64,000 nucleotides of DNA, taken from contig NC_091123.1 in NCBI RefSeq assembly GCF_040183065.1, forward strand, positions 105,862,321 to 105,926,320, in the 5' to 3' direction. Made by a program: the position numbers and the translations under genes. The stretch comes from Periplaneta americana. Taxonomy: Eukaryota > Arthropoda > Insecta > Blattodea > Blattidae. Below are positions 1 through 64,000 of the stretch, piece by piece (the first letter of the stretch is position 1; every line of letters begins with the position of its first letter). The notes beneath the pieces are model-generated. The model was not told where the DNA came from and made no database searches. It saw nothing but the letters and a program-made list of their open reading frames with translations.

Positions 1-170
1 GGGCCTACTCCAATTTTCTTTTTATTAATGTGTAGGGCTCTTTTTGTTAACAAAAAGGAAAGTTAGCACTTGCATCACACACAATTTGTCATTATTGTTC
101 AAAATAATGTAAGAACAGTTTTATTCTGCAAAAGCCTCTGCCTAGTTGCGAGACACGTGTGAGATCAATG

Positions 171-265
171 TTTGTTTCAAATTATATTAGACTACACGAT
201 GTCTCCATCACGCGACAATATTTGTTTCAAATTATATTAGACTACACGATGTCTCCATCACGCGA
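171..265. repeat. Tandem duplication, 2 units, period 50 bp
   Basis: A 45-bp segment at 171-215 recurs identically at 221-265, so the period is 50 bp. There is no coding content. Confidence 0.9.
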
Positions 266-1300
266 AAAGAAGTGTACCTAGCTATGGCTCTTGTTGTTTC
301 TGATAACAATGTTAATGATAAGTATCTTATCGTTTCAATAAATGTGGTGAGTTATGATCATGAGTAACTTTATATTAGTGTCATTCTTTAATTATTATGT
401 TGCATGCTAAGAGGTTATTTGTAGTTTTAATAATTGCAGTTTTCAGAAGTTCTCTGTGTTAATTCCAATTTCAAATTAATTTTTCTCAATAACCTAATTA
501 TTGGATTTTTTTGTTTAATTTTCGCCACTATCTTTCCTATATTTTACTCCTATTACTTACATACGTCGTCTCTCTTGAAATCACCTGGTGAGCACTGAAT
601 TACATAATTTCATATTAGGTTAGATTAGCTGTAAGGTAATTAAATTTGTGACGAAGTCAAAAAATTATTTATTTTTCTTCTGCCGATTAAATTCATCCGT
701 CTTTAGGTGCTTTGCTTTGGTTGCATCGAGTATAGCTTGTCATTTAATATCTGGGCTATATTTAGTGAAACTAATAAAACATAGGCCTACAGCTGTTATA
801 AAACGTAAAGTTTTGTGTGTATTTTACTTTTTACTTATTAACATAGTCTTAATATGTAACTCAATTCACAATAATACTAACTTCATCACAGTCATTTCCT
901 ACAACATCCGAGCCACGCCCCTTTGTTTTGACTAACCGAAACATGGCGGACTAATGTTCAATTGTCTTCAACTTTCTGAGGTCTTTGTCCTCTCTATAGT
1001 ATCTAACTCGTTGGTTTTGTCATGTTTCACCCACGTTACAAACTTGGAGGTAAAGGTTGTTTACTACAGATAGGGCCTACTTTCATTCTATATCTTATGG
1101 TATAGTAAATAGTTTTGCAACGTGTAGAGACTGGGAAAACAATTTTAAAAAATCATCCGAATCATACTCGTTCATTTTATAGGCAATCTTGCAGGCCGCA
1201 TTTAAAAGAACCTAGGAATATTAATATTTTCTTCAGTATATTTGCTAGGACTTCTTGTCATACTATGACAATTTTGCTTAGGTTATTCTTTTAAGCATTC
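266..1300. other. AT-rich stretch, nothing recognised
   Basis: No gene, RNA or transposon signature could be identified. A 95-codon open frame at 648-935 (+) has no recognisable motif and a composition typical of chance AT-rich ORFs. Confidence 0.5.
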
Positions 1301-1781
1301 CTTCTAGGAATAGCTTAAGTTTTAAATTTAGCGTACATAAGTTTAGATTAAGTTCCTAGCACGTATTTAACGAAATACTAGGATTTTCTACTTCAGTTTA
1401 ACTGATTTAAGCAAACGAAATTAAGGCAGCTAACGATTCTAATGTCCGTTATCACCACGCACACTTTGTTTTGGGCGCATAAGTTCATTACCGACGGTCG
1501 TTCAATTTTCTTCAAACATGGCGGCGCAATGACCACTCTATATGAGTGGTCATTGCGCCGCCATGTTTGAAGAAAATTGAACGACCGTCGGTAATGAACT
1601 TATGCGCCCAAAACAAAGTGTGCGTGGTGATAACGGACATTAGAATCGTCAGCTGCCTTAATTTCGTTTGCTTAAATCAGTTAAACTGAAGTAGAAAATC
1701 CTAGTATTTCGTTAAATACGTGCTAGGAACTTAATCTAAACTTATGTACGCTAAATTTAAAACTTAAGCTATTCCTAGAAG
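1301..1781. repeat. Near-perfect 481-bp palindrome (238-bp arms, 5-bp loop)
   Basis: The arms 1301-1538 and 1544-1781 are reverse complements with one mismatch that I can find and no indels. They are separated by a 5-nt loop. Each arm contains an ATGGCGGCG-type segment and no long ORF. This could be a foldback element, a recent inverted duplication or an assembly/sequencing snapback. Confidence 0.95.
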
Positions 1782-2776
1782 CTATTCTCTTTCTAACTCG
1801 TTGAGTTATATATTACAAACTCTTTGGCCCGTACCAACGCGTTAGAAAGAGAATTGGCCGCCCGTACACATTGAGCTCTATTGAGATCACTGGTTTCACA
1901 ATCCTAACACTGGTGACAGACTACATTCGCTAATCGCGATTAGCTCCGATCGCGATTACCGAAAATGTGGTGACACCACAGTCTAATATAGACAGTCACG
2001 ACACTCAATACTTACTAAATATGCAAACATAGATAGTTGCTCACCACCAGGATCGCTACTATCGCATCATCACAGACTCTCTCCCTAGCAGACGATAAAA
2101 TGTATTGTACTTTCGAAATCTTGTTCTTTTGAAGGAATTAAGACCTTCCTTCCACTATTGAAATATTAAATACATAAGGTTTATATATTTTTTTCATAAA
2201 ATATAGATTATATTCTATAAACTCAAATTCCTGGATCTTTCGGATGAAGGATAACTCTGACCTCTTTTTCTTACCATTTATAATGCTACAAACGTCTCCT
2301 TGTCGCATAGTATTATTGAAATTATTGTATTTTAGCTATTTACAGTTATTACAACCGATAACGAACATTTCACAGTTTACACAACTTTAAAAAAATGCGA
2401 AATATGGCACAGTCAATGCCTTTTCGATCCAAACCGTAATGTACCATATGTTCGAGTTTTCTATTTCAGTGTATGGAACTCAGTGAAATATAACTTTATT
2501 GCGTATCATTGCTAAGATTTAATTAGTGTAATGTGACCATAAGTTCCATTTCCTTCTTGTTGCATAATATGTTGCAGAAATAATTACAAAGCTGTGTTAT
2601 TTTAATGTCAAGAGAATTTTGCGTGTTAACACAATCTGTTTGCGTCAACATTTTAAGTTTAGAATGGAAGCTGTTTTAATAAAAAGAATTTATATTGTGA
2701 TTTTAATTTAGCACATCTACCTTCCTTAATTTTAGACAAAATAAATTACCATACCACTCCTATGAAATTAGCGTAC
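1782..2776. other. Non-coding stretch with a partial MITE
   Basis: Nothing is recognised here except the partial MITE at 1977-2076 and a short self-complementary segment near 1929-1960 (repeated TCGCGATTA). Confidence 0.5.
1977..2076 (+). repeat. Partial copy of the MITE seen whole at 3808-3990
   Basis: The segment starts with CACAGTCTA and shares the blocks around ATATGCAAACAT, GTTGCTCACCAC and GATCGCTA with the reverse complement of 3808-3990. The second half is missing. Confidence 0.75.
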
Positions 2777-3064
2777 AGTTACCCTTAAAAGGAATGAGAC
2801 GACTCTTGGTCGTCGGAAGTTAAAGTTCTACAGCGCGGTTCACTCGATATCGACGTAACGATACATAAGATGAGAAATACAGCAAGAATTTTTACGAGGA
2901 CCACAACAAGGACAAGGACCAAAATAAGAATCACGAAGAAGACAGCCATTTAAGGCCACGATTTTACAACATAGCTAGGGTCACAAGCTATCATTGCTTC
3001 TCTGTATCGAATGGCAAATGCCTGTTATGGGATCTACATTCTAGACTGCTGTTGTCACTGTCTT

Positions 3065-3134
3065 GTCTCAGTAGCTCATATAGTAGCGTATCGCTTCAAC
3101 TCCTTAACCGAAACGTCTCGTGTTCGATCCCAGG
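3065..3134 (+). repeat. tRNA-like segment inside R1 copy 1
   Basis: A pol III A-box-like TAGCTCATATAG and a B-box-like GTTCGATCCCA lie at tRNA spacing. The same segment occurs at 62705-62774. It is part of the repeat, so a tRNA-derived SINE head is more likely than a functional tRNA gene. Confidence 0.6.
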
Positions 3135-3337
3135 TTAAACTTTTTTTTTATTGAGATGTAATTAATTTCTTCAGAGTTCCTAGACCATCTAATTTGTCGA
3201 AAAATATGAATAATTTATGCCCAATTTCTGGGTCTTACAAGTGGGCTGAACCTCGTCAAAAAAATAAATCTTACTTGAAAGTTAAGAGTTTTTTTCCTCA
3301 AACAAAAATCACAAGAAACAAAAGGAGACCTGTCAAA

Positions 3338-4536
3338 TTAAAATCTTGTCCACATGCCATCAGCTTCTACTACAGCTCTAAGTCGGTCCGGCATGGATGT
3401 CACGAGATTGTGGAATAAATTCTAATCCCCGGCGAGATCTTTCCAGGTTTCAACAACTTGATCCCACAATTCGTCTCGATTTCGAGGGCGTCGGTGGGCA
3501 TAGGTGGCTATCCTTCTCTTTTTCAATTCTGCCCATAAATATTGATGACATCCAAATTAGGTGACTTCGGAGGCCAATTAATGATTTCGATCTCGGGTCT
3601 ACTTTGAAACCATCTTTGAATGCTTGCGGCATAGTGCACGGGATGGTTATCCTGTTGGAACAGAAATGCTCCTTCGGGAAAACGTTCTAGGGGCGGAAGG
3701 AAGGAATATATTTTCCAGAATGTGCTCGTAAGTTCCCGCATTAAACCGGCCATCGATGCGTTCTATAAAGCCAGGTCCATCGTAAGACATCCACCCCAAC
3801 ACGATATCACAGTCTACTATATACAGTCACGAAGCTTGAGTTTTGAGGGTGCTAGAAACAATAGACTGTGACGGTACTATTTTGCATTGCCTGTAATGAG
3901 GCGATATTAGCGATCATAGTGGTGAGCAACAATCTAATGTTTGCATATTTACTACGTATTGAGCTTCGCGACTGTATATACAAGACTGTGACAATATGCT
4001 AAAGCGCCCCGATCTTTCACGTCGGTGCACATAGCGCTGATCATGTGGGAGACCATCCTCACGATAGACACGGACAGGACTTCCGTAATCACTCGAGATG
4101 GTTGTTTCGTCGGAGAAAATTACATTTCTCCAATCGAAATCTACTCGATTGGTAACGAAAGCAAGACGGTCGACAGCTTGTGCTTCCCCCAATATTTTCA
4201 TTTGCGCAGCCCTCCGGCTCCTAATACCGCGGTTCCTCAACCTGCTGATCACAGTCTGTGAAGAACCGGGGAAGTTAGATGCTGCTCTTATTTCGTTAGC
4301 AGTCAGAAAGGGGTCCTGTCGAACTTCCTCGAATAAGAGAGCATCCTCTTCCAATGAATAAATCCGGGGACGCCCAGGAATATGGCGATTTTCGACCTCC
4401 CCTGAATTTTGGTAATGATGAACCCACCTCTCGGCTGTACTTCCAGAAACACCGACCAAACGGCCAGCAGATCTAGCCCCATATCCAGCCTCAACTAGAG
4501 CTATAATTGCTGTCTCATGTCACGTCGGTTCGCCAT
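3338..4536 (-). pseudogene. Broken Tc1/mariner-IS630 family transposase
   Basis: Reading from 4536 (start MANRRDMRQQ) the pieces give an N-terminal helix-turn-helix region (VGVSGSTAERWVHHYQNSGE, then GRPRIYSLEE), a second HTH-like part (FPGSSQTVISRLRNRGIRSR), and a first catalytic motif VIFSDET. After an interruption they give a second motif FQQDNHPVHYA and a third region WPPKSPNLDVIN. The C-terminal end is MPDRLRAVVEADGMWTRF before a TAA at 3338. That order and size match a Tc1-like transposase of about 340 residues. It is not functional: there is a frameshift near 4500, a 183-bp MITE inserted at 3808-3990, and further frame changes near 3530-3760. The third acidic residue expected in SPDLNPIE appears replaced. 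The other R1 copy keeps only the last 140 bp or so. Confidence 0.85.
3808..3990. mobile_element. 183-bp MITE inserted in the Tc1-like transposase
   Basis: Terminal inverted repeats of about 29 bp run CACAGTCTA...CAGTC at the left and GACTG...GACTGTG at the right. It interrupts the transposase reading frame between RFSI and the following GWMSYDGPGF region. The flanks contain ATAT on both sides, consistent with an AT-rich or TA target. A partial sibling lies at 1977-2076. Confidence 0.85.
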
Positions 4537-5702
4537 TAAGATGAGAAATGAGGGATGACGATAATACTTTAGTGTAGACAATGACTATTTAACATAATAT
4601 AGAATTATTGAAATAAGGGTCATCTTGCACAGTAAGAGTTAATAAATCAACTCTAACTTAAATATTTAAATAACAGGATATAACAGGAAGTCAAATTGTT
4701 GCGAAGCTAATCAAATTAAATCTAATTACATTAAGTAAACAAACCCCAAGTTATGACACCACATTGCTACAGCTAAATTGTAGGTTATTAATATAAGCAT
4801 TGAATAGGTCTGTGCTTATGTGTTGGACGACAAAACCAAACATCGAAAAGTTCGAATCTTGCCGAGGAATGTAACTTCTTGCTTTTTTATAATGTAAATC
4901 AGACTTCTAACTACAATCATTCATATTTCTTAATATTTATAGCCAACATTGAATTTGTAAAGAAAAGACTTTAGAAATCTCATATGGAATTTGTGATCTG
5001 TAGTGACATAGACATAGATTATCTCTCGGAACTTTTCCGCAAAAGTAAATTAAATTCACTCCTTGAAACTGGAAATCTTAGTCGTAGACTCATTTCCCCA
5101 CCAGCATACAAGCTGAAGTACCACAGCCATTGATAAAAGTTTTGTACACTGAATTAGACTGAATTCCTATTCGGCAGCACCTATAATCAATGGCTTGTAT
5201 GAACATGATAAACAAATCCTGTTTCCAATGTTACTGAACAATTTCAAAATATTAATTTAAAAACTAAAAAAGGATCGTAAATGCTGTATCTAGTGATTAT
5301 TTACATTTATGTCTACAAAATTAATCTTGGAAAAACGTATATGTTACTGGTACTACTGATATTAAGAGTAAATGTATTGTATTTTTCACTTCATTTCAGA
5401 ATCACTTCAGTGGATGTTCTCCACTCAATGTTGTGAAAAAATTCAAAAGTAAAATCATGTAGATAATGCAGGGACTTAAAAATCTCATGTATTAAAAAGA
5501 AGAATCTATATGTAATGAGCTGCAATGTAACTATCCTCATATTCTTAAATACTACAAGAAGTAGAGTGTAATTTATCAAAATTTATGAAAGAGGGAAATA
5601 GAACACATTTGAATAGAAAAGCACAAAATCCAGATAATGCAATTAAAGCTATTCGGAATATTATTAAAGTTAAACTTGTAGTTATCCTAAGAAAGAAAAT
5701 AT

Positions 5703-6202
5703 TTTTTCATTAAAATTAGTGATTATAAAGTAGAGGATTCCAAATCTATTGCAAATCCTTTTAACGTCTTATAGTATATAGTACGAAATATTATTGACAA
5801 CTTAAACATTCAAGATTTTGCAAAAGATACTGCAATTAGTTAACACATGCATTTAATAGTTAGTATTAATATATGTAATTAATCAATAACTGCAACAGTG
5901 CTTATACATTCAATCATAACATGAATTGAATTGAATGCACATTAAATTAAACACATAGATAAAATAATTAAAATCAACTGAAGGAGTGAGAATGAAATAA
6001 TCCAAAGCCACACTTTTAACAAAAATTGTTTTGTGCGAGTGCATTTATTACACATATGGGAAAGCTACTACTAAAATATTGTAATAATTACTCAACAAAT
6101 GACATGGCCTAAGGACTCTAAACCTTTGTAATCGTTTGTCTGTGTGGCTTAGGAATATATTTTTAATTTTATTTTAATTGTTAGTTTTTAATATATATAT
6201 AC

Positions 6203-6241
<39 letters not shown>

Positions 6242-6390
6242 TTTACTTTGTATGTGTGTGTGTGTGTGTGTGTGTGTATAAATACGTTCATTAGATTAAC
6301 GTTTATAATATTATAACTTGTAATTTTGTAATTTCTGTGATCATTAACATTTAATCTGAGGACTTTGTAAAACTCTATTTCAACGTTATT
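5703..6390. other. AT-rich non-coding stretch with TA and TG microsatellites
   Basis: No gene was seen. It may be the remainder of R1. It includes the simple repeats at 6190-6278. Confidence 0.5.
6190..6278. repeat. (TA)n and (TG)n microsatellites
   Basis: Alternating TA occupies about 6190-6238 and alternating TG about 6251-6278. Confidence 0.95.
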
Positions 6391-6409
6391 TAGGAAAAAA
6401 AAAATCGTT

Positions 6410-6490
6410 GATATAGACTAAGAATCGAACTCGCTCTCTTCTACACAACACACAGAGATCTTAGCGTCTGAGCTATTGCAACGACACGAA
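6410..6490 (-). repeat. tRNA-like (SINE-type) segment
   Basis: On the minus strand an A-box-like ATAGCTCAGACG and a B-box-like GAGTTCGATTCTTAG lie at tRNA spacing with a poor acceptor stem. This is probably a SINE head and not a tRNA gene. Confidence 0.5.
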
Positions 6491-7072
6491 AGCTTTACTT
6501 TCTGTGCGGATTGTCGATCTAGTCATGAAGGTCCATTGTCGATTTAACTACACGATTTACGTATATATTTATCTCTTATTTACGTAATATTATCATATTT
6601 TTTGCAGTTTTTGAAGTGAATTCCAGAACGATGCTAGTAACAAACCAAATAGCTTGAATCTAAGTAACTCAATATTCGTTATCTTGTGTATCAGTGCTCT
6701 GGTCTCTGATCATGCGCAGTGTTTTACATCTGAGACTTAGGAATATTCAATCGTCGCATTCCTTTTCAGGGAAACTGTACGTACAATTGTGTTACTTCGT
6801 CTCTTAAATATACTTGTTTTTTTTTTTAAGACGGGACATGACAGAAGCGTTGCAATCGGAAAAACAACTGGATGTCACGTAGCTTGGTAGGTCTGTTGTT
6901 ATGGAGACAACGGTTGAGTTGCCAAACAAGGTTGACGCTCACTGGCACGAACCGACCGGAACGGAAATCTACAGCAGTCCGTCTTCCGCGGAAGCTCTGT
7001 TTATTTGTCTATGGCTCTGACGCTCACTGCTCGGAATATTCCGGTAAAGTCGACAGGCTGTCTGGTTTAAAC

Positions 7073-7170
7073 ATGGAGTGGGATAGTAGTGATAGTAGCA
7101 GTTCCGAAGATGATTTTATTTTACTGAGTCTTTTAGCTGATAAGGAAATGAAAAAGAAAAGAATAAACTC
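7073..7170 (+). pseudogene. N-terminal fragment of a PIF/Harbinger-like transposase
   Basis: From the ATG at 7073 the frame reads MEWDSSDSSSSEDDFILLSL, then LADKEMKKKRIN. This acidic/serine start followed by a leucine-rich stretch and a basic patch is the usual beginning of HARBI1-type transposases. The reading then enters the terminal repeat of a MITE (7160-7378) and no catalytic domain follows. It is probably the first exon of a lost transposase. The family call is by resemblance only. Confidence 0.5.
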
Positions 7171-7378
7171 CAGAACATGGATTGCACCCTTTCCCTCTCA
7201 ATTAAAAATTCTAACCTTGTGCACACAAAATAAATTATTGGCACTGAAAAGCTGAAAAGTGCCTTTTCGTAAATATAATGATGCACATTCGACAAACGCA
7301 GACAAATCTGCTCTTTTTAGTATTTTAAGACATAATTTGGTAGGTGCAATCCGTGTTCTAAAATTTTTCCAGAAAAAA
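7160..7378 (+). mobile_element. MITE copy (family with AGAACATGGATTGCACC ends)
   Basis: The ends AGAACATGGATTGCACC (left) and GGTGCAATCCGTGTTCT (right) are inverted. The interior is nearly identical to 36071-36275 and shares its core with 21475-21630 and 35629-36030. Confidence 0.85.
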
Positions 7379-7559
7379 TATTGGACATAACTAGAGCCCG
7401 TATTTTATGTAATATGAAAATGAGAAATATGTACATAAATATATAGATAAATATGTAATAAATAAAAATTATGTAATTTAAAATCTAAGCTTTATTAGAT
7501 ATATTTTTGCATACTATAAAAATTACAGATGCACATGTGATTCAATCTCATTTAATTAT

Positions 7560-8060
7560 TGTTCGGAGGAGCAATTAATAAATATTTTTCGATATTTTCT
7601 GCGGTTATTGATCGTCTCGTCAATGGCAACCCGTACGTAGGAATCATCAAGTTCAGCTCTAATCGTTTCATTGTGTCAGCGTAGAAGGAGTTCAAATAAT
7701 TTTTCCGAAATGTTGATTCATGCGAAATATTGAAGATGCAGTATTTGCGTAGGAATGCTTGAAACTTTGGAACTCCAAGTTTATATCATATGTTTGCAGC
7801 AACCATTGCCATGCACATATTTTTTACTACATTTCACTGGTAGAAGACGAATGTTTCAGCACCTCTTGTGTAAGAAGAACCTGTTTCTTTTCGACGGAGC
7901 ACATTTCTTATTTCTCACGTGAAGTTCAATTTTTAAATGCTGCTTTAATATTGTGACTTCATAGAGCACTCAATGCGTTTGTCACACACTTTGCACAGCA
8001 CGATTTTACCATCGTAGTAAAGGAATCCTCAATTGAAATTCATCCTTTTAACTTGGATGC
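7560..8060 (-). pseudogene. hAT-like transposase remnant (zinc-finger and catalytic-start pieces)
   Basis: On the minus strand one piece (about 8050-7850) reads GFLYYDGKIVLCKVCDKRIE, a C-x2-C zinc-finger-like segment. A second piece (about 7800-7570) reads HESTFRKNYLNSFYADTMKR, then with a frame change AELDDSYVRVAIDETINNRR. The RKNY...AIDET pattern resembles the region before and around the first catalytic Asp of CGGBP1-associated hAT transposases. Several stops and frame changes break it, and the rest is not seen. Confidence 0.5.
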
Positions 8061-9326
8061 GAATGGCAGTAGACTAGCTACTTGTATCACCTGATGTCAA
8101 AATAAGCTTCTTAAGAGCAACTGATTGAGGATGTTTGTGCGAAACGGTCATACCCACTTTCACTCTTTCCTTCACCGCGCTAGCAATACAATGACCCACC
8201 TTCGCATTGGTATTTTTTCCTTCTTTAGCGTTACTTCTTAAGAGATTTACAAACTATTAGCATTGCAAAGAGATGTCCATTTTTTGACACAACGTTATTA
8301 TTTTCAATTATTAAATTACATTTATACACTAGAGACGAAGGGATAAGCTATATAAAACAATTTAAAAACATAACTTAAGAATTAAGTAGACGGAAAATTG
8401 GTGAAAAAAATATATATTCTTTCAAAATATGTAGCCTTATATATGCCAAAATATTTATTATGCAACTAAATATGTAAACACATTTAAAAATACGGAATAA
8501 TGATCTCTTTGATATGATTCGCGTACATTTTAGCTTTCCTTATAGCAACATATACAGGAACAGAATATGTAATTACATAAAATCCGAGCTCTAGTCATAA
8601 CACTATAAAAAGTGTTTTTGATTAATTTAACCATCTTTTCTCAGATTTGTTACAGATCCAGTAATGTTTTTTTGTTTTTGAGTACTTTCGTATGAGCGAA
8701 GAAAAATTTTTAGAACTTCATCTGTTATTAGCACCTGAAATAATGAAGGGAACACCTGATTTCGAAAATCATTCAGCACAGAAGAGCGATTAGCACAGTT
8801 AAAATTAACTTTTCATCATCCATTTTAAGAATAATCTGACTGAACAACGCACCAGCACATGTTGAGTGGGAAAATACTGAAAACAGCCAACACAATTTTC
8901 TCCGAAGACCAACGAAGACATACGAATGCTGGCGATCGCCATCAGGCGTCCCGGAAATTTCCGCTAGGGTCGTGTCGCGAGAATCCTGTCCGTCAGGACC
9001 GGCAGCTGATTGCTTCCGTTCGGACAAGTGAGCGTTTGCCGTTTAAGAAACAAGCATACGTCTCTTAATAGCTCTCTTGGCGACATATTTATTGTGCACA
9101 AAATGTTAGCATTGGTACGTTTCGTGTTTGATTCTGTGTCGATTTTTGTATTGTTTTCTTATCTTCGCGTCAATTGTCAATGAATGTTTTAACGTCAGTC
9201 ATCTTAGCATCAATTGTTAGCTCCCATCAGCTGGCAGCATGGTAGTCCATGTTGGCAACATAGCACTGTAGTTCCAAGCTCGGCCGCTTAACTGTCATAT
9301 CCCATCTTAAAAAAAAAACAAGTATA

Positions 9327-11475
9327 GTAGATAAATACAATAATTCAGTACTCAATTGTAGTATTAAAATACAGACAAACTGAATGTGCGGGGTATCATA
9401 CATGACATTATGCTTAATTATAATACATAATTGTGAATTTAGGAATGTAAGTTAAATATAGTAAACATAACCTATAATTTTTATATGAATGGCAAGGTAT
9501 TGGAGATCACTAAATTTAGACAGAAAGGGACAACTGGTACAGTAAACATAACCTATAATTTCAGCATGTCTAAATATCCGTGCGGTGCAACTGAAAATTA
9601 TTGAATCGTGCATATATGAATATACAAGAATTTCGCAATATTTAATCGAAATAAAGGCAGGTATTAAACATACGAACAATGTAATTTTCACGCCATAAAT
9701 AATATTACACCTTAACTCGCAAGTGAATTGTCTGAAGTGCCGCATAATCATAATTTTAAATTTTATTAACGGAATTACACTACATTGTATATAAACATAT
9801 GTTACTGTTTATTCATTCCAACTAATTTCTATGGTTGAAACGCCGCCCTTCGTGATTGGGTTAAGCGAGTTACATTCTCTGCCTTAAGTCCTGTATTAAA
9901 TCACGATGTGGCACCAGCGAATAGGGATTATAAAGAATGGACACTGAGCGAATTTTCCTGTGTTTTGTTCCTCTGTGCGCCAGCGTTTAGTTCTACTTCC
10001 AAGCGCTAGAGGTTAGTGTAATCGAGCATAGGCTAAGATAATAATTGAGAATAGAGTTGAGACACAGGATTCAAACATCGCCTACCTGATTGCATAATCC
10101 AGTAACGCTTTGCTTCAAATAAATTCAAGTGAACAGCTTTTCCTTATTTCTCAGTGACGAACTAGTTGTAATAATATTTTTTTTAATATATTTCACATAT
10201 AATAAATTACATTATAAAATAATGCAATACATTATCAAATTAAGTATCAAATTCGTTTAATATCTGTATATAATATAATATAAGGTATATGGTTTTACTT
10301 CTCGTAAGAGTTTTGTTTTTCCATTTTCAGCGCTATCAAATCATTACATATTTTAATTTTTGTTGGGGTCAACGTCTCAGTTCTCATTATAAAGGAACTC
10401 TTAGAGTCTAGACATTACAGGTAATGACGGATTTATTATTTTATGGATCCAATTTATTTTATTTGAGTACATAATGTACCTATATGTATTAATTATGTGT
10501 GTTATATTTCCACTGTGTCAACTGCTAGCTGGTGTGATGTCAGCGCCAACTCTAGGGAGAAACCAGAATCTCACGCTTTAGCTGGCTTGAAGGTCATTGA
10601 AATCAGTCCGGCTACATCAAAGGTACCGACGCGAAGTGTCCATTCTTTATAATCCCTATTCGCTGGGTGGCATTTCAACCATGTGAATTAGTTGGAGTGA
10701 ATGAAGAATAACATGTATTTCTCTTAAATTTAGTGTAATTGCATCAATAAAATTCGAAATAGTGATTGTGAGACACTTGAGACATAATTCACTTGAATTT
10801 GAGGTATAATATTATTTTTGGTGTGAAAATTACGTTGTTGCAGACAAAGTTCGTACACAATATCTACCTCTATTTCGATTAAATATTGCGCCCTTTGTGT
10901 GGTTATGTGAATTTTTGGTGTTATAAACAGTAAATATGTGTAATAATATACACGTGAAAGTGAAACATTGATTGGCAAGTAAAGTAAGTTGTGTAGGCCT
11001 AAGTGCACCGTTGCTGATGTTATTTTTGTCTAATCTATTATTGTTACTTTACCTATTTGTTTTATTAAATTTAAATTATTGAGCCCTTATTATGTGTGAA
11101 TAACCTACATTATAAATAATACTACGTTTGATAATATAGACAATTTGAAGTAAAAATGAGATACATATATTATATTACGAAAAATTATACCGTATAGTTT
11201 TCATTACTGTTACAGTACCTAATATTGTAATTAATTGAAATAAAACACGTACGCTTCATTACGAAATTCTTGCCCATTCATTCAGTTCCATTCAGTTGCA
11301 TCGCACGCATATTTTGAGATGTTGAAATTATAGGTTATGTCCACTCTGTCAGTACTTACCTTATTTCTATATTCGCAATTATGCATTATAATTAAGCATG
11401 ACGCTACGTATAACTTGTAAATACAATTTTTCTACACTTCAATTGTATTTATTCGTTTCATACGGTACTCCAATC
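9327..11475. repeat. Large imperfect inverted repeat (arms about 520 and 800 bp)
   Basis: 9327-9850 pairs with the reverse complement of 10667-11475 through many blocks. Examples are GGTTGAAA(C/T)GCC at the inner ends, TTCACTTGAATT-like segments, GCAATATTTAATCGAAAT, CATAACCTATAATTT and TGCTTAATTATAAT. Both indels and substitutions are frequent, so it is old. The loop contains a TIR element at 9914-10666. It could be a long-TIR DNA element or an old inverted duplication. There are no convincing ORFs. Confidence 0.8.
9914..10666. mobile_element. 753-bp TIR element with perfect 32-bp ends
   Basis: The ends CCAGCGAATAGGGATTATAA... and its inverse match perfectly over 32 bp (9914-9945 and 10635-10666). 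GTGGCA flanks both sides (9908-9913 and 10667-10672) as a 6-bp target-site duplication. It has no ORF of note, so it is non-autonomous. The superfamily is uncertain. Confidence 0.9.
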
Positions 11476-11518
11476 TGAAGTCTGATTAGTTCAATATGTT
11501 ACTAGGGTTACTAGGGCT

Positions 11519-11681
11519 AAACTAGCGCTGAGGTAGTTCCTTTCGTACTTATACACCTTGCATATAGGAATGAGTTTGATTAGTTTAGGCTTTTATTATG
11601 CTGTGCGTATAAGATCAAATGCATCTCCACAAAAAATAAATTCAACGGTTTTCACTTTAGAAATTACCTCAGCGCTAGTTT
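11519..11681. mobile_element. Small MITE-like inverted repeat
   Basis: A 17-bp inverted repeat, AAACTAGCGCTGAGGTA, lies at 11519-11535 and (inverted) at 11665-11681. It bounds a 163-bp AT-rich interior. Confidence 0.6.
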
Positions 11682-11689
11682 CTGTTATA

Positions 11690-11810
11690 GTCAGCGATGT
11701 ATGCAATGGAACGGAGAAAGGAACTGGCCACCCTACCCCATTACCTCTTGGCTTAGTTGCTTTATGAGTGATACCTTATTGCCGTTCGGACACTTGACTA
11801 AACGACAGCT
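11690..11810 (+). repeat. Interspersed repeat, inverted copy at 42170-42305
   Basis: It shares CAGCGATGTAT, GGAACTGGCCACCCTACCCC and GAGTGAT.CCTTA with the reverse complement of 42170-42305. The class is unknown. Confidence 0.7.
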
Positions 11811-13868
11811 GTACTGCAATAAGGTAACCACTAAGCAACTAAATATACAAGTTTATGTTATCATGTCGAATGTGAAAGCACAATTATTCAAATTGCAGAC
11901 TAATGCATTAATATATGTATAAATATATTGCTGAATAATTATTTTAGAGTGAAAGTAAGCATTTGCGTTAAGAAATTTTCACACAAACTAGTTATAGACA
12001 CTGACAAAAACATTTCCGGATAAAATCAGGAATGCTGTATTTAGTTTAAATTAAGAAGTAGTTATATAAAATAACTCTTACTGTCTAATTTTGATTTTCT
12101 CCAATGTCCTGTCATTCCATGGCTACGTTATGATGCCATATAGATATTATAGAATATGTTTACTGTATTCACCTTATATTCCTAATTCACAATTATACAT
12201 TACTAGCTGAAAGTACCCGGCATTGCCCGGGTTTTCCTTTCTGCTTCTATTTTTAATTAAACTGGTTATTAAATTTTCGGAAATCTCGGAAACCTAACTA
12301 TACACAACCAAAACGAATTGTCTTTACTAAGCTTTCCTCGCCCATAAAGATGAATCTTTACTTAACGTCACTTACATGAATTAATGAACTCAGCCAAATG
12401 CCTGCCAGGGTTAACTCAATTTAAAACAATTGTAAATCAGCCACCGAAAAGAAAACATTTCATCATGTGTCTGACGTTAAACTGTTGTTTTAAATTTATT
12501 TATTTATTTGTTTTTATTTATTTACTTATTCTGGTGAAGTTAAGGCCATTAGGCCTTCTCTTCCACACCTCCAGAAATACAAATAAAGTAATAGAAAAAT
12601 CAAACTATAAATAAAGTAAAACCCAACGAAAATGTAGTTCCTTCTCCTCTTTCCGATCAGTGTCATCATCGAATCAATATTATACATATATAATTTAATT
12701 TATATTGGAAGATTTTTTTACCTCTTGACCGCTGTACACCCACTTATACCATATCCAGTTTTTTTTAATATAACTTGAAACTATATCTCATAAATTCAGA
12801 ACATATTATATTAATTCTAATTCTACACACAGAATACAGATACAATATTAACTCGCAATAAGTCATTCTTTAACATAAAGACTAATATTCTGAGAAACGT
12901 ATAGGCCTACCGGTATTTTAGAAATTAAGAGATTTTTATTTCCACAAAGCTTAACATATTAAATTTGCAACGTGAACAACAACATTTTGAGAATAATACA
13001 ATGTTATTTTCAGTGGGCTTATGTACATTCACATACTACATTAGTAACATGACAAAAGTATCATTGAATTGATTATTGATATGTGTAATATCTTTTTTTT
13101 TCACTTCTTTGTATAAAATATAGTTGAGGATGTGCAAAACACGCAGTTTTTTAGTTAATGTCTGCAACTTTGAGAAACTGTCCTTGAGCTTCATTTTAAT
13201 ACGGCCATTACAAACGGTAGTGGCATTGAAATTGCAGTTGCTTAAGATTGAATGAGTATCCTAGAAATACGTGGAATAAAAATATCTTTTATTTTTGCAG
13301 TTAATATTATCAATTCTATTACGTTTCGTATGAGTTTTTCACACCAATTCTTATTCGTGCATAATTTTGGTGGGTCAATATTTCGCAATAGTACTATTGG
13401 TTATTCAATATTAAGTAAATTATGTGGTAGCAATCCTTGTAATTTCAAAGAATTCTAGAATTCAGTTGCATAAAACAGTTTGCTCACTATCTACAAAACT
13501 GCATCGAGGAATTCATAATACGGTCCTGGAATGCGTAAAGATACTTATTGCATGAATTATCTAGTTTTAGCCTTCATGATCTGTAACAACAATGTAATTT
13601 AATTTCGTGTTAAAATTTCCAAGGCCTCGTGAAAGTCGATGTTGAATACAACAGACAATAATAAAAAACAATTGACTGTAGAAGATTTTGTATTTTAATA
13701 TTAGGCATGAAGATTTGATCTATTTATTTTTATTTTTCATAATTTTAATTAATTTAACTTCCATTTGCACAATTTTAATGTAGCCTATGTTCTTCTCCTG
13801 GTTATGAAGGTTAAATGTGCAAACTTCGGCACATATCGGTCAAAGCGTGTAGATTTGTATAGGGAACA
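11811..13868. other. AT-rich non-coding stretch
   Basis: No gene was found. 12202-12240 holds the motif GTACCCGGCATTGCCCGGGT, seen at the edges of many invertebrate interspersed repeats. 12500-12600 has a T-rich run followed by GGCCATTAGGCC, which looks like the 3' end of an old LINE. Confidence 0.45.
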
Positions 13869-13870
13869 TA

Positions 13871-13970
13871 CACACATACATACATACATACATACATACA
13901 TACATACATACATACATACATACATACATACATACATACATACATACATACATACATACATACATACATA
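13871..13970. repeat. (ACAT)n microsatellite
   Basis: About 25 tandem CATA/ACAT units, uninterrupted. The open frames across it on both strands are products of the repeat. Confidence 0.98.
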
Positions 13971-14064
13971 CTTACCCACATTCAATTTTATATATTAAGA
14001 TAATTAAGTATAATGTCAGTATGATACTCCCGCACGTTCAATTTGTATTTTAATTAATTTATTA

Positions 14065-15040
14065 CGATACTGGGTTGTACTGAATTGTATTTATCAACTA
14101 TCTACTTGGGGCAGTAATATAATTAACCTTATGTACATTTCATAGGAGGGACTGTGGTGAATTTTCTACCGACAAGTAAGGAAGGTAACCGTGTTCTGAA
14201 GTTTATCCTAAATATATTCTTCTGTATTAAATCTCAAAATAGCTTTCGTTCTCAACTTAAAATGTTGATGCAAATAGGTTATGTTAACATGGTGAAATGG
14301 AGCATTTTAATAAAAAAAATACAGAAATTATTCCAGAAATCCCACGTAAATCTGCAGTAGCAAAATTCAGACTGCTTACAGAACACGATTATTTGGCCAA
14401 ACACTTGAATAAAATAGGAATTTACAGAAATCCAAATTGCCCTCTATGCAACACTGAAGAAGATATGACTGAAGATCATCTACAAACCTCTGAAGTTCTA
14501 TCTGATGGATCCACCACAGAGAAATATTGGAGAGCAAGTACGCTAATGGTTTCGTTGTCAAAGCCCGGCATTAGATAAAAACAACAACATGGTGAATTCT
14601 CTTCACATAAAAGTAACACAGTTTTATAATTATTATGCAACAAATAAATGACACTTATGCACACATTACACTGAATAAAAATTTAATTGTATTTATTTGT
14701 TCCCTACTATACTGGGTTGTATTGAATTATATTTATCTATCCTACCAGAGGAAATAACACACAACCGTACGTACACTAATTTCATAGGAGGGACTGTGGT
14801 AAATTTTCTACCTACAAGTAAGGAAGGCACATGTGATAAATTAAAATCACAATATAAATAATTCTTCTTTACTAAATCTCAAAATAGCTTCGATTGCAAA
14901 CTTGAAATGTTGATGCAAACAGGTTATGTTAACATGTAAAATTCCGTTCACATTAAAATAACACAGTTTTGTAATTATTTCTGCAACATATTATGCAATA
15001 AGAAGTGAACGGATCTTATGCACACATTACACTAAATAAA
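14065..15040 (+). repeat. Tandem duplication of a unit of about 340 bp
   Basis: Unit 1 (14065-14296 plus 14597-14700) and unit 2 (14701-15040) share the series ACTGGGTTGTA, CATAGGAGGGACTGTGGT, TCTCAAAATAGCTT, TGTTGATGCAAA and TTATGTTAACATG, and end with a shared ATGCACACATTACACT. Unit 1 is split by the LINE fragment at 14297-14585. No coding role was seen. Confidence 0.85.
14297..14585 (+). mobile_element. 5'-truncated LINE fragment (C-terminal end), with target-site duplication
   Basis: The translation IPRKSAVAKFRLLTEHDYLA, then IGIYRNPNCPLCNTEEDMTE, then DHLQTSE matches the zinc-knuckle C-terminus that follows RNase H in Jockey/I-like LINE polyproteins. The last Cys of the knuckle appears as Ser. 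It is bounded by an 11-bp duplication AACATGGTGAA at 14286-14296 and 14586-14596. This shows a genuine retrotransposition into one unit of the tandem duplication. Confidence 0.85.
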
Positions 15041-16000
15041 ATTGAACACTGACACGCAATAAAGTAATATATTTCACTGAGCTCCGTATAATCAAATAGG
15101 AAAGCCCGACTCTTTGAGTGACGTCACACAACCTGCATTACGGATCCAGATCGTAGCCACCCCGGCACACAGCTTGCTAGCCACCTTGAAATCCATCACG
15201 GAAACAAGCACAGTCTGAACCAGAGCACAGAATACATAGAGCAGACACTAGCATCTTAATACCATTGGACGGAGTGAAGCCGGTTTGATGGACCTGACGC
15301 CATCTTGTTTTTACCAAAACATTGCAAAATTGCTATTACGTTATAGAAGATCTATGATAATAGGAATTCCATATGTCCCTAATTTCCTGGTGGACTCACA
15401 CTTTCTTGTTTGTTTCGTAATACAGAATCGCTAGGCACGTATTTTTTTAGGAAAAATTGCAAAAATGTCATCGATAAATCACATATATACATATTTAAAT
15501 TGAAAGCTCTTCAAATTGCAGTATGGTATTTAATAGGTACTCTGGAAGGTTAAAAAATAATAATGATAAAAAGGAAGATAACAGTTTGATCTTATTTTGC
15601 TACTAGTCCAATCAAAATGCTAACCTATAATAATAATTACTTTTATAGGTTGATCCATTTGCCTCGATTTAATAATGCAACTTGTTTCTTAACCAATATT
15701 ATTATTCTCTTCCTTTTGCCAGTATTTCAACTACAATAATATCAATACACTAATCCATTCTCTTAATTAAACTAATACGTGAACAATACGAATCTAACCG
15801 ACTAACCAAGGCTAAATCATTCATTACTATACCGGTAATAAGTACATTCCACACATGTATATTTATCTGTGAAAAATTATTCCAGGAATTTTCTTTGAAA
15901 ACCTGTTTCTGCAGCCATATGCAGCACATGTAGGCATCTTGAAATTAGTTCATTTATGAATTAAAACAACGATGCAACACCACAATCAACTGTCCATATG
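15041..16000. other. Non-coding; contains a diverged repeat at 15190-15290
   Basis: 15190-15290 shares short blocks (CATAGAGTAGACA-like; GTGAAGCCG) with the reverse complement of 22310-22400. Nothing else is recognised. Confidence 0.45.
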
Positions 16001-16429
16001 CTAAGGCCGGTTACACACTATACCGAGAGATGTGTAATGTGAAATGTGTGCCGAGAAATGCGCGAGCGAGGCGAGACAGCATTGTCCACACACAGCGCCG
16101 AGAAATGTGTAATCGAACCAAGAGTGCAGAATAGAAAATAGTTGCCAGTGTCGCGCGGTAGCCATCTTAATTTAACCTATCATTGTATTTTCATGGCCTA
16201 GTTGTGTTGTTTTGAATTTTTTGAGTAATATTTTGTTAAATTTAAATACGTCGATCCGGTGTGGTATATGGCAGAGGGAAATGAAGAGTCCAAGAACTTA
16301 CCTGGAGTAACCTATCATGTGTATGTATGAGAGACTAAAGACATTATATACGTAAATATCCGGAGATGTTATCGTCTGTAGTTTATTAATATTTAAATTT
16401 AACTTTTGTTACAGTTTTTCAAAGCATCC

Positions 16430-16965
16430 TGAGGTTAAAGATATTCGGACACCTCGTGTTGTCGTTGGAGTACAATTTGTTCCAGTCACTTCAGGGAGGA
16501 GGATATGGATCGTACGACCTTATCATATATGTTTCAGAAAGGAGGCTGTGCAGTATATATTTGCACCCTGAAGAACCAAAGGTTAGATGAACATTACACT
16601 GATAGTTAACCATAATAATATTGGTTTATCTATTCACTACTGTGTATAAAGTAGGCTCGTTATGTTATATGAATTATTGTTTTCAGGAAAGAAGGAGAGT
16701 AAAACGGAAGTTTGCTGAAATCTTTCTCTCCCTCTCTCTACTGTGACAGCTGTAGACGAAGTTGGGACCTCCATTATGTCATTGGAAGCTGATACTGAAA
16801 ATGAAATTCGGGTTCTATCGAAGAAGAATAAGGAAGTTAAGGAAAGGATAGTTTTGTGTACAAAAAGAGAATAAGACATTGCAACAGTATAAATGGCGAG
16901 TGGTGAAATCAGTGGGTGACTTGAAAGATGTGTTGGAAACTGTGAAACAGAAAATCTTGTTTGAA
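16430..16965 (+). pseudogene. THAP-domain plus coiled-coil fragment
   Basis: One exon-like stretch (16478-16583) reads CSSHFREEDMDRTTLSYMFQ, followed by KGGCAVYICTLKNQR. This resembles the second half of a THAP zinc finger: a C-x2-H pair, HFxxED, then a G-A-V-P-like turn (altered here). It ends at a possible GT donor. After a possible acceptor TTTTCAG near 16685, a second stretch (about 16738-16965) reads VDEVGTSIMSLEADTENEIR, then LSKKNKEVKERI. After a frame change it gives KSVGDLKDVLETVKQKILFE, a charged coiled coil. THAP followed by a coiled coil is the layout of P-element/THAP9-like transposases. The first half of the THAP domain and the catalytic part are not seen. Confidence 0.5.
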
Positions 16966-18518
16966 TAGGCTACGAGTTTTGTGATATGTCACGTTCCATT
17001 TCAAAGACTTTTGTATCTCTTTTCAAGAGACATATGAAAGGTTAAATGATACATTCATATTCTTAGCATAATATGAATAAAATGTTAATATACAAATAAT
17101 TGTGTTCTTTTCTATGTTTATTATGTTGTAGCCTATAGTTTGAACCTTATAAATCATCCAATTTCTTAATAAAAATATAGCAGTGGATCAAACCAAGAAC
17201 CAACAGGTTAATAATACTAAAATGGTAAGTAGTTTACATAATTTCGTGGTGCAAAATATAAATTAATGAAATATAACTTTTGTTTATTTTCTTTGAGAAG
17301 TTAAATTTTGGTTGTTACTCCATTACCATGAAAAAAAAGAGATTATTATTGCATAAAACTGCAATAAGTGTATTTGATAGACTCTTTGATGCGAAAGTGG
17401 CTCTGGAACTATGCGTTTTCATTTTTTTTTTTCACGGCCTTCATAACTATGATAATGTGGTCATAACAGAGGAGGTGTTGGAGCTTCTTTCATTGCACCA
17501 AATTATATAAAATATTTGGACAAATTAATTATCAACATCAGACGCAATAGTTCCAGCACGGAGTACTAGGGAAATGACCAGTTTTCATAGTATTGCATCT
17601 TGGACCTAACGAGTGTTATATTTGTAACAAGTGAGGGGGCTGCAACAATCCATTAAAATACAGAAAAATAAAATTTGTATAATTTTAATAAGTGTGGGCT
17701 ACAAATTCGCATTAGAATACACAAGTATTAAAAGATTTTTATCCTGAAAGTACAATATTTTGTGGCTGCAAACCAAAACCATGTTTTTATCATATGATAC
17801 AACTCGTAGAAGCTAGTGAAACGAAAGAAAATTGTGTCTTTCTTTGGTGTAATTTTTCTGGAGAAATACCATTATTCCCTCACTATATTAAACGGCATGT
17901 AGGAAATTGTATTTCACTTTATCGCGAAACGGAATGGTACTGTTCACTTTTTCATGACCAGGAATAGCATTCTCTTCAGTCCAATAATCCAACCCTTTCA
18001 TCACGAGTAGGCCTACAATGATGAAAACTGAATCCTTAATAAATTATCGTGTTGACTAGCAAGTAATACAGACAGTAATATCTAATATAAAATCATATCT
18101 TTTCATTATTATTATGTGATCATGAAGTCATAATTTCATTCGTAGCCAATATTATGTTGATTAGCATTGCAAATTAGAAACCTAACCTAATTAATGTCTG
18201 ATTAAATCGGTTATCTTCTTCCATATATATTTTCTTCTTTTATTTGAAAACCTCCCCCGAATTTAGACATAACGAACAAAACTGTAAATTCATGTTTCAA
18301 TAGAGAGGAAAATTATTTCAGGAGCATATTTTATTAGTGCTTTATTTACTATCACAATCATTTCACTATAAAGGGATAAACATTTATTCGGCCTTTGAGT
18401 TCAATAATTTGTTATAAATAAATGCTTTAAAATTTCTACCTACATCACATATTTTAATAATGTGATGTTACATTCCTTTTTCCGACGACGTCTTGAATTT
18501 AGTATTATTATATATATA

Positions 18519-18690
18519 TATTTTTTTTGATGTACCGAAGCACATATGATATTTCCATGCAGATATTCTGCGTCATCACATGATGAAAGAGTGATGGAAC
18601 GGAGAAAAATTCTCTCCGGCGCCGGGATTTGAACCCGGGTTTTCAGCTCTACGTGCTGATGCTTTATCCACTAAGCCACGCCGGATACAA
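18519..18690 (-). mobile_element. tRNA-derived SINE
   Basis: Minus strand: a tRNA-like head with an A-box-like TGGCTTAGTGGATAAAGC and a B-box GGTTCAAATCCCGG, then the tail CGGAGAGAATTTTTCTCCG and an A-run ending at 18521-18530. The same family lies at 40706-40870 (+) and in part at 18836-18900 (+). Confidence 0.85.
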
Positions 18691-18835
18691 TCCCGACGCC
18701 GTTCAGAATCATAGACAAATAAATAGAGTTCAGAATCGTCTCAGATGAAGCTCCATCTCTTGGGTTCCCTCTAGTGGCCGCCCTCTGCACTACGTCATAG
18801 ATGTCTATGAACGCAGGACCGAAGTCCATATATGT

Positions 18836-18900
18836 CCCGGGTTCAAATCCTGGCGCCGGAGAGAATTTTTCTCCGTTCCATCACTCTTTCATCATAGTAT
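18836..18900 (+). mobile_element. Partial SINE, inverted relative to 18519-18690
   Basis: It starts inside the B box (CCCGGGTTCAAATCC) and continues through the same tail. With the copy at 18575-18640 it could pair as a hairpin of about 65 bp across a loop of about 195 bp. Confidence 0.8.
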
Positions 18901-20955
18901 TATTATAGTTATCGTCTCGTGCATCATACTTATTTGTATGACACCGAAAAATTTCAATGGCCGATCTGACATATTAGAACAATTTTGCTGTTTTCTGAAT
19001 TTAAAACAGCTGAAAAATGTTTTCCCGATATCTATGTGTAATCATAATCGTTGACAGAGGTCGAATGTGTCTTGAAAAATTCGCCGGGCTAGCGATCAGA
19101 AAGAGAAATGTGTTTACCTCGCACGAGGTGAGCGAGAAACTCGTAGTGTGTGATGTTCCATTTAAAACAATGCTTTCGATCTGACGCATTTCTCGGCGCA
19201 CATTTCACATTATACACCTCTCGGTATAGTGTGTACACACTTAGCGAACGAACAACGAACGAATGATGAAGCAAAACTTCGTTGTTCGTTCGCTGTTTGA
19301 AGCGACGTACAAATCATCAGCAAATTGTCAGAAAACATTCACATTCGCTGATTGTCTGCTATAAAGGCAGACGAAAATATAATTATAGCAAGTGCAGGCT
19401 TGTTTCATAAACACTAATAATATTAAGTAATAGTAGGCTATTACAGTCATGAAAACAATTTTATTAACCGACTAAATTCTGTTTCATAAACGTTTTGCAC
19501 GAGTCATAAAATACGTACAGTAGCCAGATGATTTGAGGTTAAGGCTGATAAACATAATCAAGTTGATCTGCACTCTACAGCTATTTATATTATTCTCTCT
19601 GTTAACAGTTGTTGAATGAAATAAGTTTTGAAGTACTATCTTTAATAGCAACAACAGAGTAAATCGTAATATGTGTGAAGGTTTGGGAGACAATTTATTT
19701 CAGATAAGATTGTAAATCACTGCAACTCGAAGATATTGTTTCTGTTATTTTGATTCAGTTGATTTACGAGTAAAAGAAACAATATGATACATCTAAAATA
19801 TTGTGAACAGATATTTATCATTCCTAATTGTTCACGTCTCTGCTGTTGTAAAGTTTGCAATTCCAAAAACAGTGTATCAGTGACAGAAGCATGTGTGTGC
19901 GCGCGCGTGTGTAAAACTTGCACCTCGTTATCTAAAGAAGTACCATATGAAAATGTTAAGCAGTGAAAACTTTTGATGACAATATTGTAGCAGCCTTAAG
20001 GGCAGTGTTAACGACAGGGTTGGTGGACCCTGCAAAGCGTCTTATGTAAGATATTTTCAAGTTCCATTATAATTCGGAATACTGCGCAAGTATTTATTGG
20101 TGCAAGCGTAAATAAATACACATAAAAATTACTCTTTTACCAAAAAATAAATAAGTAATGCAATAACGACATAAGTATTTACGCGGTAAAGTCGTTCCTA
20201 GAAAATATCGTGTTTGAGTTTGAAAGTGTGGATGTTGTAGAAGATTAATGTTATGACGAAATTAATAAAAATACTGAAATTGTCTTAATGGGTTTTATTG
20301 CTGATTATGTTGTAAGTAGTATTTTCAAGAAGTTACCTGACTATACAAAATGCAAATATGTTCTAATTAGAGATTGTGATGTGGAATTGTAGATACAGTA
20401 CCTATAAATCTCGTAAGTTAATTTTAGTTTATGCCCTCAATAGGGGTGGTTTAAAGTAATCCATATATTTTGTAATAGATCTACTTGTTGATATATGTCT
20501 GCAAAAGATTTTGGCTCACCAAGATCTTCACAATGTTAATTAGTGAAGAGTATATAGATTCAGGTTGCCACAAGTATACATTGAAAAAACATTTCAATAG
20601 GTACAGAAAATATTAATATTACTGTATTTTGTGATGCAAATGTCCCATAGGCATATATTTCTGAACAATTATTATAATTTAAAAAATGACGAGAAAGGAG
20701 GGAAAAAATGTTAAGTTCAATCATTCAAATAACATAAAATAATGTAAAATATACAGTAATTACTTTCTAACAGTTCTATACTGTAATTGAATTTAATTTA
20801 GGTTTCACCCTTTCCAATTGTTCCTCTTTTACAATAAGATAAAATAGTTTTCAATTTCAGCCTGGTCCATCTACATTGGCGCCTATGACAGTTTGTAAGT
20901 ATTTGTAAGTATGGAGAGGGACTTTGTTAATAATTCATTTTGTCTCTGATGCTTT

Positions 20956-21165
20956 TTAAAATGGGGAAAAGACGTGAAAATAACTTGAAGAGACAGAGTT
21001 TTTTGCGAAAAGTTCTCGAATTGAAAGGTCAACTATTTCATTATATTCATAACTTTCTTGCATATGGTTGTAGGATATTCGTTGTCTAAAATTTCTTGGA
21101 CGTCGGACAAACGCTCCCTCTTCATCACTATTTGAGTCAGAATTGTCCATTTCAAATGTTTTCAC
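20956..21165 (-). pseudogene. N-terminal fragment of a Harbinger-like transposase
   Basis: It reads MDNSDSNSDEEGAFVRRPRN, then FRQRISYNHMQESYEYNEIV, then DLSIRELFAKNS. The acidic start, VRRPR..FR.R and (E/F)xYNEx(F/V)xLSxxxx pattern is the usual N-terminus of PIF/Harbinger transposases. The sequence diverges after about 60 residues and no catalytic D, D or E region follows. It lies downstream of the MADF remnant on the same strand. Confidence 0.6.
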
Positions 21166-21474
21166 GGTTTTATCTTCAAAATCTAACCCTACATTGGCAT
21201 TTACTTTTTACAAATTATTAAACTATTACTTAAAATATAGTCATGGAACTAACGTTAATATTATTAATAAATTTAATTATCTTTGCTGCTTTATGAAACA
21301 CTTTAGTAATATTGTTATTTATTTTAGTAATAATATGAGCGTTTACAGTAATAAATAATATTATTAACTATTACTTCTATGAAACAGAACAGTAATAATA
21401 TTACTTAATGTTATTACTTTTCCAGTAATGGTATTAAATTATTACTTTTATGAAATAGGCCCCAGGGGAAAGTT

Positions 21475-21630
21475 TCAGTACACGGATACCTCACTGACAA
21501 TAATTATCTTAAAATACTGTACTAAAAAGAGAGATTTGTCTGTGTTTGTCGTATGCGCATCATGCTTACGAAAAGACACTTTTCAGTGCCAATAATTTAT
21601 TTTGTGTGCACAATGTTGGAACTTTGTTAT
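21475..21630 (-). mobile_element. MITE copy (same family as 7160-7378 and 36071-36275)
   Basis: Its reverse complement shares GCACACAAAATAAATTATTG, GGCACTGAAAAGTG and CGACAAACACAGACAAATC with those copies. It ends in the variant GAGGTATCCGTGTACTG found at 35850-36030. It directly follows the second MADF exon. Confidence 0.8.
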
Positions 21631-22031
21631 TTCTGGGCGTGACTTTGTCCAAAAGGAACGACATATGTTTATACGCGAACCAAGTTGACTCGTACACTTC
21701 ATCACTCCCCATTTCATATCTTTTTGTGGACTTCTGTCTTTCCCTCCGGAATGATGTCAGTAGGGATTCAATTTTCTTTTTGACTTCTGCATCCTACAAT
21801 AAAAGAAACACGTATCTACTGAAAATAAATAAACAAAAATAATTTTCAAATTTTGCACGTGTTTGACTCTCCTATCTTGCAGCTGAACATCTTTCCAATA
21901 GGTTCCTAAACATCATGTTTTCTTACTTTATTGTGGTAAGTAGGATGCTTGGGATTCCATGAAGTTTCCTGCTCCCTATATGCATTAATAAGATTTATAA
22001 CAGCGTCTTCCGTCCACTCCAGTTTCGACAT
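21625..22031 (-). pseudogene. MADF/Myb-SANT-like accessory gene of element Y, broken
   Basis: From the ATG at 22031 the frame reads MSKLEWTEDAVINLINAYRE, then QETSWNPKHPTYHNKVRKHD, then V, a stop, and EPIGKMFS. This is the first part of a MADF domain (LI..YRE...LW/SWN..HP.Y.NK..R.D.W..I) with a stop where the conserved Trp should be. After an intron with acceptor ATTGTAG, a second exon (21793-21625) reads DAEVKKKIESLLTSFRRERQ, then EVYESTWFAYKHMSFL, completing the MADF-type fold. In Harbinger elements such a protein partners the transposase. The conserved-Trp codon appears as TAG, and a MITE abuts the 3' end. Confidence 0.75.
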
Positions 22032-22299
22032 CCTGTTAGTGAAATTGAACTAAGCGCTGCGTTCTGCTACGAACTACAAGCTAGTGGCAAATCCCGTCCA
22101 CAACGAATACCAACTTCCTTTGATGTACCGACAAGCGACGGATCACTTCCGAAGGCATACCAAACGATCGGTTTGCCTTTGTTGCGACGTACACACGTAC
22201 CGATTTCAATCAACGAACGCAATCGTTTGTCGTTCGTTGTTCGTTCGCTTAGTGTGTACGCACCTTAACCGGCCTAAGCGGGAGCCAATGTTTTGGTAG

Positions 22300-22525
22300 C
22301 ATCATGATGGCGACTATCCACATGAGCGGCTTCACCTCCAAGCTGTACTTGTCTACTCTATGTATTCTGTGGTCGTTGGTCAGAACCAGGCTTTGTTGCT
22401 GTTTTGTTGGGATTAGAAACAGTGTTGCCTATCCAGCGGTTTTCTCGCTAGATATGGCGATTATCTATGTTAGTTTTGCTCGTTGCTTACGAGATTACAC
22501 AAGCTGGCGCATAGAGCTTGAAAAA
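22300..22525. repeat. Interspersed repeat segment(s)
   Basis: 22483-22516 (GAGATTACACAAGCTGGCGC and flanks) recurs inverted at 36772-36806. 22310-22400 shares blocks with the inverse of 15190-15290. The family was not identified. Confidence 0.65.
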
Positions 22526-25470
22526 CGAGTCTGAAGTGGTTCCCTCGTAATGCCAATTCCGCCGCTCGGAGCGCTGTTCTGCCCTATATATTCATAGCAG
22601 AACACTTAAAAGACATTGACATTTGGGACATTTAAAGGACTCACCATTGCTTATTAAATGCTTCGTACAATATTTTATGGACAATAGACGTAATTTGCAA
22701 ACTTCTACTCCTCAATTATATTACAATAAAAGGCTGTCATTCTTGATATTAAAACATATTACATATAAACTGAGGGACTGTCTGCTCTGTACTTCAGTTC
22801 ATACACCAAACATTTCCGGAAATAAATTAACTTGACATCTTACATATACGCACTATAGCCTACCCTTTTCACCTAATATTATTAATATTGTTATTAAATA
22901 AGACATTGCAACTAATTAAGGTACTGCATTATCATTAATTTCCTTGAATTCATAATTAAGCATTTGCAAGAAGGCGTAACTTTTCCCTCTCTTTTAAAAA
23001 AATACGAACGTCACAATAATTGAGAAGTATAATTATTACGCGATTTTTTCTTGCAGTGGTGAAAACATTTCTATAGGCCTATTGATTAATCTATTGAGCA
23101 TAGTAATAGTAAACGCTGTAGTATTCTTTTCTGAAGCCAAGATTTTCGCAAGAACTGAAGTGCGACACATGTAAAGATGAGAAATGTCCCTCTTTCTTTT
23201 GGGAAAACTTGTGAAGCCACTACTGGACAATATTGCCAAAGATATTTCCAGTAAATACGAAGTGATTAGGAAACTTAATCACAAGCCCCTAAGTAGAAAA
23301 GTGCTGAAAGTGCAATAAACTGGGCCATTTCTTAATTACATATAGAACACTGGAACTGACTATCTACAAGGACCCTCGTGTTATAAATATTATGATTATT
23401 TCAGATTGTGATACAGTTATAAGCGTTCATTCCTAAAATTTAAAAGTAACAATGAGGATGCCCTATGTTATAGGAAAGTTTTAAACGTGTACATTTAACT
23501 TTTTTATGAATGATTTCCTGATCAAGATTTTCATTAACTATGTGCCAAACTTTTGGACATCTGATCAGTATTTTAATCATGTGCTGGTAACAGTACATTA
23601 GATGTCTTCTTGAATATACCTGATGAGGTATGTATGTGAAGTTTGTATCGTCAGTATTCAAGTAGCCTACTTATGTATGTAATTTTTATTATCTGTACAG
23701 AAAAAATTTAACTTACGTGATAGTATGAAGTAATCTCTCACGAAATAACAAGGAAGAGAAAGGTGCTTAAATTTAAATATTGAAAACAGGATGATAAGAA
23801 GAAAATAATTTTTACTTCCTTTCAATTATTAATGAAACCTGGCCACTCACCATTCGCAGTTGATTTCTATGGTTACAGGTCTATTCTTCATATTCTGTAG
23901 CTTTCAAATAATTTCTAAAATAAATATTACGCCTACTTAGCTCTTGTAAAACGAAATTTTCACTTTCACTTTCAACGGAACACTCACTTATATTCAGTTC
24001 TTGTATCTTGCAGTAAATTATCCATTTGTGATCATCTTTCCAATATAACCTCCCATTGAAACGACCACTTAAAATCATGAGCTAGAATTTATTATTTTAA
24101 AAACATTTCCACGTACATATTTTATAATTGTTATGAACTACAATACAAAAGACAACACTGTGAAATTGGATTAATTTACCAAGATCAACATCAATACCGG
24201 TAGTATAAAATCACACATAGGCCTAGGCTATATTATTTCATTACTTTATGGTCTTAATTACAAGAATTAATTTTGAAGAATTTACAAATATGCTGAAATA
24301 ATTTATGACACCTCTTATAGAAATGTAAAAATATGTATGTACATTTTGAAACAATGGGTATAGCACCACTTGAAAATGTTGAGCACTTTAACAGTAACTT
24401 GTAAATTGTTCCATCACGTTGTCTATAGTGTTCATTTAATGTAGCACTTTTAGAATGAACGTGGTTCACATACATAAGAAGAAATGACGATGGAATGAGT
24501 CGAAGACATACAGTTTTCTTTAATTTTTAGCAAATGATGAAGTTGAATATATACTGTTACTTCATATCCTAACATAAGTAGAGTTGCCACCATAGATGTA
24601 ACACCTCCGTAACACCTGAAATGAATATAAAATAAATTAATGTATTGGTAATGATACAATAATAAAAAGAAATTAGGCTAGACATAACCTCACAAAATTA
24701 CAAACACATGCTAAAACAAAAAAAAAAAAACTTTACGTATCCGTATTCAATAAAACTAGATATTCTAGATATAATTTAATTCACACGATAACCACCTCAG
24801 CCTATTTCGCAGCAGCCATTAGTTACCAGTTTGAGGTGCATTACCTAATCTCATACTAACCTTGTTAAGTTCTCTTACCTAATTCACTGATAATTACGTA
24901 ACAATACACAGGTCTAAAATACAGACAAATACACATTAATTACCTAATAAGTACAGCATGAAGATAATTCATTACTTTTGTCGGTATTTTCTAAAAGAGA
25001 AAGGGAAAACAGTAACAACATTATCTTCAATGTTTACATCACGTCGTTCACATTTTCATTAGGCCTATATCAGTAATGCTTGGTAAGTGAAACAATGCAT
25101 GAAATTATTTTACATTTCGGGTCACATCATTCGAGAGTCGGAAAATGCAATTCGCCACTTTTAACATAGCATTGCTTGTTATATGAGAGAACTTTGACAT
25201 TTACCTTAACCTATAAATATACGACCTGTTGGTACAGAGTTCTTCACATAGCAAAACACAGACAATTTTCGAATATAACTTAGCTGAACAAACTTCAAAT
25301 AACAATGTAATATGCTTGGCATATTTGTAATATTCGTACTCAATGAGTAATGCACAATTAATCGAACTATTTTCACGATGCACAATGCTTTGTAATGGTA
25401 CTATTCATCATTTCATAGGGCAGAGAGGCGAACCTAGCGGCAGAAATTGTCATGACTCACAGAGACCTAT
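22526..25470. other. AT-rich non-coding stretch of about 2.9 kb
   Basis: No gene, RNA or repeat class was identified. ORFs here are short and lack recognisable motifs. Confidence 0.5.
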
Positions 25471-25657
25471 GCCCGTGTGCACCATTCTCGATCAAAATTT
25501 GACCAAAGTTAAGTCGGCACTTGACCGTCTTCAACGCCAATTTGCGGAGTATCAATCTCGATCAAAGTTAAACAAGCGAGTTGATGATGATCAAATTTGA
25601 TCACGGGTGTGGGACTGATTATCTTGAATTGAACATGGTCAAGTCGAGAAAACCAAA

Positions 25658-26779
25658 ATGGCGGCACGATTTGACGTACTTGATGGAATCGAAGATGAAA
25701 TGATGTATCTTGAACACGCAAATCACTGCGGAAATAATAGAATTGGTGTTATTGTAGAAAGAGGAGATCCTTTCGAAGATCTGGGAGACAGAAAATTTGA
25801 AGAGAGATTTCGACTGAGTAAAGAAACAGTGTGGTGGTTAGTGGACCAAATGAACGATAGGTTAGAGTTCCCTACCAACAGAAATAATCCCGTTTCTCCT
25901 ATGAACAGAGTTTTGGCAACTTTACGATCGTATGCCACAGGTGCTTTTAATATTGTTATCGGGGACACTGCTAATATACATCGAACAACAGTGCAGCGTA
26001 TCACCAGTGAAGTGTCGGAAATCATTGCATCGTTCTTTCCACGCTTCATTGTTTTTCCAGCAAGGGCCGATTTACAAAATGTAATGGATGGATTTCATCA
26101 AATAGATGGATTTCCGGGTGTGATAGGAACAATAGATTGTACACATATTAGAATTCAATCTCCTGGGGGAGACAACGCAGAACACTTCCGTAACAGGAAA
26201 GGTTATTTCTCTTTGAATTGTCAGACAATCAGTGATCACAATCTATTGATAAGGGATATTGTGGCAAGATGGGCAGGATCTGTGCATGATAGCACCATAT
26301 TTCGTAACTGTGCTCGTAGAGCACAATTTGAAAATGGTGAAATACCGCATGGGTATTTATTAGGAGATGGAGGTTATGCCTGCAAACCATATTTATTAAC
26401 TCCACTGTTAAATCCACTAACTCCAGCCGAACAGCGATATAATAGAGCACACATCAAAACAAGGAACACTGTAGAAAGGCAGTATGGTATATGGAAAAGA
26501 AGGTTTCCAATATTGTCAGTGGGTTTGAGATGTGGTCTGCAGAAAGCCATGACTGTAATAACGGCTACTGCAGTACTGCATAACATTGCCAGAAGCACCA
26601 GCAATGAAGAACCGCCTGAAGATCCACAGATGGTGCGACTACTAGAGGAGTTACGAGGTTTAAGAGGCCCTGACATTGATGATGATGAACCTGTTCCCCA
26701 AGGAGAGTTGATGCAGCGCAATGATGCTGTGCCTGGGAGAGCATTTCGTCAAGCTATAATTAACCAACATTTTCAATAA
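25658..26779 (+). CDS. PIF/Harbinger (HARBI1-like) transposase, apparently intact
   Basis: This DDE-type nuclease/integrase cuts and rejoins the element's ends in the nucleus. The 373-aa frame is open from the ATG at 25658 (Kozak-like AAAATGG) to TAA at 26779. That is close to the usual length of HARBI1-family proteins (about 350-400). Residues 45-60 hold the RFRLSKETVWWL segment typical of the N-terminal helical region. The DDE_4-type core shows GTIDCTHI (Asp160), SVHDSTIF (Asp211), LLGDGGY (236-240) and NTVERQYG (Glu273), in the right order and spacing, followed by RFPILS. The C-terminal tail is acidic. The convergent gene at 36472-33263 encodes its probable DNA-binding partner. No stop or frameshift was seen. 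A domesticated HARBI1 gene is an alternative, but the flanking terminal repeats favour a transposon. Confidence 0.95.
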   Translation: MAARFDVLDGIEDEMMYLEHANHCGNNRIGVIVERGDPFEDLGDRKFEERFRLSKETVWWLVDQMNDRLEFPTNRNNPVSPMNRVLATLRSYATGAFNIVIGDTANIHRTTVQRITSEVSEIIASFFPRFIVFPARADLQNVMDGFHQIDGFPGVIGTIDCTHIRIQSPGGDNAEHFRNRKGYFSLNCQTISDHNLLIRDIVARWAGSVHDSTIFRNCARRAQFENGEIPHGYLLGDGGYACKPYLLTPLLNPLTPAEQRYNRAHIKTRNTVERQYGIWKRRFPILSVGLRCGLQKAMTVITATAVLHNIARSTSNEEPPEDPQMVRLLEELRGLRGPDIDDDEPVPQGELMQRNDAVPGRAFRQAIINQHFQ

Positions 26780-28029
26780 GGTAAGTCAGTCAGTAGCATC
26801 AGTGTAATAACATTGAACATTAATTTTTGCTTTTAATTATGAACATTAATTTTAACTTTATATTTAACAATTTCTGAAACACTTATTTTTTAGACAAAGC
26901 GCTAGAGTCATTCTGTGTCAGTGCAACTAAAACATGTCACCCACTGATAGCGATTGTTATGATATTTGGTCATGAGTTTTATGTGTACCAGTACAGAAAT
27001 CTGGCAGAATTTAGATTATTCCGTTGTTGCATGAGTGAGTTACAGCCCGTTGAAGTTCATGTGTTCTCACTCAGTAACTGATATTGATGAGTGCAGAGTG
27101 GAACAAATGTAGATATAAAAAGTAAAGAATGAACGCCAGAGCCTTGATTCTTCCTTTATTTTATTCAATATACATTGGAGAATTTCACAATATGGCTTCT
27201 TGGTATCAGTATACTGGTAATTTAGTTACCTAAGTGTCAAATTACTTCAAAAATTTAGATATGTATAATATTATAAAGAACAATTTGCTGTATATTCAGA
27301 ATTGTAGATTTTTTTTAAGTGTGCACCAGTCTTTACTAGGGAAGAAAATTGTTTTTTTAGAAATGAGAGGTTCTCGAGAAAAAAAAATACTTTGATAAAA
27401 TCTAGAAATTAAGCCACATAAAGCATATGTAAAATTATAATTTTCAAACTCTGCTTTGCATTATATTTCTGAAAAGTTTGGGTAATTCACTTAGGCTATA
27501 TATGGAATATTGATATAGGCCTACGAGTATTTTAGATAGTGTAAACTTGCTGTTGGCTTATTACTTTTTTTATTGTACAGGTATAATCTTTAATACTATA
27601 AGTCTCAAAAGTCAATGTTGTTAGGTTGCTAATGCTCTGTGTATTGGAGTTCTTCCATTTGCATTCTTGCTTCCCAGTATTATGACAGATGTGTACTGTT
27701 AAATTTGTACAATTCTTGAGGTGTGTCATATCCATTATAGTATTTTCTTCTTTACAAAATAAATAATTAGGAGTATGAAAAATATTTATTTTATATAGAT
27801 AAGCAGCCAAACAATCATATCACATATATAATTGAAAAAGTGCGACGACAGCTTTCATTCATGGGCAGTCTGGAATTAAATTGTTATTGTTTAATAAAAT
27901 ATTCCATTGCTTATTTATACTCTCATGTAGGCCTACTAATTTTTTGTGTATTTCTTGTTGGATGATTTTCTTAATTATTACTTTGGAAAATTGAAATGAT
28001 AAACATGAATTTTTAATTTGTTGGATCAT
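26780..28029. other. Non-coding interior of element Z, 3' of the transposase
   Basis: AT-rich. No further gene was seen, and no clear polyadenylation signal on + until an AATAAA near 27758. Confidence 0.45.
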
Positions 28030-28780
28030 TGTGCCTTTTTTTAATTTTTGTTAAGAAATCTGCTATCTCATTAACAAGAATTCCACAGTGTGAAGGAATC
28101 CATTGCAAAACTATTTATTGTGAAGAGATAACTTAGTGTTTGATACTTTGGTGAATTTCAGTAATTCTTTTTGTTGCATAGGTGTTTGCATTAATGGCTT
28201 GTATAACTGATTTAGAATCGCTAAATATAACAGCTTTATTAAAGAGGTTACTGTGATAGAAAAGTTATTTTTATGTAGAATTGACTGCTTCAAGTTCTCA
28301 TCAAAGTGAGTTGAATTTTGACCTAGAAATATATAAAAGCAAAATAATTTATTATATATTCCAGCACCAGTCGTATTATTAAAGTTATTGCTGATTTTAG
28401 AACCATCGGTGTAGATGTGTACCCATTCAGTTTCTGGAATCTTGTGTTGATAGTGTTATATTGTAATTTGGATTTTTAATTTATTGACAGGATAAGATGG
28501 AAGTTGTAACCTTTCCATACTATATTTGTCTAATGGTAGGCTATATTGGTTTTTTTTTTAGATATTTAACTTTCTGTATGAAACCTTGTTGGATCTCTAA
28601 GCTTGTACGAGTATCTGAGAAGGTTCTCCAGTAGTCTATGTTAGGTATTCTTTTCAGTCTTTCATATAAAATAAGGCTGCGTTGATTTCTGTGTGATTGT
28701 AATGGAGTGTTATCTGTAAAACCTTGTCATAAAGTCAATGCATATGCTGCCTTTTGTTCAAATACTGATACCTGTCAAGG
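28030..28780 (-). pseudogene. LINE fragment: RNase H domain
   Basis: On the minus strand, from about 28440 downward, WVHIYTDGSKISN...TGAGIY is the first RNase H motif (catalytic Asp in TDGSK). It is followed in other frames by a SDSKSAIQAIN-like second motif and a WIPSHCGI.VNEIAD-like last motif. Upstream (28780-28450) is the linker found before RNase H in Jockey/I-type LINEs. Several frameshifts and stops are present. It is nested in element Z and probably belongs to the same family as the C-terminal piece at 14297-14585. Confidence 0.75.
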
Positions 28781-29078
28781 GTCTGTTAATGACAAATAAA
28801 CAAACAAAAGAAGAGGAGAATTTCTGTTATGGAGAGAAGATATAGCAATATCAAGTCTTGTAACAAAGGCAACATGCTGTGATTACCATAAGAACAAATA
28901 ATTATCTCTGGAGGTTTTCACTCATAGTGAGCAAGTGTAATTTGTTTAAAACACACAAAAAAACATATCTGGTTTGAAAGAGATATAGCCTACCTTGTTA
29001 ATGCCAGGAAATTACAGAGGAAAGGACATAATGCTGCACTTGGCATAAAGATGTGTCCAAATTGCAGGAAAAATGATA

Positions 29079-29314
29079 CTTACTTACTGGCTTTTAAGGA
29101 ACCCGGAGCTTCATTGCCGCCCTCACATAAGCCCGCCATTGGTCTCTATCCTGAGCAAAATTAATCCATTCTCTATCATCATATCCCACTTTGAAGGAAT
29201 CGTATCAAGCTGTTTTTTTACAGTGATGGGTTGTTAGCTCTTCGCCCAACCCCCAAGCTGAGGACCATCCCTCATCGGCTGTCCGCGACTGCTTATTCAA
29301 TATATATATACATA
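29079..29314 (-). mobile_element. Bipartite short LINE copy (236 bp) with 16-bp target-site duplication
   Basis: Read on the minus strand it contains about 150 bp of the LINE 5' leader (TTGAATAAGCAGTCG..., also at 44290 and 50320). This is joined directly to the last 100 bp or so of the same LINE (GTGGGATATGATGATAGAGA... to GGTTCCTTAAAAGCC). A 16-bp duplication TGCAGGAAAAATGATA flanks it (29063-29078 and 29315-29330), so the whole composite looks like one insertion. Confidence 0.9.
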
Positions 29315-30527
29315 TGCAGGAAAAATGATAAAAAAAATAATAGAAGTTTCTGAGGAAGCAAACAGTCCAGTCCTTTGGATGATCTTGTAGTCAAACTGTT
29401 ATGGAAATTTTCTTTAAAGAGGGTATAAATGAAAGCCTTGTTAGTTTGGGTGTCTCAAGATCCATGGCATCCCACAACACAGAACGGCATCTGTAGCCAA
29501 ATATAAAATAGAACTTGCATCAACTTCTCTCAAAGCAAAACTAGGTAAATTTTATATGGGGGGGGGGGAGAATCCTTTACCCTGATTCGGCTTCACTACC
29601 TGAAGAGGAAACACTTAGAACTGAAATAAAGCAAAAGACAGAAGATTTTGATATACTTTTAGACCTAATAATGCAAAAAATTCAAACTGTAACTAGCAGG
29701 GAAAAATTTAGTTACTAACACTAGTTTCTTAAAGTTGGTCAAAAAAGAAAGAGAGTGAAGCAATGAAGAAAACTTGTGAAAGAGAAAGGGAGACTTTATC
29801 TTCGAAACATAAAAAGAGGAAAGAAGCTAGCAGACGAAACAGTGAAAATGGTAACTGGCTTTTATAATAATCTGAATTTACCAGAATATTGTCAGGCATC
29901 AGAGACAAAGCATTTAAAAAAATGTACATGAACAGAAATGCCTTATACTTTGCAATCTGCAAGAACTATACTCTACTTTTAAAGCAAAACCCTCTTCCAC
30001 AATAGTTTGTTTTTCTACATTTTGCCAATTTATTAAGACCAAAACACTGTGTCAGCAGGATCACCAGGAACACAATTCCGTGTGTATGTAAAATACACAA
30101 AAATATCCAGCTCCTATTGACCAGTACAGAACTAAAAAGCAGCAGTAAAAAAGGAGAAGCGTATCTGAAAATGTTAGTCCTTTTTTTATATTTTTCTAGA
30201 AAGGGGGTCCATAGCTTTCACCATATTTTCAAAGGGGCCTCTTTTTCCAAAAAAAGATTAAAAACAACTGTCCTAGTGGAACTGACAATATTTTATCACT
30301 TTATTTCAATATCTTTTTTTCAAATTAGAGTGTTGTATTTATAATATATTTACATTATGTGCACAACTAAATGTTATCATTATGATTTTGCTTTAAGCAT
30401 TTTCTTGTTTATATTTTTTTCCGTTTTTTTTTTTCAGTAACCAGGGAAATGTCTGGAATAATGCTTTACTTCCCTATAACTTACTTCACTGATGACAGTC
30501 TTTTTAAATTTTTTATTACTTGCATAC

Positions 30528-30690
30528 GCTCATCTCGAACAGTAGAGCGTTCGCGTGCTAAGCGAAGGGTCCCGGGATCGATACCCGGCCCCGGAACAAT
30601 TTTTCCTTGAAATTATTCAAACCTGCTTTACAGGGAGCTACTACCTGAAAGCCAGATTTGCATGATTTGCATAGTATCATATGTTTGAGC
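30528..30690 (+). mobile_element. tRNA-derived SINE
   Basis: A tRNA-like head holds an A-box-like AACAGTAGAGCG and a B-box GGGATCGATACCCGG. It is followed by the tail GGAACAATTTTTCCTTGAAA. This is a different family from the SINE at 40706. Confidence 0.7.
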
Positions 30691-31049
30691 ATGCCTGATG
30701 TTGTAATATGGCTCAATGTTATATTCTGTCCCTATAACAGAGTGCCTGCATAGTAAGTGTTTGGCAAGTTTGTCAGTTTGAACAAAAAGAGTCACTTTAA
30801 ATGTAGTGCTGGTACTTTTCTGTTCTTTTTGTAAATAGCTTCCTTACTGTAGCATAAAATACTTCGATCTTCAGTAATTTCATCCCTATTTAATTATGCT
30901 ATGTTTAATTTGTACTTCAGTAACTAATTCTTTCTTTGGTCTTAACTTCTATAATAAATTGTCCAGTCTTTATTATACAAGTAATGTTTAGTACTTTGAT
31001 TTTATTGTAATTGTAAATTTAATATTAAATTATATTTTTGATATTGTAG

Positions 31050-31112
31050 TTGTAATCCCCTGGTAGAGGGAAAGAGAAGGCTACGGCCTTATCTCTCTCT
31101 ACCAGGTTAAAT
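31050..31112. repeat. Hairpin of a LINE-type 3' end
   Basis: CCTGGTAGAG...AGAAGGC pairs with GCCTTATCTCTCTCTACCAGG across a 5-nt loop. Similar GGCC-centred hairpins occur near 12540. Such hairpins are common in 3' ends of insect non-LTR elements. Confidence 0.45.
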
Positions 31113-31369
31113 AAATATTGTATCAATAGGTCTATCCATGATACAAACCGCAAGCAACCTTACTGCTAGGTTACAATAGGTCTGAGTGCACGACACTGTC
31201 TGTTTGCATGTACAGAAGTTTCCAGCACCCGCCCATCTTCTGCACTGGGCGATGTGCCCACCATGAGTACGTCTGATCTACAACTTCTGTAGGGAAACAC
31301 TTAAAGAAATTGAAATTTTTCTTTGTACCATAAAAGACATCATGAACTCGTGTCCAACTGAATAAACGA

Positions 31370-31700
31370 TTTCAGCAAGCTTTTATAATTTCTGGTACTC
31401 ACAGTCTACATCAATTTGTGCCCTTGTCAATAAATGAAATTGGTGCGAAAAGGTTAGTGCTGATGAACATTACAGCATCAGCTCACAATGGAAGTGCAAT
31501 AATTACAGTTGGAGTGCAAACTCCAACGTGGCTTGTGTATATGATTCATACTGGTGCAAAAGATTTGCAGAAGCAGTAAATACTGATGAAAGGGATATAA
31601 CTGTTAAATGTATGCGTCCACATGGCCCAGCATTATCATATTATAGGTCTCAAAGTGATACCTGTGAGGTTGCTTTTGAGCATTACACTGTGTGAAGGCA
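31370..31700 (+). pseudogene. Unidentified gene relic (YDSYW...RPHGPALSYY)
   Basis: In two frames the sequence reads LHQFVPLSINEIGAKRL, and then VACVYDSYWCKRFAEAVNTD, followed by RDITVKCMRPHGPALSYYRS. This pattern resembles a C-terminal module I remember from uncharacterised, transposon-associated arthropod and cnidarian proteins. I cannot name a function. It is broken by at least one frame change and ends at a stop near 31695. It is nested within element Z. Confidence 0.4.
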
Positions 31701-32394
31701 GTATGCACACAGCAACAGGAAGAACATAACAAGTGACCAAGGAAACAAATGAACCCATTAATTCCAAATGACAGGAATATTAAGGAAATAAAATGTCAAC
31801 AAACATTTGTGTGAAAATTATATTACTAAACTTGGACCCGGGGTACAATTATAAATGTCTATTTTTGTTTGTATCAGATATGTAGTGGTTCTAAAAGCTA
31901 TGTTGCTCCACATTTAGACTTTATTATGATGTATCATGTACAACCTTAGACACAAAAAATGATGGGCCGCCATACAAAGTCCCCTTCGGAAGACTTCAAT
32001 TGATTCAATGAGAGCTTAGGTTAACACATGAAGAAATTTCTTATGCATGACTCCGCTATTTTTCTTCTTTGTTTTGTTAGTTGCTTTTATTTGTCTGTTT
32101 ATAGGTGTTATGAAGATATATGTGTTATAAGGAAGATATATTCAAATAATAAATTAAGTGCAAAATAAATATCCTTTCCCTAGTCGTGTAAACCAAGTGC
32201 TGTCCAAAATGGACTTAGACAAATTCACACTACAGGAGATGTCATTTTTTGTGTCTAAGGCTGTAAGTATATACAGTTAAAATACGCACGCACACACACA
32301 CACAGATATATATATATTTTTTACAAATAGCAGTGCATAAACTGAATAAAGTTATACAAGCTTATGAAATGGCAATTTCTACCATAAAAAACAA

Positions 32395-32990
32395 AAATGA
32401 TGACATTCATAGGCCAAGAACCAGTAAGAAGTGAAATAGTTACTAATAATAAAATCACTGAGCAAACAAAGTCATTTAACTATTTAGGATGTTTACTGTC
32501 TCATGAGAATGAAAAAAATTACATCTCAAAGTTCCTAAAAATAACAGGACTCATAAATAATATTTTTTAACCTACAAAATTTTCAAGGAGTACCTACTAG
32601 AGTAAAATTTATAACAATTTGGCACTTCCAATGTTAATGTATGGCAGTGACATATGGACTCTAGAAACATCTGATAAATCAAGAATTAGAGCGGCTGAAA
32701 TGAAGTTCATGAGAAAAACTGCGCAGTATAGCTATTTTGTTATATCACAAGGCTAATAAACAAATTTTAAATTACCAGTAACTGAAAGTTACATCAGTGC
32801 TGGATTAAATACAAAAATAACTGGTTTGAACACATCCAATGGATGCCACGACATTGTCTCCCAAGAATAATGAAAAATTTCCAACCTTGGGGAACAAGAC
32901 ATTAGGAACGACCATTGAAACAACTACTGATAACTGATACTGAAACAGATTAACCATTTGGCCCAAATCCATGGAAAGTGTTATAATGTG
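32395..32990 (+). pseudogene. LINE fragment: post-RT C-terminal region
   Basis: It reads KSFNYLGCLLSHENEKNYIS, ALPMLMYGSDIWTLETSDKS, RIRAAEMKFMRKTAQYS, and after frame changes KWFEHIQWMPRHCLPRIMKN. This is the tail that follows the reverse transcriptase palm in one common family of insect non-LTR elements. It differs from the LINE at 42.7-44.3 kb. Multiple stops and frameshifts are present, and the RT core is absent. Confidence 0.75.
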
Positions 32991-33262
32991 TGTGTGCGTG
33001 TGTGTAAAAGAAAGCAAACAATTATAATTTCATATCAATAGTAATTTCAAAATCTTCAATAACAAACAAACAATTAAATACAAGAATCAAGTACAGTTAT
33101 TCCGTTTTTGCAGCAATTTTTGTTTCTGGAGTGCCTTATAAACCGTGTTTGTGACATATATGCAATTTTTATATTTTCATGAAGCTATAACAAAGAAATG
33201 GTGCTACAGGTAAAACAAATATTTTGGTTATGTTCACATCTCAGGTAAGCAAACATGTTCAC

Positions 33263-34029
33263 CTAATACGAAGATGATCTGAGATGGTGGGTGACATTTT
33301 GAAAGAATATTGGTTGAAATGACACGGAATGACCCAGTTGAAAACTGGAAGAGACAGTGGTAGGCATTTCAATTAACAGAATTTTTTTTTTCCAGTATTT
33401 TAGTTTCTGTCGTAACACTGAAATTTTTAAGTTTTTTATCCTAATTTCTTTTAGATGTTCTTCCTCCATCATTCGTAATTGATTTTCCAGTACACTTATT
33501 CTTTTTTTAAAGGTGTCAGCTACAGCATCACATGAAGGTTTTGGTTTTTGAGGCATCCGACGACGATTCCATTGGTACTGCTTGGAGCTGGCTGGGGTCT
33601 TGGAGTGTGCCACTTCCTTTTCTTGGAAGATATTAGGCGATACCATATCGACTGGTGTCTGTACATTTACTCTCTGTGTGATGTCCTGTATTACAGTAGC
33701 TGATACTGTTGATGCCTGCTCAACTGGTTCCATTTCAGGAGCAGTTGATGTTGATGGTACCTCATACTGTGTAGTTACTACTGACAAACTACCATCATAC
33801 AAAACGTCACCCTGATAACTAGTATCAGAGTCAAAGGCATTTTGTAAGGGTCTTACAGAATGGCCCATAATTTCTAGTAGTTTAGGGTCAATGTTTGTGG
33901 TTTTAATGTTCTTTTTTCCTCCGCCAGTCTTATATGTCTCTACTTTCTCATCTGCAAGGTCTTTGCATAGACGTCTTTTTAAATTCTCATAGCATACTTT
34001 TAGATTTTGTGTAGACCTTTTTGTTACAC
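33263..34029 (-). CDS. Element Z accessory gene, exon 2 (Myb/SANT-like protein)
   Basis: The exon begins after the acceptor TTTATGTTTTAG (exon start 34029) and completes the DNA-binding domain with VTKRSTQNLKVCYENLKRRL. This is the last helix of a Myb_DNA-bind_5-type fold. It continues with a Ser/Thr/Pro/Gln-rich middle and a C-terminal coiled coil (FKKRISVLENQLRMMEEEHL, then KEIRIKNLKISVLRQKLKYW), and ends at a stop at 33263. Joined to exon 1, the frame is open and encodes about 313 residues. In PIF/Harbinger elements this second protein binds DNA near the ends and helps bring the transposase into the nucleus. That role is family knowledge and was not shown here. Confidence 0.85.
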
Positions 34030-35628
34030 CTAAAACATAAAGAAACATAAATATGTAAAAACCATGTTAATAATTATGCTGCTATATAGAAAATGTGGGT
34101 TAAATGTATTCACAGTCTCTATTAATGTATAATTTTCAACCATAAGTACAATATACTTCAAACTTTGTAGGGGATCCTGCATAATAAGCTTATTTAATTT
34201 TAGAAAGAAAGGAACTTGTGTAATTTTATTTTACTCATCACAGCTTCCAATAACTCCACATTATATTACTTATTCATTATTTACAACGAGGTCAGTACTG
34301 GATTTCGTAACTTTTTTTTCTGCAAAACCTCGATTTAATTGCTGTTTTACAAAAGGAATGTGAAATTTTTTTTGGAAATATACTCTCACTGTACAGCAAG
34401 CCTGGCTTGTCACTTTAGTTTAGGTTTGCTCAGCTTAACTTAGGTTTAGTGTATTTTATTAACAGTTTTGCCAAGTGTCAGGTTTTAAAACTGACCAGCA
34501 TTTTCTAAAGTTTGTCAGCTTGTCAGTTCATATCTGTTGTCAGCTTTTGTCACAATTGCTGTGCCAATGTCTATTTTGTATTAATCGGTTAATTTAAGTT
34601 TTCAATACACATTTTTATAGAAACGACAAAATGAAACTCAGAACTCTCTCTTCCATTGCATGTTGCAAATTAAACTATGTTGGAAAGTGCCCTGAACAAG
34701 TGTTTGACAAAAAATATTTTAATAAAGTCAGATGTACCACACTGAAGAGTATAATAAAAATAATTCATAGCAATCTGGCTGTATTTGTTGTGTGTTTTAC
34801 ATTTCAAATGCTGAATAGTTTGTTATTGTATGCATGGTAATGTATTTACTTATTTTATCTTATGAAAATAATAATTAATGGTGTCAGCTTATTTTTGTTG
34901 TTTTTAACATGAATTTCAGCTTTTTCAGAATTTTAACTCGGCAACCCTGTATTAATAGAAAAAAAGAGAAAATTGTTAAAAAAATATGTTTTTTTGTGTG
35001 TTTTTGTGAAGTAAAAAGTAGTTCAAAATAGTTTAATACTGACCTCACTGTAAATAGGCTATTTACCTATTACATATTATGTTCAATTGATGTAAATTAT
35101 TTAATTTATCAGATAACTGTCATGTTCATTTGTATTAATGTAGACCGCTGGAATTTTTTAAAATTATAATACTACTTGATTATGATATTGAACACTGATA
35201 TAAATTGCAATAAATTTATTTTATTCACTTCTGTCTAATCTTCAATTTCATTTAATCACTCCTTACACTACCCAACAGTTTTCACAGGGAGGTCTAATAA
35301 TATATCGATGGCTAAAAAGTGATATGTCTCTGCAAGTTTGCAGATGAATAATAAAAATATATATATTTTTTTTTTGTAAAAATAGACTAATATTTTATAC
35401 ATGTTTCTGGGGACTTTACTTGAGGACAAAATATTATTTAGGCCTAACTGTCCAATTTAATAATAAAGTAGTTATTATATGCTGGTAATAATATAGTAAA
35501 ACTAAATGACCATTTTGTGGAATGCGAGATTATCACTTATTAGCTATAGATTTGCAGTTTCAAACTATTAGGACCTACATGACGTTTTGGACAATAAGGC
35601 TATTGACGCTTGAATTAAGAGAAATTAC

Positions 35629-36275
35629 ACGGATACCTTCCTTTCCCTCTTACTCCAAAATTCCAACCTTGTGAATACAAAATAAATGGATAAATTTCAG
35701 AACAAGGATACTTTCCTTTCCCTCTTACTCCAAAATTCCAATCTCATGCACACAAAATAAATTGGCACTAAAAACTTCCTTTTCGTATGCATGATGATGC
35801 GTATTCGACATACACAGATGAATTGCCTTTTTTTTTTTTTTTTTTAATAATTGTTAGTGAGGTATCCGTATACTGAAATTTTCCCAAATAAATTATTGGC
35901 TCTGCAATGTCTCTTCGTAAGCAAGATGATGAGAATTCGACAAATACATACAAATCTGCTCTTTTTAGTAGCCTATTTCAAGATAATTGTCAGTGAGGTA
36001 TCCGTATACTAAAATTTTCCCAATTATTATCAAAATTATGAAATAACCACTGTATAAATTATGTGGATGGGATAAACTTCAGAACATGGATTGCACCCTT
36101 TCCCTCTTAGTTCAAAATTCCAACCTTATGCACACAAAATAAATTATTGGCACTGAAAAGTGCCTTTTCGTAAATATAATGATGCGCATTCGACAAACGC
36201 AGACAAATCTGCTCTTTTTAGTATTTTAAGACATAATTTGGTACGTGCAATCCATGTTCTAAAATGTTCCCGAAT
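35629..36275 (+). mobile_element. MITE cluster in the intron of the element Z accessory gene
   Basis: 36071-36275 is a copy of the 7160-7378 MITE (inverted ends AGAACATGGATTGCACC...GTGCAATCCATGTTCT). 35629-36030 holds at least two more, diverged and partly tandem, with the variant ends CACGGATACCT and GAGGTATCCGTATAC. Confidence 0.8.
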
Positions 36276-36297
36276 TATGTAAACACGTATAACTCAC

Positions 36298-36472
36298 CTG
36301 GAACAGCGTTGAATTGTGAGGTTAAATCCAACCAGGTAGCCTGCTTTTCTCTTAGAGAACTTCCGTCAGTACTTTTATTTTCTAATATAGATGCCGAATT
36401 GCCGACGAGTTCTAAAAGAATTCCCACTTCGAACTGTGAGGAGTTCGGTGCTCTTTTCTTTTTTTCTTCCAT
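36298..36472 (-). CDS. Element Z accessory gene, exon 1 (Myb/SANT-like domain)
   Basis: From the ATG at 36472 it reads MEEKKKRAPNSSQFEVGILL, ELVGNSASILENKSTDGSSL, REKQATWLDLTSQFNAVPG, the first two helices of a Myb_DNA-bind_5 domain (tryptophan at 47). The donor CCAG|GTGAGT lies at 36298/36297. The 175-nt exon joins in frame, splitting the Gly codon, to exon 2 at 34029. The 2268-bp intron holds the MITE cluster. An upstream in-frame ATG at 36526 would add 18 residues. The gene starts about 260 bp inside the right terminal repeat and is transcribed towards the transposase. Confidence 0.85.
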
Positions 36473-36769
36473 GAAACTTGTTTTGAAACCTCTGACGATG
36501 TTTGAAACAGTCCGACAAGGCGACAAACAAAAACGAAGCGATAATTGACAGAGTGCGTTCGTTCGCTGTTTTATACGCGGTTACCTAGCGCTCAGATGAT
36601 TCTTCTCAAGCGAGCGTACCGTCAGCTGACGGTAATGAGTTGATCGAGGGAAAATGTCGGTGCACCGCATCTGTAACTTGATCATTGTCAAGAATTGACC
36701 ATGTTTCCGTGATTGCTGATAAACGGGCTAGATGATCGAGAATGGTGCACACGGCCACTACTCTCGATC

Positions 36770-36990
36770 GTGCTATGCGCCAGCTTGTGTAATCACGTAA
36801 GCAACGGTTTTGCTCTAGGGTTTAGCGGGTAAAATTTGTTAAATTTATATTGCTGCCTAGATCATAGAAATTTCTATGAACTAGGATTGCTGGTGTAGGA
36901 ATCTAGTGGATATTTTTAGCACCTACAGCGGCAGAATAATTTAATTTTACATTGACAATATGGTTTTTGAACTATTTCATAGCGGGTTTT
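36770..36990. repeat. Interspersed repeat just outside element Z
   Basis: 36772-36806 is the inverse of 22483-22516 with one or two differences. A self-complementary CATAGAAATTTCTATG lies near 36867. The class is unknown. Confidence 0.6.
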
Positions 36991-37122
36991 TAAGAATCGC
37001 GTTGGTGATACTGATTAGTAATGAGAGAGTGAGATTGTGATGTTGATATGTAGAAGACAATTCTTATCCTGAAATTTCTCGTGTTTATTTATTTTAAGAG
37101 GCAGTTTGCTACGCTGGGAATC

Positions 37123-38229
37123 ATGCAATCAATTAGTGAAGTGTTGGAAGATGTAATAAAACCAAGAAGACCATCTGATAGCGCTTTTAAGCAGCAGCAA
37201 CTACCTGCTTGGCAACCGAACTTGACAGCCGGCACTGTTTTACCGATGTTTATTATGATTGGTATTGCGTTCATCCCTGTTGGAATAGGCTTACTCTATT
37301 TATCAGATAAGGTGATAGAAGTGGCAATAGATTATACAGATTGTAAAAACTCTGTTGGTAAAAAGTGTAGTGAAGTAATTGAAGAAAAATCTGATATCCA
37401 GTGTAACTGTACCATTCCATTTGTACTCGAACAAGATTTTAAATGTAATGTTTATATGTACTATGCGTTAACAAATTTTTACCAAAACCATAGAAGGTAT
37501 GTTAAATCGCGTGACGATGACCAGTTGCTTGGACGTCTAAGTCACAAACTATCATCAGACTGTGCCCCGTTTCAAGTAAATGAGGAAAAGAGCCCTATTG
37601 CACCATGTGGAGCTATTGCTAATTCTTTCTTCAGCGATGAATTGGTTATTGAGTTTGTAGACAGAGCAAATAATAGGAAGAGAGTGCCATTGCTGAGGAC
37701 AAATATTGCATGGCCATCTGACAAGCAAATAAAATTTCGAAATCCTCCTGGAAACTTAACCCAAGCTTTCAGTGGATTTGGAAAACCACAGTCGTGGAAG
37801 AAGAATATCTGGGAATTAGATACAGAAAACCCAGATAACAATGGCTTTCAAAATGAGGATTTAATTGTCTGGATGAGAACTGCTGCACTTCCAACTTTTC
37901 GCAAATTGTACCGCCATATTGACCACAGTAAAACAGGCTTCACAGATGGTCTTCCAAAAGGAAATTACTCGCTTTTTGTTGATTATTCTTATATGGTAAC
38001 CAAGTTTGAAGGTACGAAGAGAGTGATACTGTCAACAACATCTTTGCTAGGTGGGAAAAACCCATTTTTAGGAATTGTTTATATCATTGTGGGTTGTTGG
38101 TGTCTTCTACTTGGTATAATTTTTCTGTTTGTACACCTCAAGTGCAGTAAGAAGACTACAGAGATTATTAACATAAGTCCTCACACCCCTTATGAACAGT
38201 TCATCTATAGACACCATTATGAATTATGA
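37123..38229 (+). CDS. CDC50/TMEM30 family P4-ATPase flippase subunit
   Basis: This is the non-catalytic beta subunit that escorts P4-ATPase phospholipid flippases out of the ER and is needed for their activity at the plasma membrane and in endosomes. It has 368 residues from the ATG at 37123, typical for the family. The frame runs 14 codons further upstream, but from a GTG. Residues 15-31 hold the conserved cytosolic RRPSDSAFKQQQLPAWQP segment. Membrane segments lie at about 37-60 (GTVLPMFIMIGIAFIPVGIG) and 315-338. The ectodomain carries paired cysteines (Cys74, 82, 94, 96, 108, 147, 162) and N-glycosylation sequons at Asn95, 211 and 281. It also has the family blocks YMYYALTNFYQNHRRYVKSR, PCGAIANSFFSD and NYSLFVDYSYMV. 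No intron interrupts the coding sequence. TTATTTTAAG before 37101 could be an acceptor of a 5' UTR intron. No poly(A) tract marks it as a recent retrocopy. Confidence 0.97.
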   Translation: MQSISEVLEDVIKPRRPSDSAFKQQQLPAWQPNLTAGTVLPMFIMIGIAFIPVGIGLLYLSDKVIEVAIDYTDCKNSVGKKCSEVIEEKSDIQCNCTIPFVLEQDFKCNVYMYYALTNFYQNHRRYVKSRDDDQLLGRLSHKLSSDCAPFQVNEEKSPIAPCGAIANSFFSDELVIEFVDRANNRKRVPLLRTNIAWPSDKQIKFRNPPGNLTQAFSGFGKPQSWKKNIWELDTENPDNNGFQNEDLIVWMRTAALPTFRKLYRHIDHSKTGFTDGLPKGNYSLFVDYSYMVTKFEGTKRVILSTTSLLGGKNPFLGIVYIIVGCWCLLLGIIFLFVHLKCSKKTTEIINISPHTPYEQFIYRHHYEL

Positions 38230-39400
38230 TAAACGATTATGTTTTCAGTATTAATTCTGTTTGCCTTTAGATGAATAGCCTATGCTTTAAGTTCTCGAAA
38301 GTACAAAGTTATCTTACCTAAACTGAAGGAAGGGGCCGTTTGGTTACTGAATGGAGCTGTAATGAAGTCAACAAAAATAACTCATGATGTAGAATCTTAT
38401 AAGCTGATCTTGCAAGAAAGCAGCTGCTAATTAGGCCTTTGAATGGGAAAATAAACCAACATATTCCCTCTTTTGTATTTGTTACCTTCATTGAATTGTA
38501 GATCTTTAAAAAATGAAGTCTAGATAATAACCTGCTTGTAACATTTAGCTTTCTTATTTCATCACATTTTACATAGACTAATTGGATTGGCACAGTGTCC
38601 TTTACCCAGGTTAAGAAGCAATTAGTGATTGTTTGGTTACAATGAAAATTGTTTTGGATTTTCGTGAGTTACTCGGAAGTCGTACTCAGACGCTTTTTGG
38701 ATTTAATTTTGTTTGTGGCCTTGCTCCTTGGTATAATATAAATCTTTAATTGAGGATAGGATATGTTTTTCTTCTCAGTTTGAAATTCTGTTCTTTGCAA
38801 TGTAGTTCACAGCTTCATTTCTGGCTGTGTCACAATAAAATGGGATTCACTGTAGTACAATTTCTATAATTAAGCGTACCAGAATTATGAAGTAGAACGA
38901 GTAGCTGCTTTAAAAGTCACAAAGGATAAAATTTCTTGAAATTTATGTAAAATGTTATGCTTTTGATAGATATTTTAATCACTAATACCTTAACATCAAA
39001 ACTTTTTTTTTTAACATGACAGTAAAATGAAACAAGAGAACGTGTTCCATACTTTTCTGCTCTGTTAAGAATATATCAGTGTAAACGTGATATTTCTTTT
39101 GTGCCAATATTAAGAGCAGTGATTCTAATTTCATATTCTTTGTAAATAATTTATTTCAATTACAAGTTGAAGAGGATAATACTGTAAGCTGTCTTTCATA
39201 ACTATGTTATGTTCTCTATTGACTTACAATTCGTATGTACTGTTTTGTTGACTTGTTACTACTCTCTGTATTAAACAATCTCTCTTATTATTTTTAAGTT
39301 TGGTAGATGGAATAATCCAATTTCTCCACTTATTTCCAGGAAGTATTATAAAAGTGTGTTATTTTGTAAAATAAATGCCTTTCTTTCATTGTTTGTGGAC
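38230..39400 (+). other. Probable 3' UTR of the CDC50 gene
   Basis: About 1.1 kb of AT-rich sequence without ORFs leads to AATAAA near 39370, followed by a GT/T-rich TTCTTTCATTGTTTGTGG. The extent is inferred. Confidence 0.45.
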
Positions 39401-39654
39401 TTTATTTTTACATGTACTGTGACTTTAAACAGAAGTGTCCAACATAATTATATGCGCACAATAACAAACATTTATCACCTTATAAAAGTTTTCTAAACAG
39501 AGATGATATTCTTCATTAACTTCACCTCCCTTAAAACTTTATGTAGTATTTGGAATATAACAAGACTCAAACACATGACATCATCTAGAGATCAACGTGA
39601 AGGTGATGGCTGTCTGAAAGAGATGCATCATTGAGTGTATACACATTCTAAAGT

Positions 39655-39904
39655 TTTTTTTTTTATTGGATTATTTTACGACGCTGTATCAACATCTCCG
39701 GTTATTTAGCGTCTGAATGAAATGAAGGTGATAATGCCGGTGAAATGAGTCCGGGATCCAGCACCGAAAGTTACCCAGCATTTGCTCGTATTGGGTTGAG
39801 GGAAAACCCCGGAAAAAACCTCAACCAGGTAACTTGCCCCGACCGGGATTCGAACCCGGGCCACCTGGTTTCGCGGCCAGACACGCTGACCATTACTCCA
39901 CAGG
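39655..39904 (-). mobile_element. tRNA-derived SINE with 13-bp target-site duplication
   Basis: Minus strand: a head with a B-box GGTTCGAATCCCGG, a body including CAACCCAATACGAGCAAATG, and a 3' end CGTCGTAAAATAA followed by an A-run (T-run on + at 39653-39664). CACATTCTAAAGT flanks it at 39642-39654 and 39905-39917. The spurious ORFs on both strands (39745-39933 +, 39706-39954 -) are SINE-encoded. Confidence 0.95.
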
Positions 39905-39917
39905 CACATTCTAAAGT

Positions 39918-40437
39918 AGTCATAGACATCTAAAATAAAAAATTCAAACTGCATTCACTAAACTTACTTGGCAGGAGCTCATTCCTCGAATTGAAGGGGG
40001 AAAAGCCAGGGAATTTAACCCATTCAGAATTCCCCACCTCCCCCCAAGTCCTACATTTCTGTGTTCATTTCCATTTGGGGAGAGAAATCAATCAATCTTC
40101 TTAATATATCCGGCTGTTTGCTGACAACATAAAGTCCACTATAGTCTATTCAGTTGTTGTTTCTCACGAGAAATGAGTATTTTGATCGGTGTTTGTATTT
40201 CCCACGAAATATTGGAAGTCTTGCTATTGTTGTTTTAATTATACAATTTTGTAATTGATTTGTAAAGTAGCTACTAGTAATTGAGAAAGCTGAAATCATT
40301 CAATCGTTTATTAATGTCATGAGCAACAGTTTGTTGCATATACATAAAATGCACTAAATTACAAAAGCTATAAAATAGTATTTGACATAAAATGTAAAAA
40401 CAAATGAATACAAACAATACAAATGAAATAACAATAC

Positions 40438-40487
<50 letters not shown>

Positions 40488-40700
40488 ACTAATAATAGTA
40501 AATGAGTTAATGGTATCATAAAATCATAATATAGAATGATCCATATGAATCATTACTATTTTAATCACTGATAACTATTGACCAAAATATAACACACACA
40601 TGCAATCACTTCTGAACTAAACACTAACCATGAGAGAATCATTTTTATCACAGTAAATGTGGAAATTTCTTCCGTCAGCATTCAAACACAATAACCTGTC
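39918..40700. other. Non-coding, with a (TAA)n run at 40436-40492
   Basis: No gene was seen. The AATAATAAT-type microsatellite is uninterrupted for about 45 bp. Confidence 0.6.
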
Positions 40701-40705
40701 AAAAC

Positions 40706-40870
40706 ATATGTGGCTTAGTGGATAAAGTGTCAGCACATAGAGCTGAAAACCCGGATTCAAGTCCCGGTGCCGGAGAGAATTTTTCTCAGTTCTACCCATT
40801 CTTCACCATATAGTAATGCAGAATACCTGCGCGGAAATATCATATGTACTTCAGTACATCATAGTAATAT
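40706..40870 (+). mobile_element. tRNA-derived SINE
   Basis: The head GTGGCTTAGTGGATAAAGTG is followed by a B-box-like GGATTCAAGTCCCGG and the tail CCGGAGAGAATTTTTCTC. It is the same family as 18519-18690. Confidence 0.85.
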
Positions 40871-40879
40871 TCTGTGATG

Positions 40880-41175
40880 TTTTCCGAAATATATTCTCGT
40901 GAATGTTGTTGATTTCATTCCTGATATTCTCTCTGAGTTTAGCAAGTGTACCTAGTCTATTCCTATTCCTAAACATTCTGTCTTTCAGATAGCCCCACAG
41001 GTAGGAGAGTAACATCTCAGGTGATCTGAGGAGCCACAGGTTGAGATTATGTATTCACGGAAGAAGCTGATTATTAGATCCCTAGACTTGTTAGACATAT
41101 AACATGTTGCGCCATCTTGTTGAAAGTAGCCTTCCATCAGCTTGATGTTGTCGAGTTGTTCCACTAATATGTTAA
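40880..41175 (-). pseudogene. Tc1/mariner-like transposase, C-terminal half fragment
   Basis: Minus strand: MEGYFQQDGATCYMSNKSRD, then LIISFFREYIIST, then after a frame change LGTLAKLRENIRNEINNIHE and NIFRKTSQNI. FQQDGATCY is the second catalytic motif of IS630/Tc1-mariner transposases. The region with the third acidic residue is distorted. A start of the same kind of protein lies at 41668 on the opposite strand, so the element seems rearranged. Confidence 0.7.
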
Positions 41176-41216
41176 CGTCAGTAGTAGTCCACTAATATGT
41201 TAACGTCAGTAGTAGT
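41161..41216. repeat. Tandem duplication, 2 x 28 bp
   Basis: CCACTAATATGTTAACGTCA and eight further bases occur twice in direct succession, followed by a short (AGT)n run. Confidence 0.9.
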
Positions 41217-41667
41217 AGTAGTAATCAATATGTGAATGAGAAGTTTTTTCCCTCCTCTACTTTTTCATCAATCCTAATATTTCAAGAGCTGCAAATATAG
41301 TGGTGTAATAGATAAGAAAAATTGTGTAGAGAAGAAGACAAACACTAGGAATGTCAAACATACTGCTATAAGAATTATTTGTCAACAATGTGGTCTCGGC
41401 AAGTTCGCTATTCAATGTAGTCCCCTTTTTAGGGCACTTCGTCTTGTGGAGTATACATAGTCAAGTCACTTTTTCCTTATGCGGAGCATTTGTTTACATA
41501 ATGTACGTTTACCAGGTGGCGTGCAACCAGCATGAAGGCCATACAACACGTGGCAAACTGTCTCCTGCATGCTTGGCAGTCCAGTTCAGTTTCTCTGTTG
41601 TGTTGGCGTTAGATTCCATGTTTTTCTTCTGATTGTGTTAGTGAAATGTTCAGATTAGCTTGCTTAC

Positions 41668-41770
41668 ATGGCATCACAGAAATTTACATTAGAGCAAAGG
41701 ATTTTCATGGCTCTTTGTGCCACCTATCTGCTGTGTCAGAACTAAGCTGACACGACTTCTAAATTTTTAT
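41668..41770 (+). pseudogene. N-terminal fragment of a Tc1/mariner-like transposase
   Basis: It reads MASQKFTLEQRIFMALCATY, then LLCQN and a stop. The start KFTLEQRIFM resembles the first helix-turn-helix of mariner-like transposases. Nothing further follows in frame. Confidence 0.45.
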
Positions 41771-42169
41771 CATAGGGACTCTTTAACTAGACTAATATAA
41801 TAATAATAATAAACGAGTGTCTGTGAATATAGGACAGTGTGCAAATGATATGTAGTATAAACTGTAATCAAGATTTCATGCTATAAATTAGAAGTTATAA
41901 AGAAAAGATACAGTTTTTAGCTCCGTAGACAACCTTACATCAGCTAATAATGTCTCTTAGAAAAGTGTCAGGCCCATCATAAATCTGAATGTCATAATGT
42001 GGCGAACAGTACAGAAAACAGTGGGGTGTGTGGTTTATCTGAGCCAGGCATTTCAGATATTGGTACTGTATCAATAAAAATGACGCAGAATCGATCAGGC
42101 CTATTTCAATTTATTGCGAGACTTAAATAGGGTGAAAGATGATAGTGATCCTATTTCTGACTATCCTAA

Positions 42170-42305
42170 AAGTTGTTTAGTCAACTGTACAAAGAAGGTT
42201 TGAACCTCATAAATAACACATTAAGGCATCACTCATGAGGCAATTATGGCAGGAAATAATGGGGTAGGGTGGCCAGTTCCTTTCCCCCTTCATTGTATAC
42301 ATCGC
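42170..42305 (-). repeat. Interspersed repeat, inverted copy of 11690-11810
   Basis: It shares GGAACTGGCCACCCTACCCC and its flanks in inverse orientation. Confidence 0.7.
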
Positions 42306-42327
42306 TGGCTAGTAACATTTCACTAAA

Positions 42328-42422
42328 GGCTGGTTCACAATAAACCAGAAACGAGAACGGAAATATTGTTAAAATAAATATATTTAACTATATTTCTGTT
42401 CCTGGTTTATTGTAAACCAGCC
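42328..42422. mobile_element. 95-bp foldback MITE
   Basis: GGCTGGTTCACAATAAACCA and the following bases pair with the right half (TGGTTTATTGTAAACCAGCC) along most of their length. Confidence 0.75.
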
Positions 42423-42715
42423 CTAATCAGACTTAAAAAGTATACAAACAATAAGTTCTTCCTCTGACACATATCAGATCCTACAAGGTGGATAATAAAT
42501 TAATTTCTTCGCAATCATATCGCTAATTGGAGTTATGTTATTTAAAATATGGACATTGATTTTAAAAATTCACGCAGGCAATATGTTAACTTTCCGAGGT
42601 ATGCTTGAGTCAAAGTTTTTTTGTAGAACCATATGGAATGATGAGAAACAAAAAAGATAGTGTCATTTCTTTCATTAACATCTTTCTACCATTTAATTTA
42701 CATATACATACATAT

Positions 42716-44291
42716 ACTTGCTTACAAATAGCTTTTAAGGAACCTATAGGTTCATTGTCACCCTCACATAAGCCCGTCATCGGTCCCTATCCTGTGCAAG
42801 ATTAATCCAGTCTCTATCATCATATCCCACCTCCCTCAATCTATTTTAATAGTATCCTTCTATCTACGTCTCGGCCTCCCCAAAGGTCTTTTTCCCTCTG
42901 GTCTTCTAACCAACACTATATGCATTTCTGGATTTGCCCATACGTGCTACATGCCCTGCCCATCTCAAACATTTGGATTTAATGTTCCTAGTTATGTCAG
43001 GTGAAGAATACAATGCGTGCAGTTCTGTGTTGTGTAACTTTCTTCATTCTCCTGTAACTTCATCCCTCTTAGCCCCAAATATTTTCCTAAGAATCTTATT
43101 CTCAAACAGAGAGTTCAAGCTTCTCAACCATACAGAACTGGTAATATAACTGTTTATACATTCTAACTAGATTACAAAAGCTTCTCCACCGAATAATAAC
43201 AGGCATTTCTCATATTTATTCTGCATTTAATTTCCTCCCAAGTGTCATTTATATTTGTTACTGTTTCTCCAGGATATTTGAATTTTTCCACCTCTTCGAA
43301 AGATAAATCTCCAATTTTTGTTTCCATTTCGTACAATATTCTGGTCACGAGACATAATCATATACTTTGTCTTTTCAGGATTTACTTCCAAACCTATCAC
43401 TTTACTTGCTTCAAGTAAAATTTCCGTGTTTTCCCTAATCGTTTGTGGATTTTCTCCTAACATATTCACATCATTCACATAGACAAGAAACTGATGTAAC
43501 CTGTTCAATTCCAAACCCTCTGTTATCCTGAACTTTCCTAATGGCATATTCAAGAGCGAAGTTAAAAAGTAAATGTGATAGTGCATCTCCTTGCTTTAGT
43601 CAGCAGTGAATTGGAAAAGCATCAGATAGAAACTGGCCTATACGGACTCTGGTGTAAGTTTCACTTAGACCATTTTAATTAGTCGAACTAGTTTCTTGGG
43701 AATACCAAATTCAATAAGAATATCATAATAATTCCCTCTTAACCGAGTCATATGCCTTTTTGAAATCTATGAATAACTGATGTACTGTATTCTTATACTC
43801 CCATTTTTTCTCCAATATCTGTCGAATAGAAAAAATCTCATCAATAGTCGATCTATTATGCTTAAAACCGCACTGATAATTCCCAATAATTTCATCTACA
43901 TAGGGAGTTAATCTTCTCAAAAGAATATTGGACAAAATTTTGCACATCAGCAAAAGTGATATTCCTCGAAAGTTACCACAGTTAGTCTTGTCCCCCTTCT
44001 TAAAAATAGATACAATTATGGACTCCTTTCTATTCTATATCTAGCTAGTTCTTTTGCTATTAATGTTACCCCTCCTTTTCTATAAAGACTAGTTACATCC
44101 CACTTACCAAATCTCATAACCTTATTCCTTTACTGTGGTCGTGCCAGAGAATCAGTCCCACTCCGAGGCTTATTGTATGGATTCGTAACAAGCTGTTTTT
44201 TACGGTGATGGGTTGTTAGCCCTTTGCCCAGTCCCCAAGCTGGAGGACCACCCTTTATCAGCTGTCCACGACTGCTTATTCAATATATTTG
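42716..44291 (-). mobile_element. LINE copy, internally deleted, with RT remnants
   Basis: Minus strand, 5' to 3': leader (44291-44140), a trace of the AP-endonuclease start (RFGKWDVTSLYRKGG near 44110), then a jump to RT fingers/palm. The palm frame 43953-43723 reads NYQCGFKHNRSTIDEIFSIR, ending in DFKKAYDSVKREL (RT motif A, Asp in FKKAYD). After decay come [20 protein letters not shown] (motif C, expected YADD appears as YVND) and [19 protein letters not shown]. The C-terminal tail runs to the 3' end at about 42716. Many stops and frame changes are present. The clade is perhaps RTE-like: an AP-endonuclease type with no RNase H seen. Confidence 0.85.
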
Positions 44292-44298
44292 CTATATA

Positions 44299-45657
44299 CA
44301 GGGTGGCACACGAAATGTCATACCAATTAATTATCTCATTAAAATTTTAATATTGTAGTTTAGATGTTTCTAGCTGCGCTAGCAGATGCCGAAATTCATT
44401 GAAAATCCGATAGGTAGCATCACAATCTGGATGTAACCATAGCTACGAACACGAACATCAATTTGTGAAATGGCGGACAACGGGCGATTGGCTGTTGAAC
44501 ACAAGGTGAAAGTTGTTCTATTTTTTGCCGAAACGAAGATTGTTGTGAGGACTCAGAGACGTTTTGGTGCTCACTTTAATAAAAGATGGGTTCCTAGCAA
44601 GCAGACAATTTACAGATTGCCCCAACAGTTTGAAACTAATGGTTCTGTGTTGTAAAAAAAAAAAAAGCGGCCACGACACGCTAGTGTCCGACACCTGAAA
44701 ACATGGAAGCGATTCGCGTGGCTTTGACTCGAAATCCCTCTAAATCAACAAGGAGGGCTTCTGCCGAGTTGGGAATCGGTCGTCGGTCAGAGCAAGGGAT
44801 CATGCATTCAGATCTTCAACTATTGTATTCCTACAAAATTACCGTTCTGCATAAACTTGCAAGAGAGATAAGGAGCAGAGGCTACAATTTGCGTTGTGGG
44901 CAATGGAAGAAAAGGCTGTGCTCCACAACACATGGTTTACAGACGAGGCCTACTTTCATGTGAACAGTGTTGTGAATAAACAAAACGTTCGATTCTGCGC
45001 GAGGGAACCTCCTCGCATACTGCATGAAAAAGAAATGTTTGGGGCAAAAGTTTCTGTATAGGCCGCAATTTCGAGCCACAGAATCAATGGTTCAATTTTC
45101 TTCGATGAAACTCTCAACCAAGTTCGATACAGAACCATGTTGGAAAGCAGTTTTATCCCCATCTCATGGCAAAAGTTCTCCCTATGGAAACACAGTGATT
45201 CATGCAGGATAGAGCCCGTCCACACACTGCAAACACCATTCTGGATTACCTGCACGAGATGTTTGATCTTCGTGTGATGTCACATCAGTTTTCTGATGAC
45301 ATGGGTGCGGCAAAATGTGGCTGCCACATAGCCCGGACATTAATCCATGCGATTTCTTTTTATGGGAATTCCTAAAAGAGAAAGTCTACCAAAGGAGGCC
45401 AGAAAATGTGGTGCAGCTCAGAGCCCTTCTAGTGGAGTTGTGCCGTGCGCTATCTGAAGATTGTGTCGAAAAAGGTGATGAATGTAAGGGTTCGTTTGCA
45501 AGAGGTAGTAAGGCAAAATGGCGGTCATATGGAACATATTCTGCATTAGAGATAAAATTCCAAATTCTAATTATTAATTCTGTATAATTTTGTAAAGCTT
45601 TAATACAAATCAATACGTGTTATATGTAAAATAAATGGTTGACATTTCGTGTGCCAT

Positions 45658-45661
<4 letters not shown>
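44299..45661 (+). mobile_element. mariner/Tc1-like element with terminal repeats, about 1.36 kb
   Basis: The left end AGGGTGGCACACGAAATGTC (44300) is matched by the reverse complement of 45641-45660 (AGGATGGCACACGAAATGTC, one mismatch). TA lies at both flanks, the expected target. It sits between the LINE leader and a (TA)n tract. It carries one broken transposase gene. Confidence 0.9.
44470..45590 (+). pseudogene. Transposase of the mariner/Tc1-like element, broken
   Basis: It starts MADNGRLAVEHKVKVVLFFA, then RTQRRFGAHFNKRWVPSKQT (first HTH). After an A-run frameshift near 44655 it gives IRVALTRNPSKSTRRASAEL and GIGRRS (second HTH). In shifted frames WFTDEAYFHVN gives the first catalytic Asp and MQDRARPHTAN the second. 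LPHSPDINPCDFFLWEFLKE and KVYQRRPENV give the third catalytic region (Asp in CDFF, a DDxD-type core). At least four frame changes are needed along its 1.1 kb, so it is inactive. The length fits a full-size transposase of about 350 residues. Confidence 0.85.

Positions 45662-45698
<37 letters not shown>
45661..45698. repeat. (TA)n microsatellite
   Basis: Alternating TA, adjoining the right end of the mariner-like element and probably including its TA target. Confidence 0.95.
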
Positions 45699-45702
<4 letters not shown>

Positions 45703-46509
45703 CCTAAATTCTTTACAATAGTGTGCAGAGAAGAAACACTGCAGTGGAAGATTCCACATCTCATAGTGTAACTTGCATCTTTTTTTAACGTAATTTAAAT
45801 ACACATGCCGCTGGAATAATTATGAAAGCAACAGCCACAACAGAACACCAATACTTTCTGTGACACAGTAACAAAGATTAAATTTTCCCAAACAAAACTA
45901 CTGGCCGTGAAAGAGTCACCATGTACTGTGGTTGGCTGGTTTGAGCAGTTGCCATGGTGATGCCTTGAAGCTGCTGAACTGTCAATACCTTTCTAGTTTT
46001 GTATAGACTGTAAATCTAAACACTTCACTAACACCATCAGAAGAATAGCATGTAATATAACATCAACACAACCACTCCTACAGAGAGACTGAACTGAACT
46101 GCTGAGTGTGTGGGAGATGATTTGCCACATGTTGCATGGTTTTCATATCAGTTGCATGCTGCAGCAAACATTCTGTATTATGTACACTTTATTATGAGTC
46201 GTATGATACAAGAAAGCAGTGACACAGCATGTGGAGCAATTGGGACTAATCCATCCAAAAAATTTAAATGTTCATTATTCCGTTTTTGATAGTACGTTTC
46301 CTTGAAATGAATTAACAAAAATGAAAATTATGCTCAGTTAATATTCATTTTCTGTTTCACAAGTACAGTTGAAGGTTTACGACCATTTCAAGTTCGAGCC
46401 AGCCCATCTACAATATTCTGATCGTTACTGTAAAAAATAATGATAAATTAAAAATAAATTAACATTATAAGATATGGGAAACTTAAAAAAGTTCCAACAA
46501 AACATTTTT
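45699..46509. other. Non-coding, nothing recognised
   Basis: No gene or repeat class could be assigned. Confidence 0.5.
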
Positions 46510-46805
46510 TTTTTAACATATTCACATCATCTGCATAGACAAGAAGCTGATGTAACCCGTTCAATTCCAAACCCTCTCTGTTATCCTGAACTTTCCTAAT
46601 GGCATATTCTAGAGCAAAGTTAAAAAGTAAAGGTGATAGTGCAACTCCTTGCTTTAGCCCGCAGTGAATTTGATGAGCATCAGATAGAAACTAGCCTATA
46701 CGGACTCTGCTGTAAGTTTCACTAAGACACATTTCAATTAATCGAACTAGTTTCTTGGGAATATCAAATTCAATAAGAATATTATATAAAACCCTTCTGT
46801 AAGAA
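46510..46805 (-). pseudogene. LINE RT palm fragment
   Basis: Minus strand: VLYNILIEFDIPKKLVRLIE, then MCLSETYSRVRIG. In other frames [20 protein letters not shown] (RT motif B) and [10 protein letters not shown] (motif C, intact YADD) follow. It is the same family as 42716-44291 but a separate, both-ends-truncated copy. A T-run precedes it at 46506-46514. Confidence 0.8.
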
Positions 46806-47254
46806 CAGTGAGACGAAAAGAAAATTACAGCTATTTTATGTTCATAAGGTTTCACTTCAATCCTTTCAGGTGACATTTAAAATATTTAGTATTTCATGTT
46901 TCATTATGTTGCACTAATGATGATTAGTAGATAAATATTAAATTAATAATTTTATACCTGGTGTGTATTGAATTGTGTCCAATGTCAAAAAAAAAAAAAA
47001 AAAAAGAAAATTCAGCTCAAGATCTAGTCCAGTTGCACCTAGGGAGATCAGAGCAATTCTAGTACTGGCTGCCGGTTACGGCCCTGCTGTGTGGTGAATG
47101 AATTCAGAGAGTTGCCTCATTGATAATGAGTTTGACACATTCAGATTATTTTAGTTTAGTTTCAAGCATTTATAAGAAGTTGAACATCAAATGCTGAATA
47201 ATAAATTTAATCCATTTTGAATCTTGCGTACACCACTTTTAACATTTGAATATA

Positions 47255-47328
47255 ATTAATTGATGAACTAGTGGACTTACTCGTGTTAAATATTTAACAC
47301 GAGTAAGTCCACTAGTTCATCAATTAAT
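47255..47328. repeat. Perfect 74-bp palindrome without spacer
   Basis: 37-bp arms meet at TAAATATTTA (centre 47291/47292) and pair without mismatch. The outermost bases are ATTAATTGATGAACTAGTGG and its inverse. Confidence 0.97.
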
Positions 47329-47734
47329 AATAAATTTAAGGAAATCACTTGTTTTCAGTTATATTTAAGTAAGTCTAAACAGTACTCTTTCCCAATAGAT
47401 GGGATAACTCTACTCCAAAAATAGTATATTAACATTAATGTTATACATGTGTTTTATCACTATTATGATGATCATAGGTGGAGAGAGAACGGTTTCCTGG
47501 GGGGGGGGGGGGCAAAGCAAAACCATAGGATCCTGATATAACGAGGTTATGGTGGACATCATTTACCTCCTCCCTCATAGCTTGACCGTGGTACAGTATA
47601 TCGGAATATGATCATTTAATAAAAGTATTTTCGGGAGGGCATGTTTCTTACAGTGTTACATCATAGCCATAATGTTTCGGACCGAGTTGTACAGGTCTAC
47701 CGTGGGTCTACTACAAATTATAATAGGGCATAAC

Positions 47735-48323
47735 CATAAGCAGAGTTATGGGAGGGTGTGGGGGATCACTGCCCCCCCCCAAATTTGTCTGAACTTTTTT
47801 TTTTCTGTTAACATTAGAAAATGTTGAATTCAAAAGATTTTTCTTGCTTTTGTTTATGAATAGGATATTATTTGTAAATGCTACCATCTTCCTGGAAAAT
47901 GGCTGTTTTTACAAAAAAAAAATCTTTGGACTATGGTTGTTTTATGAAAACCACTGAAAATTTCCGCTTCTTTAACATGGGACTATGGTGGTTAATCTTC
48001 ACTAACACCTAAGTCAGTAGATGGCCGCTGCAGACTTCTAACACATGAGTACAGGCTGTTACAAAAGAAACATTACAGTGCTTCTATTCCTCAAACGAGA
48101 TATAGAAATTCTTATACATTCAGAAATTTAAAATAAATATTATAGTCCAGACACATGGTCTGAAGATATCAATTCGTCAATTTAAGCACAAAAACTTAAG
48201 CATAAACAAAAGCAAGAAAAGTCTTTTGAATTCAATATTTTATAATGTTAATAGAAAAAAAAGAGTTCAAACAAGAATGGGGGGGGGCAGTGCCCCCCAC
48301 GCCTCCCCATAACTCCGCCTATG
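47735..48323. mobile_element. 589-bp element with long inverted ends and G/C runs
   Basis: 47735-47860 is the imperfect inverse of 48190-48323. Both contain GAGTTATGGG, a G- or C-run, CACTGCCCCCC, TTTGAATTCAA-like segments and a long A- or T-rich block, ending in GCTTTTGTTTATG. There is no ORF of note, so it is a non-autonomous DNA element. A G14 run at 47498-47511 just outside could mark a second, partial copy. Confidence 0.75.
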
Positions 48324-48375
48324 ATGATTATTATTATCTTTATTATTATTATTATTATTATTACTATTACCATTA
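48324..48375. repeat. (TTA)n microsatellite
   Basis: ATTATTATT-type run next to the inverted-end element. The open frames across it on both strands are artefacts. Confidence 0.9.
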
Positions 48376-48655
48376 CCATCATTATATCAACAAATTGATA
48401 CAGTATGCCAATTGTTACGTAACACTGACATTGGGTTGCTAGCAGCAATACAAGAACAATTGAAGATTTCTGGAATTATGTCCAGAAAAAGTCATACAAG
48501 ATCCCTAACAAGTGAGACGTCTAGATTTGAAGGCACTGTTATCCATCTGACATAGTTTTTGAGTAAATAGCAAGAGACATTTATAAAACCTGATTCAATC
48601 TTCAAGTAAACAGAAAATTATCATTGAAATTGCATAGCACTAACACTTATTTTAG

Positions 48656-49165
48656 GTCTGCCAAGTTAGCTCTGTGGTAGCGCATCTGCTTCCAGACTAG
48701 CTGGCCTGGATTCGATTCCTGGCAAGATCAGAGATTTTCATGTAAAATTTCTACCTCATTACTCTCTACTAGGAGCGATGGTGGTACACAGTTTCTAATA
48801 ACTAGATTGTGCACAATATGCCTGGGTTAAATTCCAGATCTCTCCACAGTGCATATGAAGAGAAGGCATACATCACTGTTGATAGTGATTTGTTCGTCGG
48901 ATGGGGATGTTAAGCCTGGTGGCCCCCTTGGTGCTATTTGACAGGAGTAGGTTATGTGCCAGCACGGGAGTTCCCCTTCTCCCTCGTCTTCATCATCTCC
49001 ACCCATTACATACACTACCTTTACACATACACTCACACTAGTACATGACATAACTCTCCACAGATACACATGCACAGCGTGACATGCCAAAGTGGTGTGC
49101 AACTTGAGAATGGGTCTGAGTCCTGCCACTTATCCGCAATATGCAGATCCCGAATCACACAAGTG
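48656..49165 (+). mobile_element. Long tRNA-derived SINE
   Basis: The head has an A-box-like TAGCTCTGTGGTAGCG and a B-box GGATTCGATTCCTGG. It is followed by about 430 bp of body that encodes, on the minus strand, an ORF (49129-48827) with no known domain. The 3' limit is uncertain. Confidence 0.6.
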
Positions 49166-50250
49166 AAGTGGGTAAGCATTAGTTACATACATTTATTTTG
49201 GTACTTTAAACTTAACAGAAAGGTGCAGACGTAACAACTGAATATAAATTAATTTATATGTCAATTTTCAATTTTTGCTTTTTGATAAGAATGCCTTTGA
49301 AACTACACTTCTCCAGTATTCCCTCTCTTGTCGAAGTTAATTTTTGTATCTTTTGAGTCTACAATGGAGCAAGTGTTTTTGTCGGTGAACTTCATGAAAA
49401 CAAGAAACAGACTACTACCCATCCATTGTAAATTGACCGATGTTGATTCCACAAACTAGCAGAGTGCGTCACCCTATCCATGAATGCTTTGATCCCCCAA
49501 TGCCCCATGCTCTGTGATCGCCTACGATGTATTATATACAATGATAGTGGTGATATCAGAGCTCAGCGGTTATGTAACATTAAACATGTAATACCTGCAA
49601 AGAAATTGTGTTGGTTGTCAAAAGACGTGTCAAATCTCAATGCCATTAATTTAATGTAACACGTTCACTACTGAAGAAGGCTAAAATTGACATGTTATGA
49701 GACTGAATTGCTTGGGAACAACTGTGTTTTATTAAGGAAATTTATAATCTATAACTTAAAATTTTTACTGCAATGTATACTAATTTTTTCATGTTTGAAT
49801 CTCCTGTTTTTATAACTGGTAGGGCTGGCAACACTGGAGACAGAGTGTTTTCCGAGCAGTGTGCCCAACAGTAGCGGAGTTTGAAGTATCAGCTACGATA
49901 ATCGAAATCCTCTCAAAATGTAGCGGAACTAAAAAAAAAGTCATTTTAGAAGCTCAAATTTGCATATTTTCTCTGAAACTTCCCAAACAAATATTCACTT
50001 TTTTATATACATTTTGCATTACTCTACTGTTCCCTGAAAGATTGTGCTAATGCTTTTAATCACACGTTGTTGTTGTTTTCTAATGCCAGGCATTTGACAA
50101 TAAAGTCATTTGACCTCTTGCACTCCAATATTTTTCAAAGATGTTATCATAGCCAGCCACTGAAGCACATGTAGAAATTAAAATATTACTACTTTCCCAA
50201 CTGTAGCAAAGAAATAGCCATGTTCATGTATTGTGGGTCCCTATCACCAT
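49166..50250. other. Non-coding, nothing certain
   Basis: A GGCAACACTGGAGACAG motif lies near 49828. Related CAGTGTTGCCA motifs lie near 52980 and 54230, suggesting an unclassified dispersed repeat. Confidence 0.4.
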
Positions 50251-50885
50251 GGCATGGCGCGCCCTCAGGTTGTGGATAGAGGAGACGGCCTCCAGATATG
50301 GAGGGTAGCTGCGAATATATTGAATAAACAGTCGTGGACAGCTGATAAGGGGTGGTCCTCCAGCTTGGGGGTTGGGCAAAGGGCTAACAATCCATCACCG
50401 TAAAGAACAGCTTGTTACGAAACCTTACAATAAACCTCGGAATGGGACTGATTCTCTGGCACGACCACAGCAAAACTCTCACTTTGAAAGAGAAACAGAG
50501 ATTAAGGATGTTTGAGAATAAGGTACTTAGGAAAATATTTGGGGCTAAGAGGGATGAAGTTACAGGAGAATGGAGAAAGTTACACAACGCAGAACTGCAT
50601 GCATTGTATTCTTCACCTGACATAATTAGGAATATTAAATCCAGATGTTTGAGATGGGCAGGGCATGTAGCACGTATGAGTGAATCCAGAAATGCATATG
50701 CTGTAGAGTGTTAGTTGGGAGACCGAGACGTATATGGGAGGATAATATTAAAATGGATTTGAGGGAGGTGGGATATGATGATAGAGACTGGACTAATCTT
50801 GCATAGGATAGGGACTGTTGGCGGGCTTATGTGAGGGTGGCAATGAACCTGCAGGTTCCTTAAAAGCCATTTGTAAGTAAGTTGT
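50251..50885 (+). mobile_element. Internally deleted LINE copy (5' leader joined to C-terminal region)
   Basis: The leader (50251-50465, including CAGTCGTGGACAGCTGATAA) runs directly into the post-RT region at about 50470. That region reads LKEKQRLRMFENKVLRKIFG, AKRDEVTGEWRKLHNAELHA, LYSSPDIIRNIKSRCLRWAG (open to 50714). In another frame the conserved tail follows (GRPRR.WEDNIKMDLREVGY, then DRDWTNLA) to the 3' end GGTTCCTTAAAAGCC. The endonuclease and RT are missing. It is the same LINE family as 29079-29314 and 42716-44291. Confidence 0.85.
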
Positions 50886-51163
50886 AAGCAAAGAAATAGA
50901 CTGTCACCTGTCATTGTAAGTGTTTTACTGAGAATACAGTTAGATCTCCAAAATATAAAAATGTATGCTGTGAAGCCTACAAAAATAGATTAGAATCTTA
51001 TCAGGAGGTTCAACTAACAAATGCATGATAAAAGTACTCCATCAGGATTCACATGGGGAGGAATCTGATGAGCTTTTCATTTCATTTATTGTATTCCATA
51101 GAGATCTTACATTAACATTGAAGCTTTAAAATGTGGGACAAGTAAACATTTTACAAGATTACA

Positions 51164-51385
51164 ATTTTTTTTTTTTGGCAAGTTGTGTGGTGAGGCCGAG
51201 GACTAGCCATAGGCCACCTGGCAACCGCCCCATGGCTGAGAAAAATCTCGGAAAAAAAAAAACAACCAGGCAATCAGCAAAAAACGAGAATCGGAACAAC
51301 TGGATAATACGCACGGCAGACCAATATCGATAGTCGACTCTACTCGCTGGCCACTAGTCACCGGGCCGTACCGAGCCGTATCAAA
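51164..51385 (-). mobile_element. SINE-like element
   Basis: Minus strand: the 5' part CGGCCCGGTGACTAGTGGCC carries a weak pol III-like region. The body contains CCGAGATTTTTCTCAGCCAT and GGCGGTTGCCAGGTGGCC. An A-rich tail corresponds to the T-run at 51164-51177. Confidence 0.6.
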
Positions 51386-51825
51386 CAAAATATAATCGAA
51401 ATGGTGGTAGTCAAATTCGCGACTATATTCTTAAATAATTCACTCCATTAGTCTAGTTCAAGGTTTTATGTAGTACAACGGCGGTTTTTTGAATGCATTA
51501 AAAGAAAATGAAGATGTAATAAGATAATAAACTAGGTTATCACAAGGAAATTAACAGGAAAAAAGGTGTGTTTCACGGAATACAATAAAAATGACGGAAA
51601 GTAAATTTCCGGTTAATGTTCGCCAAAGCGTAAAATACGTAATTATGACGGCGTTGCTGTTTTATTTCTGGTCTATCGAAAAATACCTAGCCTTTTACGA
51701 AAAAAAATTTAAGGACCATGAAATTATTCACCGCTTTCATTATAGGCCTATTATTTTTTAACAATATTACGAATCAAAAACTGTCATATTATATAATTTT
51801 AACTACTACATGGACGAATCAAATC

Positions 51826-51955
51826 AAGCTAACCTAACCAAAGCTAACCTAACCTAACCAAAACTAATCTAACCTAACCAAAGCTAATCTAACCTAACCA
51901 AAGCTAATCTAATCTAACCTAACCTAATCTAAGCTAACATAACATAACCTTCGTA
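51826..51955. repeat. Degenerate (CCTAA)n-like array
   Basis: Units such as CTAACCTAACCAAAGCTAAT recur with a period of roughly 20 bp, built from imperfect CCTAA, the complement of the insect telomere unit TTAGG. Confidence 0.8.
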
Positions 51956-52977
51956 AATGCAAGGCCTGTAACCGGAGCAAGAAGGGATCTCAATCATTTA
52001 ATCTGCAAGTACACGCAAAAATAAATCACGCTCCCACTGCATGAGAGGTCCGCGCATGCGCTACAGCAAAACTGTTTCTGTCCCGAGCCTCTCATCTAAG
52101 GCATTCGTCATAATTTACTCGCAATATTTACGCAAATACACATTGTCGCTAACAGTGGTGCTATCTCTCAATAATGTTCAGAACGAAGGAGGTAGACAGA
52201 GAGAGAAAAAATTTCTCCCGCCAACTACGCCACACACCAACGTCATGTTCTTATGTTGGTGACATTGTGTATTTACTTAAATTTGGTGGTAAACGTAACG
52301 GCACGGTTCAAAGTGGCCGTGCTAATTCTCCAGTATAGCGCGAGAATCCAACCAAAGCCTGAGGTCTAATGTCTACACTCTATAGTAGGCCTACATGAAA
52401 AAAAAAGAAACATTATTACATTTAGAAATGTAGAAATACATTAACATATTTTCAGAAATAGAGCCACTTGCTCATATTATGATATAAAAAATAACAATTT
52501 AATATGCACTGTGTATTCTATTCTAGGTAAGCAAAGAAATACATTTTAGCAGGCACTGTATTTGTAAAGGCCCGCATATATTCCAACATTGAGTAACATT
52601 TCATAATAATATAACAAAATTACACTTTTTAGTGTTTTATTACGGAAGGAAAAATAAGGAAAGCAACTTGCTTTCAGACTTGTCTATAAAATAATTTTTT
52701 AAAATAAAATAATATCATTAGACCTGACTTATTTCTGTATACAAAGTAGTCTTTATTAAGCTTAAGCATTAATGAATAAAATAAATAATATAAATATAAT
52801 TCACAGCTTTGATTTTCAAACAATATAAATTATGTCAGGGAACACAATAAAACTTATATTTCTGTCCAATAACATTAGTCTGATTGCTCCATATTTTATT
52901 CAGTACCCACAACCGTAGCGGAATTTTGGCAGCTCCGTGTTTCTAGAGTTGGGCATACTGCTTGAACGGAGTTGCAG
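51956..52977. other. Non-coding, nothing recognised
   Basis: AT-rich, apart from a GC-richer 52030-52260 stretch with no identifiable gene. Confidence 0.45.
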
Positions 52978-54243
52978 CCAGTGTTGCCATATTTAGCGAT
53001 AAGTTGCTAAATCTAGGGAATTTTGAATCAGTTTCGGCGACAAATTTTGTAAAACACGATTAGCGACTTTTCTGCTGATTTTTATAGTCTTCCACTTTTT
53101 CTTTCTTTTAAGTTAAAATATTGAACTGAAGTAATGCACTTAGTTTTAGAAGAGGCAAGGGTGCATGACTGAGTAGTCTAATGATTCATGCATCAAAGTC
53201 CTGATCTCACATATTTGTGATCAGTGATCAGGGGTGAAAGATGCTGATTCAATGATTGACACGGGTTAGGTCTCTGTCTCAACACTACTGCTTCAACACC
53301 CATTAACGGTGGCAACTTTGATTGACACGTGACGAGTCGCGAACTGCAGTTGTATTGCTGACGCCAGCGTTTCTGGCGCGTGCCCTTTAGTACAATGCAC
53401 AGTCTGCGAGCATCTGTTGATAGTGTAGCTGAGAATGGTACCACTTCCGATACACATCAGTCAGCAATCTGCCAACCACAGACTTGCTGCCGAGACTGTG
53501 ACAAAAGTAAGATACTCGCACTTAACTCTCCCTACGCTAGCGTTCCTGCGGTGTTTCCTTGAGTACAGTGTCCAGTTTGTGAGTTTAGTTTCTGTTGTCT
53601 CTGCAGCTGAAAACGGTACCTCCTCCTAAATATACGTCACATCAACAATCTGTCAATCACAATTGCCAGCTTTATCGCCCATACTCTGCTACAAATGTAA
53701 GACACGCACTTTCCCATTACCAGTACTTATTTCACATGCCAAAAACGATGGCGCGGCCTATAACCTTGGTTCTTCCCCGCAACGCGAAGATTTTCCACTC
53801 CGAACTGACCCGAGGCAATTGAGTTTTGGAATTTTGTGCCGACAGTTCCTGTGAAGCAAATGAGATTAGTTTTTGCTGGTTTTAATATATTTTAATCTAT
53901 ATTCAAAAGTGTTAGGTTTCACAAAAAAATTGTGGTCAAACGCTTAGGTGAAAATTTCCACACAATTTGCCAGAAAGTGTAGTCTCAATGATCGGATCAA
54001 GTGCAGTATATTCACAATCAGCCATTCCCACAGCCGTCAACAACACAACCAGACTCCGCAGATGAGGATGACTATGAGAAAATTATATTTTTTTTTCTCC
54101 GCATATGTATGTTTTTCTTATTTTTATTTAGTGATTTATTTATTTAGCGACATTTCTGGGGATTTTTATCAAACTTTGGAGAGATTTAGCCGCTTTTTGT
54201 TGAAAAGTTAGCGAGATTGTAGGGCGATATGTTGGCAACAGTG
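52978..54243. repeat. Candidate dispersed repeat block upstream of the glutaredoxin exon
   Basis: It is bounded by CAGTGTTGCCATATTTAGCG at the left and, inverted and diverged, GCGATATGTTGGCAACAGTG at the right. Both ends also share GATTTAG(C) segments. Inside, 53383-53560 and 53562-53740 are a diverged tandem duplication of about 175 bp (CAGTCTGCGAG../CAGTTTGTGAG.., GGTACC, TCACAAT.GCCA). Confidence 0.45.
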
Positions 54244-54310
54244 GTTGGAAAAGCGCTTCACTTCACATTCCGCTTAAAAAAAAAAGCGCACGGGAAGAAA
54301 CGTAGTAGTC

Positions 54311-54566
54311 ATGAATGTTATAGCACGTTCAAATTATGTGACTTTTTCTAAGGGTAGTTTTGTGCTGTCATTTTGTCGTAATCACACCTCTGGTTCGGCA
54401 GAAAACATACAAAAGTTGATAAAAAATAATAAAGTAGTTGTTTTTATGAAGGGTGTACCAGAAGAACCAAGATGTGGATTTAGTAATGCAGTAGTACAGA
54501 TATTTAGAATGCATGGTGTAACTTACGATGCACATGATGTTCTGAAAGATGAAGAATTGCGACAAG
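54311..54566 (+). CDS. GLRX5: Mitochondrial monothiol glutaredoxin (GLRX5-type), exon 1
   Basis: The family moves [2Fe-2S] clusters from the ISCU scaffold to acceptors in the mitochondrial matrix. The exon encodes 85 residues: a basic, Ser/Phe-rich presequence (about 1-28), then [20 protein letters not shown], then [20 protein letters not shown], then [16 protein letters not shown]. Lys47 and the CGFS site (55-58, Cys55) are the cluster/glutathione-binding residues. The frame stays open past Gln85, but similarity stops at CAAG|GTGCGA, a splice donor splitting a Gly codon, as in the two-exon GLRX5 genes known elsewhere. Exon 2 should begin with an IK..(S/T)NWPTIPQV-like segment and was not found in the remaining 9.4 kb, so the intron probably extends beyond the window. 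A retrocopy is ruled out by the intron boundary. A truncated gene cannot be excluded. Confidence 0.9.
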
Positions 54567-54951
54567 GTGCGATTATTTTTATTATACTCTTACAGAAAAA
54601 TCTTAGATTTATCTAAGTAAGTTACTGTAGCCATCTAATTATTTACAATTGCCCTACCAAAGACAAATAGCACTTGCCTTGTAATTGAGTCATACATACC
54701 GTAAACAACGGATTAAAGTTGGAAAGTTGGCGTCAAAGTGGTCAGCTGAGAGCCGAAATCGCATGCCTTGCATGTACCAGTGAGCTTTTTGGTAGGTAGG
54801 CCTACATAGATAGAAAGCGAGTTTGTGTAATGCCGAGTATAAGTGACAGGTTGGGTTAGGTTAGTTCAGGTTTTTGGTGTGCTTCACATACACGCATTTT
54901 GGTCGGTATATATGCCTTTCCTTCATTTTACCCATTATTCCATTAGTCTTA

Positions 54952-55180
54952 TGCCTCCTGTCACCTACACCTTCATCTAACCCACTACAACTTTGTCACA
55001 GTTTTTGTCTCCTGTCACTTACCTCTCTTCTCATTAACCCACTCTAACTTTGTCACAGTCCTCGGCCTCCCGTCACTTAGCTGTTCATCTAACCCATTCT
55101 TGCAGTTCTCAGCCTCCTGTCACTTCTCTAACCCTTCATCTAACCCACTCTAACTTTGTCACAGTTTTCAGCCTCCTTTT
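54952..55180 (+). repeat. Minisatellite, about 4 units of 60-70 bp
   Basis: Diverged units contain CCTCCTGTCACTT, TTCATCTAACCCACTC and TAACTTTGTCACAG, inside the inferred glutaredoxin intron. Confidence 0.85.
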
Positions 55181-56560
55181 AATATCGACGCACATGCCTA
55201 CATTGTGCAGAATACCCAGAAAATTTCAAGTCAGGAGATTGTGAAGGATGTGCAACTCTCCATTTTGAGAGAGAAAAATAAAAATGGTGCTCTTTTTTTT
55301 AAATGAATAGTAGTTTGAAGAACGAGAATTGTAAAAATACAAGCCCCTACAGTCTCGGCTGCTCAGAACGAGGAAACAGGAGAATTGAACACTGTGCATG
55401 CCGCCATGTTGATGGAGAGCAGATGTATAATAGCAGTACGTAAATCACGCAATTGAACGCTGTGATGGTCTAAAATCGACGTTTAACGTAAAATTAGGAC
55501 GAAATAAACATATTCAAAATTTCATTGATAATATGTCAGAGCATTAAAGGAAAGAAAATACGTACGCAACAATTTATAGAAATCATGCTCATACATCCAT
55601 AAATAGGCGTACACAATACACATTACAGAATGTATAATTTTACGGTAATCAGCATATTGTTAGGTTTCAGAGAATCGAAAATTATATTAACATACATTAC
55701 TCTTAGATTACAAGACATAAATAGGCTATATGCACCTTGATTACACAAGTTCTTATTATAATCAAATTCTTAAGTGAAACAAATATGTGATAATCAGTAT
55801 AGACTTGTTAAGTTTTAGAGAATCGAAAATTACATTACTGGTACTTTTAGACCACAGGACATAAGTAATCTGGCAAAATATAATGCACAAAGGTAGCCAA
55901 ATTACATTGAATTCATTCTTCAATTAATAAAGAGAGTGCTATCAATTATAAAAAGTACCGGTACCTAATAGGTTACATTGCAAACAATAGGTAACGTGAA
56001 GACCTAAAAAACTAAACATAATCACTTTATGCAAAATAAAAAAGACATACTTTTTATGAGTAAATTTCTTTACATACTGTATTGTTATTTTAAATAAATA
56101 AAATAGATAATATTATCATTGCTTGCGGAGTGATGGTACATAATTTTAACGCACATATGTAATAATAAAATGACATTCCTTGCTTTTTTTAACAAGATAT
56201 ATGGGGCAAAATATAAAATCATTATTTATAGGTGAACTCTGAATCATGAGTCCACAAAGAAGGCTTAGCTATTATAGCCATTTATTTATTTATTATATGT
56301 ATATTTATTTATCCATATATGGATTTTGAATGAAAGTTTATTATCTTGCAGATAAATTAATTTACATAATAAAAACAAAAAGTTATCTTTCCATTAATTG
56401 TGTGTAACATCTGATGTGTAAGTCTAAATAATTCACTCAGTGGGATTTCTCTACAGTCTGATATACCTGTAGGCCTACTAACATTAAGTATTCTTTATTG
56501 TCGTAAACTACTGATTGATTTAAAGATGTTGATATTGTACCAACAGAGATAATATTATGT
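55181..56560. other. AT-rich non-coding stretch
   Basis: No gene was seen. It includes two similar segments at about 55655-55700 and 55800-55860 (TTAGGTTTCAGAGAATCGAAA / TTAAGTTTTAGAGAATCGAAA), a weak duplication. Confidence 0.45.
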
Positions 56561-56564
56561 CGTA

Positions 56565-56632
56565 AAAGGTAAAAAGGTAAAGGTATCCCCGTAACATGCC
56601 ATAAAGGCACTTGGGGGGCATACCTTTTGCAA
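56565..56632 (-). mobile_element. Fragment of a dispersed repeat inserted in the THAP relic
   Basis: Minus strand GTATGCCCCCCAAGTGCCTT, then TATGGCATGTTACGGGGATA, then CC TTTACC repeats. I recall this block as a common repeat of cockroach sequence. It directly follows the THAP domain. Confidence 0.5.
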
Positions 56633-57015
56633 ATGGCTTCGAAAATTAAACACGGAACATCATCTTTCAAAATTCTATTTCCATTACTTTCCCAAAAATT
56701 TGTAACTTTAAAATGAGATGAACACAATTTTACATAATGTGAAGACACAAATTTGCCTCATATTATAGCAACAAGCCACTTAGAAAGTAGTTCAGGCTTC
56801 TTCAAAGGGAACCTGTAAAGACAGATTGTTGCCTAATTATAAACTTTTTCAACTATGGTATCTAACATATAGGGCCTACATATGTTACAGTTTCAGTGTA
56901 GCCTCGAGAATTCAATTTTATTATTTTAAAACATGTGTACTTACTTGTGAAAAGAAATTCCTGACCCTCAAAGCCACGTGTTTTTGCACTTATAAGCCGC
57001 ACAGGAAATCACCAT
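56633..57015 (-). pseudogene. THAP-domain gene relic, two exons
   Basis: THAP domains are zinc-dependent DNA-binding modules of host regulators and of P-type transposases. From the ATG at 57015, exon 1 (57015-56945) reads MVISCAAYKCKNTWL, a stop, then GSGISFHK, with the C-x4-C pair and ISFHKFP block, ending at the donor CACAA|GTAAGT. After the acceptor TTTACAG, exon 2 (from 56812) reads in phase FPLKKPELLSKWLVAII, a stop, then GKFVSSHYVKLCSSHFKVTN, FWESNGNRILKDDVPCLIFE. This gives the conserved Trp, C-x2-H and the final P. A nearly complete THAP domain of about 85 residues is thus spread over two exons with two in-frame stops. Downstream a dispersed repeat intervenes. Whether a further ORF (to 56437) belongs to it is unknown. 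It lies 760 bp from the P-like element but outside its ends. Confidence 0.8.
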
Positions 57016-57768
57016 TTTATATTATTTACAAAGCACATCACTTCATATCAACTATAATAATATTTACAAACCATAACAATTCATACTATTATCACATCAA
57101 TTTACATTACTTTCACAGTGTTTACTAAAAACACCCGAGACAAAACAAAGGACAAGCATGACACTATTGTGTTTACTGCTCTGTTTTACCAGTAACATGG
57201 CAGCGTAAACATGTGCAGACTGGTTTCAATTTTGGATAGAACATCAGTGCTCTGTGTGAGTCTAGTATACTATATAACGTCTTTGTAAAAATAATGTAAT
57301 TATATTGATAAACTTACTGGAAAATGTTGAAATATTGCATGAAACCTGGTGATGCAGATAACCTAAAAACCCATGAAACAGGTGACGAGTTGGAGGTTTG
57401 ATCTGTGATAATAAACCTAAATCGGTGAAAAATGTAATAAAATATTGCTTCGTAAATTTGGCAACAGAATGGGAGCAGGATAACGATCTAGTAAGCAGCA
57501 AGTATTTTAGTGACACTTCACAATAGCTGTAGTCATATGTTAGGACTGGCTTGGTAATGGCAATATTATTGATAAATTAACTTAATTTCTGGATAAGTTT
57601 GTTTGGTTGATAAGTATACTTAACAACCAGTTAATCTAAATTGCATAACATAACAAAAGCTTTCGACCAAGTTAGAAATCCAGGTGTTATTCCCCTAAAT
57701 TTCGTTTTATGTATTAGATATTACACTGATTGGAACACTTGAATTCAATTAATTGTTTTGCTAATTAT
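57016..57768. other. Non-coding gap between the THAP relic and the P-like element
   Basis: 57150-57240 is GC-richer and could hold the promoter or 5' UTR of the THAP relic (minus strand). Nothing else was seen. Confidence 0.4.
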
Positions 57769-57775
57769 GTACTAG

Positions 57776-60700
57776 CTAGACCTACATATATTAAAGAGAC
57801 CTGTTCATTTGTGGGTCAAACAATGGATCAACGTGTCTGCGTCGGAGTCCCAGTTTTCGCCGCTATGAGCACTAGTGTACAGACCTTGCTGACTCTTCTA
57901 ATGCAAGCGATTGCGTTGGAAATAATACTGAGACTCGATATTATACACAATTTTAAACATATTACACATTACTCAATGGAACATATTGCTATATTGTACA
58001 CCCAGAAAAAAATAATGTGGCTAATTGATGAAAAAAATTATAGTTATAATAATGTAAATTAAAATAAAATTATTACACTTCAGACTGGCGGCTCCCAACC
58101 GCCTGCTATTGGGACAGATACTGCAAATTAAACATATCCTACTTCTAAGTTCAGTGAAGTATAAATATAGTACTTAAGGTAAATACTTTACAGATTGCCA
58201 AGTATCTGAATTGAAGGTGGTTGGGGACCACTGATTTAGATTTACAGAGTTAATGCTTACCGGTAACTATGTTCAATCCGCAGTCTATATCATTCCATCT
58301 TGAACTTATAGACATCTGATGCAACAATTTACACTTTGTGAACTTTCCTCCAAAGTGGTTTTGTCTTTAAACCAGTGTTCTTAGTTTTGAGATTTTCTGC
58401 AATAGTTACTGATGTAAGGTCTAAGAAACTTATTTAGTAACAAGTTGCACAATTTCTTTACATGATCATCATCTGTCTTACTATACTGCATTTTTGGATT
58501 TTGACACAGACTACTTTTCAAGTACTGTCTTCAAGACGAGAGATCTGGGCTTAGGATGCACAAGAGGCACTCCTACTCGCACAGCAGCCACAACAATGAT
58601 ACTGACAAAATCCACTGTAGGATAAGAGTACCCGCCTCTGTTAACATTTTTTAAAAGTGCCATTGCAGGGTTGTTATCTTGAATGGACTCGAACATGACT
58701 TGACATTCTGAACATGTTATATTGTCTTTTATTTTTCGAATCAAGTAGCTGGAAATAAGAGAGAGAGAGAGTAGCTGATTGTAATGTCGTTTCCAAGAAG
58801 CTAGCATCTGTATTCTTTATTCTTTTCAGGTAGGGATTACAGCAACATTTGCAGGTCATCATTATCATTTTCATGCTTATCATATGCAATAACTCTTTTT
58901 TTGGATGGTGTCTGTGTCATAATTCATCTGCTCCTACAGTACCAGTGACGTTTGTATTAGAAGATGCTGAAATAATTCCAGTAACAAGAATCTTATGGAT
59001 TGCCTGCCTAACCACTACAGCATTCGTCTGGTCATTACTTCCACCTAATCTTCTAATGGAGCTGAACAAAATTTCTATCTGGCCACTAGAAAATGTTCTG
59101 GTAAGGACGAAATGATATCCAGATTGCAATAGATAACTAATGCACTTAGCAGTGGAGATAGAAGTTAAAACAAGAGCCTCATAAGTCTCATTACTAAGAA
59201 ATTGCCTTCTGGGATAAATGCACGATTTCTTCCAAGAACTTAAATATTCAATGAACTCATGTTCCAACCAATGAAGCCTCGAATCCTCAGTTTCAAAGAA
59301 ATGCATGGAATTCTCATCACTGGAATGAATGTGATAGGTCGTATTCTTGATATTATGCATCCCAAACCATTTCCTCATATATTCGAGGAACTCAGTAGTT
59401 CCCTTACAATTTTCAAATCGAGCTACACCAAATTTCTTTCCATATTCTTCGAGAGTGTGAAGAGTTGCCGCCACTTCATGAGAAAATATCTGAACCGCCC
59501 TTTCGGCATTCATCTTTTCAAAATTGCTTGGAGATAAATGCTTTTCTGTAAGGAAGCGAACTGTTTTCCATACGTCGTCTTTCTGGATGTCATAAATCAT
59601 TCTGAGATACTTAGGGCAGATTTCCTTCCCTTTATTCATAACGGACTGCTTACCATCAAGAAATATATTTCTCACATTTTTGATAATATGACAATAGTCA
59701 TAGAATAAAAATAGTGGTCTTTCAGGATCACAGGGATGGGTTATTTGTGGCATAGGTTTCCCTTCACAACGAAGGCCAAACATTTTTACATTGGTTGAAT
59801 GATTGTCGGTAACAATCCAAATTATTTTAAACCCGGCATCTTCAACCTGTTCTTTCACTTTCAAAGTGAGTTCTATCAGTTCACTTCCTGTTATATTACC
59901 TGTGAAAAAGTATTGGACTGGTATTACAAAATGGAATGCCAAACCTTGAAATACAAAGCAGGTGAGTCTAGTCGCTAAGTCAATTTGTTTTTCATTAGCT
60001 TTCTCCAACCCATCCATTTCCACAGTTCCGATTACAATATCTTGAATTCTCAGGTACTGAACTTCTGGCCTAATTGACATGTTGTCAATAATGATGGAAC
60101 CAAAAGCCCCTTCGTCCCCTACTGTTCACCTAACCGTTGAGCTACCAGGTCCCCAATTCTTCCTTGGTCGCGAATCCAGTATACCGCTTTAAGGTCGATC
60201 TACTTGGCAATGTAAGTAATGGCACACTACGAACAAATTTGTACATGCTTGTAGATCTGCTCTGCCATAAAACGCAATATCGAATGCTCAGTTTGCTCCA
60301 ATAGTGTTTAGTTTTTCCAAATGCACAAACCTGCTCTTTCAAAAATAAAGCGTGTGTATTGCCCTTTTCTACTTCAGCCTCAAGTTGTGCTATATTCGTA
60401 GATTCAATATCATTAGCAGCATTATATTGGTTTTTCAATTTCTTTATTGCAGCTCTCAGTTGCCCCACTTTACATTTTAGCCTCCTGTTTCTACAATTTA
60501 GGTTTAGAATTTATCCCTTTTTTGAAGAAGCCTATAATTAACATCAGTTTGTACAGCAATATGAGTTTTAGACACTGTGTACACACCTTCAATGCTATCA
60601 TTTACATCGGCGTATTCTTCTACATTGCTATTAGGTTTTTTCCTTGAGATAGAACTTGTCTGAAATTTCTGTCTTCTTTTCAGAACTCTTCTTGGTGTTG

Positions 60701-61295
60701 TATGTGTCCCTTGAAACAGAGAAGGAATAGTGCTGGTTTTAAGTATTCTTTTCTTTGTGTCACATCTATAATCTTCACTGAGAAAGTGTAAGTTACAGAC
60801 TACTCAATGATCTGACGGCTGCCAAAGCTTTCCTTCCTCTCCTATAATCAAAAATACTTTTTATTACTGATCTGGTTTATTTCAATTTGATGAAATTAAT
60901 AAACACCGCCAATCGATACATAAAATGCATTGGTAGAACAGCACTCCTTTTGGATAGGTTTAGAATTCTACTGAATTATAATATTGTGGACTTACCTTGT
61001 CTCAAAATAACTTTCGGCCATTTCTGTCTTAATTCTTAATCACACAGAAATTCGTGAAAAGAAATATTCTTGTCTTTTCCTTTTTTACTAGGACACAAAG
61101 GAACACAGTTCACCATTGCAAACACACAACTTATTTCTAACAACAAAGAGTGAGCAGGGCAAAGTTAATAGATAGGCAAGCAGACAATTCACGAGTAGGT
61201 CTGTACACTAGCGCTCAGTGGTCAAAGAACGAACTACCTGGGCAGACACACTTTCAAAGCAAATGAACAGGTCTCTTTAATATATGTAGGTCTAG
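57776..61295 (-). mobile_element. P-element-like DNA transposon, 3520 bp
   Basis: Perfect 36-bp terminal inverted repeats (CTAGACCTACATATATTAAA... and its inverse) lie at 57776-57811 and 61260-61295. A subterminal inverted block GAGC(A/G)CTAGTGTACAGACCT lies at about 57866-57886 and 61191-61212. A 7-bp duplication GTACTAG flanks the element (57769-57775 and 61296-61302). The single gene reads minus. The layout (THAP transposase, TIRs of about 31 bp plus subterminal repeats, short target duplication of about 8 bp, length of about 3 kb) is that of the P superfamily. The element lies in the inferred glutaredoxin intron. Confidence 0.95.
58511..61116 (-). pseudogene. P-element/THAP9-type transposase, multi-exon, inactivated
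   Basis: Exon 1 (61116-60996): MVNCVPLCPSKKGKDKNISF, HEFLCD, stop, ELRQKWPKVILRQ, with donor CAAG|GTAAGT. Exon 2 (from 60841 after ATTATAG, in phase): GEEGKLWQPSDH, stop, VVCNLHFLSEDYRCDTKKRI, LKTSTIPSLF. Together these make a full THAP domain (C4, C8, Trp33, C-x2-H, final P). Next are a coiled coil (LRAAIKKLKNQYNAAND...), the WSKLSIRYCVLWQSRSTSMY region, and a 387-codon frame (60080-58917). That frame holds the RNase H-like core: IIIDNMSIRPEVQYL, IVTDNHSTNVKMFGL, FLFYDYCHIIKNVRNI, and RTFSSGQIEILFSSIRRLGG plus SNDQTNAVVVRQ, as in P/THAP9 proteins. The C-terminal part (58807-58511) has SYLIRKIKDNITCSECQ and NRGGYSYP. The THAP domain has two in-frame stops, there are frame changes near 60510 and 60110, and the link near 58850 is unclear. 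Confidence 0.9.
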
Positions 61296-61302
61296 GTACT
61301 AG

Positions 61303-61793
61303 TTAACATTGGCCAGACCGCCCACCATCTTCCCAAAACAGAGGTCCAGGGCACATATTTTCCCCGTTAGAGTGTAAAGAGGTTGACAATATGTCAGTCA
61401 TAAGAAAATTTAATTAAAATGTATGTATGTATTGTATATATTTAGTAATATACTATATGCCATAGACCTCTACTGTGGGAAGATGGCCTGTCTGATGTTT
61501 ACTACATAATACCATTTTTTCCTATATAATTAATAACCAAATAATCCTCGTATCTTTTTAAAAATTTTAACACGTTACAGCATCTCTCTGAAGTGATTGT
61601 AAAAAGAAATTGAGGATATGATCGTCTTCAGGGTGGTTTGTTGAACTCTAATTTTCGTAGGACTTTATGATTTATTGAAGGTAGCACAGTAACAGTTTTT
61701 GAAGTTTACAAGCTTTATCTGTGACTGTCAGAACACATTTTAACCATTCACTAAAATTTTAGTCAATTATTCATGTACTGTTGTGAGTAAAAC
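61303..61793. other. Non-coding, nothing recognised
   Basis: AT-rich, with no gene or repeat class assigned. Confidence 0.5.
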
Positions 61794-62416
61794 ATGCTTC
61801 TTAGCAGTGAAGATGTCATAAGGGCAGTTGCATTGGTGGGGGATGGACACAGTCTCTGTTGTATGGCTTGGGTCATCGATCCATCACTAGATAGCATTTA
61901 TTGTGTGATGAGAAGCTAGTGGAAACTCAGAACATAAAACAGGAGATGGGGATCAGGCTGTAGAAGGAGCATAAGTGCTAGCTATGACAGATTTCTCACC
62001 TTGCACCATAACACAGCAGTCCAGACAAGAAATGGACTGGAAAATGTCAGGCATGAAAGATTGAGGAAGAAGGACAGTAAGAAGGAGTTTGCAAAAATTA
62101 ATCTTCTGTTCAGAAGACCTGCATATGGACCTCAACTAGAATTACAGCATAGGGAAATTCGTCTTCATTGTACAACGCAGCACCAGGGGTGGGCTCCAGA
62201 GCAGTAGGTCTCTGTCCTCTTCACTAATGAGAGCCATTTTAATCTCAGGTCTGCTATGGACAAGAAAGGGTGTGGAGAAGGCCTGAAGAGAGCTACTTGC
62301 CCGTTGTTTTCTCCTTAAGGACTCTATGTGGGGACATCTCAGTAATGCTGTGGGCTGGCATCAGCAGTGTGGCCCACACTGAAGTGGTGTTCATCGATTG
62401 CAAGACTCTCAGGTAT
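61794..62416 (+). pseudogene. Tc1-like transposase, N-terminal two thirds, broken
   Basis: From the ATG at 61794: MLLSSEDVIRAVALVGDGHS, then (with frame changes) RFLTLHHNTAVQTRNGLENV, RHERLRKKDSKKEFAKINLL, RRPAYGPQLELQHREIRLHC (the paired HTH region with GRP-like and R..AW..H..W parts), VLFTNESHFNLRS (first catalytic motif, with the usual Asp of FTDES as Asn), and VWRRPEE-like text to GGTSVMVWAGIS-like text. It ends abruptly where R1 copy 2 begins at 62417. The second and third catalytic regions are absent from the window. Confidence 0.8.
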
Positions 62417-62704
62417 AGTTACCCTTAAAAGGAATGAGACGACTCTTGGTCGTCGGAAGTTAAAGTTCTACAGTGCGGTTCACTCAATATCGACGTAACA
62501 ATAAATACCATGACATATACAACAAGAATTGTTACAAGGACCACAACAAGGACAAGGACCAGAATAAGAATCACAAAGAAGATAGTCATTTAAGGCCACG
62601 ATTTCACAACATTGCTCGAGCCACAAAATATCATTGCTTCTCTGTACCGAATGGCAAATACCTGCTATGGGATCTACATTCTGGACTGCTGCTGTCGCTG
62701 TCTT

Positions 62705-62774
62705 GTCTCGGTAGCTCATATAGTAGCGTGTCGGTTCCACTGTATAACCGAAACGTCTCGTGTTCGATCCCAGG
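62705..62774 (+). repeat. tRNA-like segment inside R1 copy 2
   Basis: Counterpart of 3065-3134, with the same A- and B-box-like motifs (TAGCTCATATAG; GTTCGATCCCA). Confidence 0.6.
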
Positions 62775-62966
62775 TAAAACTTTTTTTTTATTGTGGTGTA
62801 ATTAATTTCTTCAGAGTTCCTCGACTGTCTAATTTGTCGAAAAATATGGAATACTTTATGCCCAATTTCTGGGTCTTACAAGTGGGCTGGACCTCGTCAA
62901 AAAAATCTTACTTGGAAGTTAAAAGTATTCTTTCTCAAACAATAATCATAAGAAACAAAAAGAGAC

Positions 62967-63066
62967 CTATAAATGACAATTAAAATGTATTACATGTGCC
63001 GTCTATGCTTATCCTTAAGGATAAGCATAGACGGCACATGTAATAAATTTTAATTGTCATTTATAG
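62967..63066. repeat. 100-bp near-perfect palindrome without spacer
   Basis: 50-bp arms meet at CCTTAAGG (centre 63016/63017) with one mismatch that I can find. It is absent from R1 copy 1. AAAAAGAGAC-like sequence occurs on both sides of the inserted block (about 62956-62965 and 63107-63117). Confidence 0.95.
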
Positions 63067-64000
63067 TAATTAGCTTATCGGCCCCATCATGCCTCTTAAA
63101 TTTTTAAAAAAGAGACGTGTTAACTTAAAATCTTGTCCACATGCCATCAGCTTCTATTACAGCTCTAAGTCAATCCGGCATGGATGTCACGAGATTGTGG
63201 AATAGGTTCTGATCCCCGGCGAGATCTTCCCAGGTGTCAACAACGTGATTCCACAATTCGTCCCGCTTTCGAGGGCGTCAGTGGGTATAGGTGGCTATTC
63301 TGTAGTGACATAAACATAGAGTATCTCTTGGAACTTTTCCGTAAAAGTAAATGAAATTCACTCCTTGAAACTGACAACCTTAGTCGTAGCGTAATTTTTC
63401 CACCAGCATACAAGCTGAAGTAGCACAGTCATTTATAAAATTTTTGTACACAGAATTAGACTGAATTTCTATTCGACAGAATCTATAATTAATGGCTTGT
63501 CTGAACATGATAAACAAATCCTAAGTGTTTCCAGTGTCACTGAACAATTTCAAAATATTAATTTAAAAACTAAAAAAGGGTCGTAAATGCTGTATCTAAT
63601 GATTATTTACATTTATGTCTACAAAATGAATCTTGGAAAAACGTATATGATACTGGTACTACTGACATTAAGAGTAAATGTATTGTATCTTTCACTTAAT
63701 TTCAGAATCACTTCAGTGGATGTTCTCCACTCAATGTTGTGAAAAAATTCAAAAGTAAAAAAAATGTAGATAACGCAGGGACTTAAAAACCTCATGTATT
63801 AAAAAGAAGAATCTCTATGTAATGAGCTGCAATGTAATGATCCTCATGTTCTTAAATACTACAAGAAGTACAGTGTAATTTATAAAAAATTATGAAAGAG
63901 GGAAATAGAATACATTTGAATAGAAAAGTACAAAATTCAGATAATGCAATTAAAGCTATTCGGAATGTTATTAAAGTTAAACTTGTAGATATTCTAAGAA

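Follow-up and report, generated by a model that had tools for sequence, protein, structure and literature searches.

The window, by which the whole analysed stretch of 64,000 nucleotides from Periplaneta americana is meant, carries at 57776-61295 what is very probably a full-length, decayed copy of a low-copy cut-and-paste transposon of the P superfamily, the gene of which decayed in place. The initial annotation had described a structurally complete P-superfamily element in a blattodean, and this description is supported by the ends, the target duplication and the P-type transposase core. It had also taken fresh-looking ends over a dead gene as a sign of movement in trans; this conclusion is not upheld by the comparison with other copies of the same family, which is referred to as family A in the following.

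Structure of the element and its transposase gene

The inverted terminal ends match over 36 of 36 bp, exactly as first annotated. A scan of the window with the first 26 bp of the end, at up to three mismatches, hits only these two sites, and two matches were obtained in none of 100 shuffles. The element is exactly flanked by the 7-bp target duplication GTACTAG (7/7), which had been recognized as intact. An 8-bp duplication for this family was rejected, because no match was found at 8 bp when a shift of the boundary was tried. The element thus falls outside a strict definition of P elements of the Drosophila/Anopheles type, which demands 8 bp, and within the P superfamily, for which a target duplication of 7 or 8 bp is characteristic. 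The subterminal inverted repeats that had been reported are also present and match at 20 of 21 positions (95%), so that both terminal and subterminal inverted repeats of the superfamily are found. The features of the element and its insertion site are as follows.

57748..61419: dispersed repeat split by the element (outer match limits, approximate)
57769..57775: target-site duplication GTACTAG, left copy (7/7 against 61296-61302)
57776..57811, plus strand: left terminal inverted repeat, 36 bp
57866..57886, plus strand: left subterminal inverted repeat
58514..58816, minus strand: probable C-terminal coding piece (SSYLIRKIKDN..C..C) in a frame other than that of the core; no Pfam match
58920..60125, minus strand: open 402-aa core with RNase H, GTP-binding insertion and RNase H; D, D, E and D(2)H present
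60145..60510, minus strand: linker between THAP and core, in a frame that differs from both neighbours; no Pfam match
60507..60841, minus strand: start of exon 2 with the second THAP half; stop at 60806-60804; Pfam THAP 0.0066, under the cut-off
60842..60995, minus strand: putative intron (GT..AG) within the THAP domain, as read from the sequence
60996..61116, minus strand: exon 1 with the start codon at 61116 and the first THAP half; stop at 61038-61036; this piece has no Pfam THAP match
61197..61217, minus strand: right subterminal inverted repeat
61260..61295, minus strand: right terminal inverted repeat, 36 bp
61296..61302: target-site duplication GTACTAG, right copy

The minus strand encodes a transposase of P type, which is disrupted by the two stops and by at least two frame changes (near 60505 and near 60130), in agreement with the damage that had been annotated. 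The core has Pfam matches to the TNP-like RNaseH_N domain (6.4e-21) and to the GTP-binding insertion domain GBD (PF21788; 1.5e-17, over the cut-off), the latter being a further character of the superfamily; the match to RNaseH_C (0.0093) is under its cut-off. A comparison of the core with the Drosophila P transposase 6p5a gave a further match (7.1e-14). Drosophila D303 and E531 align with D and E in the window core, and the first catalytic Asp was placed by motif, the stretch of 6p5a that was used beginning after that residue. YDYCH represents the superfamily's D(2)H motif, a signature defined in the available part of PMC8230255; with this motif and with D, D and E in place, the RNase H of the window element is typical of the P superfamily.

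The THAP domain is split by the putative intron and interrupted by the stops, and Pfam recognizes its second half below the cut-off and its first half not at all. THAP halves in separate frames are also present in L013, a locus of the related family C, and the domain lies within one frame in L073 of family G. A peptide resembling the C-terminal piece of the window element, ASYLIRTVKDNLNCENC, ends an open frame in the family B locus L014.

The joined flanks of the element were compared with the genome, giving 40 rows out of 337 candidates, two of which are the window itself. Among the 38 other rows, 25 begin left of the insertion point and pass it, although in five cases they extend only three bases beyond it; the remaining 13 are entirely to its right. 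Five of the 25 crossing rows were fetched (L085-L089) and all five continue across the insertion point. The window element thus interrupts a dispersed repeat for which paralogous empty sites exist. Three bases of the 7-bp target at 57769-57775 are absent from all five fetched sites. As they are present in both target duplications, these bases are probably older than the insertion, and one guess is that they may be the footprint of an older excision. A foldback with 33-nt arms of 82% complementarity at 61325-61486 overlaps the same dispersed repeat.

Four further features were observed elsewhere in the window. A 383-aa open frame at 25628-26776 (plus strand) encodes a DDE_Tnp_4 transposase (Pfam 2.7e-33), presumably of PIF/Harbinger type, and represents an element or a domesticated gene. 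An uninterrupted 391-aa frame of the CDC50/LEM3 family at 37054-38226 (plus strand; Pfam 1.2e-94) may have arisen as a retrocopy or may be a gene with a single large exon. Additionally, there is a partial glutaredoxin gene at 54278-54613 (plus strand; profile positions 1-40 of 60, Pfam 5.2e-11) and a fragment of a Tc1/mariner-type transposase at 3917-4519 (minus strand; HTH_Tnp_Tc3_2, 5e-9).

Copies of family A and decay of the window gene

The genome comprises 3,231,669,367 bases in 91 contigs (C numbers denote contigs). The published P. americana VgR primers of PMC7143859 both match it exactly, the forward primer at a single place and the reverse primer in the same locus, spanning 93 bp end to end, which supports P. 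americana as the host. The genome was searched with the first 125 bp (left) and the last 125 bp (right) of the element. At least 13 left-end places and at least 12 right-end places were found, which correspond to at least 19 places in total, and the concern that no other copies might have the same ends is thereby removed. Six elements were taken as seen at both ends (C7, C5, C8, C15, C2 and C1). The nearest long relative of the window copy is located on C8 at 130237114-130243291, with 91% identity over 2447 aligned positions. In the 11 trios including C8, the private branch of the window copy amounts to 1.8-4.0%, for example 75/2071 private differences in the trio with C5 as third member and 7/398 in that with C9d. 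In the other trios, its private share ranges from 0/192 (C11/C9d) to 5.8% (C16/C2), and it reaches 7.0-9.6% when both partners are taken from C5, C15, C2, C6, C4 and C2b. Compared with the majority of the other copies, the window copy differs at 106 of 1920 positions (5.5%).

At 1.8-3.6% change per site, the computed chance of finding the 36-bp ends intact is 0.27-0.07, and that of finding both the ends and the 7/7 duplication intact is 0.21-0.04. Perfect ends are thus not rare at the estimated age of the window copy. Its ends are, by eye, the best preserved among the four copies with both tips, and this does not prove freshness. The low chance (0.21-0.04) of perfect ends combined with a 7/7 duplication makes it possible that the insertion is younger than estimated.

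At most nine of the 18 other places are readable at each of the two stop positions. The exon-1 stop of the window copy is present in none of the nine other copies readable there, and the exon-2 stop in none of seven. The differences between the window copy and C8 are distributed over the three codon positions without bias (24/17/21, p=0.54, and 2/7/4, p=0.24). Those between the window copy and the family B locus L010 show a strong excess at third positions (89/63/205, p=1.8e-21). In the long term, the window lineage was under selection for protein function; differences acquired since about the time of the C8 split look neutral, which is consistent with a gene still alive, or almost, at the time of landing.

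It is unlikely that the window copy was moved recently by a transposase made elsewhere when its own gene was already dead. Perfect ends and an intact duplication around a broken gene would be expected from such a movement, family B elements have the same outermost 18 bp of ends as family A, and private stops would also be expected if a one-copy lineage had moved after the death of its gene. Movement in trans is, moreover, real among the relatives. Copies on C2, C15, C6 and C5 have an internal deletion of about 1.05 kb in the catalytic region with an identical junction at a TCTG microhomology, which is slightly worn in C6, and their right flanks differ. These four deleted copies of family A did move in trans, and this happened long ago, because they are only 84-85% identical to the window copy. 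Against a recent event of this kind in the window copy itself stand the absence of its two stops from all other copies readable there, the lack of codon-position bias in its differences from C8, and ends that are unremarkable at its age. Matching ends over a dead gene should thus not, on their own, be taken for recent movement in trans.

Decay in place is the simplest reading for the window copy. In the corresponding sequence of events, the THAP transposase would have bound at the subterminal sites, cleaved the DNA at the 36-bp ends and transferred these to the target with a 7-bp stagger. On landing, the gene would have worked or nearly so, and the copy would have been mutating in place ever since.

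P-superfamily families and their target duplications

A search with the transposase core resulted in at least 105 rows, with 103 of 2308 first-look candidates scored. After merging of row pieces, these represent at least about 100 places of related transposases, which are located on all of C1-C17 plus C84. A frame of at least 700 aa without a stop inside the match is found in 13 of the 105 rows. The loci that were read fall into at least nine groups.

Group A: window
Group B: 14 of the 29 loci L010-L038; 86-98% mutual identity
Group C: L013, L018, L019
Group D: L026, L029-L031, L033-L037
Group E: L027
Group F: L032, L062 and others
Group G: L073, L074
Group G2: L075
Group H: L038

In family G, L073 and L074 share 99.3% identity over 3202 bp and have 38-bp ends with one mismatch in L073. 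Each has a 778-aa open core frame, and the THAP exon of L073 is open as well. Of 2334 coding sites, 15 are different between the two, and these fall on the three codon positions as 10/1/4. The high identity, the open frames and the pattern of coding differences suggest, at the level of sequence, that family G was mobile recently. The initial annotation had considered that an active relative of the window element may exist or have existed recently. Recently mobile relatives probably do exist, but the clearest pair, L073 and L074, belongs to a different family, the core of which is only 38-39% identical to that of the window family.

In eight comparisons within families, copies of family B differ by 3.3-4.4% and copies of family F by 1.2-2.0%, in both cases without codon-position bias. 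The family F loci L032 and L062 are 97.1% identical over 3430 bp and each have a single open frame at 592-2820 (plus strand), which encodes 733 aa when read from its first Met. A complete THAP domain (7.2e-18) and a match to the P-element HTH are present in L032; element ends were looked for in L032 and L062 and were not found. In family B, L010 encodes an 812-aa open P-type transposase frame (1051-3486, minus strand) in which Gly replaces the third catalytic acid. Thus, an open frame need not mean a working enzyme, and no P-type copy among the loci read is singled out as functional.

The length of the target duplication differs among the families. In family A, it is 7 bp in all four copies with both tips readable, with 7/7 matches in the window and 6/7 each in C8, C15 and C5 as read by eye, the right tip of C5 being shifted by one base. 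Duplications of 7 bp were also found in family D, in five of the six loci with both tips (nine loci were tried, and L029 with two mismatches at 7 bp was counted as a miss), and in the one locus of family E. Duplications of 8 bp are present in family B (L014/L078 8/8, L021/L080 8/8 and L011/L079 7/8, read by eye), in both loci of family G and in the one of family G2. The family B loci L010, the left end of which is truncated, L016, L017, L024 and L025 were left out of the count; in L077, L083, L082 and L081, which were fetched for the last four, no right end was found at up to three mismatches. Family C was also left out, the duplication of L013 being ambiguous (7 or 9 bp, by eye). In family G, the loose tip motif also paired internally, with three extra rows in L073 and one in L074, and the ends used are those also found by self-comparison.

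In a tree of 13 rows, families D, E, F, G, G2 and H form one supported clade, which excludes A, B and C. The Drosophila row sits on a very long branch and is placed with little certainty. By a manual count, the duplication length must have changed at least twice on this tree. Families A and B have identical outermost 18 bp of their ends and share 62% of core residues.

The 7-bp duplication raises the question whether the window element belongs to Galileo, a P-superfamily element of Drosophila, instead of representing a lineage of its own. According to the available part of PMC4168063, Galileo has mostly 7-bp duplications with the similar consensus GTANTAC, which GTACTAG fits except for the last base. 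Galileo was compared by description only, which ascribes long foldback-like terminal repeats to it. In contrast, the window element has ends of 36 bp and no such repeats, and 8 bp are used by a family with the same outer ends. An assignment to Galileo is accordingly improbable. There is next to no chance that the gene is a single-copy domesticated THAP9-like host gene placed by accident between inverted repeats: such genes occur in vertebrates and in Ciona (PMC7776569, in part), but the ends of the window element recur at 19 or more places, target duplications and empty paralogous sites exist, the window transposase frame is broken, and the gene is a member of a group of multi-copy families bounded by transposon ends, so that a single-copy THAP9 orthologue without such ends, a possibility raised at the outset, is ruled out by copy number and ends.

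Relation to known P elements

As in the Drosophila P element (6p5a), the RNase H of the window element is split by a GTP-binding insertion, and the residues corresponding to D303 and E531 as well as the D(2)H motif are kept, with an Asp in the motif where D230 is expected; the Drosophila catalytic residues are named in the available parts of PMC7776569 and PMC8230255. Inverted repeats, both terminal and subterminal, are found in the two elements, and each has derivatives with internal deletions, as described for Drosophila in part of PMC7776569. In contrast, identity in the aligned core is only 21%, and the Drosophila element is given in the source text with 31-bp ends and an 8-bp duplication instead of 36 bp and 7 bp. 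The zebrafish THAP9/P-like element also combines a THAP9-type transposase with ends and internally deleted copies, but it has 13-bp ends, an 8-bp duplication and one full-length copy, as far as the same excerpt of PMC7776569 describes it.

In Anopheles gambiae, nine diverged P subfamilies and short non-autonomous derivatives (P-MITEs) have been reported from one insect genome (available text of PMC1562414). The variety of at least nine groups in P. americana is comparable, but the Anopheles duplications are of 8 bp, whereas those of P. americana are of 7 or 8 bp depending on the family.

The initial annotation had regarded a P element in a blattodean as worth describing. The accessible part of PMC6327564, in which a cockroach, Blattella germanica, and a termite, Zootermopsis nevadensis, are also discussed, lists the P element superfamily among those found in all arthropod species investigated, and such an element in a blattodean is therefore not new in kind. 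The available text of PMC9689775 treats P. americana transposons and does not contain the terms 'P element' or 'P superfamily'. Among the papers listed in a literature search of titles and the starts of abstracts, which covered few subscription journals and had Repbase outside its range, none was seen to describe P-superfamily families in P. americana.

On its own, the window element is ordinary. Its value is that it opens the way to a genome with some 100 scored places of P-type transposases, the loci read falling into at least nine groups, with deleted derivatives and with staggers of both 7 and 8 bp. Lability of the duplication length within the superfamily is already known, because Galileo duplications are mostly of 7 bp and some are of 8 bp (PMC4168063, as available). 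We tentatively propose, as a possibility slightly less likely than not, that P. americana harbours a large, still partly mobile P-superfamily set in which the stagger has changed two or more times between 7 and 8 bp, one such change separating the close families A (7 bp) and B (8 bp) with their common outermost 18 bp. If this is true, a single genome would serve as a natural experiment for the question of what determines the strand-transfer spacing of P-type transposases.
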